Source: Cafeteria roenbergensis
Taxonomy: Eukaryota > Sar > Bigyra > Bicosoecida > Cafeteriaceae
Direction: 5' to 3'
DNA length: 64,000 nt
NCBI GenBank assembly: GCA_008330645.1
Contig: VLTN01000010.1
Span: 62,001-126,000, forward strand
The notes under the pieces were generated by a model. The model did not search any database and had not been told where the DNA came from. It saw only the letters and a list, made by a program, of their open reading frames with translations. Below, one piece after another: positions 1 to 64,000 of the stretch. Each line of letters starts with the position of its first letter. The first letter of the stretch is position 1. A program made the translations under genes and the position numbers.

Positions 1-15
1 GGCGGCAGCTCGGCG

Positions 16-1218
16 TCACGGCACAGGCGAAGCAGCCCGCACGGCCGCGTCCTTCCCCCACACGAGGCAGGCCTCCTGGAACGGGCGGGCGTCGGGCTTG
101 TCCGCGTCGCTCACTCGCAGGTAGAGCCCCGGGGCCACGCCGCCGCGCGCAGCCCAAGGCGCGGCCGGCGAGCAGGCGGACGTGACGACGCGGGCGGCCG
201 GCACCCCGAGGGGCCGGGTGAACTTGGCTTCGAGCACAGCGGGGAGCAGGGCCTCGGGCAGAGCCCCAGTGACCCCGGAGGCGTCCGGCGCCGCCGCCCC
301 GGACGCCGACCCCATCGCGCGGCTGAACACGGCCGGCAGCGCGCGGTCGAGCGCGCTCATTCCATGCACGATGCGCACCGGCCCCACGCCGAGCGCACGA
401 GCTGCCAGGTCCGACGTGTGGATCGGGTTGAAGTCGCCAGTGAGCGACGCCCACGCGGCAGCGTCGCTGGGCTCGAGGCTGAGCGTAAGGAGCCGCTCCT
501 CGGAGTCGGGCGTGCCCCTGCTGCCCCCCGACAGCTCGTCCCCGACGAACCCACGGCGCGAGTGGAAGAAGAGGAAGGTGTTGGTCACTGCGAGCCTCTC
601 GGGGCCGGCCGGGCTGTCCGTTCCCTCCCACACGCTGAGCACCACGTCCACGAGGGTGCCCCGGCGGTGGGGCCGCGCGATGCCGCCCAGTGTCGCCTGC
701 ACTCGCAGCGGGGCGTCCGCGCGGATCGGCCGCGTCTGGTACATCTTGCACGCGTAGTGAACCGAGCCGATGAGGCTGAATGGCAGGCGCGGGTCGGTCA
801 AGAGGCCGAGCTGCATGCCGAAGAACGCCGCGTGCGGAGCGCCGAGCGGCATCGCGTTCGCCGCGCCCGCCATGCCCGGCGCAGGCCGCTCGGTGCAGAT
901 GGCATGGCGCACTAGGAAGCTGCGGTCCACCACCCCAGTGGCAACGCGAATCGCGTCCGCCTTGAGCCGGGTCACCGCCCCCCCTGCCATGGCGCTCCCG
1001 CCCATCCAGGACGCAACCGTGGACGCGATGGCCCCCACGAACTCCTGCGACCCTGCGGGCCAGGACAGCTCGTCCCCGCCGCCCTTGGCCACCATCACGC
1101 TCCAAGTGCTGTGGTGCCACAGCAGCACCGTGGCCACCCCTGCCCCTGCCACGAACGCAACCGCAACGCCCCCCGCGGCGCCCGCCCAGGCCAGGGAGCT
1201 CAGCATGGGGTGGTCCAT
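16..1218 (-). CDS. MaoC-like double-hotdog 3-hydroxyacyl-thioester dehydratase with N-terminal membrane anchor
   Basis: Predicted 400-residue protein from the ATG at 1218; the frame stays open upstream to 1395 but that codon is GTG. A hydrophobic stretch at about residues 8-34 suggests a membrane anchor or organelle signal. An N-terminal hotdog-like half (about 115-225) has the pattern LPFSLIGSVHY followed by HRRGTLVDVVLSV. The C-terminal half carries the MaoC signature GDFNPIH followed by IVHGM, with the expected Asp262 and His267 five residues apart as the catalytic dyad. This two-hotdog layout matches eukaryotic and HtdX-like (R)-specific enoyl/3-hydroxyacyl dehydratases, which hydrate or dehydrate acyl-CoA or acyl-ACP in fatty acid metabolism. 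The substrate carrier is unknown. The next gene upstream on the same strand also acts on an acyl-CoA. The stop is only 15 bases inside the window, so nothing downstream is visible. Confidence 0.8.
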   Translation of the reverse strand: MDHPMLSSLAWAGAAGGVAVAFVAGAGVATVLLWHHSTWSVMVAKGGGDELSWPAGSQEFVGAIASTVASWMGGSAMAGGAVTRLKADAIRVATGVVDRSFLVRHAICTERPAPGMAGAANAMPLGAPHAAFFGMQLGLLTDPRLPFSLIGSVHYACKMYQTRPIRADAPLRVQATLGGIARPHRRGTLVDVVLSVWEGTDSPAGPERLAVTNTFLFFHSRRGFVGDELSGGSRGTPDSEERLLTLSLEPSDAAAWASLTGDFNPIHTSDLAARALGVGPVRIVHGMSALDRALPAVFSRAMGSASGAAAPDASGVTGALPEALLPAVLEAKFTRPLGVPAARVVTSACSPAAPWAARGGVAPGLYLRVSDADKPDARPFQEACLVWGKDAAVRAASPVP

Positions 1219-1525
1219 GCCAGCCGCGGGACGAGGCGAGTGCCGAATTGCCGTGGCCGCGATTGGGCGCGCTGCTCGACGGAGCGACACGCCGCGAAGC
1301 ACCGGCTCTGCTTTGGGTGCGTGGCCGCTGCGGGATATCCGAGCTGTGTGTCGAGGCCCGGGGGCTGCTCGAGAGGAAGCCACGCACGCCGCCACGCACA
1401 GCTTCGCGTCGCCATGGCGCAGGGACTCTCAGCTCTTGCAACGCGCTCACTGCACCGACCGCACCCGCACCGCGCCCTGGCGCCCCCTGCGCGAGACGCC
1501 CCACCGGCGGCCCATCGCCGGGGCA
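1219..1525. other. Intergenic region upstream of the MaoC-like gene
   Basis: About 307 bases between the dehydratase ATG and the stop of the CoA hydrolase, both on the minus strand. It should hold the 3' UTR of the hydrolase and the promoter and 5' UTR of the dehydratase. I see no clear TATA box, repeat or RNA gene. Confidence 0.4.
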
Positions 1526-2731
1526 TCATTCCGCCAGCTGCAGCTCCAGCGGCTCGCCGCCGGAGAGCTCGCTGCCGGCTAGCGGCGCGAAGAAGGCGTC
1601 CACGTCCCCGCTTGCGAGCACCTCCTCGACCGTGGCGGGACTCCAGGCGGGCTTGCCGTCGCGGTCGATTACCGCGGCGCGCACGCCCTCGTAGAAGTCA
1701 GGCCGCTGCATGAACCGGACGGCGAGCCGCAGCTCCATGGCGAAGCAGTCCCTGAGGGAGAGCTCGGCGCCGCGCCGCAGCTGCTCGTGCGTGACGCAGA
1801 GCGAGGTCGGGGATGCGCCCTCGAGCGCCTTGAGCCAGCGGCCGGCCAGAGCGGCGTGGGCCTCGCTCGCGGCGGCGGCGCGGGCGCGGTCCACCACCGA
1901 GGCCACTGTGTCGCCGGACCGCGGCTGGAAGACATCGGCCACGGCCGCGCGGGCCGCGTCGGTCGCGAGGCCGGACGGCGCCTCCGTCGGCTTTGCGAAG
2001 CGGCCCACCGCCTCCTCCACCCCCGCCAGCCCGGCGCCCGCCGGCAGCGCGGCCAGCTCGGCGGTGAGCGCCTCCAGGTCGCCGCTCTCCACAAAGTGCG
2101 TCGCCAGCCCCAGCTGCACCGCCTCCGGCCCCTTCACCCGGGCGCCCGTCAGCGCTAGGCAGTGGCCGACAGAGCCGGGAAGGCGGGGCAGGAAGAAGGA
2201 CCCGCCGACGTCGGGAAACAGCCCGATGGCTGTCTCGGGCATGGAGAAGACGTAGCGCTCGGTCGCAATGCGCACGGGCGCGTGGATCGACACGCCAACG
2301 CCGCCGCCCATCGTGATGCCGTCGCAGACGGCCACAAGGGGCGCTCCGCGCTCCAGGCTGCGCGAGAGCGCGAAGTCAAGGTCGTACTCCTCGCGGAAGA
2401 AGGCCTCTTGGTCGGCCTTCACCGCGCTCTCCTGCCCGCCGCCGTGGAGCAGCTTGATGTCGCCGCCGGCGCAGAACGCCTTTTCCCCGGCTCCCTCGAG
2501 CATGACGCAGGACACACCAGCTTCGGCCGTCCACCCGTCCACGAGGGGGCGCATGGCCCGGATCATGTCCAGGGTCAGCGCGTTCATGGCCTTGGGCCGG
2601 TCCAGCACGGCGCGCACGAGCCCCGAGCCCGCCGGCGTTGCTGCCATGGTGAGCCCGCTGTCTGCAACGGCGGCTGCAGCCGCGCGAGCGCTGCTGCTGA
2701 TCGCGCGTCGGGTGGCGGAGCCGGCCTGCAT
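1526..2731 (-). CDS. HIBCH: 3-hydroxyisobutyryl-CoA hydrolase, mitochondrial
   Basis: Predicted 401-residue crotonase-fold enzyme that hydrolyses 3-hydroxyisobutyryl-CoA in valine breakdown, normally in mitochondria. The ATG at 2731 gives an N-terminus rich in Arg, Ser and Ala (MQAGSATRRAISSSARA), typical of a mitochondrial presequence; the frame is open further upstream but would run into the divergent promoter. Family marks in order: DRPKAMNALT, AFCAGGDIK (CoA and oxyanion-hole region), GITMGGGVGVSIHAPV, PETAIGLFPDVGG with the family's conserved Glu and Asp, and the C-terminal DFYEGVRAAVIDRDGKPAW. The last block separates hydrolases of this subfamily from plain enoyl-CoA hydratases. The length is close to the family norm. 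No intron is evident. The gene is divergent from the helicase gene and 307 bases upstream of another acyl-thioester enzyme. Confidence 0.9.
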   Translation of the reverse strand: MQAGSATRRAISSSARAAAAAVADSGLTMAATPAGSGLVRAVLDRPKAMNALTLDMIRAMRPLVDGWTAEAGVSCVMLEGAGEKAFCAGGDIKLLHGGGQESAVKADQEAFFREEYDLDFALSRSLERGAPLVAVCDGITMGGGVGVSIHAPVRIATERYVFSMPETAIGLFPDVGGSFFLPRLPGSVGHCLALTGARVKGPEAVQLGLATHFVESGDLEALTAELAALPAGAGLAGVEEAVGRFAKPTEAPSGLATDAARAAVADVFQPRSGDTVASVVDRARAAAASEAHAALAGRWLKALEGASPTSLCVTHEQLRRGAELSLRDCFAMELRLAVRFMQRPDFYEGVRAAVIDRDGKPAWSPATVEEVLASGDVDAFFAPLAGSELSGGEPLELQLAE

Positions 2732-3150
2732 CCTGGCGCCGTGGGGGGGGCGGAGTGGCGCGCGCTCGGAACACACGGGCGCCCTGCTGCGCTGGCGGCA
2801 CTTGCCCTGCTCTGCCAACTTTGCTCGGCGCGGCACCAGCAGCGCACGGGGCGGCACCTGCCCCGGAGCGTGCAGCCACTTCCGCAGCTCCGCCTGTGCG
2901 CTCGAGTTATTGCCTGGCGGGGACTGCGCGCGCGCCGGCACGCGATTGGTCCGTGGGCCGCAGCCAAAGGAGTTCAAACCGCGCGTCAGCGCCCGCGCTT
3001 GGGCCGCAGGCGCTGCCGATCAGCTCGAGCCCTCGGAGTCTCGAGGCCTGGAGCGCGACGGCTGGCCCTGTTGACGCTGCCCGCAGCTGCTCCCCGAGAT
3101 TCGGCGGCCTGCTTGCGCACCAGCGCGTGGTGGCGCCCGCTTTCTCGCAC
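2732..3150. promoter_or_regulatory. Divergent promoter region of the CoA hydrolase and SEN1-type helicase genes
   Basis: About 419 bases between two divergent ATGs. It holds an inverted CCAAT box (ATTGG at 2945-2949) and, 23 bases on, a TTCAAA element at 2973-2978 that resembles the TATTTGAG-like elements in other intergenic regions of this window. There are several GC-box-like G runs near 2741-2753. The helicase frame is open here but has no ATG, so I treat the region as non-coding. The regulatory role is inferred. Confidence 0.4.
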
Positions 3151-6100
3151 ATGCACGCAAGCGCCGGAGCCCGTCCGCCCAGCGTGACCAGCACGGGGTC
3201 GGGGGCGCGGCCGCCTAGCGCGTGCAGCTCAGTGGCCGGGCATGGCGGCGAGGACTCGGGGAGCCGCGGCGGCTCCGCCTCGGTGGCCAGCACCCAGGCA
3301 GGCTCCCAGAACCCTCCTGCGCTGCTGGGCAGGTCCGGCGACGCTCCGGGCGGAGCAGCGAGACCGCGCTCGTCACGAGCATCGTCCTCTGTTGCCGACT
3401 ACCGCAGCGCCTGGCGCGCGGGCGTGGCCGTGCCGGCCGTGGCGTTCGCCAGCGACGACCAGCTCTCGGCGTCGTCGCTCAGCCGCGGGGACGCGGTGAG
3501 CTTCGGCATGCGCTTCCCTGTCACGTCGCTGGTCTGGGCGATCCTGATGACGCCGCCTGAGGTCCTCGCCGACGAGGCCGGGCTGCCGCAGCCCCCGCAC
3601 AGCGTGCAAGGGCGCGCCATCGCCAACATGCTGGCGTCGAGGCTGCCGCGACTGCCGACGGACTTTGCGTCCGCCACGGACCTCCGCCGCCGCCTCCTGC
3701 CCCTGCTTCTGGAGGAGACGCGCGCCTCTGTGGCGTCAAGTCTGCGCGACGCGCTCGCGGCGCAGCCGCAGGGCGGCGGTCGCAAGCGCGGCGGCGGCCG
3801 GGGCGCCGCCGCCGCCGTGGGCATGCCCGTGCGCCTGCCGGTGGCCTCCCTCACCACCCTCAGCACAGGCGTGCTGCGCCGTGGCGGCGGGGACTCCGGC
3901 CTGCACGCGGTGGAGCTCGACGTCGAGGCCTGCCACGGCAACGCCGCGCGAGACCTCATGCCAAACGACGCGGTGCTGCTCGTCGTCACGCAGGCCTCTC
4001 GCGGCCGACCCGCGGCTCGGCACTGCGGCACTTCCTACCACGCCTGCCTGGGCGTGGTGGAAGCCGTTGGCAAGCCGTCGCAGGCCGCGTCAGGCCAAAG
4101 TCGCCGCTCCGGCGCGGCTCCCGGCCCCGCCCTGGGCTCTGCCTCTGACGCCAGCGTGCCCCTCGCGGCAAAGATGGCCCGCCTGCTGGTGCGGCGGCCC
4201 GCGGGCGGGGTGGTGGGGCCCGATGGCAACGCTCTCTACCCGCGCCTGCTTGACGCAGCCGTCGCTGCGGCGGTTTCGCAAAGGGGCTTTAGGCCCACCC
4301 ACCTGGGGGTGAGCGGGTCCCAGCCGGTGGAGGGCGGCGGCACACCTTCCTCCTCCACGTCCTCGTCGTCGTCGTCGGCGGCGGCGGTGCCCGCCCCTGG
4401 CGCCGCTTCTGCCGCTCAGCGCTCCACGTCGGCGCCGCTCGTCCCGCCAGTCGAGCCCTCCGCCCTCCTGTCTGCCCTGAGCGTGTCCGTGATCAACCTG
4501 GGGTCGCTGACGTCGTCCACGCGGGAGTTCTCCTCGCTCTGCGCCATTCACGCGACGCCCTTTGGCCAGCTACTGGCAACGCCGCCGCCGGCCCCGCCGC
4601 TGCCGGAGCCGCTGCCCCCCGCACTGTCCGCCCTTCCTCCGGCCAGCGCCGCGCTCTCCGCCGCGTTTGCGGCCGCTGTCGGCGACAGGCTCGACGCCTC
4701 TCAGGCCAACGCCGTCCTCCGCTGCTCGACGGACAGGTCGGCGCCGGGGGCGCCTCGCCTCCACCTCATCCACGGGCCGCCGGGCACCGGCAAGACGCGC
4801 ACCGTGATTCATCTGGTTGCCGCTTTCCTAGCAGGCAGCAGGATCGTCGGTGGCCGGCTGGACGTGGCCAAGCTGACGTCCTCGGCGGCGACAGGGCGCC
4901 TGCCGCAGGCCGCGCCTTCCCAGCCCAGGCCGGTCAAGCAGAAGCAGTCTCGTGCTGACGTGCTGGCGGCGGCCCGGGAGGCCATCCAGCGCTCGAAGCG
5001 GAGGCGCGACGAGGCCGCTGAAGCGGCCGCGGCTCTCGACCCGGCGGCGAAGCGGAGGCAGGCGGCGGCAGCGCAGCTCGGGGCCCAGACCACCGCCGTG
5101 CTCAACGCAGCCCGAGCTGCCGCGGAGGCGGCCAATTCTGTGAGGGCAGGCCGAGGCAGCGCTGCCCTGGCCACGCAAGGCGCCGATGGCGCGGATGGCG
5201 CGGACGGCGCGGGCGGTGCGGCCGGGGAAGCGGACGGGTCGGACGAGGTCATCTCCTTGGCAGACAGCGATGCGACGGGGGAGGACGCCGCAGGCGAGCC
5301 AGTGCGCGGCTGGGCGCACGGGGCGCCGGGGGCCGAGGACGAGGTGCTGCTGCTGGACAGCTCGCTGGAGCAGTCGCCGCCGGCCGCGCCTCCCCGAGCG
5401 CGCGCGGTCGCTGCGGGCCGCGTGGCGGTGAGGCCTGCAGCAGCGTCCGCTGCCGGCGTGGCGAGCCCGAAGCAGCTCTCCCTGCTGGCCCAGCGACTGC
5501 GCGGCCTGCGAGTCGCCCGTGAGGTCGACCCGGCGCTCGTGTCCGTCAGGCTGCAGGCGCAGCACGAGCAGGAGCAGCAGCAGCGGGACCGCGCAAGGGC
5601 CAAGCCGGACGCCGCGGGCCCACGGACGCTGGAGATTTCGGACGCGGATGTCAAATCTGCCCTGGGGCGAGTGGTGCGGCCGCCCGCGGCCTCCCGAGCC
5701 GTTGCTGCCGCCGCCGCCGCCGCTTGCGCGCCGCACATGCTGCCCACCCGCGGCGCCGCTCCTCCCCGTCCTCCTCCTGCCAGCGTGTCGCGGGCTGCTG
5801 ACGCCGCGCCCGCCTTCTCCGGCCGCGTGCTGGTGTGCGCGCCGTCCAACGCCGCCGTGGACGAGGTGCTTGCCCGCCTGACAGCAACGAAGGACGGCTC
5901 GGGATGCATTCCCACCCGCACGGGCGGCCTGGACACCCCGCGCGTGGTGCGGCTTGGGAACGAGGACTCGATCCGGCCCGACCTGCGCTGCTTCTCGCTC
6001 GATGCCCAGGCAAAGGCCCTCACCGGGGAGTCGGCGGCGCGGGCGGCGGCCGCCCTCGCCGCGACTGAGGGAGGGAGCAGCGCGGGCGCGGCCCGCGGCG

Positions 6101-7536
6101 GCCGCGCCGTCGTCCGGGTCGCCACGTCAGGCATCGCGTCTGCCTCGCTGGCCCGCCCGCCCGCCGTCGTGATGTCGATGCGCGATGCTCGTGCGGCGGT
6201 GCTGCGCCGGGCCCACGTCGTCTTCGCGACGCTCAGCACTGCAGGCGGCTCCGACAACACGCAGGGCCTCGGCCGGGCAGTCGGGTCTGCCCAGGGGGGC
6301 CGCGCTCGCGGCGGCTCTGTGGCGTCACAGCTCGCCGCTGCGTCCGCAGCCAGCCTCCGGTGGGACGCCGTCGTGATCGACGAGGCGTGCCAGGCGACGG
6401 AGCCGTCCGTGATGGTGGCCATCGCCGCCGCAACGACCACTCGCGAAGACGGCAGGGCGGCGGGCGCGCCCCCGACCGTGGTGCTGGTCGGCGACCCGTG
6501 CCAGCTTCCGGCCACGCTGCTCTCAAAGCGGTCCTCGTCGTCGGGTCTGGGCCGCAGCACGTTTGAGCGAGTCCTCGCTGCGTCGGCCGACGGCGGGCGC
6601 ACGGTTGCTGACGTCATCAGCCCGCACGCGCCGCACCTGGCACCTGCCGCGGCCTCGTGGCGCCCGGGAGGGGCCGGCGGGTACTTCTTGCTCAGCACGC
6701 AGTACCGGATGCACCCCGACATCCGGGCCTTCCCCGGCCGCGAGTTTTACGGCGACAAGCTTCGCGACGGGATTCGGCCGGAGGACCCCCTCGCGGCAGC
6801 GGCCTCGCTCGGGCCGGAGCAGGCGCTGCAGCGGGTGGTGCCGTGGCAGGCATTCTACGCCTGCGACGTGTTCGCGCCGCTTCGCTTCTTCGACCTCCGG
6901 CCAATGCACCCCGCCCCTTCGCGGTTTGAAAACCCCTCGGAGGCTCGGTTCGTGGCCAGGCTGGTCGCGGAGCTGCTTAGGGTGGCCATGGTGGCCCCCT
7001 CCAGGCCCGGAAGCGGCACCCCCGCCCGCCAGGACCTGCGGCGGCGCATCGGCGTCATCTCGCCGTACCGCAAGCAGGTCTCCCTCGTTCAGGGCGCCCT
7101 GCGCGCAGAGCTGGACGCAGGCGGAAACACCAGCAGGGCGCAGGACTGGGTCACCGTGTCCACCGTGGACGGATTCCAGGGGCAGGAGCAGGACGTTATC
7201 GTCATCTCGTGCGTGCGGACGAGGCGCTGCGGCGGCGGCGGGGGGGGGCGTGGTGACGCTGGCGGCATCGGCTTCCTTCGCGACGCGCGACGCCTCAACG
7301 TGGCCCTCACTCGCGCGCGGCACGCAGTGCTGGTGGTCGGTGACGCTGGCTGGCTGGCGGCCAACGACAAAGTGTGGAGGCGCCTCGTCGATGACGCGGC
7401 TAGGCGGCGGGCAATCTGGCAGGCTGGCGACTGCGTGGCGTTCTTCAAGGGGGCGGGCCTGCCTGCAGACGTTCCCTCGTGGCATGGCAAGAGCGTCTGG
7501 GCGTCGATAGGCAGCCGGATGACGGGGTTCCTCTGA
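3151..7536 (+). CDS. SEN1/senataxin-type superfamily 1 RNA/DNA helicase
   Basis: Predicted 1,461-residue nuclear helicase from the first in-frame ATG at 3151; the frame opens at 2755 with GTG. SF1B (UPF1-like) motifs appear in order: Walker A GPPGTGKT (residues 542-549), motif Ia CAPSNAAVDEVL (896 on), Walker B DEAC (1077), motif III GDPCQLPAT, QYRMHPDIR (1184), ISPYRKQV, GFQGQEQD (1341) and LNVALTRARHAVLVVGD. The order and wording fit Sen1/senataxin and IGHMBP2-like helicases, which resolve R-loops and help terminate transcription. About 350 residues separate Walker A from motif Ia, far more than usual. The insert is rich in Ala, Arg, Glu and Asp and probably disordered or coiled coil. The N-terminal 350 residues are poorly conserved; a block near 100-250 could be the remnant of the pre-helicase domain. 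No intron was needed to reach all motifs. Confidence 0.88.
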   Translation: MHASAGARPPSVTSTGSGARPPSACSSVAGHGGEDSGSRGGSASVASTQAGSQNPPALLGRSGDAPGGAARPRSSRASSSVADYRSAWRAGVAVPAVAFASDDQLSASSLSRGDAVSFGMRFPVTSLVWAILMTPPEVLADEAGLPQPPHSVQGRAIANMLASRLPRLPTDFASATDLRRRLLPLLLEETRASVASSLRDALAAQPQGGGRKRGGGRGAAAAVGMPVRLPVASLTTLSTGVLRRGGGDSGLHAVELDVEACHGNAARDLMPNDAVLLVVTQASRGRPAARHCGTSYHACLGVVEAVGKPSQAASGQSRRSGAAPGPALGSASDASVPLAAKMARLLVRRPAGGVVGPDGNALYPRLLDAAVAAAVSQRGFRPTHLGVSGSQPVEGGGTPSSSTSSSSSSAAAVPAPGAASAAQRSTSAPLVPPVEPSALLSALSVSVINLGSLTSSTREFSSLCAIHATPFGQLLATPPPAPPLPEPLPPALSALPPASAALSAAFAAAVGDRLDASQANAVLRCSTDRSAPGAPRLHLIHGPPGTGKTRTVIHLVAAFLAGSRIVGGRLDVAKLTSSAATGRLPQAAPSQPRPVKQKQSRADVLAAAREAIQRSKRRRDEAAEAAAALDPAAKRRQAAAAQLGAQTTAVLNAARAAAEAANSVRAGRGSAALATQGADGADGADGAGGAAGEADGSDEVISLADSDATGEDAAGEPVRGWAHGAPGAEDEVLLLDSSLEQSPPAAPPRARAVAAGRVAVRPAAASAAGVASPKQLSLLAQRLRGLRVAREVDPALVSVRLQAQHEQEQQQRDRARAKPDAAGPRTLEISDADVKSALGRVVRPPAASRAVAAAAAAACAPHMLPTRGAAPPRPPPASVSRAADAAPAFSGRVLVCAPSNAAVDEVLARLTATKDGSGCIPTRTGGLDTPRVVRLGNEDSIRPDLRCFSLDAQAKALTGESAARAAAALAATEGGSSAGAARGGRAVVRVATSGIASASLARPPAVVMSMRDARAAVLRRAHVVFATLSTAGGSDNTQGLGRAVGSAQGGRARGGSVASQLAAASAASLRWDAVVIDEACQATEPSVMVAIAAATTTREDGRAAGAPPTVVLVGDPCQLPATLLSKRSSSSGLGRSTFERVLAASADGGRTVADVISPHAPHLAPAAASWRPGGAGGYFLLSTQYRMHPDIRAFPGREFYGDKLRDGIRPEDPLAAAASLGPEQALQRVVPWQAFYACDVFAPLRFFDLRPMHPAPSRFENPSEARFVARLVAELLRVAMVAPSRPGSGTPARQDLRRRIGVISPYRKQVSLVQGALRAELDAGGNTSRAQDWVTVSTVDGFQGQEQDVIVISCVRTRRCGGGGGGRGDAGGIGFLRDARRLNVALTRARHAVLVVGDAGWLAANDKVWRRLVDDAARRRAIWQAGDCVAFFKGAGLPADVPSWHGKSVWASIGSRMTGFL

Positions 7537-8220
7537 GCGGCTCAGGAGCGCCAGAAAGGCCTCTCGGTTGCAGTATTGCGTGCTAGGGCACACCGGGCAC
7601 CGGTCTTGCGGCCGCGCAGCGACAGCGGCCCTGCCTTGGCTGCCTTATTGGCGCCGCGGCCGATCTCTCCCACAGCCAAGCGATGCCATCGACGGAGTCT
7701 TGTCACAGTTGTGCGAGTGTGTGTTTATGTCGGCCTGCCTGCAGGACCAGAGCGCACGGTGTTGGCTGGCGCCATTCGGTGCTCTAGGCTCATGGAGCAC
7801 ACAAGCCCTGGTCGCTCCGCTCAGCTGCCGGAGAACGCCAAAGCAGGAAAGAGCTCCCCCCGCCATGCTCACGAAGGCAGCGATGCTTGCACTGAGCAGC
7901 AGCCTTCCCAGCGGCCTGTTGGGGCGGTGCGCGGCATGGGCTACAAAGCGTGCCGGCGCTTGAAGCCCTCCTGCTGCGGTGAGCAAGCGGGAACAAATGT
8001 GGCCCAACGCGCTACGAAGCGCTGCAGATGTGAGAGCACAGGCGCAGCACGTGGGATGTCACTCGCTGCCACGCGCGTCGGTGCCAAAGATTGGGCTAGA
8101 GGGAGCCAGCGGCTTGATGGCGATTCCGTGCTGAAGCGTTGCCGGAGCAGCGGAGGGCCAGGGTGGCACCGCCGCCGCGAGCGCAGGCACGCACATGCAA
8201 AAGAACACGCGTACAATCAC
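7537..8220. other. Convergent intergenic region, no gene seen
   Basis: About 684 bases between the stops of the helicase (plus) and the ankyrin gene (minus); it must hold both 3' UTRs. Open frames here either start with non-ATG codons or show no recognisable protein. I see no AATAAA, tRNA or repeat; there is a short GT-rich patch near 7708-7725. It is longer than the other convergent gaps in this window, which are about 315-330 bases. Confidence 0.35.
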
Positions 8221-9195
8221 TCAGGACGACGCAGCAGCTGCGCCTCCGCTGAGTGCTGCCTTGGTCTCCTTGCCCACTGCCAAATCCAGCGGCGACTGAC
8301 CGTGCGAGTTGAGCTGAAGGCCGTCGCACCCGTTGGCCAGCAGCAGCTGCACGACGTGCAGGTGCCCCCCGGCAGCCGCCAGGTGCAGCGGCGAGCACGA
8401 GTGCCCGTCCAGCACCGTGGCGCTGGCTCCCCGCTTGAGCAGGAACCGCACGCAGCCCTCGTGGCCGGCGTTGGCCGCGCACGCAAGCGGCGTCGTGCCT
8501 GCAAGGCTGCTGGCCTCAAGGTCCGCGCCTGCCTCGATCAGGTCGCTGCACATGTTGGTGTTCCCCGCCCGGCTTGCGAAGTGGATGGCGTGGTCCCCTG
8601 CCTCGGTGGCAGCAGCAACATCGCAGCCGGCGGCAATCAGCGCGCGCACCACCTCGTCGTGGCCCTTGAGGCACGCAAGGTGGACCGGACGCAAGCCCCC
8701 AGCACTGCGAGCACCGCGCGCACGATTGGCCAGTGCCACGGGAGCTGTGCTGGGACAGTGCTGGCGCCGCGCCGTCGCAACGCGCAGCTTCGGAAACTCG
8801 AGAGGCAGCCCCGATTCCCTCGCCGCTCGAGCAGCTGGCACCCATCGGTGCACACAGGGCATGCGCAAAGTTCCCAAAGACGCCTTGCCCCCGCAGGGCT
8901 TGGGCGCGCAGAGGCCGCAGGCGGCGGCAGGCGAGGCTCACCACGCAGCATCAAGGTCGGCGCCGTTTTCCGCCAAGAACTTCACGATCTCAAGGTGGCC
9001 GTTGCGCGAAGCCCAGGCCAAGGGTGACATGCCCATTTCGTCCTTCGTGATGGCCGCCGTCTCGGGCGACTCGGCGACCAGCCTCTTGAGCACGCCGAGC
9101 ATGCCGTTGCGCGCGGCGCCAGTTGCATCCGATGCCACCGCAGGCTCCTCGATGGGCGTCTCTGGCGCACTCTTGCTCTTGCCCTTCCCCGACAT
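8221..9195 (-). CDS. Ankyrin-repeat protein, two exons
   Basis: Exon 1 is 9195-8942 and exon 2 is 8704-8221, giving 245 residues. The ATG at 9195 opens MSGKGKSKSAPETP. The 237-base intron has donor GTGAGC and acceptor CTCGCAG; joining gives DLDAA then CAGGLRPVHLACLKGHDEVV, which restores a continuous ankyrin repeat across the junction and strongly supports the splice. About six repeats follow each other: SPLAWASRNGHLEIVKFL, RPVHLACLKGHDEVV, HAIHFASRAGNTNM, TPLACAANAGHEGCVRFLL, SPLHLAAAGGHLHVVQLLL and a shorter last one, QSPLDLAVG. Ankyrin repeats bind other proteins. There is no other domain, signal peptide or membrane segment, so the partner and compartment are unknown. Confidence 0.88.
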
Positions 9196-9452
9196 TGCTG
9201 CGCCGGTTTCCCGCGTGCGCAGGGGTGCTGGAGGACTGCTCGCTGGCGCTGGCTGTCCGCGCAGGCTGTTCGAGCTGGCGCCACAACTATTGGGCCTTGG
9301 CAGAGGTGTGTTGAGGCGCAAATCAAGGCTTGAATTCGGACGGCAAGGTTCGCTGGACGCGCCACGCCAGGCGCGAGGCGCTGGCCGCAGACGGCATGGG
9401 GGCGCAGGGCGCGCTGCGAGCCGCACTACCCAAGCCCGAACGCTCAACGTGG

Positions 9453-11270
9453 TCACTCCGCCTGCAGCGTCGGCTGCCAATCGTCGGAGCCCGTTGTCTG
9501 GTAGCCGCGCGGGCGGGCCAGCAGGAGGCCCTGCGGGGAGTCAGTGTCCGCCCTGCGATGCGACCGCCACTGCCGCCTCGAGTGGGCGACGGACATTGCC
9601 CTGCGCACCGCCGAGTGGTGGCAGGGACAGCATGTGTTCGCAGCGGCCTCGGCCCAGGCCTCTGCCATCTCCGCGCTGTCGCTCGCGATCACAGCGGCTG
9701 CGGGCACTGGCGGGGCGGTGCTGACGCGAAGCGGCGAGCCTGCATGAGGCGCCGAGTCCGCGCTGGGAGCTGCCGGACCTGTGGCGGCCGACGTCGGCGC
9801 GGCAGCGGCGGGGGCAGCGCTCCCCTTGCCGGGCGCCCCGCCACAGGGCCCGCCCTCCAGCCGCGCACCTCTGTCCGTCGGGCTCTGCAACACCCCCGAG
9901 CTGTGAGCCGCCATCGCGCTGGAAGGGCCCTGCCTGGCCAGCTTGCGGTCGGCCACCCGCTGCCGGGCCAGAAGCACCTCCGCCGGGGTGACGCAGTGGC
10001 AGCCGCACATCCAGTGGCTGCAGAGGGCGCCCGCGCTGGACACCGCGGCCAGCGTCAGCAGGGGGGGCGTCGCCCCGAGCGCCACCTGCAGCCCCATGTC
10101 GTAGTCCCCCAGCCAGGCGGCAAGCACCGCCATGGCCGCGGCCAGCAGGGAGGCAGTCATCACGGCCTCGGACTGCGCGTGCGCCTGCCACCCCGCCGCC
10201 TCGCGCCGGGAGCCTGCCCTCAAGCCGCGCGACTTGGCCTTGATCACGAGCACGCTGCCCACGCCGTTGATCACGATGACAAAGTACGTGGCGAGCATGA
10301 ACCGGTCCGAGAAGACGAGGTAGTTTGCGGGGGGCGTTTGCGCGGTGAGCTGCGTGTGGAACAGCACCGCCGTCACGAGCCCGGAGCCCGCCATCGACAC
10401 GCGGGTTGCCACGGAGTCTGGCGTGATGAGCATTGCGAACACTTGCATGACCAGGATGAGCGTGGGCGGAAGCAGGTACTTGAGGAACGCCGACAGCGCC
10501 GGCCGGCTGAGCAGAATGAAGAAGGACACGCGAGAGAAGGAGGCAGAGGCGTCCTCCCGCCGGTACAGCACGTCGCTTGCGCGGGTCACGATGGTGGTGC
10601 GGTTCTCGGCGGCGTGCAGGTTCCACCCCGGCGCAGCCACCGTGGGGGAGAGCGACGTGAAGCTGTCCAGCGGCATCAGCTTGAGCGAGGAGTTGCTCCG
10701 GATGGGGTCCTCGATGGCCACTTCCAGCTGCGTGGACTCGAACGGCCAGGCCTGGTACTGGAAGGAGGCCGTAAGGGTGCCCTTGATGCGGAACTGCGTT
10801 GTCGTGTTGGCGTCGGACGCAAACTTGTTGATGGTCGTCACTGCCACGTCCTTGGAGTTGACGAGGATTCTGCCAATCGAGTCTTGCGCGGGACACACCG
10901 AGCCCTCCACCGGGGGGCAGCTCCCCGAGTACGTGCCTTGCGACGAGCGCAGGTACAAGTAGGCGTCGATCCCAAACTGCCCCTTGGCCTGCTCCACGCT
11001 CGTGATTGCGAGCACGTACAGCCCCACAAGCACTCGCTGCGTGGCGAGCCCGACCCCGCCGGACAGCGCGCGCGCCGCAGCAGCGTGGTCGAACGCGTCA
11101 CTGGCCGCAGATCCGTCCGCGTGCAGCTCGAGCCGCGCCGTTGTCGAGTGCTCCTCGCGGATGCCGAATTGGCCGCGCGCGGGCAGCGCCAGGAACAGTC
11201 CGGCCACGCCCAGCGCCAAGGTGCTTGCGGCCCGGCGCCGGCCTCCCGCGCCCCTGCAGCCCAGCGTCAT
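9453..11270 (-). CDS. Pentameric ligand-gated ion channel, Cys-loop-less
   Basis: Predicted 605-residue membrane protein from the ATG at 11270. Residues 1-33 form a signal peptide. The extracellular part carries the conserved pre-membrane pattern WPFESTQLEV (about 174), the place where metazoan receptors have YPFDxQxC; the flanking Cys-loop cysteines are absent, as in bacterial channels. Hydrophobic segments follow: M1 (FLKYLLPPTLILVMQVFAML, about 258-278), a pore-lining M2-like helix ending in VTAVLFHTQL, M3 (MLATYFVIVINGVGSVLVI) and M4-like (SLLAAAMAVLAAWLG, about 370-387). A further hydrophobic stretch (PPLLTLAAVSSAGAL) comes soon after, then a roughly 190-residue polar Ala/Pro/Ser-rich tail. 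Family channels assemble as pentamers at a membrane and open on ligand or proton binding. Ligand and ion selectivity cannot be read here. The long C-terminal tail is unusual. Confidence 0.8.
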   Translation of the reverse strand: MTLGCRGAGGRRRAASTLALGVAGLFLALPARGQFGIREEHSTTARLELHADGSAASDAFDHAAAARALSGGVGLATQRVLVGLYVLAITSVEQAKGQFGIDAYLYLRSSQGTYSGSCPPVEGSVCPAQDSIGRILVNSKDVAVTTINKFASDANTTTQFRIKGTLTASFQYQAWPFESTQLEVAIEDPIRSNSSLKLMPLDSFTSLSPTVAAPGWNLHAAENRTTIVTRASDVLYRREDASASFSRVSFFILLSRPALSAFLKYLLPPTLILVMQVFAMLITPDSVATRVSMAGSGLVTAVLFHTQLTAQTPPANYLVFSDRFMLATYFVIVINGVGSVLVIKAKSRGLRAGSRREAAGWQAHAQSEAVMTASLLAAAMAVLAAWLGDYDMGLQVALGATPPLLTLAAVSSAGALCSHWMCGCHCVTPAEVLLARQRVADRKLARQGPSSAMAAHSSGVLQSPTDRGARLEGGPCGGAPGKGSAAPAAAAPTSAATGPAAPSADSAPHAGSPLRVSTAPPVPAAAVIASDSAEMAEAWAEAAANTCCPCHHSAVRRAMSVAHSRRQWRSHRRADTDSPQGLLLARPRGYQTTGSDDWQPTLQAE

Positions 11271-11280
11271 GGTTGGTGGT

Positions 11281-11297
11281 TGCCTATATTTTTCACG
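11281..11297 (-). promoter_or_regulatory. AT-rich element just upstream of the ligand-gated channel gene
   Basis: Read on the minus strand, GTGAAAAATATAGG lies about 13-26 bases before the channel ATG. It is a conspicuous A/T island in GC-rich DNA. It is too close to the ATG for a classic TATA box unless the 5' leader is very short, so it may be an initiator-type element or leader sequence. The function is inferred. Confidence 0.3.
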
Positions 11298-11537
11298 CGC
11301 GCACTTGACCTGCTTGCGGGCGAGCTCGGCCGCGAGTGGGGCGTGGAGCGTGGGCGGGCAGCCAGGTCGTGGCGTTGGCGCGGCTCTGCCTTGGCCTTGC
11401 GCCGCCGCGCCGCCCTGGCAGCTGGGTCGCTCGCTTCGTCGACGCAGCGCACGGCAGACGCCGCGGCTTCATTCGCACAACATGCGCAGCCAAGCGGCGG
11501 CGGGCCACGAGCACAAGCGCGCCCGCAGCGATGCCCT

Positions 11538-14500
11538 TCACAGCCTGCCCGTCCCAAAGGCGAAGGCGGAGCCCGAGCGCGAGCCGGAGGCGAGCGCCTG
11601 GCGGAGAACCAGCCCCTCCACAGAGGGAGCAAGCAGCCACCCGCCTGCGGCAGCGGCCACGCACGCAACGAGGGCCAGGGTCGCTGCGGCGCTGCTGGGA
11701 GCGCTTTGCGACGACCCCGGCGGCCCCCGCAGCTCCATCGATGGAGCGACGCACGACTGCTTGCGGCGGCCGGGAACGCCGCACACGGCACTGGCAAGGC
11801 CCCGCTCTACGACTTCGGCTGCCGCCACGTCGCGCACCGCCTGCGGTGCGCACCCCGGCGCGTCCTGGGCAAGCTGCCGGTGCCGCCTGGAGACGGCCAC
11901 AGCGATGGACTGGGCGAGAGCGCGGCTGGCAGGGGCCAGGGCCAGCTCCATCCCCAGCCGCGCGGCGTGCGGGTGCAGCTGCACCAGCTCCGCTTCGGCC
12001 TCCGCGAGCCTCGCCTCCACGCCCAGCATCTGGTCGGAGATCCGCTCGGCCTCGGCGGCGGGAACGCCCAGCCCGTGTGCCAGCGAAGAGCCGCCCCGGC
12101 TGTGAGCGGCTGCTGCCAGCACTGCTAGCCGCGCCGGCTGCAGGGCCCGCTGGGCCGACAGGAGGAACTCCGCCCGCCCGAGTGCATCCACGAGGTGGAA
12201 CGGGAGCTGCCCGTCCGCCCGCTCCGCCGCCAGCAGCACCTCGAGGCTGGGCTCCAGCGGGACCAGCCGCGACTCCGTGTCCACCGTGACGGAGCGGCTC
12301 GAGGTGGTCCAGCACTCGCGATGGTGCGAGCGCACTCGCGCCGCGTCCCAAGGGCCGACGTCGAAGGCGTTGCCCTGCGCTGAGGCGCCGAGCGCCGGAA
12401 CGCCGGCGCAGGCGGCCGCTGGCGCGGCGGACGAACGGACGCCCCAGCCGCTTTCGAGAGTGGCTGCGACCAGAGCGCGCGCCACATCGGCGGCGGGGTC
12501 CAGACGCTGTGCCCTGCCGCCGCACGCCAGGGAGCCGTCGCAGACTCGGGTCTCGGCCTCTGGGACGGCCGGCGCGGCCGTGGCGGGCTCGGTGCGCACT
12601 GCCACGGCCACTCCCGCCGTGGCGGAGGCGAAGGCAAACGGGCCGTCCCACAAGAGGGCGGCGGGGCCGCTGGCGCCGGGCCGGCCGTGGCGGGCGGGAT
12701 CCGGCCGAACGCTGAGCAGCACCGCGGGCACAGCCCTCGTGGTGCTGCCCTTGACTGAGCGAATGTCCAGGGTGGAGTCGGCGCCGCCGTCCCCCCGAAC
12801 GCGAAGGCTCTCCTCCTGCAGCCACTGGGCCATCGCCTCGCCGGAGAGCAGGACAGGCGCCCCTTCGCTGGGGGGCGCGGCCGCCGCCCGCCGCAGCATC
12901 TCCGCGCAGTTGGTGCAGGCTTCCAGGGGCACGACGGCGCACTCTGCCGTCACGTGCGTGGCGGCCAGGCCCACCTCTTCGGGCAGGCCTTCGGCAGCGC
13001 GGCCGGAGGCATGCCGGCTGGCGTCCAACAGCGGGGCTAGAGCAGCGTCCAGCCCGGGCCGCTGGGCGGCGCCCTCGGTCGTGGCGCACGGGCCCCAGCG
13101 GACCCGCGCGGTCGCGCCGCCCTCTCTCCCGGCACCGGGACCACCCGTTCCGGCGCTGCCTGCGGCCCTGAGCTGGGCCTCGTCCACCCTCAGGATGAGG
13201 ACTCTCACGCGGGCCTCGTGGCTGGCGGCCAGCACGGCTGCCCCCGGCGTGGAGGCGCCCTCCGGCACAGTCCCTTGCGGGATGGCGTACACCGGCGAGG
13301 CGACGACTGCCTCTGTCAGCCGAGCCAGCCAGGAGCCCATTCTGCCCGCCCAGGCAGCGAGCAGGCGAGATGCATCGCCGCGCGCCACCGGCCCGAGGTC
13401 CCCTGCGCGCCCCCCCGACAGCGCGGTCAGGCCTGCGTTGCCCGTGAGCTTTCCCGTTGAGGCCAGGACCGCCGACGCCACGATAGGGAACCGGGGCGCT
13501 GCCCACGACCGTGCCAGCGAATGGGCCTCCCCGTCGGGCGTGGGCTCCGGGGCGTCGCCGCCTGAAGTCATGGCGTGCATTCGCCGCAGCTCTGCCGAGA
13601 AGACTTTGCGCATCTCCTGCTCGCCAGCGTGTCTGTGCGTGGCCACCGCGTCGGCTCCGTGGGCGCCGACGTCGATCCAGGCCAGCCTCCGGCTCCAGTC
13701 CACTCCGGCGTTGCAGCTGCACCCGCGGGTCGGGCACTGGTACGCATACCGGGCTGCCGAAGCGACCACTGGCCCAGGCCCTTGGCCTGCCGCGCGCTCC
13801 AGGCGGGCCGCCAAGTCGTCCCGGCGCCTGGCCGACTCGAACGTGCCGCCGCCGCCGTTGCCCCCTCCAGCCGGCGCCTCCACAGGGAGGCTCACGAAGC
13901 CACCGTGGCCCTGGCTCCCGCCGCGAGCGGCCTGGATGATGCGCGGGTGCAGCACGAAGAGCGAGGTCCCGTGCCCCATGGCATCGTGGTGGGCGCGCAG
14001 CAGCGAGACCAGGGCCTCAGGGTCCAGCACCGGCACGCCGCTGCCGCTGCCGCTGCCGCTGCCGCTGCCGCTGCCGCCCGGGGCAAGCCGCTGCTCCCGC
14101 GCGGCGGCGAGCTGGCGCTCCACGACGTCCTGCACAGCCCGCCATAGCGACCGCCGTGCGTGGGTCACGCGGTAGTTGGGGGTGATGCTCAGGGCCACCG
14201 GCATGTCCACCGCAGCAGCGGCAGGCGAGCCCGCGGTCGGGGCGGACACGGCAGCCGCAGCATCCGCCAGCGCATCGATGTGCTCCCCCCCTCCGGCGGC
14301 CGCTGCCGCCCGCTTGGCCCGTCCCCCTCCCTGCACGCGCGCCGCCTCGAGCGCGGTGTCCTCCTCCGGGTCGCTTCCCTGGGTGTCGTCGCTTGGGTGC
14401 GACCACGCGGCGCTCGCGGCCTCGGACGCAGCCGCAGCCTGCCACTCGGGCCGGCCCTGAGGTCTCATCGTGACCGGGTGGGACAGCTCCTGCAGCATGG

Positions 14501-14864
14501 CAGCCAAGCTCGACCCGTCGAATCGCAGACCCTCGACCAGCCACTCCGCGAGCTGCTTCGAGTCAGGATCCTCGCCAGAAGGCGCGCCCCAGCCTCCGGG
14601 CGTCTCGCCTGGCCAGTGCTTTCCAGTTGCGCGAGCACGTGCGCCCAAGGACGTGCCCTGCTCGTGCGGCTCAAACCCGACCAAGACGACGTCGATTGAC
14701 GTTCCGTAGCGAAACCCACCAAGCCCGTCGAGTTTGCTCAGCAGTGGCTGCTTGTCCGCCGCGACGGCGGGCCCGGAAGCGAGCAGCACCACCATGAGCA
14801 CGGCCGACAGCATCGATCCCGCCCAGCACTGCTGCCCACGGCCGCCCCCAAGCAGCGGCAGCAT
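11538..14864 (-). CDS. Large type I membrane protein related to plant AT5G58100-like (DUF7906) proteins
   Basis: Predicted 1,108 residues from the first ATG at 14864; the ATG at 14813 gives a cleaner signal peptide (MLSAVLMVVLLASGPAVA) and may be the true start. A single hydrophobic helix near residues 1055-1080 precedes a short C-terminal tail, so the bulk should face the ER lumen or outside. Blocks that line up in order with the plant family as I remember it: DVVLVGFEP then a run ending in LAEWL; LFVLHPR; RLAWIDVGA; TLDIRSVKGSTTRAVPAVLL; LACGGRAQRLDPAADVARAL; and GNAFDVGPWDAARVRSHH. Plant members are signal-anchored membrane proteins, one of them tied to pollen-wall formation, with unknown biochemistry. 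The protein also has a (Ser-Gly)n run and a Cys cluster CPTRGCSC. It is divergent from a secreted-protein gene. The family link is from memory and rests on spaced blocks, not on a search. Confidence 0.6.
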   Translation of the reverse strand: MLPLLGGGRGQQCWAGSMLSAVLMVVLLASGPAVAADKQPLLSKLDGLGGFRYGTSIDVVLVGFEPHEQGTSLGARARATGKHWPGETPGGWGAPSGEDPDSKQLAEWLVEGLRFDGSSLAAMLQELSHPVTMRPQGRPEWQAAAASEAASAAWSHPSDDTQGSDPEEDTALEAARVQGGGRAKRAAAAAGGGEHIDALADAAAAVSAPTAGSPAAAAVDMPVALSITPNYRVTHARRSLWRAVQDVVERQLAAAREQRLAPGGSGSGSGSGSGSGVPVLDPEALVSLLRAHHDAMGHGTSLFVLHPRIIQAARGGSQGHGGFVSLPVEAPAGGGNGGGGTFESARRRDDLAARLERAAGQGPGPVVASAARYAYQCPTRGCSCNAGVDWSRRLAWIDVGAHGADAVATHRHAGEQEMRKVFSAELRRMHAMTSGGDAPEPTPDGEAHSLARSWAAPRFPIVASAVLASTGKLTGNAGLTALSGGRAGDLGPVARGDASRLLAAWAGRMGSWLARLTEAVVASPVYAIPQGTVPEGASTPGAAVLAASHEARVRVLILRVDEAQLRAAGSAGTGGPGAGREGGATARVRWGPCATTEGAAQRPGLDAALAPLLDASRHASGRAAEGLPEEVGLAATHVTAECAVVPLEACTNCAEMLRRAAAAPPSEGAPVLLSGEAMAQWLQEESLRVRGDGGADSTLDIRSVKGSTTRAVPAVLLSVRPDPARHGRPGASGPAALLWDGPFAFASATAGVAVAVRTEPATAAPAVPEAETRVCDGSLACGGRAQRLDPAADVARALVAATLESGWGVRSSAAPAAACAGVPALGASAQGNAFDVGPWDAARVRSHHRECWTTSSRSVTVDTESRLVPLEPSLEVLLAAERADGQLPFHLVDALGRAEFLLSAQRALQPARLAVLAAAAHSRGGSSLAHGLGVPAAEAERISDQMLGVEARLAEAEAELVQLHPHAARLGMELALAPASRALAQSIAVAVSRRHRQLAQDAPGCAPQAVRDVAAAEVVERGLASAVCGVPGRRKQSCVAPSMELRGPPGSSQSAPSSAAATLALVACVAAAAGGWLLAPSVEGLVLRQALASGSRSGSAFAFGTGRL
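14038..14076 (-). repeat. (CTGCCG)n microsatellite encoding Ser-Gly repeats
   Basis: Six perfect CTGCCG units plus a partial one lie inside the membrane-protein gene. On the coding strand they read as alternating Ser and Gly, a flexible linker likely to vary in length between strains. Confidence 0.85.
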
Positions 14865-15147
14865 CACCAGCTCTCCCCGCCTGGCCTGTGCTGCTGCGGG
14901 CCGCGACCCGCTTGCGGGCGGGAAGCCCGGTGCGCTGCCGGCCGCAGAGATCAGAGGTCGAAATACCAATGGCACGGCTCGCTATTTGAGCGCGGACTGG
15001 CTGGCAGAGCACGCAGCCAGAGGCGCAGCCGACGTCGCCGCAGGCGCCCGGGCCACAGCCCGCAAAAAGCCTGCTGCGGAGGCCGGGCGGGCACGCTTGC
15101 CGGGACAAGCACCAAGAGGTGCTCCCGTGAACAGCCCACTGCCCACT
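14865..15147. promoter_or_regulatory. Divergent promoter between two secretory-pathway genes
   Basis: 283 bases between divergent ATGs. It contains a CCAAT box at 14966-14970 and the element TATTTGAG at 14983-14990, together the most AT-rich patch of the interval. The same octamer recurs at 61831 and, inverted, at 20589. Both flanking genes encode proteins with signal peptides, so shared control is plausible but inferred. Confidence 0.45.
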
Positions 15148-18100
15148 ATGGGTTGGGCAGTCGTGCTGCTGGCGCTCGCAGCGCCTGCGGCGCTCCTGCA
15201 CTCTGCCTCGGCTGCCGATGCGACCAAGGTGAGCGCGCACAAGGAGCCAAGGCTCTGGTCGATGCGCCATGGGTGTCTTGCTCGCGGGGCGAACGCGCTG
15301 GGAGGGCCGGGTCGGCGCTTGGGGCCGCTGCATCGGCGCTCCAGCCGGGTGCGGCGCTCGGGTGCCTCTGCGTCGTTTTCCACTTGCGCCCCGCACCCGG
15401 CCTGGCCACGCGCACCAGGAGCGGCGGAGTCTGGCAGCCCGGGGTCTGTTGCCGTGCAAAGGAGTGGCCCGTGGCCGGCCGTGCCTGGGGCCGAGGTCAC
15501 GGGCGCTGCGGCTGCAGCGTGCGTGCGGGACCGTCCTCAGGGAGCCTGCCCGCCTTGCGTGGGCGCCCGCGCCCGGCGAGCGCGCCCTGCGATGAGGAGC
15601 GCCCGCCACTCGGCTTGCTGTGCGTTCCCCCTCTGTGCGTCCCCGCCTCGCAGGCTGCCGCCGAGGCGCGCGCCTCGGTGCTGCAGCGCAAGTCGCTGGC
15701 GCAGCTTCTGTCGGGCAAGGCAGAAGACACTCCGCTGTCGGCCGCAGAGTCGCTGCGCTTCGCCGCAAGGTCTCACAACCGCATGAAGTACTTCCCGTAC
15801 TCCGCCGCCGGGCAGCCTGCGCAAGCCGCCGGGTGGTCGCGGGCGACGGCCGCAGCGCAGCAGTACGGCCAAGTGGCTAGCTCGCCGGTGCTCGCCGGGC
15901 CGCACTCGGTACCGATGGTAGGGACCCACCCCATGATGGGCATGCACCCCGTGATGGGCATGCACCCCATGATGGGCATGCACCCCATGATGGGCATGCA
16001 CCCCATGATGGGCATGCACCCTGCTGTTGGCCCCCACGGCATGCTGATGGGGCCTCCCACCGTGGCCTCTCCCTACGGCTACTCCACCGTGGGCGGGGCG
16101 CTGCCGCAATGGGTCGGGCCTGTGTTCCCGTCCGCGCACGCCTACTTCCAGCCGTACGGCGCCAACGTGCCTGCATACGGCGGCGCCGCCATGACGCCCT
16201 ACACGCCTGCCTACGGCGCCTACGGCTCTGCCCTGTGGAGCGACTACCGCATGTGCTCCAACACCGGCATTCCGCCCGAGGGCACCCCGGAGTTCCCGTA
16301 CCCGGACGTTGACGGGCCCAAGGCGATGCGCAAGGTCCGCCGCTCGCTGATGATGGGCCAGCCGGTGGGCACCTTCGCGTTCCGGAAGGGCGTGCAGCCT
16401 AACACCATCGAGGCCGACACGGTGGCCGGCCAGCACCAGGGGGGGATCGCCCTGCTCACCACCTACACCTTCAAGTGCATCGGTGGGGCGGGCGTCGGCC
16501 GCCTGGAGAGCATGGACGGCCTCGGCACTCGCTCCACCATCCAGGAGTGGGTGGCCTCCAAGCCCACGCTCTTCCGCTACCCGCTCGGGGACCAACCCGC
16601 CGTTCCCGAGGGCCACTCTGCAATCGCGGCCGCGGGCCACCCCGGCTTCGTGCACGGCGTCGCTCATGGCGCCTTCAGCTTCCGCCAGAAGGCGGGCAAG
16701 TCGGCGGGCGCCAAGAGCGGCCACGCCGCCGCCCCCGCCGCAGCCCCGGCCACGGCACCTGCCGCCAGGCCTTCCGCCGCGCCCAAGTCTGCCCAGGCCG
16801 TCGCTGCCGAGGCCGGCCAGCGGATGCTGGAGCGCAGCGGCATGGTGCCCGGCGTTGGCGCTCCCTTCATGCCTGGCATGGTGCACCCGTACCTCATGCA
16901 CTCGGGCCTCGACGCGTTCGCCAGGGGGCAGCTCCCCGGTCACGCAGTCACGCGTGACCCGCTGACCGGCGAGGACTTCGACATCACGCCCATCTCCGCC
17001 GAGCGCGGGGCACGGCTGTCGCACTACGGCCCCTACGGCGTGTACTCGCCCGCGTCGCCGCTGATGCTCAACGGCATCCACACCTCGTACTTGCACCCCT
17101 CGTACTCCACCGGCTTCCTCCACCCCGCCTCCGTGTTCTACCACCCGGCGCACTGGGCGGGATTCGCGCACCCCCTCGCGCGAACCCACGCCATGAACCA
17201 CTGGACGCACCCGTACTCCCACGGCTTCCACTCCCCCCACGCTGTGGCTGCGGCTCACGCCCTGTACTCCGGGTACACTGGCTACCCGGGATACGGTTAC
17301 GGATACGGATATGGCTTCAAGGGCACCGGCTCGTCGTCAACGGCCGGGAACGCGACGTCGAGCAACTCCACGACCACTGCGTCTGCCACGTCCGCTTCCG
17401 CAACGTCTGCCACTGCCGGCTCGGGCAGCACGCGGTTTGCCCAGCTCAGGCTCAGGCACGGCGACGGGCCGGCGAAGACTGGCGGTACCCCGGTGGTCAA
17501 CCCGGGCCCCAACACCGCTGGCAACACCGGTTCCGAAGCCGCCAGGGCTGCCGCCGACGCCGCTCTGCAGCACGCTGGCGCCTCGGCGGCCATCAATGCG
17601 GGCGCGGCCAACACCATGGCCAGCGGCGCCTTCCCTATGGCCCCCACTGCCGCCTTCGCCGCCCATCACCACATGGCTCCGCCGGGCGTGTTCCCCTCCA
17701 CTGCCCCGCTCGTGCACGTCCCGTACGCGGGCGGCAGCGCCATCGGATTCCCCTACGACATGGGCATGGGCGCGGCTCCCTCACCGTGGGACCCGTTCGT
17801 CAACCCCGCCATGGCGGCTGGCTACGGCCACCCCATGCACCCCCTGCATGCGGCGCACATGCACGCTCGCTCTCGGAGCGCCCACCTCCACGCCATGTAC
17901 GGTGCGAGCATGGGCGGCATGTACGGCGCTGGCATGTACGGCTATGGCATGGGCGGCATGCACGGTGTGCACGGCCACATGCCCCTGCCGCGTAGCATGT
18001 ACGGCTACGGCATGGGCATGGGTGGCATGTACGGCCCTGGAATGGGCATGTACGGCATGGCTGGCATGGGCTACGGACCCATGTACAGCGCTGCCGGTGC

Positions 18101-20168
18101 GGTTGCGGCCACCCACGCCCGCGCGGCTGCTAGCACCGCCCACCGCCTGGACCTGGACGCCGACGCGCACCAAATCGCCTCTGCGGCGCACGCCCATGCC
18201 GCCAACGTGGCCCACGTTCACGCGGGGGCCGCTGCGAACTCGGCCCTGACGGCCGACCGCGCCGCGCAGGCCATTTCGGCTGCGGACATGGCAGGCGGCA
18301 TCATGCTCCAGACCAAGGCGGCGCAGCGTTCGGGCCTTCGGGGCCGCTCCGCCTCTGGCGTTGCGTCGGTGAACGCCCCTGCCGGCTCCACGGCGGCGGC
18401 CGAGGCGGCCGCGGACATCCGCACGGTGCTCAAGGCCGCCCGCGACGGCACCGGCGTCCCTGCCTCGGCTGTCGGAGCAGCGCGCCTCGGCCGCCACCTT
18501 CGCAAGGGCGCCATGCCCGGCGCCGCCAGCTCCATGCGCTTCGCGGCCGCTGGCTCGCACGCCACCGGTGGCCCCGCCGGCGCCAGGGCGAGCGGCATGA
18601 TGCACCCCTACCTTCCCTACTCTCAGCCGGGCTTCGGCAACTACTTCCCCCAGGCAGCCCTTGCCGCCAACATGTACAACCCCATCAACCCCATGTTCGC
18701 CGGCCCTCGCCCAGGCTTGCCCGTCTACGGCTACGCGCACGCGCCCATGCCCTTCCACCCCGGCATGGTGCCTGCCTACGGCTACGGCGGAGTCCCCATG
18801 GTGGCGCACCCCTTCGCGCACGCCCACACGTTGGCGGCCCATCACGCGGTCCGCGCGACGCACGCCACGATGGCTGCGAACCGCCACATCGCCGGCGCTC
18901 ATCACGCCGTCATGGCCGCCAACATGCACCGCATCATGGCCCAAAGCCACCAGGCGCACGCAATGGCGTCGGCGCACCCGATGGCGGGCCTCCACTACGG
19001 CCCCTGGAGCCACGTCCACGCCCCGTACATCCACAGCTGGCTGCAGGTGGCGTCCAAGTCGTCCAGGTCCAAGGCCACGGCCGGCACTTCGGCTGCCGCC
19101 AAGGCGCTGGCAGGCCGCCACGCGGCGTCGGTCGCCCTCATGGCTGGCCGGACTGCGGCCGCCGTGTCGGCCGCCGCGGCCTCTGCTCGCGCTGTGCTGG
19201 CATCTGCGACCACAACCGAGGCGGCCTCCAAGGCCGGCGCCAAGTCTGAGGCTGCCAGCAAGTCCGGCAGCGCTGCTGGCGCCAAGGGAAAGATCTACGG
19301 CCCCTACGCCCACCCGTACGCTGCGGCCGGCGCCGCTGCCGCGCACATGGCCTACTACGGCCCGACCACGGCCATGCCCGCCGCCATGTACGGCGGCCCG
19401 TGGGGAACGCCCGCGGTCCACATGCCCGTGCACCCCGGTGTGGCCCACGGCATGCCCGTGTCCATGGGCTACCTGCACCCGATGCACCCCGCGCCCTTCT
19501 ACGGCGCGTCTGGGCTGATGCCCTACGCCCACATGCACCCCTTCGCGCACGCGTACAGCCCCTATCAGGCTGGCCAGTACCACCCCTACCACCACCCCAT
19601 GTACGCCTTCGGCCCCGGCACCTTCCCCGGCCCGCACCAGTCTGTGCTGTCATCCCTCGCGATGGGCCAGATGTACGCGGTGTGCCGGCAGGTCAACCTG
19701 CCCCCCGCCTCTCCGACGCCGGACTTCCCCTTCTACAACCGCCACGCTTCCGAGGCCAAGTACATCCACGAGCAGCTGCTCCCTGGCCTGCCCGTGGGCA
19801 CCTATGCGGTGCGCATGGCCGCCTCCGGCGACGGCGTCGCCGTCGATGTGAACGTGCCCCTCGACAAGGCCAACCCGACCAACATGGGCCCCACCCGCGT
19901 GGCCCACTACAAGTTCCGCTGCGAGGGCAACCAGCTCGTGGACTCGACCGACCCCGCCCGCTCCTACTACAGCCTGGAGTCGCTCACCGACTCCATCCCC
20001 GTGCTGCAGAACCCGGTGGGCTCCATCATCCCGGAGACCATGCACATCGCCGCGTCCGGCCTGCCCGTGACCCCGGCCATGCTCGAGCACCTCCGCCAGA
20101 CTGGCATCGTCAACGAGCAGGTGAAGAAGGCCAACAGCGGCCAGGTCGGCTCGGGTATCGTCTACTGA
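15148..20168 (+). CDS. Secreted Met/His/Tyr/Ala-rich protein with duplicated terminal domains
   Basis: Exon 1 is 15148-15228 and encodes a textbook signal peptide (MGWAVVLLALAAPAALLHSA, then SA before ADATK). Exon 2 is 15654-20168; donor AAG/GTGAGC, acceptor CGCAG, phase 0. The total is 1,531 residues. Residues about 223-342 and 1366-1488 are copies of one domain: each has Y-x-x-C, then PP-x-x-TPxFPY, then G-x-PVGT-(F/Y)-A-x-R, then (T/H)Y-x-F-(K/R)-C and a C-terminal helix-like end. The paired cysteines (228 and 302; 1371 and 1450) suit a disulphide outside the cytosol. Between them lie about 1,000 residues rich in Met, His, Tyr, Gly, Pro and Ala, including HPMMGM repeats, GYGYGYG stretches, a Ser/Thr patch near 585-625 that could be O-glycosylated, and Ala-rich helices. 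I do not recognise the family. A matrix, adhesive or metal-binding surface protein fits the composition; no function is shown. Confidence 0.8.
15229..15653 (+). other. Intron of the secreted Met/His-rich protein gene
   Basis: 425 bases between the signal-peptide exon and the main exon, with GTGAGC at the 5' end and CCCCGCCTCGCAG at the 3' end. The main exon's frame happens to stay open through it, but the translation is Cys/Arg/Gly-rich and unlike the rest of the protein. The signal peptide lies in another frame, which supports splicing. Confidence 0.75.
15933..16022 (+). repeat. Five tandem 18-bp units encoding MMGMHP
   Basis: Unit ATGATGGGCATGCACCCC, five copies in register: copy 2 begins with GTG and copy 5 ends in CCT; otherwise they are identical. 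The coded Met-Met-Gly-Met-His-Pro repeat is rich in possible soft-metal ligands. Near-perfect identity at the DNA level points to recent expansion. Confidence 0.95.
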
Positions 20169-20885
20169 GCAAGAGCGGGAGTGTCTGATCGCCCCCGCGG
20201 TGGTGGACAAGCGGGCTGGCTGCATGGCATGCGGCTGGGGGGTTGGCAGCGGGGGCCGGGCGCGATTGACGCTCGGGCATGGGCGCGGAGCTGGGGATGG
20301 GCGGAGCAGGAGCGCGCGCCACTCTCCCCATTTCCCCGAGCGTCCGGTGGGGGCCGTCCAGTGGTGTGCTGGTGCACTGGGCAAGAGGCCAGTTGCAGCT
20401 TTTCGGCGCGTGGATGTCAACGTGCCGATCGGCTGCATGGCGCGCGCAGCTGCTGAGCTGGAGCGTGCGCCGCGCTGCGTAGCTTTGCATGTGTGTGTGT
20501 GCTGCGGCATGTGCAAACACGGGTTCGATTCGTGGCAAGTTCATTCATTCGCGCCACAATTCGGAATTGCCAAATCCAAACTGGTCTGCTCAAATACCCC
20601 CGACCCGGAACGAATAGGGCAGAGCAAGGGCAAGGGCGCATCGCGCCAAGCAACGGGCCGAGGCACCCTCACCCGACGGCAGGCGCCTGCCGCACCGCTC
20701 CCTCTTCAGCCTGGAGCAGCAACTGATTGAACCGTCTGCGGCGCCCGGCCAGCGCAGTCTGGGCTCGGCGCTGAAAACCCCCGCGGAGCGCCAGCATCTC
20801 TCGACCTGCGACCTAGCGTCGCGTCCAGCGGCGCTCCCAGGCCCACCGGGCACTGCGTGGCGGGCGCCTTGGGTGGGCAAGTGCG
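20169..20885. other. Intergenic region with candidate promoter of the cyclic-nucleotide-domain gene
   Basis: 717 bases between two plus-strand genes. It should hold the 3' UTR of the secreted-protein gene and the promoter of the next. There is a (GT)n tract near 20489-20501 and a relatively AT-rich island at about 20525-20600 with CTCAAATA at 20589-20596, the inverse of the TATTTGAG element seen elsewhere. A B-box-like GGTTCGATTC at 20522-20531 has no tRNA around it. No protein-coding signal was found. Confidence 0.4.
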
Positions 20886-23800
20886 ATGGAGTCCTCCTTG
20901 GATGCCGCACCGGCCAGGGGAATCGTGGAAGTGGCGTCTTTCCGAGGGAAGCAGATGTTGTCAGTTGCGGGCGAGCCCCGCAACGCGCTTGCGTCGGCAG
21001 GAAGGCGAGCATTGGTCGCGGGCGCGCCCTCGGCAAGTCAGGCTGCGCTTGTTTCCACTTCGTGTGCCGACGCGGACACGGCCAGCGGCGATAGCAGCCA
21101 CCTTCGGTCTGCGTCGGGCTTGGCGGTTGCGGCTGGCGGCGACGGCACCAGCGTGCTGGAGCTCTTCGCCCCGGGCGGGAGGCTCGCGTCTCTGCGGTCG
21201 TCGACGCTGCACACGCTTGTTGAGGGTATGCTGCGCCGCGACGGGCCTGCGCACGCCGTGAGCGACACCGAGCGGAGACTCGCCGAACGACGCGAGCGCG
21301 CTTTGCGGTCGGTGGGGCGCCACACGGGCCCTGCTCTCATGGAGACTGTGGGCCTCGGAGACCTGCTCAGCAAGGCGGGTGCGTCCCCGAGAGCCGCCCC
21401 GGCCTGGAGCCGCCCGGGCGCCAGTGGCAGAGGCTCCCCTCCGGCGCCGAGTCGCTCCGAGACGAAGACGGCTGACGGGCCTCCGCGCGGCAGAGCCAGC
21501 AGTGCCGGCCGCAACGGCAAGCGGAGTGCCAGCCCCGTCCGCCGTCGCCCTGCCCACGCCGCGCTTGGGCTCTCCGCCCGGGGGCCGGCCCCTCCTGTCG
21601 GGCTTACGCGACCCGCCTCCTCGACCAAGCCAGCGACTGCGCGCGGCCGCCTGGCCAGCAGCTCCTCCTCCGCTGCGTCCCCGGAGCGCGCGGGGGAGTC
21701 CCGCATCGCGGCCGCCGTGATGCCCGCGGTGGCGTCCAGCCTGGCCTCGGCCAAGCAGCGCGCCCTGGTGGAGCCGCCGCTGCCTCGCAAGCCGGCCCGG
21801 CGGCGGCGGGCCTCATCCTCGGGCATGAACCGGCCAGGGGACGTGGGCGAGCCGCTGGTGACGCTGGAGCCTCCCCAGCGCAGCGTGGCTGCCGCCGCGT
21901 CAGCCGCCTGCGGAGGCGCCCTCGCAGTGGCCCGGACCCCGGACGTCGACCAGCTGACCGGCAGAGACGCGGCCCTGGCCGCCTCGCAGACCCCCGCTGA
22001 GCGCCTGGCGGCGGCGCGCTCCGCTGGGGTCCTGGGCCCCGCCGGGGAGGGAGGTTCGAGCTCGACCCTAGGCACCGCGCCCACGGTCGCGTCTGTGCGC
22101 GAGGCACGGGCGGCGAGCGAGGCCGCAGCCCTGTCGTCTGCCGCCTACGGCCCTGGCGGCTCCGGCAGCGCCGGTGCGGCGCCAGGCGGCGCTGGGGCGG
22201 GCGTGCTGCGTCGCACGGTGCTTCTCTCGCTGGAGCAGGCGAAGCGGCTGCGCCCGGACGACGACGCCGAGGCGCAGGCAGCGCTCGAGGTGGCCTCCCG
22301 GGCTCTGCAGGACCGGAACGCAAGGAGTACAGTCGAGGCGCTGGCCAGGGGCATGGGCGGGCGTGCCCGAGGAGGGGCTGCCGACGGCGGCGAGCCGGGG
22401 TCGGGTGCCGGGCGCGCAGCGGAGGGCCGCCCCCCGCGCCAGCGCCTTCGCGCGGCATCGCACTCGGGCGCGCCCCCGGACGCGGCAGGGGGGGTTCCCC
22501 TTGCTGCGGGGGCGACCAGAGACGGTGCGGCTGGCGGGGCAAGCGCGGCGGCGAGCACAGCGCGTGCGCTCCTGTCGTCGCTCGGCTGCCGAGTGGAGAC
22601 CCGCTACTTCATGACCGACGTCAACCGCGAAACCGGGCTGCCGGCGTGGGTGGTGCAGCGGCCGGAGCTGCACACGGTTCTGAAGCGAGGGGCGGAGGGA
22701 GGAGAGCTCCCGCTGTTTGACGCGCTGACGGTGCCCCCGGGGCGGCGGGCGGGGCCGCAGCTGCAGGCGCTCGTGCAGTGGCTTCGGCGGCGCTCCCCCC
22801 TGTTCGCCTCCCTGCCGCGGGACGCTCTGGTGCCGGTGGCGCAGGCGCTGTCGGCCGTGCATCTGCCGCCCGGGGCGCGCCTGGAGCCACCCGTGGCGGC
22901 CGTTGGCAGCTCCGCCCTGGCGGCTCGCAGGAGGAAGAGCCTGCGGATGCGCGGCCGCGCAGCTCTGCAGGGTGACGGCGAAGACGGCGCGGGCGACAGC
23001 AGCGGGAGCGACGGGGGCATGAGCGGCGAGATGGCGGCCTCGGGGCCCGGCGCGAGCGTCATGGACGCCCTGGCACGGGCCGAGGAGGAGGACGCGGCCG
23101 CCACCGCCGCTGCCGCCGGGCCGGGGCGAGACGGGGCGGGAGCCAGGCCGGCGGCGGGGCTGCCGGCCAACCCGTGCGTGTGGTTCGTCGCCAGCGGGGC
23201 GCTGGTGCTGGCCGAGGGGGTGTCTGTGCGCCGATTGCGGGAGGGGGACGTTCTCGGGTCGACAGCCTGGCTTCGCGCGCTGGAGACGGGGCTGAGCGCC
23301 AGGCACGACCCGGACGGCAGCGGGCGCCGCACAAGCTCGCTGCTGGACCAGGCCCGTCTCGATGCGGCTCTGCAGCGGGAGGACCACGTTCGCTCTGGCG
23401 CGGCCTGGGGCGCAGGCAAGCCGGGCGCTGCGCCCCAACAACGGTCGGCGGCTGTGGCGTCGTTTGCCGCAAAGGCCTTTGGCGACGCAAGGCCGCCTGC
23501 CGCCCCGCAGGCAGAGAGGGACCAGGCGCGAGCTGCTCACAGGCGGCCAAGCAACCCAGCAGAAGCCGAGGCGACACGGCAGCAGGGCGCCGTGCAGGCG
23601 GTAGCGCGGCGCCCCTTCGCGCCACCGGCCGCTGCCCCGGCTGCGCCTCGGCCCGCGCCGCCCTCCTCGGACGACCCCGCGCCGCCGGCGCCCGTGCAAG
23701 GCGCTCCAGCTCGCGCAGCGCTCCCCTCCGCCGTGTTCGTCCGAGGCCCGTCAGGGCGTCGCGTCAGGGCGCAAGGCGGCCCCAGGCGGGTCAAGCGGGC

Positions 23801-26800
23801 CGGCCAGTCGCTGCGAGAGGCTGCTGACCGCCACGGCGCACGCCAAGGCAGCGCTCCGCATGGGCCTATGGAGCGGCCCGTGGCGGCACCCGGGTCCGCT
23901 CCGGCGCCAAGGCCACCAGACAAGGCTGTCTCGGCGCGCGCCGGAGCGCCCCGCAAGCCCGCGGGCTCGGCAAGCGGCCCCCGGCGGCTGGTGGCGACAG
24001 TGTCGTCGCCAGCAGCTGCCGCCAGCCGCAAGGCTGCTGTGCACCGGCCCCCAGCGGCCGCCGCCGTCAAGAGGTCGCCCTTGCGTGCCGCCGCCTCCGC
24101 TGGCGCCGGCACTGCCGCTGCCGGCGGCCAGAGCGCCGCGACGGACCCCGCCGCGCGAACAACGGATGCGCGACGGGCCGCCCGAAGGGCGTCTCTCAGC
24201 AGAGCCATTCGCAGGACAGCTCGCCGGTTCTCGGCGGTGCTCGACGCCGGGGCGGCCGGCGCGGTCGCAGTTGCGGCGACAAAGCGGGACGATAACGGCG
24301 ACGCAGCCGACGAGGGCGCCGAGGGCCCGTCCCTGGGCATGAGCGGGCCGGCGTTTGGCGGCGGCGGACCGCCCTCCGGCTCCGGCTGCTCGCTTGTGTG
24401 CCTGTCTGTGGAGGCGTACGAGCGAGCAGTGCGCACGGAGCAGTCGCGGCTGGCCAGGCGCGCGGCCGCTTGGCTGCTGGCCCGCAGCCGCCCGCTGAGC
24501 AACTGGACCATGCCAAGGCTCCTGTCGCTGACGCGGTGGGTGGAGCAGCGGTCTGTTGTTGCCGGCGAGGTGCTCTGGCGGCAAGGGGACAAGTCGGACG
24601 GCATTTGCTGGGTCGTCTCGGGCGAGCTGGAGGCGATCATGACCGTGTCGGTGCGGTGTCAGCACCGCATCCCGCACTCGGACGGGCCCTCAAGCCGATT
24701 CGCGAGGCGCGGCGGCGACTCGCAGGGCAGCGGCAGCGGGCGGGGCAAGCCCAACGTGGTGGTTGTGAGGCGGGTGGACGCAGTCGTGAGGCACGCCGGG
24801 CCAGGCTGCATCGTGGGCGAGGAGGCCGTCTGGGACCTGGCTCGGCAGCGGCGCGAGGCCGAGGCCCAAAGGCGGCGACGGGCGGCGCGGCACCGCGGAG
24901 CGCCCAACGTGTCCAACTCCGCCCGGGATGTGGCTCGACGGATTGCACGCGGGCTGGCCATGACGTCAGCACTTGCAGGTGGCGGCGGCTGGGCACGCCG
25001 GGCAGGCGCCGCGTCCGCCTCCTCCACGCCCCCGGCTGCCCCGCCTGCCGGCCAGAGGACGGGCCCCGGCGGCGCTGCAGGCCCGGCGGGTGCCACCTCC
25101 GGCCTTGCTGGCCCGGAAAGGCGAGCTGGGCGGCCGCCCCCCCCTACAGGCGGGCCCCGGCAGGCCAACCCTGCGCAGGCCGCCGTGACGCCCTCTCCGC
25201 CTCGTCGGCCACAGCCGCCGGCCCTGGAGTCGGTGCAAGGGCCGGATCCAGCGCCGGAAGAGGAGCCGGACTTGCCGCCGCTGCCGAGCTCGGCCCGCCG
25301 CACGACGCTGGTGGCGGTGCGCGCTTGCGAGCTGCTGGTGCTCCGTGGGCCTCACATGCGCGCGCTGATGCGGCGCACAGCGCTCGACATGGCGGCTGCG
25401 CAGCACTCGCGCAAGCACCGCACGTCGGGCCGACGGACTCTCCGCGACGCGATCGAGGAAGACTCTGGAACAAGCGCGTCAGCTGGCGGCGCCGCACTGC
25501 CAGCAGGCCCGGCTGCGGGGGCAGGGGGCGCGCGTGCGCTCCGCGGAGCCGGCGCTGCCGCCGGCGCAAGCGCCAGCTCCGCTGCAGGCACCAGCAGCAG
25601 CGCCGGCGCCGACAAGGACGACTCCGACGAGGCAGAAGGCGGCGCTCCCACCATTCCGGCCGAGCTGGCAGGCAGCGGCGGTGCCGTGGAGTCGCTTTGG
25701 CGGCTTGCGGTCTCGCAGCCCTCCCCCTCCGCAGTCGCGGAGGCCCACGCCGTGCTCTTGCAGCTGCGGGTTGCTGCGCGCTCGATTCAGCAGGCTGCGA
25801 TGGGGCCGCGGGCAGCCCAGCGCATGGTGACGCAGCGAGCCCAGGCCGCCTTCGCTGGAGTGGTGCCGCTGGGAGGCAAGCAGGGCGCCGTCGCCGAGGC
25901 CAGAGCAGGAAGCATCCTCACCGTGGCGCTGCCTGCCGCCTCCGCCTTCTCCTCAGCACACAACTCGGGGGGTGCTGCAGCTGCGAGCAGGGGCGGCCAT
26001 GGCGCCCTGGCGCAAACTGCGTCCTCGAACCGCGGCGTAGGCATCGCGGGGGGCGCTCCCTCGGCCGTGGCCAGGTCGAGCTGCGCCACGGCGCAGGGAG
26101 CTTCCGACGCGCCCGGCTCGGCAAGCGCTGGCCGTTCCGCCGTCGCGATGAGTCCGCGCGTGCGGGCGCTGTGGGAGGCGGTCACGAGCGGGGACGCCCA
26201 GCGAATCAGGCAATCGGACCTCGTGCGGCGGCACGTGCGGGAGGCAGACGAGGCCACGGAGCGTCGCGCCAGGCGCATTCGCGAGTGGGCGAGCGGGTGG
26301 GGGTCTCGCGGGGCCGGCCCGCTTCCGACGATGCTGCTTGACGCCTCGGAGCAAGACGCAAGCGCCGCAGCTGGCGCCACGCCGCGGGACGCAGCGGGCG
26401 TCCGCCGCACCGCCGACGGCAAGCCCCTCTTCCCCCTGGCGACCATGCGGCTGCCGTTTGTGGCTCCATCGCCGGGGCAAACGGACGAGGAGGCGGTCGC
26501 GGCTGCGATGGCTGCGGAGGGGGACGCGGACGGAGCGTCGCTGCTGGTCGCGGAAGAGGAATCGCCAATCGTGGCTCGCCTTGGGGCCCTCTCCACGGGG
26601 ACGCTTGTCGCCGCGGGCACCTCGGCAGGGCGGAGGCAGCGGCAGGGCGGCGCAGATCCCTGCAGCGCCGACGCGTCTGCCGGCCCAGGTGGCCGCTACA
26701 GCGTTGTGGGGCTTCGCACGCGGCGGGCCGGTGTCGCGGAGCTCTCGCTGGCCCTGGAAGGAGCGACCGACGCCAAGCTGCACGCGAAGCAGGTGGCCGC

Positions 26801-27821
26801 CCTGCGGCAGACGCAGAAAGCCGCGCTGGCGCGCTACCTGGAACCCGTGCCATCCAGCGTACGAGCCGCAAGCGACGTCTTGTTGACTCGCAGCGAGTCC
26901 GGCGTGCAGCCGGTGGGTCCTGTGGTCAGCAGGCCGGGCAAGCGGACGAGCCTCGAGCGGGGCGAGGGCCCAGCGGACTCCCATGCGGCTGTGTCCGCTG
27001 CCGTCGCTGCGCACAAGGCCGCGCAGACGGACGCGTTCGTGCGGCTGATGGATGCGCAGGCGGCAGCCGCCAGGGAGGCAGCGGCAGCGGGCGATGCGAC
27101 TTCGCCAGCCCTCTCCCATGCGTCCTCGACGCTGAGCGCGGGGAGCATGGCAGGACGGCCCGCCGCTGACGACAGCGAGGACGAAAGCACCAGCGACAAT
27201 GGCGAGCTCCGGCTGCTGCGCGAGGAGGAGAGACAGGCAGACGGGACACTGGGCTCGGCGACTGCGCTGGTCCCGATCGGCTCGTCTCCCGGTGGGCCTG
27301 GATCCAACCGAGCTGTGCTGGAGGACGTGATGCGGCTGAGCCGGCGACCGGTCGTGCCCCCTCTTGCCATGCACGCGCTCGCCGGCTCCGAGCAGGCCAC
27401 TGCCACTGGAGACCCAGCCTGGGCAGACCCTGAGACTGCAGCGTGGGACGCCGCAGGACTGGACTGGGCAGGCGGCCGCGCTGGGCAAGATCAGCTCCGG
27501 CTTTCGGCAGCTGCCGCTGCTGCCAGCAGGCATGCGGCCGAGGCTGGGGCCCACAGCGTATCGCTGCCCTGCGGCCCGCCCTCGGACGGGTTTTCGGCAG
27601 AGGCTGCCGGCGGGGACATCGTGGGCGACGCTTTGGCGGAGCTCGAGGCGTTGCGGCTCGGCGGCGGGAGCAGCGCGGACGCCGGGACTGAGCGCCAGTC
27701 AGCGTTCCTGGGCAGGGCCGCCACCGACCTTGGCGGGGAGGGCGACGAGAGTGACACGGAGTCGGTGCAGGAAATGCTGCGAACAGCGCTCTTCTCCACG
27801 GGACGGCGCGCTGGAGAGTGA
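20886..27821 (+). CDS. Large protein with two expanded cyclic-nucleotide-binding-like domains
   Basis: Predicted 2,311 residues from the ATG at 20886, one uninterrupted frame. Two regions have the layout of a cyclic-nucleotide-binding (Crp-like) beta-roll. The first runs from LFASLPRDALVPVAQAL (about 639) through CVWFVASGALVLAEG to LREGDVLGSTAWL (about 764-798). The second runs from LSLTRWVEQRSVVAGEVLWR and QGDKSDGICWVVSGELEAIM (about 1210-1255) to PGCIVGEEAVWDL (about 1305-1319) and TTLVAVRACELLVL (about 1474). Each fold is split by long Ala/Gly/Arg/Pro-rich inserts. I could not find a clear phosphate-binding-cassette arginine pattern, so cAMP or cGMP binding is unproven. No kinase, channel or membrane segment is visible. 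The flanks are low complexity. The protein is probably a soluble scaffold or signalling protein. Confidence 0.65.
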   Translation: MESSLDAAPARGIVEVASFRGKQMLSVAGEPRNALASAGRRALVAGAPSASQAALVSTSCADADTASGDSSHLRSASGLAVAAGGDGTSVLELFAPGGRLASLRSSTLHTLVEGMLRRDGPAHAVSDTERRLAERRERALRSVGRHTGPALMETVGLGDLLSKAGASPRAAPAWSRPGASGRGSPPAPSRSETKTADGPPRGRASSAGRNGKRSASPVRRRPAHAALGLSARGPAPPVGLTRPASSTKPATARGRLASSSSSAASPERAGESRIAAAVMPAVASSLASAKQRALVEPPLPRKPARRRRASSSGMNRPGDVGEPLVTLEPPQRSVAAAASAACGGALAVARTPDVDQLTGRDAALAASQTPAERLAAARSAGVLGPAGEGGSSSTLGTAPTVASVREARAASEAAALSSAAYGPGGSGSAGAAPGGAGAGVLRRTVLLSLEQAKRLRPDDDAEAQAALEVASRALQDRNARSTVEALARGMGGRARGGAADGGEPGSGAGRAAEGRPPRQRLRAASHSGAPPDAAGGVPLAAGATRDGAAGGASAAASTARALLSSLGCRVETRYFMTDVNRETGLPAWVVQRPELHTVLKRGAEGGELPLFDALTVPPGRRAGPQLQALVQWLRRRSPLFASLPRDALVPVAQALSAVHLPPGARLEPPVAAVGSSALAARRRKSLRMRGRAALQGDGEDGAGDSSGSDGGMSGEMAASGPGASVMDALARAEEEDAAATAAAAGPGRDGAGARPAAGLPANPCVWFVASGALVLAEGVSVRRLREGDVLGSTAWLRALETGLSARHDPDGSGRRTSSLLDQARLDAALQREDHVRSGAAWGAGKPGAAPQQRSAAVASFAAKAFGDARPPAAPQAERDQARAAHRRPSNPAEAEATRQQGAVQAVARRPFAPPAAAPAAPRPAPPSSDDPAPPAPVQGAPARAALPSAVFVRGPSGRRVRAQGGPRRVKRAGQSLREAADRHGARQGSAPHGPMERPVAAPGSAPAPRPPDKAVSARAGAPRKPAGSASGPRRLVATVSSPAAAASRKAAVHRPPAAAAVKRSPLRAAASAGAGTAAAGGQSAATDPAARTTDARRAARRASLSRAIRRTARRFSAVLDAGAAGAVAVAATKRDDNGDAADEGAEGPSLGMSGPAFGGGGPPSGSGCSLVCLSVEAYERAVRTEQSRLARRAAAWLLARSRPLSNWTMPRLLSLTRWVEQRSVVAGEVLWRQGDKSDGICWVVSGELEAIMTVSVRCQHRIPHSDGPSSRFARRGGDSQGSGSGRGKPNVVVVRRVDAVVRHAGPGCIVGEEAVWDLARQRREAEAQRRRRAARHRGAPNVSNSARDVARRIARGLAMTSALAGGGGWARRAGAASASSTPPAAPPAGQRTGPGGAAGPAGATSGLAGPERRAGRPPPPTGGPRQANPAQAAVTPSPPRRPQPPALESVQGPDPAPEEEPDLPPLPSSARRTTLVAVRACELLVLRGPHMRALMRRTALDMAAAQHSRKHRTSGRRTLRDAIEEDSGTSASAGGAALPAGPAAGAGGARALRGAGAAAGASASSAAGTSSSAGADKDDSDEAEGGAPTIPAELAGSGGAVESLWRLAVSQPSPSAVAEAHAVLLQLRVAARSIQQAAMGPRAAQRMVTQRAQAAFAGVVPLGGKQGAVAEARAGSILTVALPAASAFSSAHNSGGAAAASRGGHGALAQTASSNRGVGIAGGAPSAVARSSCATAQGASDAPGSASAGRSAVAMSPRVRALWEAVTSGDAQRIRQSDLVRRHVREADEATERRARRIREWASGWGSRGAGPLPTMLLDASEQDASAAAGATPRDAAGVRRTADGKPLFPLATMRLPFVAPSPGQTDEEAVAAAMAAEGDADGASLLVAEEESPIVARLGALSTGTLVAAGTSAGRRQRQGGADPCSADASAGPGGRYSVVGLRTRRAGVAELSLALEGATDAKLHAKQVAALRQTQKAALARYLEPVPSSVRAASDVLLTRSESGVQPVGPVVSRPGKRTSLERGEGPADSHAAVSAAVAAHKAAQTDAFVRLMDAQAAAAREAAAAGDATSPALSHASSTLSAGSMAGRPAADDSEDESTSDNGELRLLREEERQADGTLGSATALVPIGSSPGGPGSNRAVLEDVMRLSRRPVVPPLAMHALAGSEQATATGDPAWADPETAAWDAAGLDWAGGRAGQDQLRLSAAAAAASRHAAEAGAHSVSLPCGPPSDGFSAEAAGGDIVGDALAELEALRLGGGSSADAGTERQSAFLGRAATDLGGEGDESDTESVQEMLRTALFSTGRRAGE

Positions 27822-28136
27822 CCCTGCTCGTAGCGGCGCGGCGAGGGGGGCATGGCTTGCGCACCCCCCTCGTAGCCTCCGCCCTGCCCCGGCCCCTTTC
27901 CAGACAGGAGGGAGCGCGCTTTGTGGCTGGGCGAGCAGGCGCGGACGACTTGAGGGCTCTGGTGTCTCTGTCGCACGGCAGGCCGTTGCGCCGCCTCTGC
28001 TGCCCCCCTGTTCCCCCGACGTGTGACCATGCGAGCCAGTGGTGTGACAGCGGAACTGTGCGTGCAAGCCTCGCGCGAAATTCAAGCCGCAAGCCAAGAC
28101 GAACGACACGCAAGGGGGTTCTCGAAGCGCCGCAAC
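27822..28136. other. Convergent intergenic region, no gene seen
   Basis: 315 bases between the stops of the cyclic-nucleotide-domain gene (plus) and the HECT ligase gene (minus), presumably the two 3' UTRs. No repeat, RNA gene or AATAAA signal is visible. Confidence 0.4.
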
Positions 28137-31100
28137 TCACAGAGCCGACATGGCGCCCCGGTCGGCCTCGAAATCGGCGTCGATGGCGCGGCAGTTGGCG
28201 ATGGCGTAGAGCAGCTTCGACCGCATCGTCTTGGCACTGGAGTACATGGGCAGGTCCAGCTGGTGGAAGCACGTGTGGCTGACCGGCAGAAGCTGGTCCG
28301 CCGTGCTGGTGGAGGAGGCCGACATGGCAGTGAGGTTGAACGGCTGCGTCCAGTCCGAGTCGCGGAGGGGGAGGCGGCCGCGGCCCCAGCAGAAGCGCAC
28401 GAACTGCTGGCGCTCTGGCTGCGACATGCCGCGCAGCACCTCCCAGAAGGCCTGCACCACAGGGTGTGTGGCGCTGAACGCCCCGCGGTAGACGGTGTGG
28501 CGGCGCAAGGCCTCGACGTCAATGGTGGGGCTGCCGCACACCAGCTCCTCCAGCTCGCGCCAGTGCAGGAGCTGCAGGCAGCGGATGGGCACGACAGTGT
28601 TGAAGCCGCGGCGGATGGCGCGCAGCTGCGGAGCGCTCTCGCTCAGGCGGGTGGCAACCACGCGGCGGGCAAAGTCCTCCTTGTTCTCCCACGTCACGCG
28701 CTGGGAGGAGCCCCCTGGGACGAGCTCGCGCAGCGAGCCATCGGACAGCCGAGTGACCATCCGCTCGTCCACCCGCTCTTCGAAGGCCTCGCGGTCCAGG
28801 GAGAGCATGCCCCCGAGCGCCTGCTGGCACAGCTCGTCCACGGCGTCCAGGTCGGAGCCGGTCAGGGCGTCGCCCAGAATGGACTTCCACACCAGCGACG
28901 GCATGTCGAAGGGCAGCGCGAACCGCGTGCGCAGGGCCAGCCCCATGAGGAAGCCGACGAACCGGAACATTTCAAGGTGCATAGCCGAGGAGGCCGAGGG
29001 GCTGGGGAGCACCTTTTCGCGGTTCTGCCCAAAGTCGCCCCGGCCGTTGGGGCACCGGAGGAACAGCACCGTCTTGCCCGACGACAGCTCCTGCGCGGCC
29101 TCGTCCAGCGTCTCGCGGAAGGCTCCACCCACGTCGATGCTGCCCTCGCCAGCAAGGTCCACGGCCCAAGCCTGGGCCCCGGGCTTGCAGTTGCGGAAGG
29201 ACTCGAAGTCGGCCGACCGCAGCGCAGTGAACATCTGGCCGAAGATTGTCCTCGTAATGTCCAGGCCTCCGCCGCTCGCGCTGGCGGCGCCGCTGCTGCT
29301 CGCATCGCCGCGGCCCCTTGCGCTGCCTTGTGCGGCGGCAGGCGCTGCGCCCCCGTCGCCCCGACGGCGCTGCTGCCCCGAGCCCTCGGACCGCCTGCCC
29401 GCATCGGCGCCTGCTGCGTCGCCTGCTGCCGCACCGCCCGCTGCGCCCTGGGCTGCGATGCGGTTCACGGTGATGCGATACTTGTGCCTGCCGTGGGATT
29501 GCCCCGCCTGGGAACCGGCACGCTTGGCCTGCGCGGCCAGGGCGGCATCAACCAGTGTCATCTTGGTCGCAGTGAACAGTACCGACTTCAGTCGCAACAG
29601 AAGCGACGAAAGCGACAGGTCTGTCGACGCATCCGCAGCAACATCGCCCTCTGCAACCGCCCCTGCCCCCGTCGCCGTCGTCGCTGCCGCTGCCGCTGCC
29701 GCTGCCGCTGCAGCTGTCGCTGCCCTGGGCGGCTGGTGTGCGCCCGTGGCGTCAGCCTCCTCCCACGACAGGCCCTCGTCGGAAGCCTCGGCGTCGGAGA
29801 CGTCGGCGTAAGCGAGGAGCGGCCGCAGCAGCTGGTTGATGCGGCGCATGATGGCGAAGCGCGCCCGAAGGGCCATCAGGTCTGCGCCTTCCAGAGCGCG
29901 GCCGTAGGCTACCAGGTCGTCTGTGGTGGGAGACAGCAGAGTGGCGTCCATGGCGGAGGGGTCGAGGCCGAGGCGCTTGCCAAGGCGCTGCACCATATCC
30001 ACCAGCGCGCCGTCCTTTGCCAGGGTCCAGCGGAGGCGGGCGGCGCCCTCCCCGAGCGCCGCGTCCTGCAGCTCCCGCACCAGCACCGCAGCGGCGTCGG
30101 CCATGGACGGGTCGCCCAGCTTGCCGGACAGGGGGTGGTTCAGCGGCAGGCCGCCCGCCTCGATGTCCGAGATGTAGGCTTGGGTGCCAAACTGCGACGG
30201 ATGGTACCCCTGGTACCCCATGGCTCGCATGCCAGCGCTGAGCTGTGGGACGGCGTTGAGGTTGAAGCACCGGAACCGGACCACGAGATGGGACGCGCGC
30301 ACAGGAGCCGCCAGATGGACCGTGCCCGACAGCTGGTCGTTGGTGCAGACGCACACGTTCTCGCCGTACTCATCCTCCACAATCGGCCCCGCCGCCCTGG
30401 CCTTGGCGGGCTTGAGCGCCTTGGTCGCCGCCTTGGGGCTGAATGCCATCCTCGTCGCTGCCGCGCCGCTATGGGCTCGCAGCTGCTGCATGTTCCCAGT
30501 TGCCAGCGGGAGCACGACGAACATACCGATGGGCTCAGTGGCCCGGGGGGTCAGGGTGCCGCCGGTGGCATCCCGCTCGGCCGCTCGCTTTCGCGCCAGC
30601 GCCGCCATGTGCGCAGTGGTGAAATTGTCCGTCCACTGGTGCATGCTCGCGCCTCCGCCCTTGATCAGCGTGGTTGCGGGGCTGGACTTGTCCTCGGGGT
30701 CCACTGCGAAGACCAGCGCCACCAGGGCACACGCGAAGCCACCGGAGCGGCCGCGGAAGGTCAACTCCGTGATGGCGAATCCGGCGGCGGCCGGCGGTGC
30801 CGCATCCGCTGCCGAGGCGCCAGCTGCCGCGGCCGCTGCCGACTTGGACGCCCCCGCACCCGTCGAGGCCTCCTTGTGCGCCTTCGCAGCGGGCTGCTGC
30901 TCGCCGCGGCCCAGGCGAAGCACCACGCTGGCCGAGCGCCCAGACCCAGCGCCGCCCTTACCGAGCCCGCGCCCGCGCGCACCTCCTGGAGCGCCAGGGT
31001 CCGCGAGGCCGAAGATGACGCAGTTGTCCACATCGCCAGAGTTGAGGGTGCTCTGCGGGTCCGAGCCTGTCACTGTCGAGGCGGTTCCGCCAATGGACAG

Positions 31101-34100
31101 CACCTCTCCGGGCAGGGGCACAGCGCCGCTGGCGACGCCAGCGTGGCGGATCGCAGCCGACACCGCGGCGGGAGACAGGCGGCGCTCCAGGGCCACGTCC
31201 AGAGCTGTCCCGGCACTCCTCTCCAGTGTGTGCAGCCACGCCGTCTGCAGCGCGGGGGACTGCAGCCCGCCGTAGCCCTCGGGGGGAGCGAACACGAAGG
31301 GAAGCTGCCCGTAGTTCATGAGCACGCGGCAGTTGCCCACCGACCACGCGTTGCCCAGCACGCCTACAGCGGGAACGAACCCGTGGCTGGCATGGGAGGA
31401 GAGCCCGGAAAAGACCGTGCCGGTGTGGATACCGTTGAGCACCCAGGACATGGTGCCGGCGTCAACGTCGATGCAGCAGCCCAAGACCGCGCCCGGCCAG
31501 GCGCCCACGCCGCACCCTCCGCCCGCGTTGGCGGCCGCAGCGCGACGGAGCGCCCCCACCTGGGAAGCGTCCCGCTCAGCAGCGACCGTGCGGCTCTCCA
31601 TGCCCGGCTCCTTCGCGACGGCGAGGGCCGCCTCGACAGAGCTGCCTGACATGGCCATGGCGTCAGAGAAGCGGCTTGCCAGGTTCGCGACGAAGACGCT
31701 GCAGTGCTTTACTCCCCCGCCCCGGGACGCTTCGGCGTTGAGCGCCTCCACCAGGCCTTCAGTTGACCCGGGCCGAGGACACCCGCTGTTCATGAACCCC
31801 TGTCCTGGAACGAAGGCCCACGAGTGCGCGTCCTGGCCAATCATGGCAGCCTGCACGTCTGCAGCTGAGGTTGCCGCAGTGACGCGGTTGGTTGCAACCC
31901 AGCCTGCGCGGATGGCCGGCATCGAGCACTGCACCGAAAAGTTGGAGCCGTCCATCGCGTTGTCAAGCCCGCCCTGGGTTGTCACGGACCGGTCGACGAC
32001 CATCTCGAAGTACCAACGGCCAGACGTCACGCGCACGTCGCTGCACAGCAGCGTGCCGGCCGAGGCAGTCGCAGCAGTTGCCGTCGCAGGCATGACGCGC
32101 TGCTGGGCCGCGCCCGCGGCTCCGGGGTCCGCCTTGAGGCCGCCCATGCCCATGACGGACGACAGGTCCACCAGGTTCGAGCCGCTCACGGCGGGCTTGG
32201 AGCGGGACACGACGACTGTGGAGCACAGCGCGGGGCCCTCGCGCCCTTCGATGTACTGCTGCGCCGGGGGGCCCTCCACCCGCCGCAAGGGCACGCGGAA
32301 GCCCCGGTCCAGGCCGTCCTTGGCAAAGGGGGCGTCGTCCGGCACCTGGTCGGTCGCAGCCTCGGCCACCTCTCCGACCACGCGAGGGGCCGCAGCACCG
32401 GCATCTGGCGCGCTCTTGCTGCCGCGCTTCTTGGCCATAACGCGGCTCATCTTTCCCTTGGACTTGGACAGAGAATGACCGCCCATCACAGTCGACATGA
32501 CGGAAGCACAGGTGGCTGCGAGTTTGCGCACGCGGAAAGCCTCCTCCTTCCGGCCTTGCTTGTCCAAGACCGCCGACGCATCCGTCAGGCCGCTGTAAAG
32601 CTCCTGCGCGTTGGACCCCTCCCTCAACACCCAGTCCAGCCAGTCCGACCCAGCGCGAAGGCCGCCAGCCGGTTTGCCGGGCTTCCCGGCGCTGCTCGCC
32701 CCGTGACTGAGGACCGCCATCGGCCCATCCATAAAGTCTTCCTCGTCGTCCGTCGCGAAGGCGCCAAGCATGGCCGCGGAGCCTGCCTGGGCCATTCGCG
32801 AGTGCGCACGCCCCGATGACGCTGGGAAAGACGCGCCGGCGGCAGCGCTGGCCGCGGCAGCGCCGAACCCTGAGGTTTCCGCCGCGGCCGGCCCGGCTGC
32901 ATCGTCCGAAGCCGAGGACGACAGCGAGGCGCGCACAGCCGCCTCCAGCACGTCTTGATCAACGACTTGGATTTCGACGCCGCCCTTGGCACCTGCGGCC
33001 GGGGCTGCAGCCGACTGCCCGGGCGCCGCGAGAGCCACACTGACAGGCTCGGACACAGCCTCACCCAGGACGGCAGGGAGGCCCAGCTTGCTGAGGGCCC
33101 GCTTGGCTGACAGGAGAAGGTCAAGGAGGGCCCGGGCATAGCCGGGCAGCGAGTCGCCCCAGCCCCAGCGCGAGGCGATGAGGGTGCGGAGCCAAGAGTG
33201 GGCGCGGTCCATCTTGCCCAGGATGGAGAGCAGCTCCGCCAGAGCCGCGCTCAGCGCCATGCTTGTGTCAACGGGCGTGCGCGGCACTGAGGGGGCCACG
33301 GCCGGCAGGTCCGCAGCAGCCCTGGCCACGCGGGCACGAGCCCCGGGGCTGCTGCTGCTGGCTGCGGCCCAGTGGCGCAACAGGCCTGCGGCAGAGTGCA
33401 CAGACGTGCACAACTCCGAGGCCGAGCCACTGGACGGCAGCTTGCGCAGCAGCCCGAGCAGCAGAAGGAGGAGAGGGTCCGCCACGCCACGGTCGGAAGC
33501 GGAGGCAGCGCTGGCCTCGGCAGCGGACGACCCCGAGGCGCCACGGAGCAGCCTGGCCACAGCGAGCGCAGGAGCCAAGCCCGGGGCCAGGCAAGCGCCG
33601 CAGCTGGCCACTGGGGTGGCCTTGGAGGCGTCGGACACGTCCACATCCGCGCGCACGACGAAGACATAGCTTGTCGCCACGGGGTCTCTCGCGCCGGTCT
33701 GCGAACGCCACACGCCACCTGATTGCGAGTCGTAAGGCATGAACATGAACGAATCGGTCTCGATCGCGTACGACGGCTGGCGAGGGATAGTGGAGGCATT
33801 CACTTGAATCGAGCCTTGCGAGCAGTTGATGTACAGCTGCGACTGCGACATCGGGCCTGGCACGAACTCCGCGGCCTCGTCGTCGTCGTCGTCGTCGTTG
33901 GCTGCGGCCCCATCCCCGCTGGCCGCCTCCGAGTCACGGGCGGCAGTCCGGCGCGCAATGGACGGCACGCCACCAAAGAGGCCCGCGGAGTGGTGCTGGA
34001 CGCGCCCACCTTGCGCCACAGCGGCGGCACCGAACCCGCCGCCCCCGAAGCCGCCTCCAAAGTGGCCGCCCCCCCCCCCAAAGCTTGGCTGCGCATGCAT

Positions 34101-36705
34101 GCTGAAACCGGAGCCCAGACCGCGTGAAACGGAGCTCATCCCGCCAAAGCCGGCTGTCGACCGGACTGGCGTCGCCACGCCCGCTTCGCCCGCAGGGCCA
34201 GTCCTCGCGTGGGGGTCCAGCCGGGCCGCCTCTGCCAGGGCCGGCCAGTTGGGGGCTGAGCGGACGTCGCTCACAGAGGGCACGAAGTCGATGACGATGC
34301 GGGAGGCGCCTGGCACGCGGACGCACATCTGGACCTGGGCGTCGCTGGGAGGAAGGAAGCCGCCCTGCTCCTCGCGGCTGAACGGCCTGACGGCCAGCAC
34401 GATCGGCAAGGCCTCTTCTGTGCCTGTCCCCTCCCCGTCCTCGTCCGCGGCGCCGGCAGCGCTGGAAGGAGCATCGTCAGCAGCGGCCTTGCTCGGCGCG
34501 CGGCCGCTGGCGAGCGCAGACAAGCAGTCCTCCAGCAGAAGCGTGGCCACCGGGCCAGCGAGCCCGGCTGTTTTCGCCTCCTCCGAGAGCTCCCACACAA
34601 CGCGATCAGGAGCGGATCCAAAGGACAGCGCCATTGCGCGGGAGAGCGGGGCGGCAGCGCTGGCTCCGCTGGTAGCGGCGCTAGCGGCCGGCGGAGCGGA
34701 GCCGCGCCTGGCGGCCATGGCAGCCAGGGCTGCAGGCATGGAGGCGAACGCCAGGGCGGAGTCCTCCTGGACCACGGACACACTTGGCAGCGGCTCCATC
34801 GCGACGGCAAAGCGAACGGAGGCAGCCAGCAGGGACGGCCTGAGCTTCGTCAGCAGCTCGCCGAAGCCGTACGGAGACAGCTGCAGCAGCGACGCGGCAG
34901 CGCGTCTCGCGTACTGCATGCGGGCCAGCGCCGTCGAAACGAACATCTCCGAGGCCAGCTGGGCTGGGGAGGCGGTGCGCGCCCGAAGCGCGAAGGAGAT
35001 GGGCGACACCATGAGCGCGCTGTTGCCGGCGCCGGAGACCACAACGTCACCCGCCGCGGCTGCGCCGCCAGCCCCGCCAAAGAGGGTGCGCAGGGCCAGA
35101 CGGGAGGCCGGCGGCAGCGAGTCGTCCGTTGCGTCTCCCTTGGCGCTCCTGGCCACCTTGCGGAGGGAGCGGAGCAGGCGCGTCAGCGGCCAGTCAGAGT
35201 CCCTGGCCACCATAGCATGCATCGGCAAGGCCGAGAGCGGGTCGTCAAGGCCGCACTCGTCGGAATCCATGCCCGCCTCCTCCATCTCGCCCCGAAGCTT
35301 GCGCATCGCCCGCTGGTAGGCGTCAGCCGCCGCAAACCGGGCTCCCAGCGCAGAGCGACGCTCCTCCACCGCGCGGCTCGCAGCTGCGCCTTCGCCAGCT
35401 GCTCCAGAGGCCGCCGCGCCTGCGCCGCCAGCCGCTGCAGCGCTGCCTGCGCCTGTGGTGGCGGCACCATCGCCGTGCTCCGCAGCTCCGTCGCCGGCGC
35501 CGTCGTCGCTGGCAGCGTCATCCGCTTCGTCGTCCTCCTCCTCAATCATGACTGCGCCCGCCTGCTTCTTCTTGGCCAGCATATCCATGCCCTGGAAGGA
35601 GCCCACCTGCTCTTCGATGGAGCGCATCAAGTCGGACTGCTCCTGCATCCAGCCGGCGTTTTCCGCCAGCCAGCGCTGCGCTGCAGCCGTGTCAAGCCCG
35701 AAGCGCTTCACCGCAGTGGCAACCAGTCGAGACGGAAAGCCTTGAGCGCGGAGGCTCGCACTGGCCTGGGCGCGCCAGAGAGTCAAGGGATGCCGGTCAG
35801 CGGGCACCTGCAGCACTTCCCTCAGCGCTTCGCCCTGGGAAGGCCCGACGAAGAGGACCGGCACGCCCACGGGGGCAAACGCGGCGTCCCGAAGGAGGGC
35901 CGGCGGCGGCGCGAACGCCCCCTCGGCAGCAGCTGCCGCAGTGCGAAGGGAGTCGGGCTCGGCAGCCTCCGCTGGCTCGGCGGCGCCGCTCTTGGCTCCG
36001 CCCTTCGCGGCCTCGCCCTTGGACGGGGCGATCCCGCCCGCTCCGCCTGCAGCGACCGCTGCTGCCATGGCGGCCTTGGCCTTGGTCGCGGCCGCGAGGC
36101 CCTGCGATGACCCGGCCACCTTGGCCGTGGTGGCGGAGCGCGCGCGTGCCTCGCTGGCCTTCTTGTCTGCCTCAGCGATGGCTTCGCGGAGCAGCTTGGC
36201 CTCTGGGTCCTGACGGAGGGCCGACGCCGAGTCGCGCGCCACCCTGCTGAGCCCGAGGCCGCGCATCGTGCGCAGGTCGTGCAGAACGACAATGATCGCC
36301 TGGGCACCAGCAGCGGCGACCTCGCGAAGCTTGTCTGCCAGCGAGTCGGCGAACCCGTCGACGACCACCGCGCGCCCAGCGCACGCCCTGGTGGTCGGGG
36401 TCTCGTCCACCGGCATGTAGGCCAGCGCCGCGTCGCCAGCCACCGCTTGCTTGGCCAGGGAGGCCAGGGCAGTCACCTCCCCATCCAGCGAGCCGACCAG
36501 CACACCGAACGAAGCGCCATCTGCCCCGCCTCCTGCACCAGCCGCCACCCCCCCCGCGCCGGCGCCCAGTTCAAAGTCATCGTGCGGGCGGGCGGCTCCG
36601 AGGTCCGAGGATAGCCTGAGCTGCAGCGAGGCGGCCGTGGCCGCCTTGGCAACGGCCGCGTCGCAGCGCATCAGCTCGCTGAGCACGTGTCTGGACGCGT
36701 CGCTC

Positions 36706-36745
<40 letters not shown>

Positions 36746-39700
36746 CAGACGAGGACACACCAAACTGGACTCGGGCCGTGAGGTCAGGCGGCAGCGTGAG
36801 TCGCGTCGCGGCCTCCGCGGCGATGAGAGCGATGCGGTCCTCCAGGAGGGCCGTGGGCACCGCCGGGAGCGACAGCAGCGCCCTCGTGTCCATGGCATCC
36901 TTCCACGAGGCCGGGGCAAAGGCAGTCAGGCCCGAGTCCAAGGCCACGTCGTCGGGCGTTGCGCCGGGACCCGCCCCGGCGGCGAGCAGCAGGCCGGCCA
37001 CGGCCTGGGGGCCGGCGTCCACAAGCGCGCGGGCAGCGTCCGGGCTCTGCAGCAGCGAGAGCAGCAGCCGCGACATGCACGTGCACAGGTGCTCTGCCAG
37101 CAGGCAGGGCAGGGGCGGGGCACTGCTGCTGGGCGCGCTGGAGGGCGAGACATTGGTGGACGTCATGCGCAGAGCAAAGGCCAGCAGCACCCCGCCGTCG
37201 ATCTTGGCAGCGGGGCTGCCATCACCCCCCTGCCCGCCCCCGGCCCCGTCCCCGTCCCCGTCCCCATCCCCAGAGGCTACAAGCCAGCTCCACTTCATCG
37301 GAACGTCAATGCCCAGTGGTGTCACATGGGAGGCAGGCACGTGCAGCACGCCGTCAGCGCTGCTGTCCTCCGCCGGTTCGTCGCCCTCCGAGGCGCCTGC
37401 AGCCCCGCCGCCGCCGCCGCCGCTGCTGCCGGCGGCGCCGTTCCCGGCTGCGGCTGCCGCAGCGGCCGCCGCTGCGTTGACCGTGATCAGGCCGACCGCG
37501 CCGGCGCACCCGGCAGGCGTGCCAGGGGGCAGGGTCCCGACCATGGACAGCGCGCTACCAGCCCCGGCAGCCTGCTCGCTTGCATCCTGGCCGCGAGGGC
37601 GGGAAGCCACAGGCAGTGGCGCGCCGTTGGTGGGCGCATCGATCACCTCCGCTCCGGCTGCGCCCTTGAGCTGGCGCTGAACAGCGTTGCCTGTCGCAAC
37701 CGCTGCCGAGGTCGCTGCCACGCCGGAGCCTTCTGGGCTCAGCAGCTTGGACAGCGCGTTTTGGTTGAGCTGGTTCGCAGCGGCGCAAGCCTCCTCGGCG
37801 CTGTCGGCGGCGGAAGACGCAGCAGAGCCCGAAGACGTCATTGCCGCTGCAGCCAAGGTTGCAGCATCGATGCCTCCGGCCGACACGGGCATCGGCCTCA
37901 GCGCCACCACGGCGCTGCCTGCGCCAGTTGCGCGGACGGCACCGCCGTCGGCTGTGGCCGCTGTGCCCACAAGCACGGGCGCGTTCATGCCGCCGAAGAG
38001 GCACACCGCCCCGACGGCGGACGTCACCGTGTCGAGGAGCCCGTGCAGCGCGACCGACGCGGCCACGGGCGGGCGCTCGTGGTCGCTCGGCGCGTCGCTC
38101 TCTGCCTCGGCCTTGCACGCCCGGATGGCGCCGCCAAGGTGGTTGAGGGCACCCCACATGCCCGTGGCGCCAGCGGCCAGGGCGACCGCACCGGCGGAGC
38201 GCCATGCTGCCGACGTGGCGCACAGGTGGCGCGCAAGGCCCGCCACGTCGACGCTGAGCGACTCGCCGCCGGGCCCCATGGCAGCCGCCTTGCGGAGCCG
38301 GCGCAGCTGCGCGGCGGCGCGCTGGCGCCACACGCGGCTGAGAAGCACCTCCCTGTCACAGGCCAAGGCGGCCGAAAGCGGAGAGACGAGCCCTGCGCCG
38401 CAGATGTCGCCCAGCGTGGCCATCAGGGCGGTGCCCGGCACCCCCTCCCTCAGCACGCCGGCAGAGCCGCTGTGCACGAGGCCCAAGGCCCCCGCCTCGT
38501 GGGCAACGCCCTGACGGACCGCCGCCACCGCCTCGGCATAGGAGGCGGCCTCGTCGTCGTCCGCGCCGGTGGCCATGGCCCTCGCGGCCACAGCGCAGGC
38601 GTCCGCAGCCGAGGCCAGCTGCAGCCCCTCCGCGGCGCGGTGCGGCCCCCCCAGCAGCACGCGAAGCACGCGCGCTGCCACCGTCCTGGCCCGCGGCGAG
38701 CCCTCGGTCAGGAGCACCAGCAGCGACGTCAGCGGGAGCGAGCGGACGTGGGCGCCGGACGCGCCGTCGCCGGCAGCAGCGCGCGTGCCGCGCAGCAGAG
38801 CCTTGCGGCCGGGAGCCAGCTGCGCCGCAGTGTGAGCGAGCGCCAGCATTTTCACGACGAAGGCGTCGTCGAAGACAGCCACGGCTGCGCCCTCCCCGGG
38901 GCCAGTGCGAACCAGGCCGCGCGAGTCAACGTCCTGGGCGCCGGCCGCCGAGGATGCGTGCTGCCGCGCCGCTGCTCCGCCCTGCGCCGCACTGGGCGCG
39001 TCCACTGCCCCGAACTGGCTGCTCGCAGCGGCCCCGGCAGCGGCAGCCTCGGCCTTTTGCGCGGCGAGGCTGGAGCGGGACTGCGAGTCCGCGGCCGCTC
39101 CCGTCGCGCCGCCGCCGGCCCCCCCGCCGCCGCGGGACTTGCTGGAAGGCTTGCCGCTTCCACTGGCGCGGCTGCCTCGCCTCCCTTGGACGTGGATCAC
39201 TGAGCGAAGCCTCGCCGCCGCATCTTGCAGCTCGCGCGCGGACTCAGACTCGCCGCCGGCGGCGTCCCTCTCACCACCGCCGCCGCCGGTGCAGGCGGCG
39301 CGCGCCGCCGTGGACAGCTGCGCTTCAAGCATGGCGAAGATGGGCGTCAGAGGCGAGGCGGAGGCGCCACCGGAGGCGGATTCGGACCGGCCGCCCAGCG
39401 ACAGCCACGTCCCTGAGAGAAGGTCCACGAGCGCCCACACGCCCACGCGCAGAGCATGCAGCCCAGGCTGGCCAGCCGCCTGCGCAGGAATTCCCCTGGC
39501 GGCCCTGGCAGCCCTAGGACGAGCTGGGGCAAGGGCCTCCTTGGATTCGGCCTCAGGGGTCGCTCCGGCGCCCGCTCCCTCCTGCTCCTTCCCGTCCCCA
39601 TCCTGCGAGGAAGCGTCATCGCCCCGGAAGCGCGTGCCAGCGGCCCCCATCCCCGCCATGTCGGGAGCGGCTCTTGCGAGACCTCGCATCGCCCTTCGCT

Positions 39701-42700
39701 GGGCGCGGACGTGACGCGGAGCCGATTGGAGGCCCTCCTCGACAACGGCCATTTCGTACTCATCCAGCTCGGCCTGGACCACGTCGTCTTCGCTCTGCCC
39801 CCAAGCGAGCGAGTCCACGCCTTCATCGGCTTCGGCATCACTACTGTCAAAGTCATCACCAAAGTCATCGCCATCGCTCTCCGACTCCTCCTCTTCTTGA
39901 CTCTCGTCATCGATCGCCCTCACGAGCTGGCCTGCCGCTCGCAGGGCGGTGCCACCAGCTCTCGACATCGGCGCTGCGCCTCGGGTTGCCGCCGCCGGCC
40001 CCCGCTGCCCTTGGGCCGTGCGTCTGGACACCCCTGCCAGCCGGCCGCGCATAGCGTCGACAGCGTCAGCCTCAGACACGCCTCCGAGGCCTGCTCCGGC
40101 GATCTCCTCCTCCACGATGGCCATGCGCTTGCCCATCTTGCCGTTGCGCAGGTGGTTGTCCGCCCCGAGCTTCACCAAGAGGCGCAGCAGCGCCTCAAGG
40201 AGGCCGGTTGAAACCACTTTCTGGAAGCTTTCGCGCGTGAAGCGGAGCGAGAGAGCACGAAGGCATGCGAGAAGCAGGGGGGCCGGCAGGCTGGGGGCGC
40301 GCGAGCCCGCCGAGGGCGCGCCCGTGCCGGAGACGGGAGTGATGTCCGAGTCCGTCCCAGCAGCGCGCAGCAGCAGGCCGGTCACCACGTCGGTGATGTC
40401 GCTGGCCGCGGCCTCCACCTCCCGCGCGGCGGCTGCCCCGCAGCCGCGAAGGGTAGACAGCACGTTCACGGGCTCGCCGCGTCGGGCGGCATCGTCACTC
40501 GCGGCAAAGGCCGGCGGCACCTGCGCGAGCACCTCACGCGCAGCCGTGGGCAAGTCGAGCGCGGAGCGGAGCAGCGCGGCGAAGGCGCGCACGCCAGCAG
40601 CCCTGACCCGCGCGCGGCGCATCTGGGCACGGAGCGCCGCCCGCAACTCGGCCACACGAAGGGACTCGTCAAGGAGGAACGACGAAGCGCTGGCCCAAAG
40701 CGGGGCATGGCGCTCGCTGGCCGAAGTTGCGTTTGAAAGCGTGATGGAGTCGCCGCGCTGGGCGGCCGACCACGCCGCGAAGGCAGCCTGGCGAGCGGCC
40801 TCCCGGCGCTTCTCCGCCGCCTCGGGAGAGAGCACGACTGCTCCAGAAGCGGCAGCCTCGGCCTCCGCCGATGCACCGGCCAGCTCGTCGGAGAGGGCCG
40901 CGCCGAGGGCCGGGCCGCTGCCAGCCTCGCCCAGACCACCAGACTGGGTGCTCCCTGCCGAGGACGACCGGGCCAGGCTGCCCGGCCCCTCGTCCCCCCC
41001 GCCGAGGCTTGCAGGCGCCTGCGCAAGTTCCAGCGGCGACAGCGCCACCAGGAAGCGAGCCCGCGATTCGAGCCCTGCGGCCATGTCACGGTACACGGCC
41101 GTGCGGTCCTCCTCGGGCACTGCAGGAGCCCCCGTGCCCGCGGCCTCGGCCTCCTCGTCCAGGGCTTGCTGGAGCACCATGACGTGCTTCTGGGCCGTGA
41201 TGCGCAGGGACCGCTTCAGCGACGTAGCGGCGCGCCATGCGAGCACAAGGACGTCGCTGGCAGGCTCGTCGCCGGCGACAAAGGCCTCGGCGTCCTCTCT
41301 GAGGCCGTTGTGCACGATCATGACAGCGGTTGCGCAGGCAATTGCGCTCTCGACGTGGGCGCGAGCGGCGCCGGCCGGGAAGGGGAACGGGTTGCCCGGC
41401 ACTGCTGCTGCCACCATAGCCTCGTGAACGCGCCGGCCCAGGGCCAGGAACTCGTCCGGGGAAAGCGGTGCGGTCCTTCCTCCCGCGGCGGCAGCCGACG
41501 CCGCAGGCGCCCCCTCGCAAGGCTGCTGGGCGACGCTGCCGGCGGCCGACAGCACCGCAGAGAGCCGGCGGTCGTCGGCCGCCTGCTCGCTCGGGGTCAG
41601 CGTCAGGCCGCCAGAGAGCAGGTCCCGGCCAAGCCACGCCCGTGCCTGGGCCGACAGCGGCTGGCTCTCCGGGCGGCCAGCCGCCTCCGCAGTCGGCCCG
41701 GCCCGCTCGTCCTCGAGTGCGGTGAACGCGTCCAGGCTGAGGTCGCGGTCCTCTGCCGCAAGAGAGGCGGCAGCAGCGCGATCTGCGTCCTGGAACATGT
41801 CGGGGGAGGTCGTGGCCGCGTACTGAGGGCGGGCGCGCACCAGCACGGCCGCCGCGCGGGAGGCGAGCAGGGTGCCCGCCTGCAGCACGTCCAGCAGCCA
41901 CGGCGGGCTCGCGACCTGCTTCCACGCCACACCGTGGGCCTCCACGCGCAGGCCCCACGGTGAGGCGCCGTACCCGCTGCGGTAGGCGAGGAAGACTTCG
42001 CCGGCGTCCACGAGGACCTTGATGCCCTTGGAACCAGCGCCAAGGGCAGCGCTCGCCTGCCCTGGGGGCGACACACCCGCCGGCAGGGGAGCGCCCTGCT
42101 CAAAGAGCCGCAGCGCTTGGTGAGCGGCATTGATTGCATGCGCATCGGGCGGTGTGCCCGACATCGCGGCGGCCTGCACGTGCTGCTCGAGCTCCGCGGC
42201 TGTCGAGAACCGCTGCCAGTAGGTGTTGGAGCCCATCGACGAGAAAGCGTCGGTCCCCGCGCGGCTGGCCTGGCGGCGAGCCGCCGGACGGCGAGCAGCA
42301 GCAGCTGCCCGCACGCGCCCGCCGCGGCCGCCAGAGGAGCTCGGGGTCACTCGACCGCCTGGCACTGGCTGCTGCATCGCCGCGTCGTAGTAGGCGATGA
42401 TCTCAGCGCCCTCGCTGGCCTGGAGGGAGCGCTTGTCCACGTAGAGCACCATGCGACGCGCGCCCTCGATGCGGATGCGGCAGCTAAAGCCGCCCTGGGA
42501 GACGGGGTGCTTCGACTCGGCCACCACCTGGCGCTGCACCGCCACCCAGCGCGGGCCGCTGCCCGTGACGGCCGCCTGGGCGCTAGCCGCAAGCGAGTCC
42601 GGCGCGGCGTCGGCCTCGGCCGCCACCACGCTCGGGACGCCCCGCGCCAGCGCCGCCAGGGCAGCGCAGAGCTCCCTCCCGAGCACCAGCAGGGCCGAGG

Positions 42701-45700
42701 CCCGAGAGACGCTCATGGGCAAGGCTGCCAGCGCGGTGGTGGTGGCGAGCACGAGCGGCCCCATCTGCCGCTCCAGCACCGAGGCCACGGCCGTCTTGCA
42801 CTGAACCGTCGCCGCGTCGCTCAGCGGCTCCGCAGGCCATCGGCCCACGTCGGAGCAGAAGCTGAGAAGGTCGGCCACGCCGCGGAGCAGGTGCTCGGCG
42901 ACGCTGCGCGCACGGGTGACGCGAGCGTCGGTTGCCTCGAACGCGGAGAGGCCGGCCGAGAGCTCCGAGAGAAGCAGGCGCACCACCAGCGTGCGCAGGG
43001 CCGAGATGTGGGGCGGGTCCGCGCGGCGGACCTGCAGCTCCACCTCCGTGGACAGGTCAGACCCGCCCTCCTCCATGCCAGGCGCCAGGGACAGCACAGA
43101 GAGGACGCGGCGCTCGCAGTGCTCGGCCAGGATGTCGATGCCGTGCGACAGCACTGCCGCGACCAGCTTGGTGCGGGACGAGTGGGAGCGCAGGTCGAGC
43201 TGGGGCAGGCCGTCGGCGGCGGGCGGGCCGTCCCCTTCCTCCTCGTCGGGCTGCGCGGCGGCACGGCCGGCAGGCGCGCCAGCCTCCGCCCCCGTGCTTG
43301 CCCCGGAGGCCCCTGCGGCCTTGTCGGCGGCCTTGGCGTCGAAAAGGCCGAGCAGCTGGCGCACGGCGGCCGGCTCCATGGTCGACAGAAGCACGCGCGT
43401 GAGCAGCAGCTGCCTGGTGGGCGCAGGCATGTGCGCCGCGCCGGCGCCCGGAGGCGTGGGTGGCGCCGCTGCCACCACCACTGCGCCCGCAGCCGCCGAC
43501 TCCGCCGCTGACCCGCCTTCCCGTGGCAGCGCCCCGGCCGCCGAGCGGCGCTCGGAGGAGAGGAGCGACATCAGGAGGCCGGCCCTGGCACGCACCGATG
43601 ACGCGAATACCGGCAGCCCCACGGAGAGGCATGCCGCCGCCTCGCTGGACACGGCGGTGCGCACGGCGCGGCCCTCGGCGTGCGTGGGCTCCGCTGCAAG
43701 CAGCAGCCGCAGCACCGCCGCGACGGGGGTGCCCGCAGAGAGGGGCTGTCCCTTCGGGGAGCCGGGGAGCGGCCCGGACATGCTGGAGCCGCTGTCCTCG
43801 GCGTCCTCCAGGCCAATGTCCTTGGCCACCAGCTGGAACGTGACGACGCAGGCGAGGGTCGCGCGCACCATGCGGAGCAGCCCCACCAGCAGGGCCGCTG
43901 ACAGCGCCCGAGAGGAGCCCGGCAGGTTCGCCGTCTCCACCGCTGGCGCTGGGGGGGTCGTGGGGGCGGATGCGGCCTGGTCCAGGCCAACGTACTTTGC
44001 GGCCAGCTCGACCAGGCAGCGGCGAAGCAGGCGGACGCCGCCCTTGGACAGGTCGACCACCATAGGCAGCACGTCGCCCGTCGCGATCTCGGCAGCGAGT
44101 TCCGGGCCCGTCACGAAGCTGCTCGATCGAGGGTGCAGCTCGCGCAACACACTGGCAAGACCAGACTCCACCGCCGCTGGGCCGCCCGCGTGGGGGTCAA
44201 TCCCTGCCTTGATGAGCGCGGCCTCAAGCTTGGCCTTGCCTTTGGCCTTGGCCTTGCCCTTGCCCTTGCCCTTCTTGGCCTTTCGGCGCCCCTCGCCGTC
44301 GCCCGATGCCGACTCGTTGTCCGCATCTGAGCCTGACTTGGCGAGCACCGCACGAATGGCCTCCACGGCATCCATCGCGGACGTGGTCATGTCCGCCAGG
44401 ATGCGCCCCAGCACGGCGGCCGCCTGGGTCCCCGTGAGCGTGCAGCCTGCCCACCGGGTCGTGAGCTTGCTTGCCAGCTGCGAGTCTTCGTCGGGGCGGA
44501 GCGTGAACAGGTCCTCGCCGGCAAGGGGCGGCTTCTGGGACTCCGACACCGTCGACCGGGGGAGTCCCGTCTCCCGGACCACCTTGCCCACGCTGCCCCG
44601 CAGCACGTGAAGGAGCGCAGCGTGCGCCGAGGCGGCGTCCTTCAGCGGCTCCGCGGTGTGGGCAGCGGCGGCCTCGGCCGTCTCCTCCTCCGCCCCCTCG
44701 GCAAACTCGCGCAGCGCCCACCACGACGAGTCGGCCACCAGGCTGGCCCTGCTGAAGACCTTGCTGTGGATGGCCGCGGCGCCGCCGTTGGGCCCGAAGC
44801 CGCCCGCCAGCGACAGGAAGGTGAACGAGCGGGCCTTGCTGGAGCCAAACACCGTTTGCATGCCGCGCTCCGCGGCGGAGCGATCCGCTGAGTCGTCCGA
44901 GTCGGCGGCTGCGTCGTCGGGCGCGCGCCGGGCTGAAACGCCGCCGAAGCCCACTGCCCCGGAGGGCAGGGTCCAAGAGGCCTTGACCATGGCACCTGTT
45001 CCCAGGTCTGCCTCCAGAAGCAGGGACGGCCCCGTGGGGACGAGCGGCGACCACCGCGCCCACTGCGCCACGCCCGCAGCGTGCATGGGCACGTGGATCA
45101 GGACGCGGGAGCCAGCCAGCGTGGCTGTGGCGCCGCCGATGGCGGGCGCCGGGAGGCGCAGCACCTTGGCCGCGCGCGGCGCTCCGAGCAGGTCGGAGGC
45201 CCACGGCTGGGGCACCATAGGGCAGCCGCAAAATTTGCGGGACGTGACCACGCCTCCGTAGAGGACGGCGTGGTGGCCGTGCCGGCTGGCGTCCTGCATG
45301 AACGTGTCCCCTGAGCGAAGCGGCCACCACCCCAGGAGGTCGCTCGCTGCGGCGGCCTCCTCCTCCGACACTGGCGCCGGGACGATCTCCCTCGAGTCTG
45401 CGGCATGCTCGCGCTTGCCGAAGCGCGCGGCCTTGCTCTCGCCCAGCACTGGCGCGTCGAGCAGGTCTGCCTCCCAGTCCTCGATGGGCGCCTCAGGGGT
45501 CGGCTCTGCGCTGGCCGCCGCAGCGCGAGCGCCAGAGCCTGCGCCCGCGCTGCCAGGGAAGGCGCCGTTGGCAGCCTCGCGGACCTCGTCGGCAGAGAGC
45601 GCGCGGCTCCACGCGCGCACCTCGGCCGTGTGAGAGGCCCCAGTCGCGATGCGGACCGCGGCAACGTCGACCGCGCAAAGCCCGCCGATGACCCACTCAG

Positions 45701-48700
45701 ACCGCTTGCCCACGCCCCTAGCAGCGGTGATCGCCTCGAGCGCGGCGCGCACGTCCACGCCCTCGAGCTCGGAGGTGAGCTCACCGTCACAGTACACCGC
45801 CACCGCGCCCGAGGCCGCGTCCATCGTGACGGCGACGTGCCTCCACCCGCCGGAGTCACTGCTCCTCTTGGGAGCCCAGGGCTCTGCCAGGGCCTCATCA
45901 GTCGCAAGGGCCTTGAGCGCCGCGCCGGGGCGGCAGAGGGCCTTTGCAGCCCAAGCGCGGGCCGCTGGGAGGTCGCTTCGGGCAGCCGCCACAGAGCCGT
46001 CAGCCGCCTCGTGCACAATCTCCACCACTGGCACTCCGCCCGCCAGGCCGAGGAGGAGTGAGCCGGTGCGGCGCAGGCCGTTGGCGGCGGGCTGCTCCAA
46101 GGGCGCGCCCGGGACCTGCAGGCTGCTCAGGTCGTCCTTCGAGAAGGCCACACCGCTCGCCTCAGCTGCCCCGGCAGCCGCCACTGCCGAAGCCGGAGCG
46201 GCCCCCGCATCCGCATCCGTCGCCACTGTCGCCGCCGCCCCCGCCGCCGCTGTCACCGCCACGGCTGCAGGGGACAGCTGCCCGCTGCCAGCCTGCTCCG
46301 CCGCGTCGCCCGCCGCAAGGTCGGCGAGCGCCGCAGTCCTGATGTCCTCTGACACTTCCATCTCGTTGCGCAGGCGCGTGGCAAGCAGATCGGCTGTCAG
46401 GCTGACAGAGCCGTCGGCGTCGGCGGCGGCATCGGCAGCGGGCTTGGCCGCGTCCGGGACCTCGGCGTGAGCGGCAATGTGCAGCAACGGCGCGAACGTT
46501 CCGGCGGGCGCGCAGTCGAGCACGCTCGGGAGGCGGTTCGCCGGCAGCGACCGCACCTCCTCCGCGGCGGCAGGGGCAAGGTCGCCGCCTGCAGTGACGG
46601 CGCGGCTGCCGTGGTGGCGACGGGCGATGCCGAGCCGTGCGCGCTGGAGCCAGCGCTGGAGGCGCGGGTGGACAGCGTCGCACGGCTGCGCTGGCTTGGA
46701 TGGAGCGCTGCCTGCGTCGGCCCACAGCTCGATGGTGAGGCCCGTTGCGGAGGGCGGGGCGCCGCCGCGGGGCCTGAGGTCGGCCCCCACGTTGAGGTGC
46801 CGGGGGCTGCCGAGGAGGCAGCCGACGCGGCTGAAGGCGCGGGAGGCGGAGATGGAGTCGTCGATGTCCATGGCCATGCCCACTGTGAGGCCGGTCAAGG
46901 ACGTCCCTCCGCCGGAGAGCGACGCAAACGCGCTCGAGGACAGCGCGGCAACGTCGCGCTCTGCCATGAGGGCTCCCGGGCCGCCTGGCACCCAGGGCAG
47001 GAACTGCGCGAGCCGCGCGGCGCTGGTCGTCGCCTGCTTCTCGGCTGAGCGGGATCCCGGGCTCGTGCTCGGGAAGCCCTCCCAGACGCTGCTGCGCAGG
47101 GCCAGGCTGCGGGCGGAGAGGCGGCAGGCGGCGAGGCGCTCCGCTTCGGCCTCGGGCGAGGCGGCCGGGGGGTCGGCGCTGCGGAACCCGGTTTGGAGGA
47201 TGAGCTTGCCAGCCGAGGCCAGAAGGGCTGGCGGCGCTGTGGCTCCCGGGATCGGAGTGACGACGACGACGGCATCGCGAGCAGAGCCATTGGCCAGCTC
47301 CGCGCCAGCGGGGACAAGCCCGGCGCCCTTGGCCGCCTCCGCCGTCAGGGGCATCACCGCGGCGGCCTCCACGCCGTCCGAAGCCACCGAGGCGAACGCG
47401 GGCGCCGCCCCCGCACCAGCGGCAGGCCCCGGCAGGTGGATCTCGCCCTTGACCGTGAGCTGATCGTCGTCGATGACGAGAAGCCGGGCGCCCGGCGCCG
47501 TGGCCTCGCGCTGGGCCACGGGGCTCCAGAAGAGCAGGCCTAGGTCCTTGACGTGGGCCATGGCGCAGGACTCTGCGGCCCGGAAGCCCGGCATGGAGGC
47601 CACCACGGTGGCGGGCTCCGGGTCGTTGCTGCCAGCCACGCCGCGGCCGAGGCGAAGCTTGAAAAGACCGCCGGGGCCGTGCACGAAGACGTGGTCGTCG
47701 GCTGTGGCAGCCAGGCACGAGGAGACGGTTGCGTAGGCGGCGACGGCAAAGGCGGCGCCGGCGCCGCGGTTGCGGTTGCCACGGCGCAAAATGCCCGCCA
47801 CGAAGCGCGCGACGGAGGACGAGGGCCACGCGGCGCACGCCGCCAAGGACTCGGACTGCACGTCGAGCACGAAGGCTCCGGCGGACTTGGCGGTCGCAGC
47901 TCCCGGCAAGCAGCTGGCCACGGAGCCCGACTGGGCCGCGGAGGCTGCCTGCTTGAAGGTGGCTGAGGACCGCGCCATGGCGGCCAGGATCGGGGCAGCG
48001 TCCATGCGCACGTCCGGCGCGTGGTGCAGGAAGAGCGAGAGAGCGGCCAGTGCGTCCGAGGCGCGGCCGGTGAGGGCGACGAGCAGCAGGACGCCCTCTG
48101 CCGCGGTGGAGCGAAGCAGCTCGCTGGCGGGGCAGGTGGCGGGGTGCCCCGCAGAGGCGCTCGCCTCGCCGCCGCCCGCAGCTCCGGGCGCCGCCGCCGG
48201 GACGGGCTTGGCGCTGTGGACGTACAGGATGGCTGAGGCAGCCTCCGAGCCAGCAGGGGGGCCGGCCCTGCCCATCACGATGTCGGTGCACAGCGCCATC
48301 ACGCGGTCCACCTCCTCCCGCCCGCGGCCGTGCACCCACACGCGATGCTGCCGCGGGGACGAGGCGGCGAAGGACGCGTGCGACGCGAGCAGCGAGCGGA
48401 GAACGCGCACCGCCACGGCCGGCGCCTCCAGCACATACCGGCCCATGGCCTCGTAGGCGGCCGCCTCGGCCACACGAGGCTCTGCACTAGCGGCCAGAGA
48501 GGCCAGGGCCTCGACCTTGCTGGAGCTCACGCTGGCGGCAACTGCGTCCAGCGACCGCACGAGCGAGAGTGACGGCGCCTGGAATGCCGTCTCGTCGAAC
48601 TTGCTGCCAATGAACGCGAGCGTCCGCGCGCGCAAAGCGGCCACCTCGAGCACCGAGGTGTTCCCGCCGGTGCTCAGCGCCTCAAGCTCCTGAGAGCGAC

Positions 48701-48905
48701 GAATGGTGCGCCCGCTGCTGGCGATGAGCTGCGCCGGAATGATTCCGGCAGCGAGGTGCTCCTGCTTGGCAATCTGCAAGGAAGCGGCCGCGTTAAACTC
48801 GCAAACGAACGCGTTTGGATTCGGGGAGGCGCCGACGGCGACAGTCGAGACAGAGAGCGACCTGGGCCCGGCAGGCGAGCAGCCGAGCGTGCCCGGGAAT
48901 CGCAT
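28137..48905 (-). CDS. Giant HECT-type E3 ubiquitin ligase (HECTD4/HERC1-like architecture)
   Basis: A single open frame of 6,922 residues from the ATG at 48905; the frame opens at 48974 with TTG. The C-terminal HECT domain (about 6547-6922) has DVGGAFRETL, NGRGDFGQN, RFVGFLMGLALRT and the catalytic site LPVSHTCFHQLDLPMY with the thioester Cys6879. HECT ligases take ubiquitin from an E2 on this Cys and pass it to substrates. Other parts in order: an N-terminal helical-repeat-like region; a LamG/concanavalin-like domain (about 715-1110, WRHVAVTMD to WSRALSADEV); a CUB-like ESKHPVSQGGF block (about 2130); a UBA-like helix bundle (about 4372-4415, QGFPSRLVATAVKRFGLD); a second CUB-like block (about 4840); and a SPRY domain (about 5610-5870, SGRWYFEMVVD). 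Acidic and Ala/Gly-rich linkers separate them. The combination resembles metazoan HECTD4 and HERC1; I saw no RCC1 repeats, so HECTD4-like is preferred. Confidence 0.9.
29683..29712 (-). repeat. (GCTGCC)n tract encoding poly-Ala
   Basis: Short imperfect GCTGCC microsatellite inside the HECT ligase gene that encodes a run of alanines in a linker before the HECT domain. Confidence 0.8.
36709..36743 (-). repeat. (GCC)n trinucleotide tract encoding poly-Gly
   Basis: About eleven GCC units inside the HECT ligase gene, read as poly-Gly on the coding strand. It is likely a length-variable linker. Confidence 0.85.
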
Positions 48906-48996
48906 TCCGCGCGCCTGCCGCCCCCGCCTGGGGCCCAGGACGTCACCCCTGGGCGCACCGAGCGGCACCAGCAATAACGGGAATCAAAGCTTAGGA

Positions 48997-49311
48997 CTAC
49001 TGATGCCCACTTGGGGCCTCGGCCCCGGCATTGCTCGTCGCGCGTTGCGGGCAGCGGCGAGCGGCGGATTTGCCACCTTGGGCGGCAAGGATTGCTCTCA
49101 CCTGCGCCGTCTCGCGAACGAGCCGGGCCGAATCCTGGTTGGGGTGCAGGCTGAGCCGGGACACCGCAATCGAGGCATCGGTCTCGTGCGTCCCGCGCTT
49201 CAGGATCTCGTCGCAGGAGAGCATGGTGTCCACGGACATGTCTGCATCCTCGAACCGAGTCGATGTGCGCGCCGGCCGGACAGTGACCGAAGGGCCGGAA
49301 GCGGACGACAT
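48997..49311 (-). CDS. Small conserved-looking protein of unknown function
   Basis: Predicted 104 residues from the ATG at 49311, which is the first ATG of the frame; the stop lies 91 bases before the HECT ligase ATG on the same strand. The composition is unlike the Ala/Gly/Pro/Arg-rich noise frames: a Ser/Thr-rich start, then an acidic helix-prone middle (FEDADMSVDTMLSCDEILKR and SLHPNQDSARLVRETAQV) and a basic end. No signal peptide, membrane segment or known motif is seen. A donor-like CAG/GTGAGA follows ETAQ, so an unseen 3' exon is possible, but no acceptor in phase with the HECT frame was found. It could also be an upstream frame on the HECT transcript. Confidence 0.45.
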   Translation of the reverse strand: MSSASGPSVTVRPARTSTRFEDADMSVDTMLSCDEILKRGTHETDASIAVSRLSLHPNQDSARLVRETAQVRAILAAQGGKSAARRCPQRATSNAGAEAPSGHQ

Positions 49312-49865
49312 GGGTCAGCAACGCCGGGGCTTGTCGCAGGGATCCTCTCAGCTCTCGCAGCGGGCTGCCTCGCTCGGTTGGTTGCCCGCGCGAGAGTGCG
49401 GCCTCGGCATTTTTTTCCGTCCAGCACATGTGGTCTGACCACAGCTCTGTCGCGTGGATTGTGGCCGCCCAGGAGCGCAGGCGAGCCAGGGCGAGAAGTC
49501 CAGCCAGCTGCACGGCCAGAGGGCCGGTCAGCGGCACTTTGGCATCGCGAGCGGGACCGTGTGAGGCTCTGTGGACTGGAGACGCGGCGGCAAACGCCCG
49601 CTCGAGTGCGCGTGTGAGCACACTAGAAATTTTCCGGGAACTGCAATTGCCATCTGCACCTGGCCTGCGGCCTCGCGCCTGCACTCACAGGCAGCCGCCG
49701 TGGAACGGGCTGGGGAGTGGGAATTGACCGAGCTGGGCCCTCTCTGAACGGCGTTTGCGGCCCCCACGTTCGCCGGGAGGCGCGGAGGCGGATGAGGTCG
49801 GGGCTCTGCGCACCGACCAGGCATGCCCACTCCAAAGCGGCTGGTCCAGGCGCTCTGGGCCCGGA
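49312..49865. promoter_or_regulatory. Divergent intergenic region between the small gene and the SRR1 gene
   Basis: 554 bases between divergent ATGs. On the minus strand an A7 run directly precedes an ATG at 49410 that opens a 20-codon frame ending 36 bases before the small gene's ATG, a candidate upstream ORF. Toward the SRR1 gene there is an AT-richer patch at about 49621-49655 (AGAAATTTTCC, then GCAATTGCC). No other gene was recognised. Confidence 0.35.
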
Positions 49866-51287
49866 ATGCAAGGCCGGGTCGGAGCTTTGGATGACGAGGG
49901 GTTCTCCCACGTGGTCAGCAGGGCGCGGAGCGCGCGAGCAGGCACAAAGGCTGGCGGCCGGAGCCGCAAGTCTGGGAGAGCTGCCGCAGCAGCTGCCGTG
50001 GCTGCCGCAGCGGGTTCTGGCGCGGATGCCGACTCCAAGGAGACGGAGAGACAGGTTGCCATAGCCACGGCGGGTGTGGCGAAGGCCAGCCGCGAGCTCG
50101 AAGCGTCTGCGTTCTTCGAAGCGCTCAAACTCGAAGTCGGTGCTGCAGTCGCGGCCTCGGCCTCGCCCCGCTGGGTGATCGCATGCCTTGGCCTCGGCAG
50201 CCCGATCGGTAGCTCGATTTCTCAGTGGCAGCTGGCATGTTTGGGCCTGCTGCGGTCCGCGCTGGCCAGCAGCTGCGCCGGGGCAAGCGTTGCCGCCTGC
50301 CGGTGCCTCGACCCGTGCTTCTCTGCTGCGGACGAGGCAGTGATTGCGGAGTCGGGTTCCTCCGTCGTAATTGGCGACTTGGGAGTGACTCGTCCAAAGG
50401 GGTGCGACGACGGCTGCTGTCCAGCGCCCGAAGACGGAGCTAGCGGAGCCGCTGCGGCTCGAGCTGCGGCCGCCCGAGCCCTTCAGCAGTGGCAACAGCT
50501 CACGCACGAGGGGTGTGGAGATGCTGGTTCACGCGCTCGGCCTGGGCCGGGAGCCGCAGCAGAGTGCGCCCCTGCGAAGGCGCCCGGGTCGGCTGCAGCC
50601 GCCACGGACGAGGGGGGTGCGGGATCTGCTGCTGGCGCTGCTGCGGCTGGGGACTGCGCGGGGGGCGGCGATGAGCCGTTGCCAGCGCTGCTCCTGTTCA
50701 TGCCGCACTGCCCCGCTCAGCTGTACGACGCGGTGATAGGGTTCGCTGGCGCCGAGGGCAGGCTGGGACGCACTGTCCTGGTCGGGAACGCGCTTAGCAT
50801 GTACGCTCCAGAAGCCGCAGCTGCTGCGGGGCCGTCGCCACAGGAGCTGCTACGGAACGCGGCGCCCTCGCCTGAGTCAGCCGCAGCACCTGCTGCGGCT
50901 CCGCCAGAGCCCGGAGCAGCAAGGCGGCGGCGACGGGGGAGGCAACGGGGTGCCCTCGCGCCGCGCGCCGCACCGGCCGAGGCGCCGACTCCGTCAACGT
51001 GCCCAGTCGTGCAAGAGCTGCTTCGCAGCGGGTCCTTGCCCTCGGCGTGCGCACCCAGCGCGCCACCCTCCGCCTTCGTTGTTTCCGAGGCCAGAGTCGA
51101 CGTCGATGGCGCAGGCCGCCGGCGCGAGTTCGGTGCTTGCGACCGCGACTCGGCGGCTCACGGGGGTCCCGGGGCCACCAGGCTTGCCTCGCTTGGGGTG
51201 CAAACGCACCCCAGCGCGAAGGGTGACCCCGTGCTGCTCGCCTTCACCGGCACTGCCGTGCACCGCTTCCGTCCCGCAGCCAGGTAG
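49866..51287 (+). CDS. SRR1: SRR1-domain protein
   Basis: Predicted 473 residues from the ATG at 49866; the frame is open upstream but the ATG here gives DDEGFSHVV, resembling the short acidic start of SRR1 proteins. The SRR1 domain shows WVIACLGLGSP, SQWQLACLGLLRSAL, CLDPCFSAADEAVI, then after an Ala/Gly-rich insert LLLFMPHCPAQLYDAVI and RTVLVGNALSMY. These match the family's glycine-rich start, the D-P-x-F step and the MPHCP segment. The Arabidopsis founder is linked to red-light signalling and the clock, animal SRRD to haem-related regulation, and yeast Ber1 to microtubule stability; the molecular activity is not settled. The insert and the C-terminal low-complexity region make it longer than the usual 250-300 residues. 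No intron is evident. Confidence 0.82.
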   Translation: MQGRVGALDDEGFSHVVSRARSARAGTKAGGRSRKSGRAAAAAAVAAAAGSGADADSKETERQVAIATAGVAKASRELEASAFFEALKLEVGAAVAASASPRWVIACLGLGSPIGSSISQWQLACLGLLRSALASSCAGASVAACRCLDPCFSAADEAVIAESGSSVVIGDLGVTRPKGCDDGCCPAPEDGASGAAAARAAAARALQQWQQLTHEGCGDAGSRARPGPGAAAECAPAKAPGSAAAATDEGGAGSAAGAAAAGDCAGGGDEPLPALLLFMPHCPAQLYDAVIGFAGAEGRLGRTVLVGNALSMYAPEAAAAAGPSPQELLRNAAPSPESAAAPAAAPPEPGAARRRRRGRQRGALAPRAAPAEAPTPSTCPVVQELLRSGSLPSACAPSAPPSAFVVSEARVDVDGAGRRREFGACDRDSAAHGGPGATRLASLGVQTHPSAKGDPVLLAFTGTAVHRFRPAAR

Positions 51288-51616
51288 CCTGCCGCCCGCA
51301 GCTTGCTTGCGTGCTGCCCTCACCGCGTGGTGCTGAAGCGGGTGTCCCAAATGCCACGCTGGTGTGGCGGGCACGGGCAGCGGTGCGCTGCTTCTTCAAC
51401 CGACTGACTGGCAATATCTTCGTTCAAGCCCAACAGGCCACGCGCCGCACAGCGCTGACAGCCCGCGCGCACCCGCCCAACGTTGATGGAACACCAACCA
51501 CCGCCCCTGCGTGCCAACATGCGCGCGCTCGCAGCTGCTACTGCCACAAGACCACTCGACCAACCATGCGCGCCCGCCCCCCCGCCCTCCAGGGAGGGCG
51601 CACGCCGTGCGCGCGC
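51288..51616. other. Convergent intergenic region, no gene seen
   Basis: 329 bases between the stops of the SRR1 gene (plus) and the MAP kinase kinase gene (minus). Presumed 3' UTRs only; no repeat, RNA gene or coding signal was recognised. Confidence 0.4.
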
Positions 51617-53139
51617 TCACGCCTTGGCCAGACCGGCTTCCACAAGCCACTCGAACACCGCCTGCTTGGCAGCGTCCAGATCCGTGATGCCCTGCTCGGC
51701 AAGCCAGGGGTGGTGCAGGACGTCGGGCGCCACAGCGCGCGCCTTGGGCTCCTTTCGAAGCATGGAGCCAAGGCAGTCGATGCACGCGTCGCTCAGCCCG
51801 CTAGCCCCACCCTTCTCCGGCAAGGGCACCGGGCCGTGGAGCACGAGGTCGACGTAGCCGATTGTGGCGGAGCTCTCGCCGTAGGGGTACTTGCCAAGTC
51901 CCGCCTCGAGCAGCAGCAGTCCCAGGCTCCACGTGTCGGCCGCGTAGCCATACTCCTGCGACGCCATGCGCTCGGGGCTGAGGTACTTGAACGTGCCGAC
52001 GAAGGTGCGAGCGAGCACGGCCGTGGCGAGCTCTCGGGACAAACCAAAGTCCGTCAGCACCACGCGGCCGTCGGAGTTGACGAGGATGTTCCCGCCCTTG
52101 ACGTCGCGGTGAACGCGCCGCTCGACCATGAGGTAGCCCAGGCCGAAGCAAGCTTGGAAGCAGATGCCGGCCAGTGCGCGCTTGGGCACAGCGCCAGTCT
52201 TGGCGATGACGGAGTCGAGGCCGCCGACGTCCATGTACTCCAGGGCCACGAGCACCTCCCCCTCGCGGTAGGTGGCGCCGTGGAAGCCGATGAGGCACTC
52301 GCAGTCGCAGGCGAAGAGCGTGGCGAGCTCGCCAAGGAGCTGGTCCCTCTTGGACCGCTCATAAATCTTCACGGCCTTGAGGGCCACGAAGCGGCCGGTG
52401 CGGCCCTCGCGCGCAAGCCGAACTGTGGAGGACGCCCCGGATCCCAAAACGCGAAGCGTCGTCAGGTCCCCGAAGTCCACCACGTCACCCACCGCGTCAG
52501 GCCCCGCAAGCACCGGGGTGTCGCTCTTGGGGACAGCAGGCACGCCGAAGCTCATCTCGCCTGTGGGGCGAGGGGGGCGGACGAGGCGGGAGTCACACAA
52601 GGGGGGGGGGGGGGCGGGAGTTGTGCGCGCGGGGCGGGGCGAGCGAAAGGGTCGCTCTGGCGGCGACTGCGGCGCGGCGCGGCGCAGCGCGGCGGAGCGT
52701 TTCCGGATCCGAGCCGGTCGGGTTGCAGCAGCAGAACTCAGCGCCCCAGCCGCCGCCCACAATGGCTGCAGCGGCAGCTGACTCCACCGCCCTCCCTTCC
52801 TCGCCACGAGGTACCACCGGGTCGCCAAGCCCGCCCTGCCGGGCTCAGTTGCTCCGCCTTGGGGCGGTGCGCGCGCCCCCGCTCACCATCGCCCGTCACG
52901 CGCAGTTGGCCGACTCGGAGGGTGTGGTCTGTCACAGAGAAATCGGCGCCCGCGCCGATGCTCATCGATGGCTCCTGTGCCGCGCGCTGCAGGAGCTCTC
53001 GCTCGGCAAGGATGCGCGCCTCGTCGGCGGTGCTGAGCGCCGCCCCGGCGTCCGAGTCCTCCACCACCACGGCGAGAGACGGCGCCTTGCTGGCCTTCTT
53101 CTTGCGAGTGGGTCTCCCCGAAGCGGCGGCGGCAGCCAT
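51617..53139 (-). CDS. MAP kinase kinase (plant-type activation loop), two exons
   Basis: Exon 1 is 53139-52887 and exon 2 is 52560-51617, 398 residues. Donor GATG/GTGAGC and acceptor CGCCCCACAG join in phase to read TGDGEMSFGVPAVPKSD. Exon 1 gives a basic N-terminus (RPTRKKKASK, a possible MAPK docking motif) and a strand-like FSVTDHTLRVGQLRV, similar in place to the pre-kinase segment of plant MKKs. Kinase marks: glycine loop LGSGASSTV (123-131), Lys146, Glu162, HRDVKGGN with Asp237, DFG with Asp255, TFVGTFKYLSPERM and the C-lobe DTWSLGLLLLEAGLG. Thr264 and Thr270 fit the S/T-x5-S/T activation pattern of plant MKKs rather than the animal S-x3-S/T. MKKs phosphorylate MAP kinases on Thr and Tyr. 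Divergent from DRG2 over 231 bases. Confidence 0.88.
52561..52886 (-). other. Intron of the MAP kinase kinase gene with a C14 tract
   Basis: 326 bases bounded by GTGAGC and CACAG on the minus strand. A run of 14 C (14 G on the plus strand at 52601-52614) and a pyrimidine-rich stretch lie 20-50 bases before the acceptor. The homopolymer is prone to sequencing and replication slippage but sits in non-coding sequence. Confidence 0.75.
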
Positions 53140-53370
53140 GGCTGAAGCTGTGGGTGGGTGGGTAGGGAGGGGCTCGGGGTGCCGCAGGACGCGCCGAGTG
53201 GGGCTGCCGCGGCTGGCTCCAGAACGCTGCGCCCAGGAATGCCATCGGTCCGCGGCAGAGCGCGGCTGCCCTTTTCGTCTGCCCGCCGCGAGAGCGCACG
53301 CACACGGCGCCGCCTCGCGCCCGCCAGCTCGCCCAGCAACAGCAAGCCGCGGCCAGGGAGCCCGACAGTC
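53140..53370. promoter_or_regulatory. Short divergent promoter of MAP kinase kinase and DRG2 genes
   Basis: 231 bases between two divergent ATGs, the shortest divergent gap in the window. No TATA or CCAAT box is clear. It is GC-rich with CCCC/GGGG blocks, as expected for a housekeeping bidirectional promoter. Confidence 0.45.
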
Positions 53371-54829
53371 ATGCCTGTGATCGACAAGATCAAGGAGATT
53401 GGTGAGGCCGCGCCCCGGCGACGGCCGAACGGGAGCGCGCTCGCCTTGCGGCGCCGGAGTGCGCAAGCCACAACCTTGGAAGCGCTTGGGCACGCTGCCG
53501 CTGCGCCCCCCTGCGGGGCTGTGCGATTCGCACCAGTTAGCAACCGGGCGGCAGGATGGGGGCGGGAAGGGGTCGCATGCCGAACCCACTGCGCACTGCG
53601 TCGAGCCGCGCTGCTGAGTTCTGCGCGCCGCAGAGCATGAGATGGCCAGGACGCAGAAGAACAAGGCCACCGAGGGCCATTTGGGGCTCCTCAAGGCCAA
53701 GCTGGCGAAGCTGCGCGCCACGCTGATCGAGGAGAAGAAGGGCTCGGGTGGCGGCGGAGAAGGCTTCAACGTGGCCCGCTCCGGCGATGCTCGCGTTGCG
53801 CTCATTGGCTTCCCGTCCGTGGGGAAGAGCTCCCTTCTGGGCCATGTGACCGACACCAAGTCCGAGACGGCGGCGTACGAGTTCACGACGCTGACGTGTG
53901 TGCCCGGCAACCTCTACCACAAGGGCTGCCGCATCCAGCTGCTGGATCTGCCGGGCATCATCGAGGGCGCCTCGGAGGGCAAGGGCCGCGGCCGTGAGGT
54001 CATTGCCGTCGCCCGATCCTCGGACCTCGTGATGATGGTCCTCGACGCTGGCAAGGAGGGCGCCAAGAACCACCGCGGCATCCTGGAGAAGGAGCTCGAG
54101 AAGGTGGGCCTTCGGCTGAACAAGTCGCCGCCCGACATCGTCCTCAAGATGCGCAAGACTGGTGGCATCAAGTTCGCCAGCACCGTGCCTCTCACCAGGC
54201 TGGGCGACGACCCCGAGCGCACGGTCACGAACATCCTTCGCGAGTTCCGCGTCTCGTCCGCCACCATTTTGATCCGCGAGGACGTGTCCGTCGACGACGT
54301 CATCGACGTGATTGAGGGGAACCGCACCTACGTGAGGTGCATCTACGTCTACTCAAAGATCGACACCGTGTCCATCGAGGACGTCGACCACCTGGCCCGC
54401 CTGCCCAACTCGCTCGTCTGCTCCGTCTACAAGGACCTCGGTTTCCCGGACATTCTGGAGACGATGTGGAGCTACCTCGGCCTCTGCCGCATCTACACGA
54501 AGAAGAAGGGCAGCCCCCCCGACCTCAAGGACCCTGTCGTGCTCACCCAGGGCCGCGGCGGCCGCAACATCGAGGCCTTCTGCCGGCAGATCCACTCCTC
54601 CCTCCTCACCGACTTCAACTACGCCCTCGTGTGGGGCAAGTCCGCCAAGCACTCGCCGCAGCACTGCGGCCTCAAGCACGCCCTCCACGACGAGGACGTC
54701 GTCCAGATCGTCACGCGCACCGTGGCGCAGCAGAAGGCGGACGCGGCTGGATACGCCGCCCGCGCGCAGGCTGCCTACGACGAGTACAAGGCCAAGAAGA
54801 AGATCAAGGCCAAGGGCCTCCGGTCCTAG
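53371..54829 (+). CDS. DRG2: DRG2-type developmentally regulated GTP-binding protein, two exons
   Basis: Exon 1 is 53371-53401 (31 bases) and exon 2 is 53634-54829; the 232-base intron has donor G/GTGAGG and acceptor CGCAG. Splicing gives MPVIDKIKEIEHEMARTQKN, which restores the highly conserved DRG start and proves the tiny exon. The protein has 408 residues. Motifs: G1 GFPSVGKS (69-76), FTTLTCVPG switch I, G3 DLPGIIEG (115-122), the G4 variant SKID in place of NKID, and a TGS domain (IYTKKKGSPPD to DEDVVQIV). GIRLNK-like GLRLNKSPPD, LARLPNS and FTTLTC favour DRG2 over DRG1. DRG2 is a cytosolic GTPase working with a DFRP2/RWDD1-type partner in translation and growth control. The Lys-rich C-terminal tail of about 35 residues is longer than in animals. 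Confidence 0.95.
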
Positions 54830-55157
54830 GCCGCTGCTCCCCCGGCACACCCTCGCCGGCCCCACGCGCCGGCGGCTCCCGCGCGTGAGCGTCGCGTGGC
54901 TCCCTCGGCGGCGAGGCTTTGACGACGGGATCTGAGTGCAGTCGTTTTTTTTTTCCTTCTCTCTCTCACTCTCTTTTGTGGGCTGGCCTAGCGCGCAGCG
55001 CGAGGGCTCATGCCTTGCTGGAGCGTGTTCGTGTTTGCATGGCAAGGCTGCTGCTCTCGTCCCGCCAAGGCAAGCTACCACGGGGCGTTCCCCTGCCATC
55101 GGCCTTCTCGGAATCTGGCACACTCCCCACGCGCCCCAAGCTCTCGCTGTCGCCTCC
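54830..55157. other. Convergent intergenic region with a T/C-rich tract
   Basis: 328 bases between the DRG2 stop and the valyl-tRNA synthetase stop. At about 54944-54977 there is a T10 run followed by a CT-rich stretch ending in TTTTGTG, the most pyrimidine-biased sequence in the window. It may be part of the DRG2 3' end signal. No gene was recognised. Confidence 0.4.
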
Positions 55158-58100
55158 TCAAGCGCGCGCTGCCACCTCGAGCGCCAACGCAGCCTGCTCG
55201 TCCGCCGCGGCTGCGGCTTGCTCCACCTCAAGACCGCGCTGCGCATCATCCCTCACGCGCTGCGGCGCTTTTGCGAAGCCCGGAGCCGCCAGCTTGCGCT
55301 GCATGCCTTGGGCCTTGGAGGTGCGCTGGGCGGCGCGCTTGCGAAGGCGCGCCGCCTCGGCCGCCACTGCATCACGGGTGTCTGACCCGCCCGGCAGCTG
55401 CACGCCCACGGACACGCCCGCGCACGCCACCTGGGCGAGCACCCCCGCGCGCGCCGCAGCCGCGTCGCCCTCGCCCGCGACAACGACGAGCTCCCCCGCC
55501 AGCGCGCCACCCGATGCGTCAAGCCGGAGCATCGCTCGCAGCTCGCGTTCGTGCGCACGCACCGCCGCGGCGTCGGCCTCGCTCTGGCAGGCCACAACCA
55601 CGCAGCGGGGGTGATCGCGGAAAGCGGCCCCGGCCACGCGCTGGGCCACCGCCGTCACGGCGCGGGCCGACGACACCACGCTGGTGAGTGTCGCCATGGT
55701 GGCGTCGAGATCGGGGTCGACGAAGCGGAGGAGGGACGGGCCGGAGGCGGGCTCCCCCGCGCTCGACCAGCCGCCCTGCGAGCAGTCGGACACGCTGAGC
55801 CCCGCACGGTAGGGGCCTGGGAGCAGCGGGAAGGGCGCCTCCGCCAGCGAGTCGGTAGGGGTCTGCCCGTCCATCGCCCCCTCCAGCCCCGTGCGGTGCA
55901 GCCGCTGCCACAGCTCCTCGGTGACGAAAGGCATCATTGGGTGGAGGAGGCGCAAGGCGGCGTCGAGCGCGACTGCAAGGGCCGCTGCCGTGGCCGCGGC
56001 CTCCTCGCGGCGCGCTGCAGATGCCTCTGCAGGGGCCCCCGTCTCGCCACCGGCAGGCTGCACTGAGAGGCTGGGCTTGCACCACTCGATCGCCACGTCG
56101 CACAGGTCCGCCTGCACGAAAGCCTGGGCCCTGGCAGCGCCCGCCCCTAGATCAAACGTTGCGAACGCCGTGTTGACGTCTGCGGTGGCCACGGCAGCGC
56201 GGTGCAGCAGCCAGCGGGCGGGCAACGGCAGAGCCGCCGCCAGGTCCTCGGTGAGCACGGCGTGCCGCGGTCCAAGAGGTCCGGCCGCGCCGACGCCAGC
56301 TGCGGCCGCCGGCTGGGCTGCCCCTGCAGGGGCGGCCTGGGCCTCCACCCCGGCCAGCACGAAGCGAGACGCGTTCCAGAGCTTGTTGCAGAACAGCCGC
56401 CAGCTCTGCACGCGCCTGACATCCATGTTGACGTCGGCGCTCTGGCCTTGCATGAGGTGGAGGAGAGCGCCTCGGAGCGCGTCCGCCCCGCTGGCTGGAA
56501 TCCCCTCTGGAAAATCGGCCAGGATGCGGGCTTCTGCCCGCTTGGCCTCAGCGGCGGACAGGTTTCCGGATGCGACGTCGGCCAGCATGTCTGCCAGAGG
56601 ACGTCCGTCTGTGACGGCGAGGGGGTCGATCACGTTCCCGAGGCTCTTGCTCATCTTGCGGCCCTCAGCGTCGCGCACCATGCCGTGAAGCAGGACCTGC
56701 TCGAACGGCGACTGCAACGGACCAGGACTGGTGGCGCTGGTCTCCCTCGGCACCGTGGCGCAGAGCATCACCATGCGCGCCACCCAGAAGAAGAGGATGT
56801 CCTGGCCGGTCTCCAGCACGCTCATGGGGTAGAACCGGCGCAGCGACGGCGAGAGGCCGAGGTCGCCGGGGGTGCCGGCTGCGTCGTCAGCCGGCCAGCC
56901 GAGCGCGGCGAGCGGCAGCAGGCCGGAGCTGAACCACGTGTCAAGCACGTCTGGGTCCCGCTCCACGCAGGCGACCTCGGAGAGGTCGAGCCCTGCTGCG
57001 CGCGCGGAAGCCTGGGCCTCCTCGCTGCGCGCGGCAAGCCGAGCGATGCGCAAGGCCTCATCCTCGTCCGCAGCGCACACCCACTCCTCCCCCTCGAACA
57101 CCCCCCATTTCCTCAGCGCTGAGCTCACCGCTGGGGCCTCGCCAGGCCCATCTGGCGCGGGCGCCGCCGCGCCCCCCGAGCGCCGCACTCGCCACGCAGG
57201 GATGCGGTGTCCCCACCAGAGCTGGCGGCTGACGCACCAGTCCCTGCTCTCGCCCAGCCAGCGCTGCCACTCGGCCTCGGCGGAGGCCGGCCTGACTGCG
57301 GTTTCGCCGCTCGACACCGCCTCCCTGGCCCTGCCAGCCATGGCGTCCGCGCGGGCCCACCACTGCGCTCTCATCATGGGCTCCAACACGTCCCCGCTCC
57401 TGCTGCACACTGCGACTGCCATGCTCTTGGGCTCGCGGCCGACGTAGGCCCCGCGCTGCTGCAGGAGCGCCCGTACGGCGTCCCGCGCGTGGAACCTGTC
57501 CGCGCCCACCAAATCGCCGGGCACGACCTCGCCGCCGCCGTCCGGCCACACCGACTGCACCAGACGGCCGCTGTCGTCAAACAGCCCGGCTGCGTGCAGC
57601 CCGTGCCGAAGGCCGCACTCGAAGTCGTTGGGGTCGTGAGCCGGAGTCACCTTGACAGCGCCGGTTCCGGTGTCCATGTCCACAAGATCCGCGTCCGCCA
57701 CCACGGGGATGAGGCGGCCCGTGAGGGGGTGCACAAGGTTCTTCCCCACTAGGGCAGCGTAGCGGGGGTCCTCGGGGTGCACGGCCACGGCGGCGTCCCC
57801 CAGCATGGTCTCCAGCCGCGTGGTGGCCACTCGCAGGCCGGGCCCGCCCCCCTCTGCCGCGTACTCGAATGTCTCGATCCACCCCAGCTCCACCTCTCGC
57901 ATCGCGGCCTCGGCCGTGGCGCTGCCCGAGGGGGCAGGCACCGACAGCTTGGTTGGGCCCTCGATCTGTTTGATGTCCACCTCAATATCGCTGAGCGCCG
58001 TCCGCAGGGCAGGGCACCAGTTGACCAGGCGCTGCCCGCGGTACATGACCCCGTCCTCGAACATGCGGGAGAAGGCCTCGTTCACGGCCCTGGAGCGAGC

Positions 58101-58691
58101 GTCGTCCAGCGTGAAAAACTCGCGACTCCAGTCCAACGACGCGCCCAGCCGCCGCACCTGGCCGGTGATACGCTCTCCGTACTGGTCCCGCCAGGCCCAT
58201 ACCCGGCGCAAAAACTCGTCCCGTCCCAGATCGTGCCGCGTGAGACCCTCCTCCTTCAGCAGCCGGCGCTCGACCACGGTTTGCGTGGCGATGCCGGCGT
58301 GGTCCAGGCCAGGGACCCACAGCACGTCGTCACCGCACATGCGCCGCCACCGAGCAATGGAGTCCTGCGCTGCGACAGTCAGCGCGTGGCCGATGTGCAG
58401 CGCCCCTGTGACGTTCGGGGGGGGCAGCAGCATCGAAAACGGAGGGCGCTCCTCCCCGCCCTCTCGCTCTGAGCGCGGCCCGAACACCCGTGCCTCGGTG
58501 TGCCACCACTCGTACCACCCGCGCTCCACGACGGACGGCTCGAAGCTCCTTGCCATGGGCTCTCCCTTGCCCGCAGGCAAGTCGATTGCCAGCACTGCCC
58601 GGCCGGCCGAGAACGCGCGGCGAGCGGCTCCCAGCCGCTGTGTGACCGCCTGCGCCGCTCTTTGGTGCCGACACGCGGCTCGGGCCAGCAT
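55158..58691 (-). CDS. VARS: Valyl-tRNA synthetase, probably organellar or dual-targeted
   Basis: Predicted 1,177 residues from the ATG at 58691. Residues 1-40 (MLARAACRHQRAAQAV, then LGAARRAFS) look like a mitochondrial presequence. A second ATG at 58556 (Met46) opens MARSFEPSVVERGWYEWW, exactly where the conserved synthetase body starts, so cytosolic and mitochondrial forms may come from one gene. Class I motifs are present: PPPNVTGALHIGH with HIGH near residue 97 and KMSKSLGNVIDP near 678. The CP1 editing region has NWCPALRTALSDIEV and TTRLETMLGDAAV. The anticodon-binding domain and a C-terminal Ala/Glu-rich coiled coil follow, as expected for ValRS. It charges tRNA-Val and edits mischarged Thr. 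No intron was needed. Confidence 0.93.
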   Translation of the reverse strand: MLARAACRHQRAAQAVTQRLGAARRAFSAGRAVLAIDLPAGKGEPMARSFEPSVVERGWYEWWHTEARVFGPRSEREGGEERPPFSMLLPPPNVTGALHIGHALTVAAQDSIARWRRMCGDDVLWVPGLDHAGIATQTVVERRLLKEEGLTRHDLGRDEFLRRVWAWRDQYGERITGQVRRLGASLDWSREFFTLDDARSRAVNEAFSRMFEDGVMYRGQRLVNWCPALRTALSDIEVDIKQIEGPTKLSVPAPSGSATAEAAMREVELGWIETFEYAAEGGGPGLRVATTRLETMLGDAAVAVHPEDPRYAALVGKNLVHPLTGRLIPVVADADLVDMDTGTGAVKVTPAHDPNDFECGLRHGLHAAGLFDDSGRLVQSVWPDGGGEVVPGDLVGADRFHARDAVRALLQQRGAYVGREPKSMAVAVCSRSGDVLEPMMRAQWWARADAMAGRAREAVSSGETAVRPASAEAEWQRWLGESRDWCVSRQLWWGHRIPAWRVRRSGGAAAPAPDGPGEAPAVSSALRKWGVFEGEEWVCAADEDEALRIARLAARSEEAQASARAAGLDLSEVACVERDPDVLDTWFSSGLLPLAALGWPADDAAGTPGDLGLSPSLRRFYPMSVLETGQDILFFWVARMVMLCATVPRETSATSPGPLQSPFEQVLLHGMVRDAEGRKMSKSLGNVIDPLAVTDGRPLADMLADVASGNLSAAEAKRAEARILADFPEGIPASGADALRGALLHLMQGQSADVNMDVRRVQSWRLFCNKLWNASRFVLAGVEAQAAPAGAAQPAAAAGVGAAGPLGPRHAVLTEDLAAALPLPARWLLHRAAVATADVNTAFATFDLGAGAARAQAFVQADLCDVAIEWCKPSLSVQPAGGETGAPAEASAARREEAAATAAALAVALDAALRLLHPMMPFVTEELWQRLHRTGLEGAMDGQTPTDSLAEAPFPLLPGPYRAGLSVSDCSQGGWSSAGEPASGPSLLRFVDPDLDATMATLTSVVSSARAVTAVAQRVAGAAFRDHPRCVVVACQSEADAAAVRAHERELRAMLRLDASGGALAGELVVVAGEGDAAAARAGVLAQVACAGVSVGVQLPGGSDTRDAVAAEAARLRKRAAQRTSKAQGMQRKLAAPGFAKAPQRVRDDAQRGLEVEQAAAAADEQAALALEVAARA

Positions 58692-58936
58692 TTTTCTCCG
58701 CACGTGCCCAGCCAAGGGCGTGCAAGGACCCGGGACGCTGTGCGGCAGAGCCCCCTTGCGTGAGACGACGCCGATGGCCAGCCTCTGGCGAGTGCGACCC
58801 AAGGATTGGCCGGCAAGCGAGAGGTCCCCTTCGACTGGGCCCTCGCCGTGCGTGCACGCAAGCGTTGCTGCGCGTGTGTGTCGGTGCGCGTTTGGCCTCG
58901 GGCTTGCAAACGCCGCCGCACCACCGCTCGCGACGC

Positions 58937-61624
58937 TCACGTCAAGTCTACTGGCGACGCCGCGGTCGCACATGCGTCACCGCTGGCAGCCACCTCCACC
59001 GCGCGGCGGAGCGAGGCGCAGTCGTCTGGGCCGGCTGTGCACCACGGGATGTCGGAGTTCACCGGCGTGGCGGGTGGAAGCGGGAACGGGATGGGGAACC
59101 CAAGCGCTTGCCCCTCGCCTCCGAGCAAGTCGGTACCGCCCAGGCCACCATGCGAATCGGCCGGTGGATGCAGGGGGACGAAGCTGGGGAGCGGGCTGTC
59201 GCGTGCTTCCCTGAACCGGGATGGGAGGAACAGCACGCCAAGCTCAAAGTGCGCAGCTCCGATGGGCCTGGCCACGACCCCGTCCTTCGTGTCTTGCAAA
59301 CCATCGGGCGCCCAGGCGAGCGAGCTCATGTTCTGGGAGCCCAGCATTAGCCACAGCAGTCTTGCTGGTCGGCGCCCAGCCCTTGCTCCTTCCGCACCTG
59401 CTGGAGCGGTCTGCTCCGCAAAGCGGAAGAACATCTTGCAGTGCGGCATTGCCTGCTCGCGCTGGTATGATCCACCGCCCCACAGTCGCCATGCCTGCAT
59501 GATACGCTGCGGCTGCACGCCTTCGCCTCGGTACCTCAGCCATCTCTTAGCTGCCGACGGCATGGAGCAGCCGCCTTCAGGAAGGCCTTCGAAACTGCCC
59601 CTCACCTGGCCCATGGACGGATACACGACAAACACGGGAGCGAGCAAGGCGCGCCGCGCTCCTCCCAGCGTCGTCTGTCGCATCGACGCGGTCGCTCCTC
59701 GTGCTGCGGCTGCTGGCGCCGCTGCGAGCCCCGCGCGGTGGCCCACGGTCCAGATGGCGCTGCTGCCCCTAGGAGGCGGGGGTCGCAGCAACTGCCCGCT
59801 GGCTTGTGCTTCGGAGCCCGCCCTGTTGGCTGCTGGTGGTGGGTGCTCTGGGCATGGCCCGAGCCTTGAAAGCGCGCTGAGCAGTCGTCCTCCTCGCCCT
59901 CGCTCCGCAGCGATGCACCCCTGCCCGCGTGCGTCGACGTCGTTCAGGACCGCGCCAACGGAGCTGAACTGCAAGACCAACGGAGCCACCTGGCCGCTTC
60001 CGCTTGCCCCTCCGGGGCCAGGGCCTGCGTACGCCAAGGGCATGGGCTCGTGTTGGAGGTGCTGCGCAAGGCTCGCCGCGCTTGAGTGAGGGCGACCACT
60101 TGCCGACGTTGCAGACGTGCCGCGAAGGCCGGGCGCCGTCGAGATTAAGACTGGGCGAACGCCCGTCCAGTCATAGTCGGCCAGCATTCCCCCTCTCGCT
60201 CGGATCGCTGCCTCTTCGGACCCAGAGTCGAGCCTGTGGGCCCGCGCCCAGCTCGAGCTGCTGCTCGAGCTGCCGACAGGTTCGGCGTCTCGTGGCCTGC
60301 TTGCCGGCGACGCTTCCGCCGAGGGAGGCAGGGACGCTGCTGGCGGCACGTGGAACTCGGGCGTCCTCGCACCTGGCTGCGCAGGGTCGCTGCCTTCTGC
60401 GCCGTCGACTGGTCCCCGCGTCGAGGGCGCAGCGGCCGACGGACGGGTGCCAAAGCCGGGGTTCCGGCAAAGCGACGGGCCGAGCAGCCATTCGAGGGCG
60501 CCTCTGGCCTTGCAGACGCGCGATAGGCGCTCGAGGAACGCGCGCAGGCTCTCCTGGAAATCGCCGGCAGGCAAGCCTGGGCGCCTCGGCGGATCGGCAG
60601 GAGCTGCCTCCAGGGGGGCAGTCCCGGGTCCTGCGCGCGCGGCGCATTTTTGAGCGCCCGCAGTCCTGCTCTCGCGCACCCAGCCGCTCCGCGGAACGTC
60701 TGCCCACCACACTGCCTGTGTCTTGCTGTCCCAGTCGATCGGAATGAAGTTCGCAGTGAACACCACCACCCGCGAGCACCGCTCCCAGCACAAGACTGCC
60801 CACTTGGCGTGGTTCACTCGGAAGTCAGGCCCCGCGGCTTCCGCGTTGCGCTCAAACCAAGCCACGGTCACGCTGGCTACACGGCCCGCCGCCGCCGCGC
60901 CCGCGCGTCCTGACGGTGAGGCTGCCGCAGCAGGGGACACCTCTTCGATGCACCGAGCCAGCTCTTGGGCCTCGGCCAGCCCGCGCTCGCCCCGGTCTCG
61001 AGGTGCGTCGCCGAGGAACACAACGGGGACGCTTCTCGCCGCCGCGCCGTCCGCAGCGGTGGCGAGCGCGGGCCGAAGGCTCTCCGCCAGGAAGCGAGGC
61101 GACGTCATGAAGTTCCCGAGGGCGATGCCGCGCAAGGCCCCTGGCCCCCGCGCTGTGCCGCTGCCCCGTGCCTGGCTCCGGCGTGGCGTGCTGGACCTGC
61201 TGACGCCTCCGTCAACGCACGGAGGGCAACCACGGTCCGCAGGTGGCCCCGACACCAGATGCCAGCACGACTCCTGCAGGCCCCCACCGCATAACGCTTG
61301 GGGTAAGGTCGCCGTCCCGGCGTTGGCCGCTGGCGAGGCGCCGCCTGCCAGCAGCCGGGTGAGCAGAAAGGCATGCGGCGGGCAGGCACCAGCCAGCGAG
61401 CTGGCCGCTTCACACGACGAAGAGGGGGCCACTACGTCAGCCCAGAGCCTCGGCCGCCGCAGCTGGGCGGCCAGCCGACGAGCTAGGGCGTCTTCGCCAA
61501 ACGATGCGTGCGCGGACGCAGAGTCCACAGAGGAAGGCCTCCCCACTCCACGGCTCCCGCCCGCCGAAGCCCTCTGGGCAGCTGCAACCGCCGCCGCCGT
61601 GAACAGGGGCCACGTGCTCTCCAT
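58937..61624 (-). CDS. TDP1: Tyrosyl-DNA phosphodiesterase 1
   Basis: Predicted 895 residues from the ATG at 61624; the stop lies 245 bases before the ValRS ATG on the same strand. TDP1 removes topoisomerase I peptides and other adducts from DNA 3' ends in the nucleus. Two HKN half-sites are visible: FRVNHAKWAVL (His about 272) with TANFIPIDWDSKTQAVW, and MPHCKMFFRF (His about 728) with GSQNMSSLAW. The wording of both matches TDP1 rather than other phospholipase D members. The N-terminal half begins with FLLTRLLAGG and a LGNFMTSPRFL step; the C-terminus has NSDIPW. The two catalytic halves are separated by an unusually long, low-complexity Pro/Ser/Gly-rich stretch, making the protein longer than the 600-residue human enzyme. 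Divergent from the ARP gene. Confidence 0.88.
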   Translation of the reverse strand: MESTWPLFTAAAVAAAQRASAGGSRGVGRPSSVDSASAHASFGEDALARRLAAQLRRPRLWADVVAPSSSCEAASSLAGACPPHAFLLTRLLAGGASPAANAGTATLPQALCGGGLQESCWHLVSGPPADRGCPPCVDGGVSRSSTPRRSQARGSGTARGPGALRGIALGNFMTSPRFLAESLRPALATAADGAAARSVPVVFLGDAPRDRGERGLAEAQELARCIEEVSPAAAASPSGRAGAAAAGRVASVTVAWFERNAEAAGPDFRVNHAKWAVLCWERCSRVVVFTANFIPIDWDSKTQAVWWADVPRSGWVRESRTAGAQKCAARAGPGTAPLEAAPADPPRRPGLPAGDFQESLRAFLERLSRVCKARGALEWLLGPSLCRNPGFGTRPSAAAPSTRGPVDGAEGSDPAQPGARTPEFHVPPAASLPPSAEASPASRPRDAEPVGSSSSSSSWARAHRLDSGSEEAAIRARGGMLADYDWTGVRPVLISTAPGLRGTSATSASGRPHSSAASLAQHLQHEPMPLAYAGPGPGGASGSGQVAPLVLQFSSVGAVLNDVDARGQGCIAAERGRGGRLLSALSRLGPCPEHPPPAANRAGSEAQASGQLLRPPPPRGSSAIWTVGHRAGLAAAPAAAARGATASMRQTTLGGARRALLAPVFVVYPSMGQVRGSFEGLPEGGCSMPSAAKRWLRYRGEGVQPQRIMQAWRLWGGGSYQREQAMPHCKMFFRFAEQTAPAGAEGARAGRRPARLLWLMLGSQNMSSLAWAPDGLQDTKDGVVARPIGAAHFELGVLFLPSRFREARDSPLPSFVPLHPPADSHGGLGGTDLLGGEGQALGFPIPFPLPPATPVNSDIPWCTAGPDDCASLRRAVEVAASGDACATAASPVDLT

Positions 61625-61943
61625 CGGCGGCAGCTAGACCCGGTTGCGGCAAGGCCGCACAGTGCGCGCCCTGACTCCCCAAGCCCGCGACCCCCACAGA
61701 GGACGAAGACCCGCTGCGTGCGCCCCCTGTGAGCTTCAGCGGCTTGGTCTGTCACCTGGGACCTGCGAGTGCTGGCCGTGCAGCGCCCCGCCGAGGCGAT
61801 TTCGGAGTGGTGCGGGCGCGAGCGCCCACATATTTGAGAATTTGCAAACAGCGCCCAAGCGTCGCGAAAGGCTGAGCCTGGCCACACCCCGGGCCGCGTC
61901 CACGAAACAGGGACACTGCGTCCGCGCAAGTACTGGGGCTTTC
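61625..61943. promoter_or_regulatory. Divergent promoter region of TDP1 and ARP genes
   Basis: 319 bases between divergent ATGs. It contains CATATTTGAGAATTTG with the TATTTGAG octamer at 61831-61838, about 106 bases before the ARP ATG and about 207 before the TDP1 ATG. This is the clearest AT-rich patch in the interval. Confidence 0.45.
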
Positions 61944-64000
61944 ATGGGTGAGAGTGCTCCTCGGCTCGTGGCGCGTGGGCCAGGGCAGCTCAACGACCTG
62001 CGCTTGTTCCGAGACGGCTCCAGCCTTGCCCTCCCGCGCCAATGTGCACCCGCAGCTGGGGGACCCGATACTTCCATCGTCGTGTGCAACTTTGGAACGC
62101 ACAGCGTTCGCATTGGGTTTGCAGGAGATGCGGTGCCATTCTACGACGAGCCCTCGGTGAGCGTTGTTCCCGCGTGCTGCCTGCGCTGCCGTCCCCAGCC
62201 GGCTTGTTTGCTGGGATGGGTCGCCCTGTGTCTGCCGACGTCTTTCGCGCTCACTGTGCCCACCGTGTGTACCGTGTCACAGACGGTGTGGGCTGCGCCC
62301 GAGGCCCCCGGAGGCCCCGCCGCCGGGGGGAGCCGCAAGCGGCCGCGGCCCACGACTGGCCGGCGCATCTTCTTCGCTGCAGGGGCGGCTCCAGCTGGGT
62401 GTGAAATCACCTCTCCCGTCAAGGCCGGTCTTGTGTCGGACTGGGACGCAGCCTGGGCCCATATTGAGAGGGCCCTTTCTCGTGCCGACGGAGAGGCGGC
62501 GCCGCCCTCGGCCGCCGCGCAGGCGGCTCTTGCTGCCCCTTCGAGCTCCCTGCCATCCTCGTCGACAAGCTCTTCCTGTCCTGGCGGCGGATCTGGCGGG
62601 TCTTTGCGTCGCAGTGCGCTTCAGGGCCGCCGCCTCCTCGTCGTTGACAACCTTCTCGCGCCGCGCGCTGCCCGCGAGGCGTGGGCTGAGGAGGCCCTGG
62701 CTTGGAGGGGAGCCGCTGGGATTTCGTTTATCCGGGAGCCGGTGGCCATCTGGTGAGTGCTCTCTGCCTGCGGACGGGGAGCTTTGCATCATCCGCAGCG
62801 CGCGGCGTGCACGCCCTGCCCGGCTCGATGCCCATCCACCGGGCAGCGAGCGCGGGCGAGCGAGTAGCAGGAGAGAGATGGGTGGACTCAGCCCCTGCCC
62901 GCGAGTCGGTGCTGCGTGAGCGCCGACGGACCTCGTGCGTCCTGGTCAGTGCCTTGTTGGTGCCTGCGTGCGGAATGCTGTCTCGCTGTCGCAGCTTTGC
63001 TCACGGCTTTGTTTCTGGCCTGGTGATTGACATTGGTGCTTCGGGCTGCCGTGTTACGCCCGTAGAGGCAGGGTATCCTCTCGTTATGGCGCATCGCCAG
63101 TCCACCGTCGCTGGGGACTTTATGGACTTGGCAACCTCTGTCATCACGCGCTCTTCTGTGGGGAAGGCCTCGACGTGTCCTGTGGACCCCGCCTCGCTTC
63201 TAGCGACGGACGCGTCAGCTCGCGCACTTTTGGACAGCGCCAGGAGTTTGAGGGAGGCAGCAGCCGACTGCTGCCAACCATTGCTCGCAGGTGACGGCAC
63301 GTTCGACCTGGCAAAGCCGCCGCTTGTCCCAAAGCCAGTGGTTGTGGGCCCGCACAGGCTGAGCGGTGAAGCGAGGGCTCGCCTCGGTGACGTGCTGTTC
63401 AGGGAGGACGCACCAGACACTCCAGCCAGCACAGCTGCGGATGAAAGCAGTTCGGAGTTCCCTGCCCTGCCGCCTGGGGCTGCAACCATCCCGATGATGG
63501 TCGCGGCGTCGCTCTTCGCGTGCGAAGAGAGTGCACGTAGAGCGTGTGGCGAGGCAGTGCTGCTCACTGGTGGGGTCTCCCGCACAGGGCACTGTGCGGA
63601 CCGCCTTTCGTGGGAGCTGGCGCAGCCAGACGCGTTGGCCGCTGGGTTGGCTGTTCACCTGCTGCCTGTTCCTCTCAGCGAAGTCACGCACTCACCGTGG
63701 ATGGGAGGCTCGATCATCGCGTCTGCAGGCACGCTACCAGACCTTTTCATCAGTGCGAAGGAGTGGGACTCCGGGGACGCTTCGAAGCTACTCGCCAGGT
63801 GTATTTGAGAAGAGTGCCGCTGGCTATTCGTGCACCAACGTGGTTCTCATTCAACCTTGCTTGCCCCTGTGATTTGCCCGCCAGGATCAAGTGCCAGTTT
63901 GGAGAGCCGCTTGCTCCCGTCTCGGCCTTTCACTACGTCTGTTGGCTAAAAACATCTGTTGTGGGTAGAAGCCGTGCCGTTGCTGGGCAGTTCAAAGGGG
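61944..64000 (+). CDS. Actin-related protein, ARP4/BAF53-like, multi-exon, 3' end beyond window
   Basis: Exons 61944-62156, 62283-62752, 62995-63798 and 63885 to the window end. Introns are 126, 242 and 86 bases with donors GTGAGC, GTGAGT and GTGTAT and CAG/CCAG acceptors; all junctions keep the frame. Exon 1 has the actin phosphate-1 loop variant CNFGTHSVRIGFAGDAVPFYDEPS; exon 2 has SPVKAGLVSDWDAAWAHIE and LLVVDNLLAPRAARE; exon 3 has the phosphate-2 loop GLVIDIGASGCRVTPV, then VLLTGGVSR and SPWMGGSIIASAGTLPDLF. The K-x-G-x-V-x-DWD and LLxPxxxR pattern best fits ARP4, the nuclear actin-related subunit of INO80/SWR1/BAF and NuA4 chromatin complexes, but divergence is high. Exon 2 carries an insert of Ala/Ser-rich residues. 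Exon 4 reads IKCQFGEPL and is still open at base 64000. Confidence 0.75.

What the first reader, a model, noticed from the sequence alone, without database searches (positions are those of the whole stretch)
15148..20168. Secreted giant with the same unknown domain at both ends
Residues about 223-342 and 1366-1488 share an ordered pattern: Y-x-x-C, PP-x-x-TP-(E/D)-FPY, G-x-PVGT-(F/Y)-A-x-R, and (T/H)Y-x-F-(K/R)-C. The two cysteines are 74 and 79 residues apart. The N-terminal exon encodes a clean signal peptide. I recognise no family, and the duplicated caps around a 1,000-residue low-complexity core look like an undescribed extracellular architecture, perhaps a matrix or adhesive protein.
Basis: partly seen in the sequence, partly recalled or inferred. 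Interest (0 to 1): 0.75.

Follow-up and report, generated by a model that had tools for sequence, protein, structure and literature searches.

The report
Secreted protein with two SH2-like ends
A marine flagellate appears to encode a secreted, silk-like protein whose two matching end domains look like distant versions of SH2, a signalling domain otherwise known from inside cells, which would be surprising if confirmed.

Summary
One gene (exon 1 15148-15228, intron 15229-15653, exon 2 15654-20168) encodes 1,531 residues: a signal peptide and two homologous caps flanking a 992-residue low-complexity core. The protein has only four cysteines, two per cap at matching places. None of 20,000 shuffles reaches the cap-cap score. 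The signal-peptide exon is supported by coding potential and by being the only such exon among 108 donor-type sites; no RNA data were at hand.

"Unknown domain" is probably wrong: the caps look like remote SH2 domains. Profile comparison puts the FLVR arginine in register, with 0 of 200 shuffles as good. Both models show helix, strands, helix with that arginine on the first strand. All 50 listed VIA rows for cap 1 are SH2. Limits: no Pfam hit, weak PDB E-values, low model confidence, and no SH2 among the 50 VIA rows of cap 2.

SH2-like domains in a secreted protein were not found in print by my searches. The caps most likely act as binding or assembly domains of an extracellular polymer; phospho- or sulfotyrosine binding is open. 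New variant of a known kind.

The parts
15148..15228 (+). Exon 1: 27 codons, signal peptide MGWAVVLLALAAPAALLHSASAADATK
15229..15653 (+). Phase-0 intron, GTGAGC...CTCGCAG, 425 bases; negative coding score in all six frames; 10 Cys in 141 codons when read in the exon 2 frame
15654..20168 (+). Exon 2 with stop codon: residues 28-1531
15927..16021 (+). 5.3 copies of an 18-base repeat encoding MHPMMG, N-terminal to cap 1
16236..16625 (+). Cap 1, residues 222-351: SH2-like domain; Cys228 and Cys302; FLVR-type Arg271 (codon 16383-16385) in GTFAFR; betaD TYTF lacks the usual His
16668..19643 (+). Core, residues 366-1357 (992 aa): Ala/Ser/Lys-rich stretches alternating with His/Tyr/Met/Gly/Pro-rich blocks; two N-glycosylation sequons (593, 598)
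19668..20063 (+). Cap 2, residues 1366-1497: SH2-like domain; Cys1371 and Cys1450; FLVR-type Arg1414 (codon 19812-19814) in GTYAVR; betaD HYKF with His and Lys
20064..20165 (+). C-terminal tail after cap 2

Best explanation
The gene encodes a secreted, silk- or suckerin-like block polymer: Ala-rich stretches alternate with His/Tyr/Met/Gly/Pro-rich blocks, and one remote SH2-like domain sits before the core and one after it. Supported in silico: the signal peptide, the cap duplication, the SH2-type motif register and the order of elements. Inferred: in the oxidising secretory pathway each cap closes one disulphide (Y-x-x-C to betaD-Cys). Outside the cell the caps act as assembly or binding domains, joining chains to each other or to a partner. 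Cap 2 keeps the usual anion-pocket residues (FLVR Arg, betaD His and Lys) and could bind a phosphorylated or sulfated tyrosine, possibly in the Tyr-bearing core itself. Cap 1 keeps the FLVR Arg only and may be mainly structural. Odds: about 0.70 for 'secreted protein with two SH2-like caps', made up of about 0.30 for tyrosine-anion binding and 0.40 for a scaffold without it; about 0.4 for a matrix or adhesive role. On checking I lowered the first figure from 0.72 because one search had been left out.
Confidence: 0.6

Rival explanations
1. An ordinary intracellular SH2 protein: the signal-peptide exon is wrongly joined, the protein starts elsewhere, and the low-complexity core makes a cytosolic condensate or scaffold.
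For: All eukaryotic SH2 proteins known to me (recalled) work in cytosol or nucleus; no transcript data here; a betaD Cys also occurs in SLAP2 and SHP-1, so it need not form a disulphide.
Against: Residues 28-70 score as coding but have no in-frame Met before M71, so an upstream exon is needed; exon 1 scores as coding, its phase fits, and it is the only signal-like exon at 108 GT[GA]AG sites. Only four Cys, paired in the caps.
Confidence: 0.13
2. The caps are a secreted alpha/beta domain of another kind (cystatin- or NTF2-like: helix then curved sheet), and the SH2 resemblance is a chance match around a short G-T-[FY]-x-x-R strand.
Against: The two-cap match covers 78 columns; the cap 1 model, with cap 1 first in its alignment, gives SH2 in all 50 listed VIA rows; trimmed single and two-cap queries find SH2 first in the PDB.
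Confidence: 0.17
3. A variant of the best explanation: the SH2 fold is kept only as a scaffold; the caps are disulphide-locked assembly domains like silk terminal domains and bind no phosphorylated or sulfated tyrosine.
For: Cap 1 lacks the betaD His and Lys (TYTF); the loops after the Arg do not read like those of the five SH2 segments; no Fam20C or PIP49_C kinase found, though controls were silent.
Against: The FLVR Arg is kept in both caps although overall identity is only 28-30%; cap 2 keeps His and Lys in betaD.
Confidence: 0.4

Closest known systems
SH2 domain (Pfam PF00017; Src, SHP-1/2, SLAP2, Spt6 SH2)
   Same: Order of elements, GT[FY]xxR strand with the FLVR Arg in register in both caps, HYKF betaD in cap 2, top PDB hits for trimmed cap 2 by sequence and for cap 1 by structure
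   Different: Not reported by the Pfam model; extra N-terminal Y-x-x-C/PP...TP segment; one Cys pair per cap; in a protein with a signal peptide and no other recognised domain
Legionella SH2 domains (PMC6208348)
   Same: Divergent SH2 domains outside the classical set, accepted there on an alpha-beta-alpha signature plus the Arg on betaB (passages read)
   Different: Bacterial proteins; pTyr binding shown there, not here; no polymer core described in the passages I saw
Silk spidroins and squid suckerins (recalled)
   Same: Signal peptide, long core of alternating Ala-rich and Gly/Tyr/His-rich blocks, folded end domains in spidroins
   Different: No sequence relation tested or claimed; spidroin end domains are helical (recalled), not SH2-like

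Membership tests
SH2 domain | alphaA, then a series of strands, then alphaB | tested here: met
   Cap 2 H11-20 E30-34 E40-47 E61-70 E73-76 E83-86 H87-93; cap 1 H27-39 E47-51 E57-66 E72-82 E89-92 H102-108, one strand fewer, with an extra helix 2-8 in front. Low-confidence models.
SH2 domain | Arg on the first strand after alphaA (betaB5, FLVR) | tested here: met
   Arg33 of A3 in strand 30-34, Arg50 of A4 in strand 47-51; invariant in the seven-row alignment
SH2 domain | Three-dimensional SH2 fold, cap 1 | tested here: met
SH2 domain | Three-dimensional SH2 fold, cap 2 | tested here: inconclusive
SH2 domain | Recognised by the Pfam SH2 profile (operational criterion) | tested here: not met
   No SH2 row for caps or their pieces; the genome scan with PF00017 found only L005. 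So I call the caps SH2-like, probable remote relatives, and do not file them as members.
SH2 domain | Basic pTyr pocket beyond the FLVR Arg (betaD His, Lys; usual but not universal, recalled) | tested here: inconclusive
   Cap 2 HYKF has both; cap 1 TYTF has neither
SH2 domain | Binds phosphotyrosine peptides | not testable with these tools
   No binding data
Silk/suckerin-like block polymer | Signal peptide plus alternating Ala-rich and Gly/Tyr/His-rich blocks | tested here: met
   Composition along the protein, signal peptide; an analogy in kind only, family features recalled
Silk/suckerin-like block polymer | Material is secreted and assembles into fibre or matrix | not testable with these tools
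   No expression or localisation data

The most novel reading that the evidence does not exclude
An extracellular tyrosine-anion reading system in a stramenopile: secreted polymer chains whose SH2-like caps bind phosphorylated or sulfated tyrosines of the core, so that SH2 recognition cross-links an extracellular matrix or adhesive.
Probability: 0.2. Interest if true: 0.88.

Novelty: new variant of a known kind. Interest (0 to 1): 0.62.

Why it matters
SH2 domains are the textbook intracellular readers of phosphotyrosine (recalled). The phrases 'extracellular SH2' and 'secreted SH2' occur in none of the 5.39 million open papers searched. A secreted SH2-type pair would show the fold moved to another compartment, and would ask whether extracellular phospho- or sulfotyrosine is read by SH2 domains in nature. 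An SH2 has been engineered towards sulfotyrosine (PMC9204161, listing and abstract start only). It could also offer a naturally secreted SH2 scaffold for protein engineering.

Tried and rejected
Searches without a relative of the caps: Pfam and NCBIfam (one weak Stomagen row, E 0.29 over 21 residues, rejected as chance), IMG/VR (26 stretches matched a pattern, none confirmed), GTDB genomes (10 stretches, none confirmed), phages (cap 2 only), own genome beyond the two caps themselves. None of these collections is a set of protist genomes, so absence elsewhere is not shown. Whole cap 2 against the PDB gave a coat protein (0.61) before SHP-1 (1.1). A core piece hit C17 weakly (E 0.005); I saw no cap motif in its frames by eye and dropped it. 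Fam20C and PIP49_C: nothing, but the controls were silent too. Sulfotransfer_3: one hit, not shown to be a tyrosine sulfotransferase. Kinase and phosphatase families exist in the genome (146 and 4 matches) but say nothing about secretion. Disulphide geometry could not be measured: no coordinates were among the files. The absence of SH2 rows from cap 2's VIA list is told, not taken as exclusion. The nine-segment SH2 HMM contains SLAP2 and SHP-1, found through cap 2; for that reason one search also used sets without SLAP2 and a set chosen without the caps. The 862-piece control used the six-segment set with SLAP2, and its pieces overlap and include copies of this gene from loci. The SH2 idea came from reading the motifs, so the later tests are not blind.

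Full report
Setting. The window is G000:C10:62001-126000 of a 36,303,456-base, 167-contig genome, GC 0.65-0.78 in 2-kb steps. Size and contig number are close to Cafeteria roenbergensis strain BVI: 36,327,047 bases, 170 contigs, 70.1% GC in Table 3 of PMC6972860 (passages read). These strains are now called C. burkhardae (recalled). The strain is inferred, not shown. The organism is a bicosoecid, a stramenopile.

Gene. Exon 1 (15148-15228) and exon 2 (15654-20168) join in phase 0 to give 1,531 residues. A codon-usage score, trained on stretches of two other genes of the window that span their Pfam matches, is +0.31 for exon 1 and negative in all six frames of the intron. It is +0.36 for residues 28-70 and +0.39 for exon 2 as a whole. 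Residues 28-70 are therefore probably coding but precede the first in-frame Met (M71), so an upstream exon is needed. Exon 1 ends at the only + strand GT[GA]AG in 15001-15800. Among all 108 GT[GA]AG sites in the window, both strands, 1 has a signal-peptide-like ATG exon of 20-60 codons in front of it at 0.9 of the observed hydrophobicity or better, and it is this one. The most hydrophobic 19 residues are in the signal peptide (mean 1.86); the best beyond residue 30 has 1.31. No RNA data were available.

Caps. BLASTP of cap 1 with cap 2: 28% identity over 144 columns, E 3e-10 for the pair. 0 of 20,000 shuffles reach the local score of 105 (maximum 66); the best score of either cap against core or N-terminal part is 42. 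The four cysteines of the protein (228, 302, 1371, 1450) lie two per cap at matching positions. The own-genome search returns the two caps and nothing else.

Sequence evidence for SH2. Whole cap 2 against 177,635 PDB sequences gave two hits at E<=10: a coat protein (0.61) and SHP-1 SH2 (1.1). That hit and the motifs suggested SH2 to me. Phmmer of cap 2's core, cut afterwards, returns four hits; the best three are SH2 chains (SLAP2, SHP-1 twice) aligned at GTYAVR/FLVR and HYKF/HYRI. The trimmed two-cap profile returns two hits, both SHP-1 SH2. These E-values (0.38-1.6) are not significant alone; the agreement in family and register is what counts. The untrimmed profile and cap 1 alone returned none.

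Profile tests. hhalign of the two caps against six SH2 segments: 77.6%, P 1.9e-5, 78 columns. With SLAP2 removed: 56.0%. With only L005, HSH2 and CRKL, chosen without regard to the caps: 41.0%. In each case 0 of 200 column-shuffled versions score as high. Cap 2 alone: 0, 0 and 1 of 200; cap 1 alone: 2, 0 and 1 of 200. In a control of 862 overlapping pieces (six-frame ORFs of the window and ORFs of loci, this gene's copies included), the SH2 L005 leads (253.8 and 109.5). Cap 2 follows (30.3), then a partial cap 2 piece (20.2), one unrelated piece (20.0) and cap 1 (19.1). Real SH2 segments left out in turn give 96.0-98.1%, so the caps are clearly more remote. A home-made HMM gives cap 2 10.6 bits (0 of 5,000 shuffles) and cap 1 0.9 (75 of 5,000); the best of 556 window ORFs is this gene's own (6.3, next 2.1).

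Mechanism. In a seven-row alignment only the Gly and Arg of G-T-x-x-x-R are invariant. Cap 2 also has the betaD His and Lys; cap 1 does not. PMC3507883 (passages) describes the betaB arginine as central to pTyr binding, and the Spt6 tandem, where one SH2 keeps it and one lacks it. I infer that cap 2 is the likelier binder. A betaD Cys also occurs in SLAP2 and SHP-1; the N-terminal Y-x-x-C is the addition, so the disulphide is an inference from pairing and compartment. The core alternates Ala/Ser/Lys-rich with His/Tyr/Met/Gly/Pro-rich blocks and has two N-glycosylation sequons, which recalls silk and suckerin block polymers (recalled). [quoted passage not shown] Whether this flagellate has any is unknown; Fam20C and PIP49_C searches found nothing, with silent controls.

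Novelty. The phrases 'extracellular SH2' and 'secreted SH2' occur in no paper of the library. A five-term search found 94 papers; none of the 25 listed describes such a protein by title. That covers open papers only. I rate it a new variant of a known kind: SH2-like domains in a secreted block polymer. Under the strict membership rule the caps stay 'SH2-like, probable remote relatives', because the Pfam model does not reach them.

Noticed in passing
28137-48983 (-): A single stop-to-stop frame of 6,948 aa, extremely long for one exon.
   Followed up: no
11538-14981 (-): Divergent neighbour frame of 1,147 aa with, by eye, a signal-peptide-like start and a hydrophobic segment near its end; no Pfam match at E<=0.01.
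   Followed up: partly
20817-27821 (+): 2,334-aa frame with a cyclic-nucleotide-binding domain, PF00027 E 3.7e-9.
   Followed up: partly
L005 1501-1695 (G000:C36:192653-192847): The genome's one reported PF00017 SH2 hit (29.4 bits) in a 1,401-aa frame; used here as positive control.
   Followed up: partly
62001-64000: GC drops to 0.651 and AT skew to -0.217, the lowest values of the window's 2-kb steps.
   Followed up: no
L016 (G000:C64:71969-72337): One Sulfotransfer_3 hit (E 6.5e-7) in a frame that, by eye, has a signal-peptide-like stretch.
   Followed up: partly
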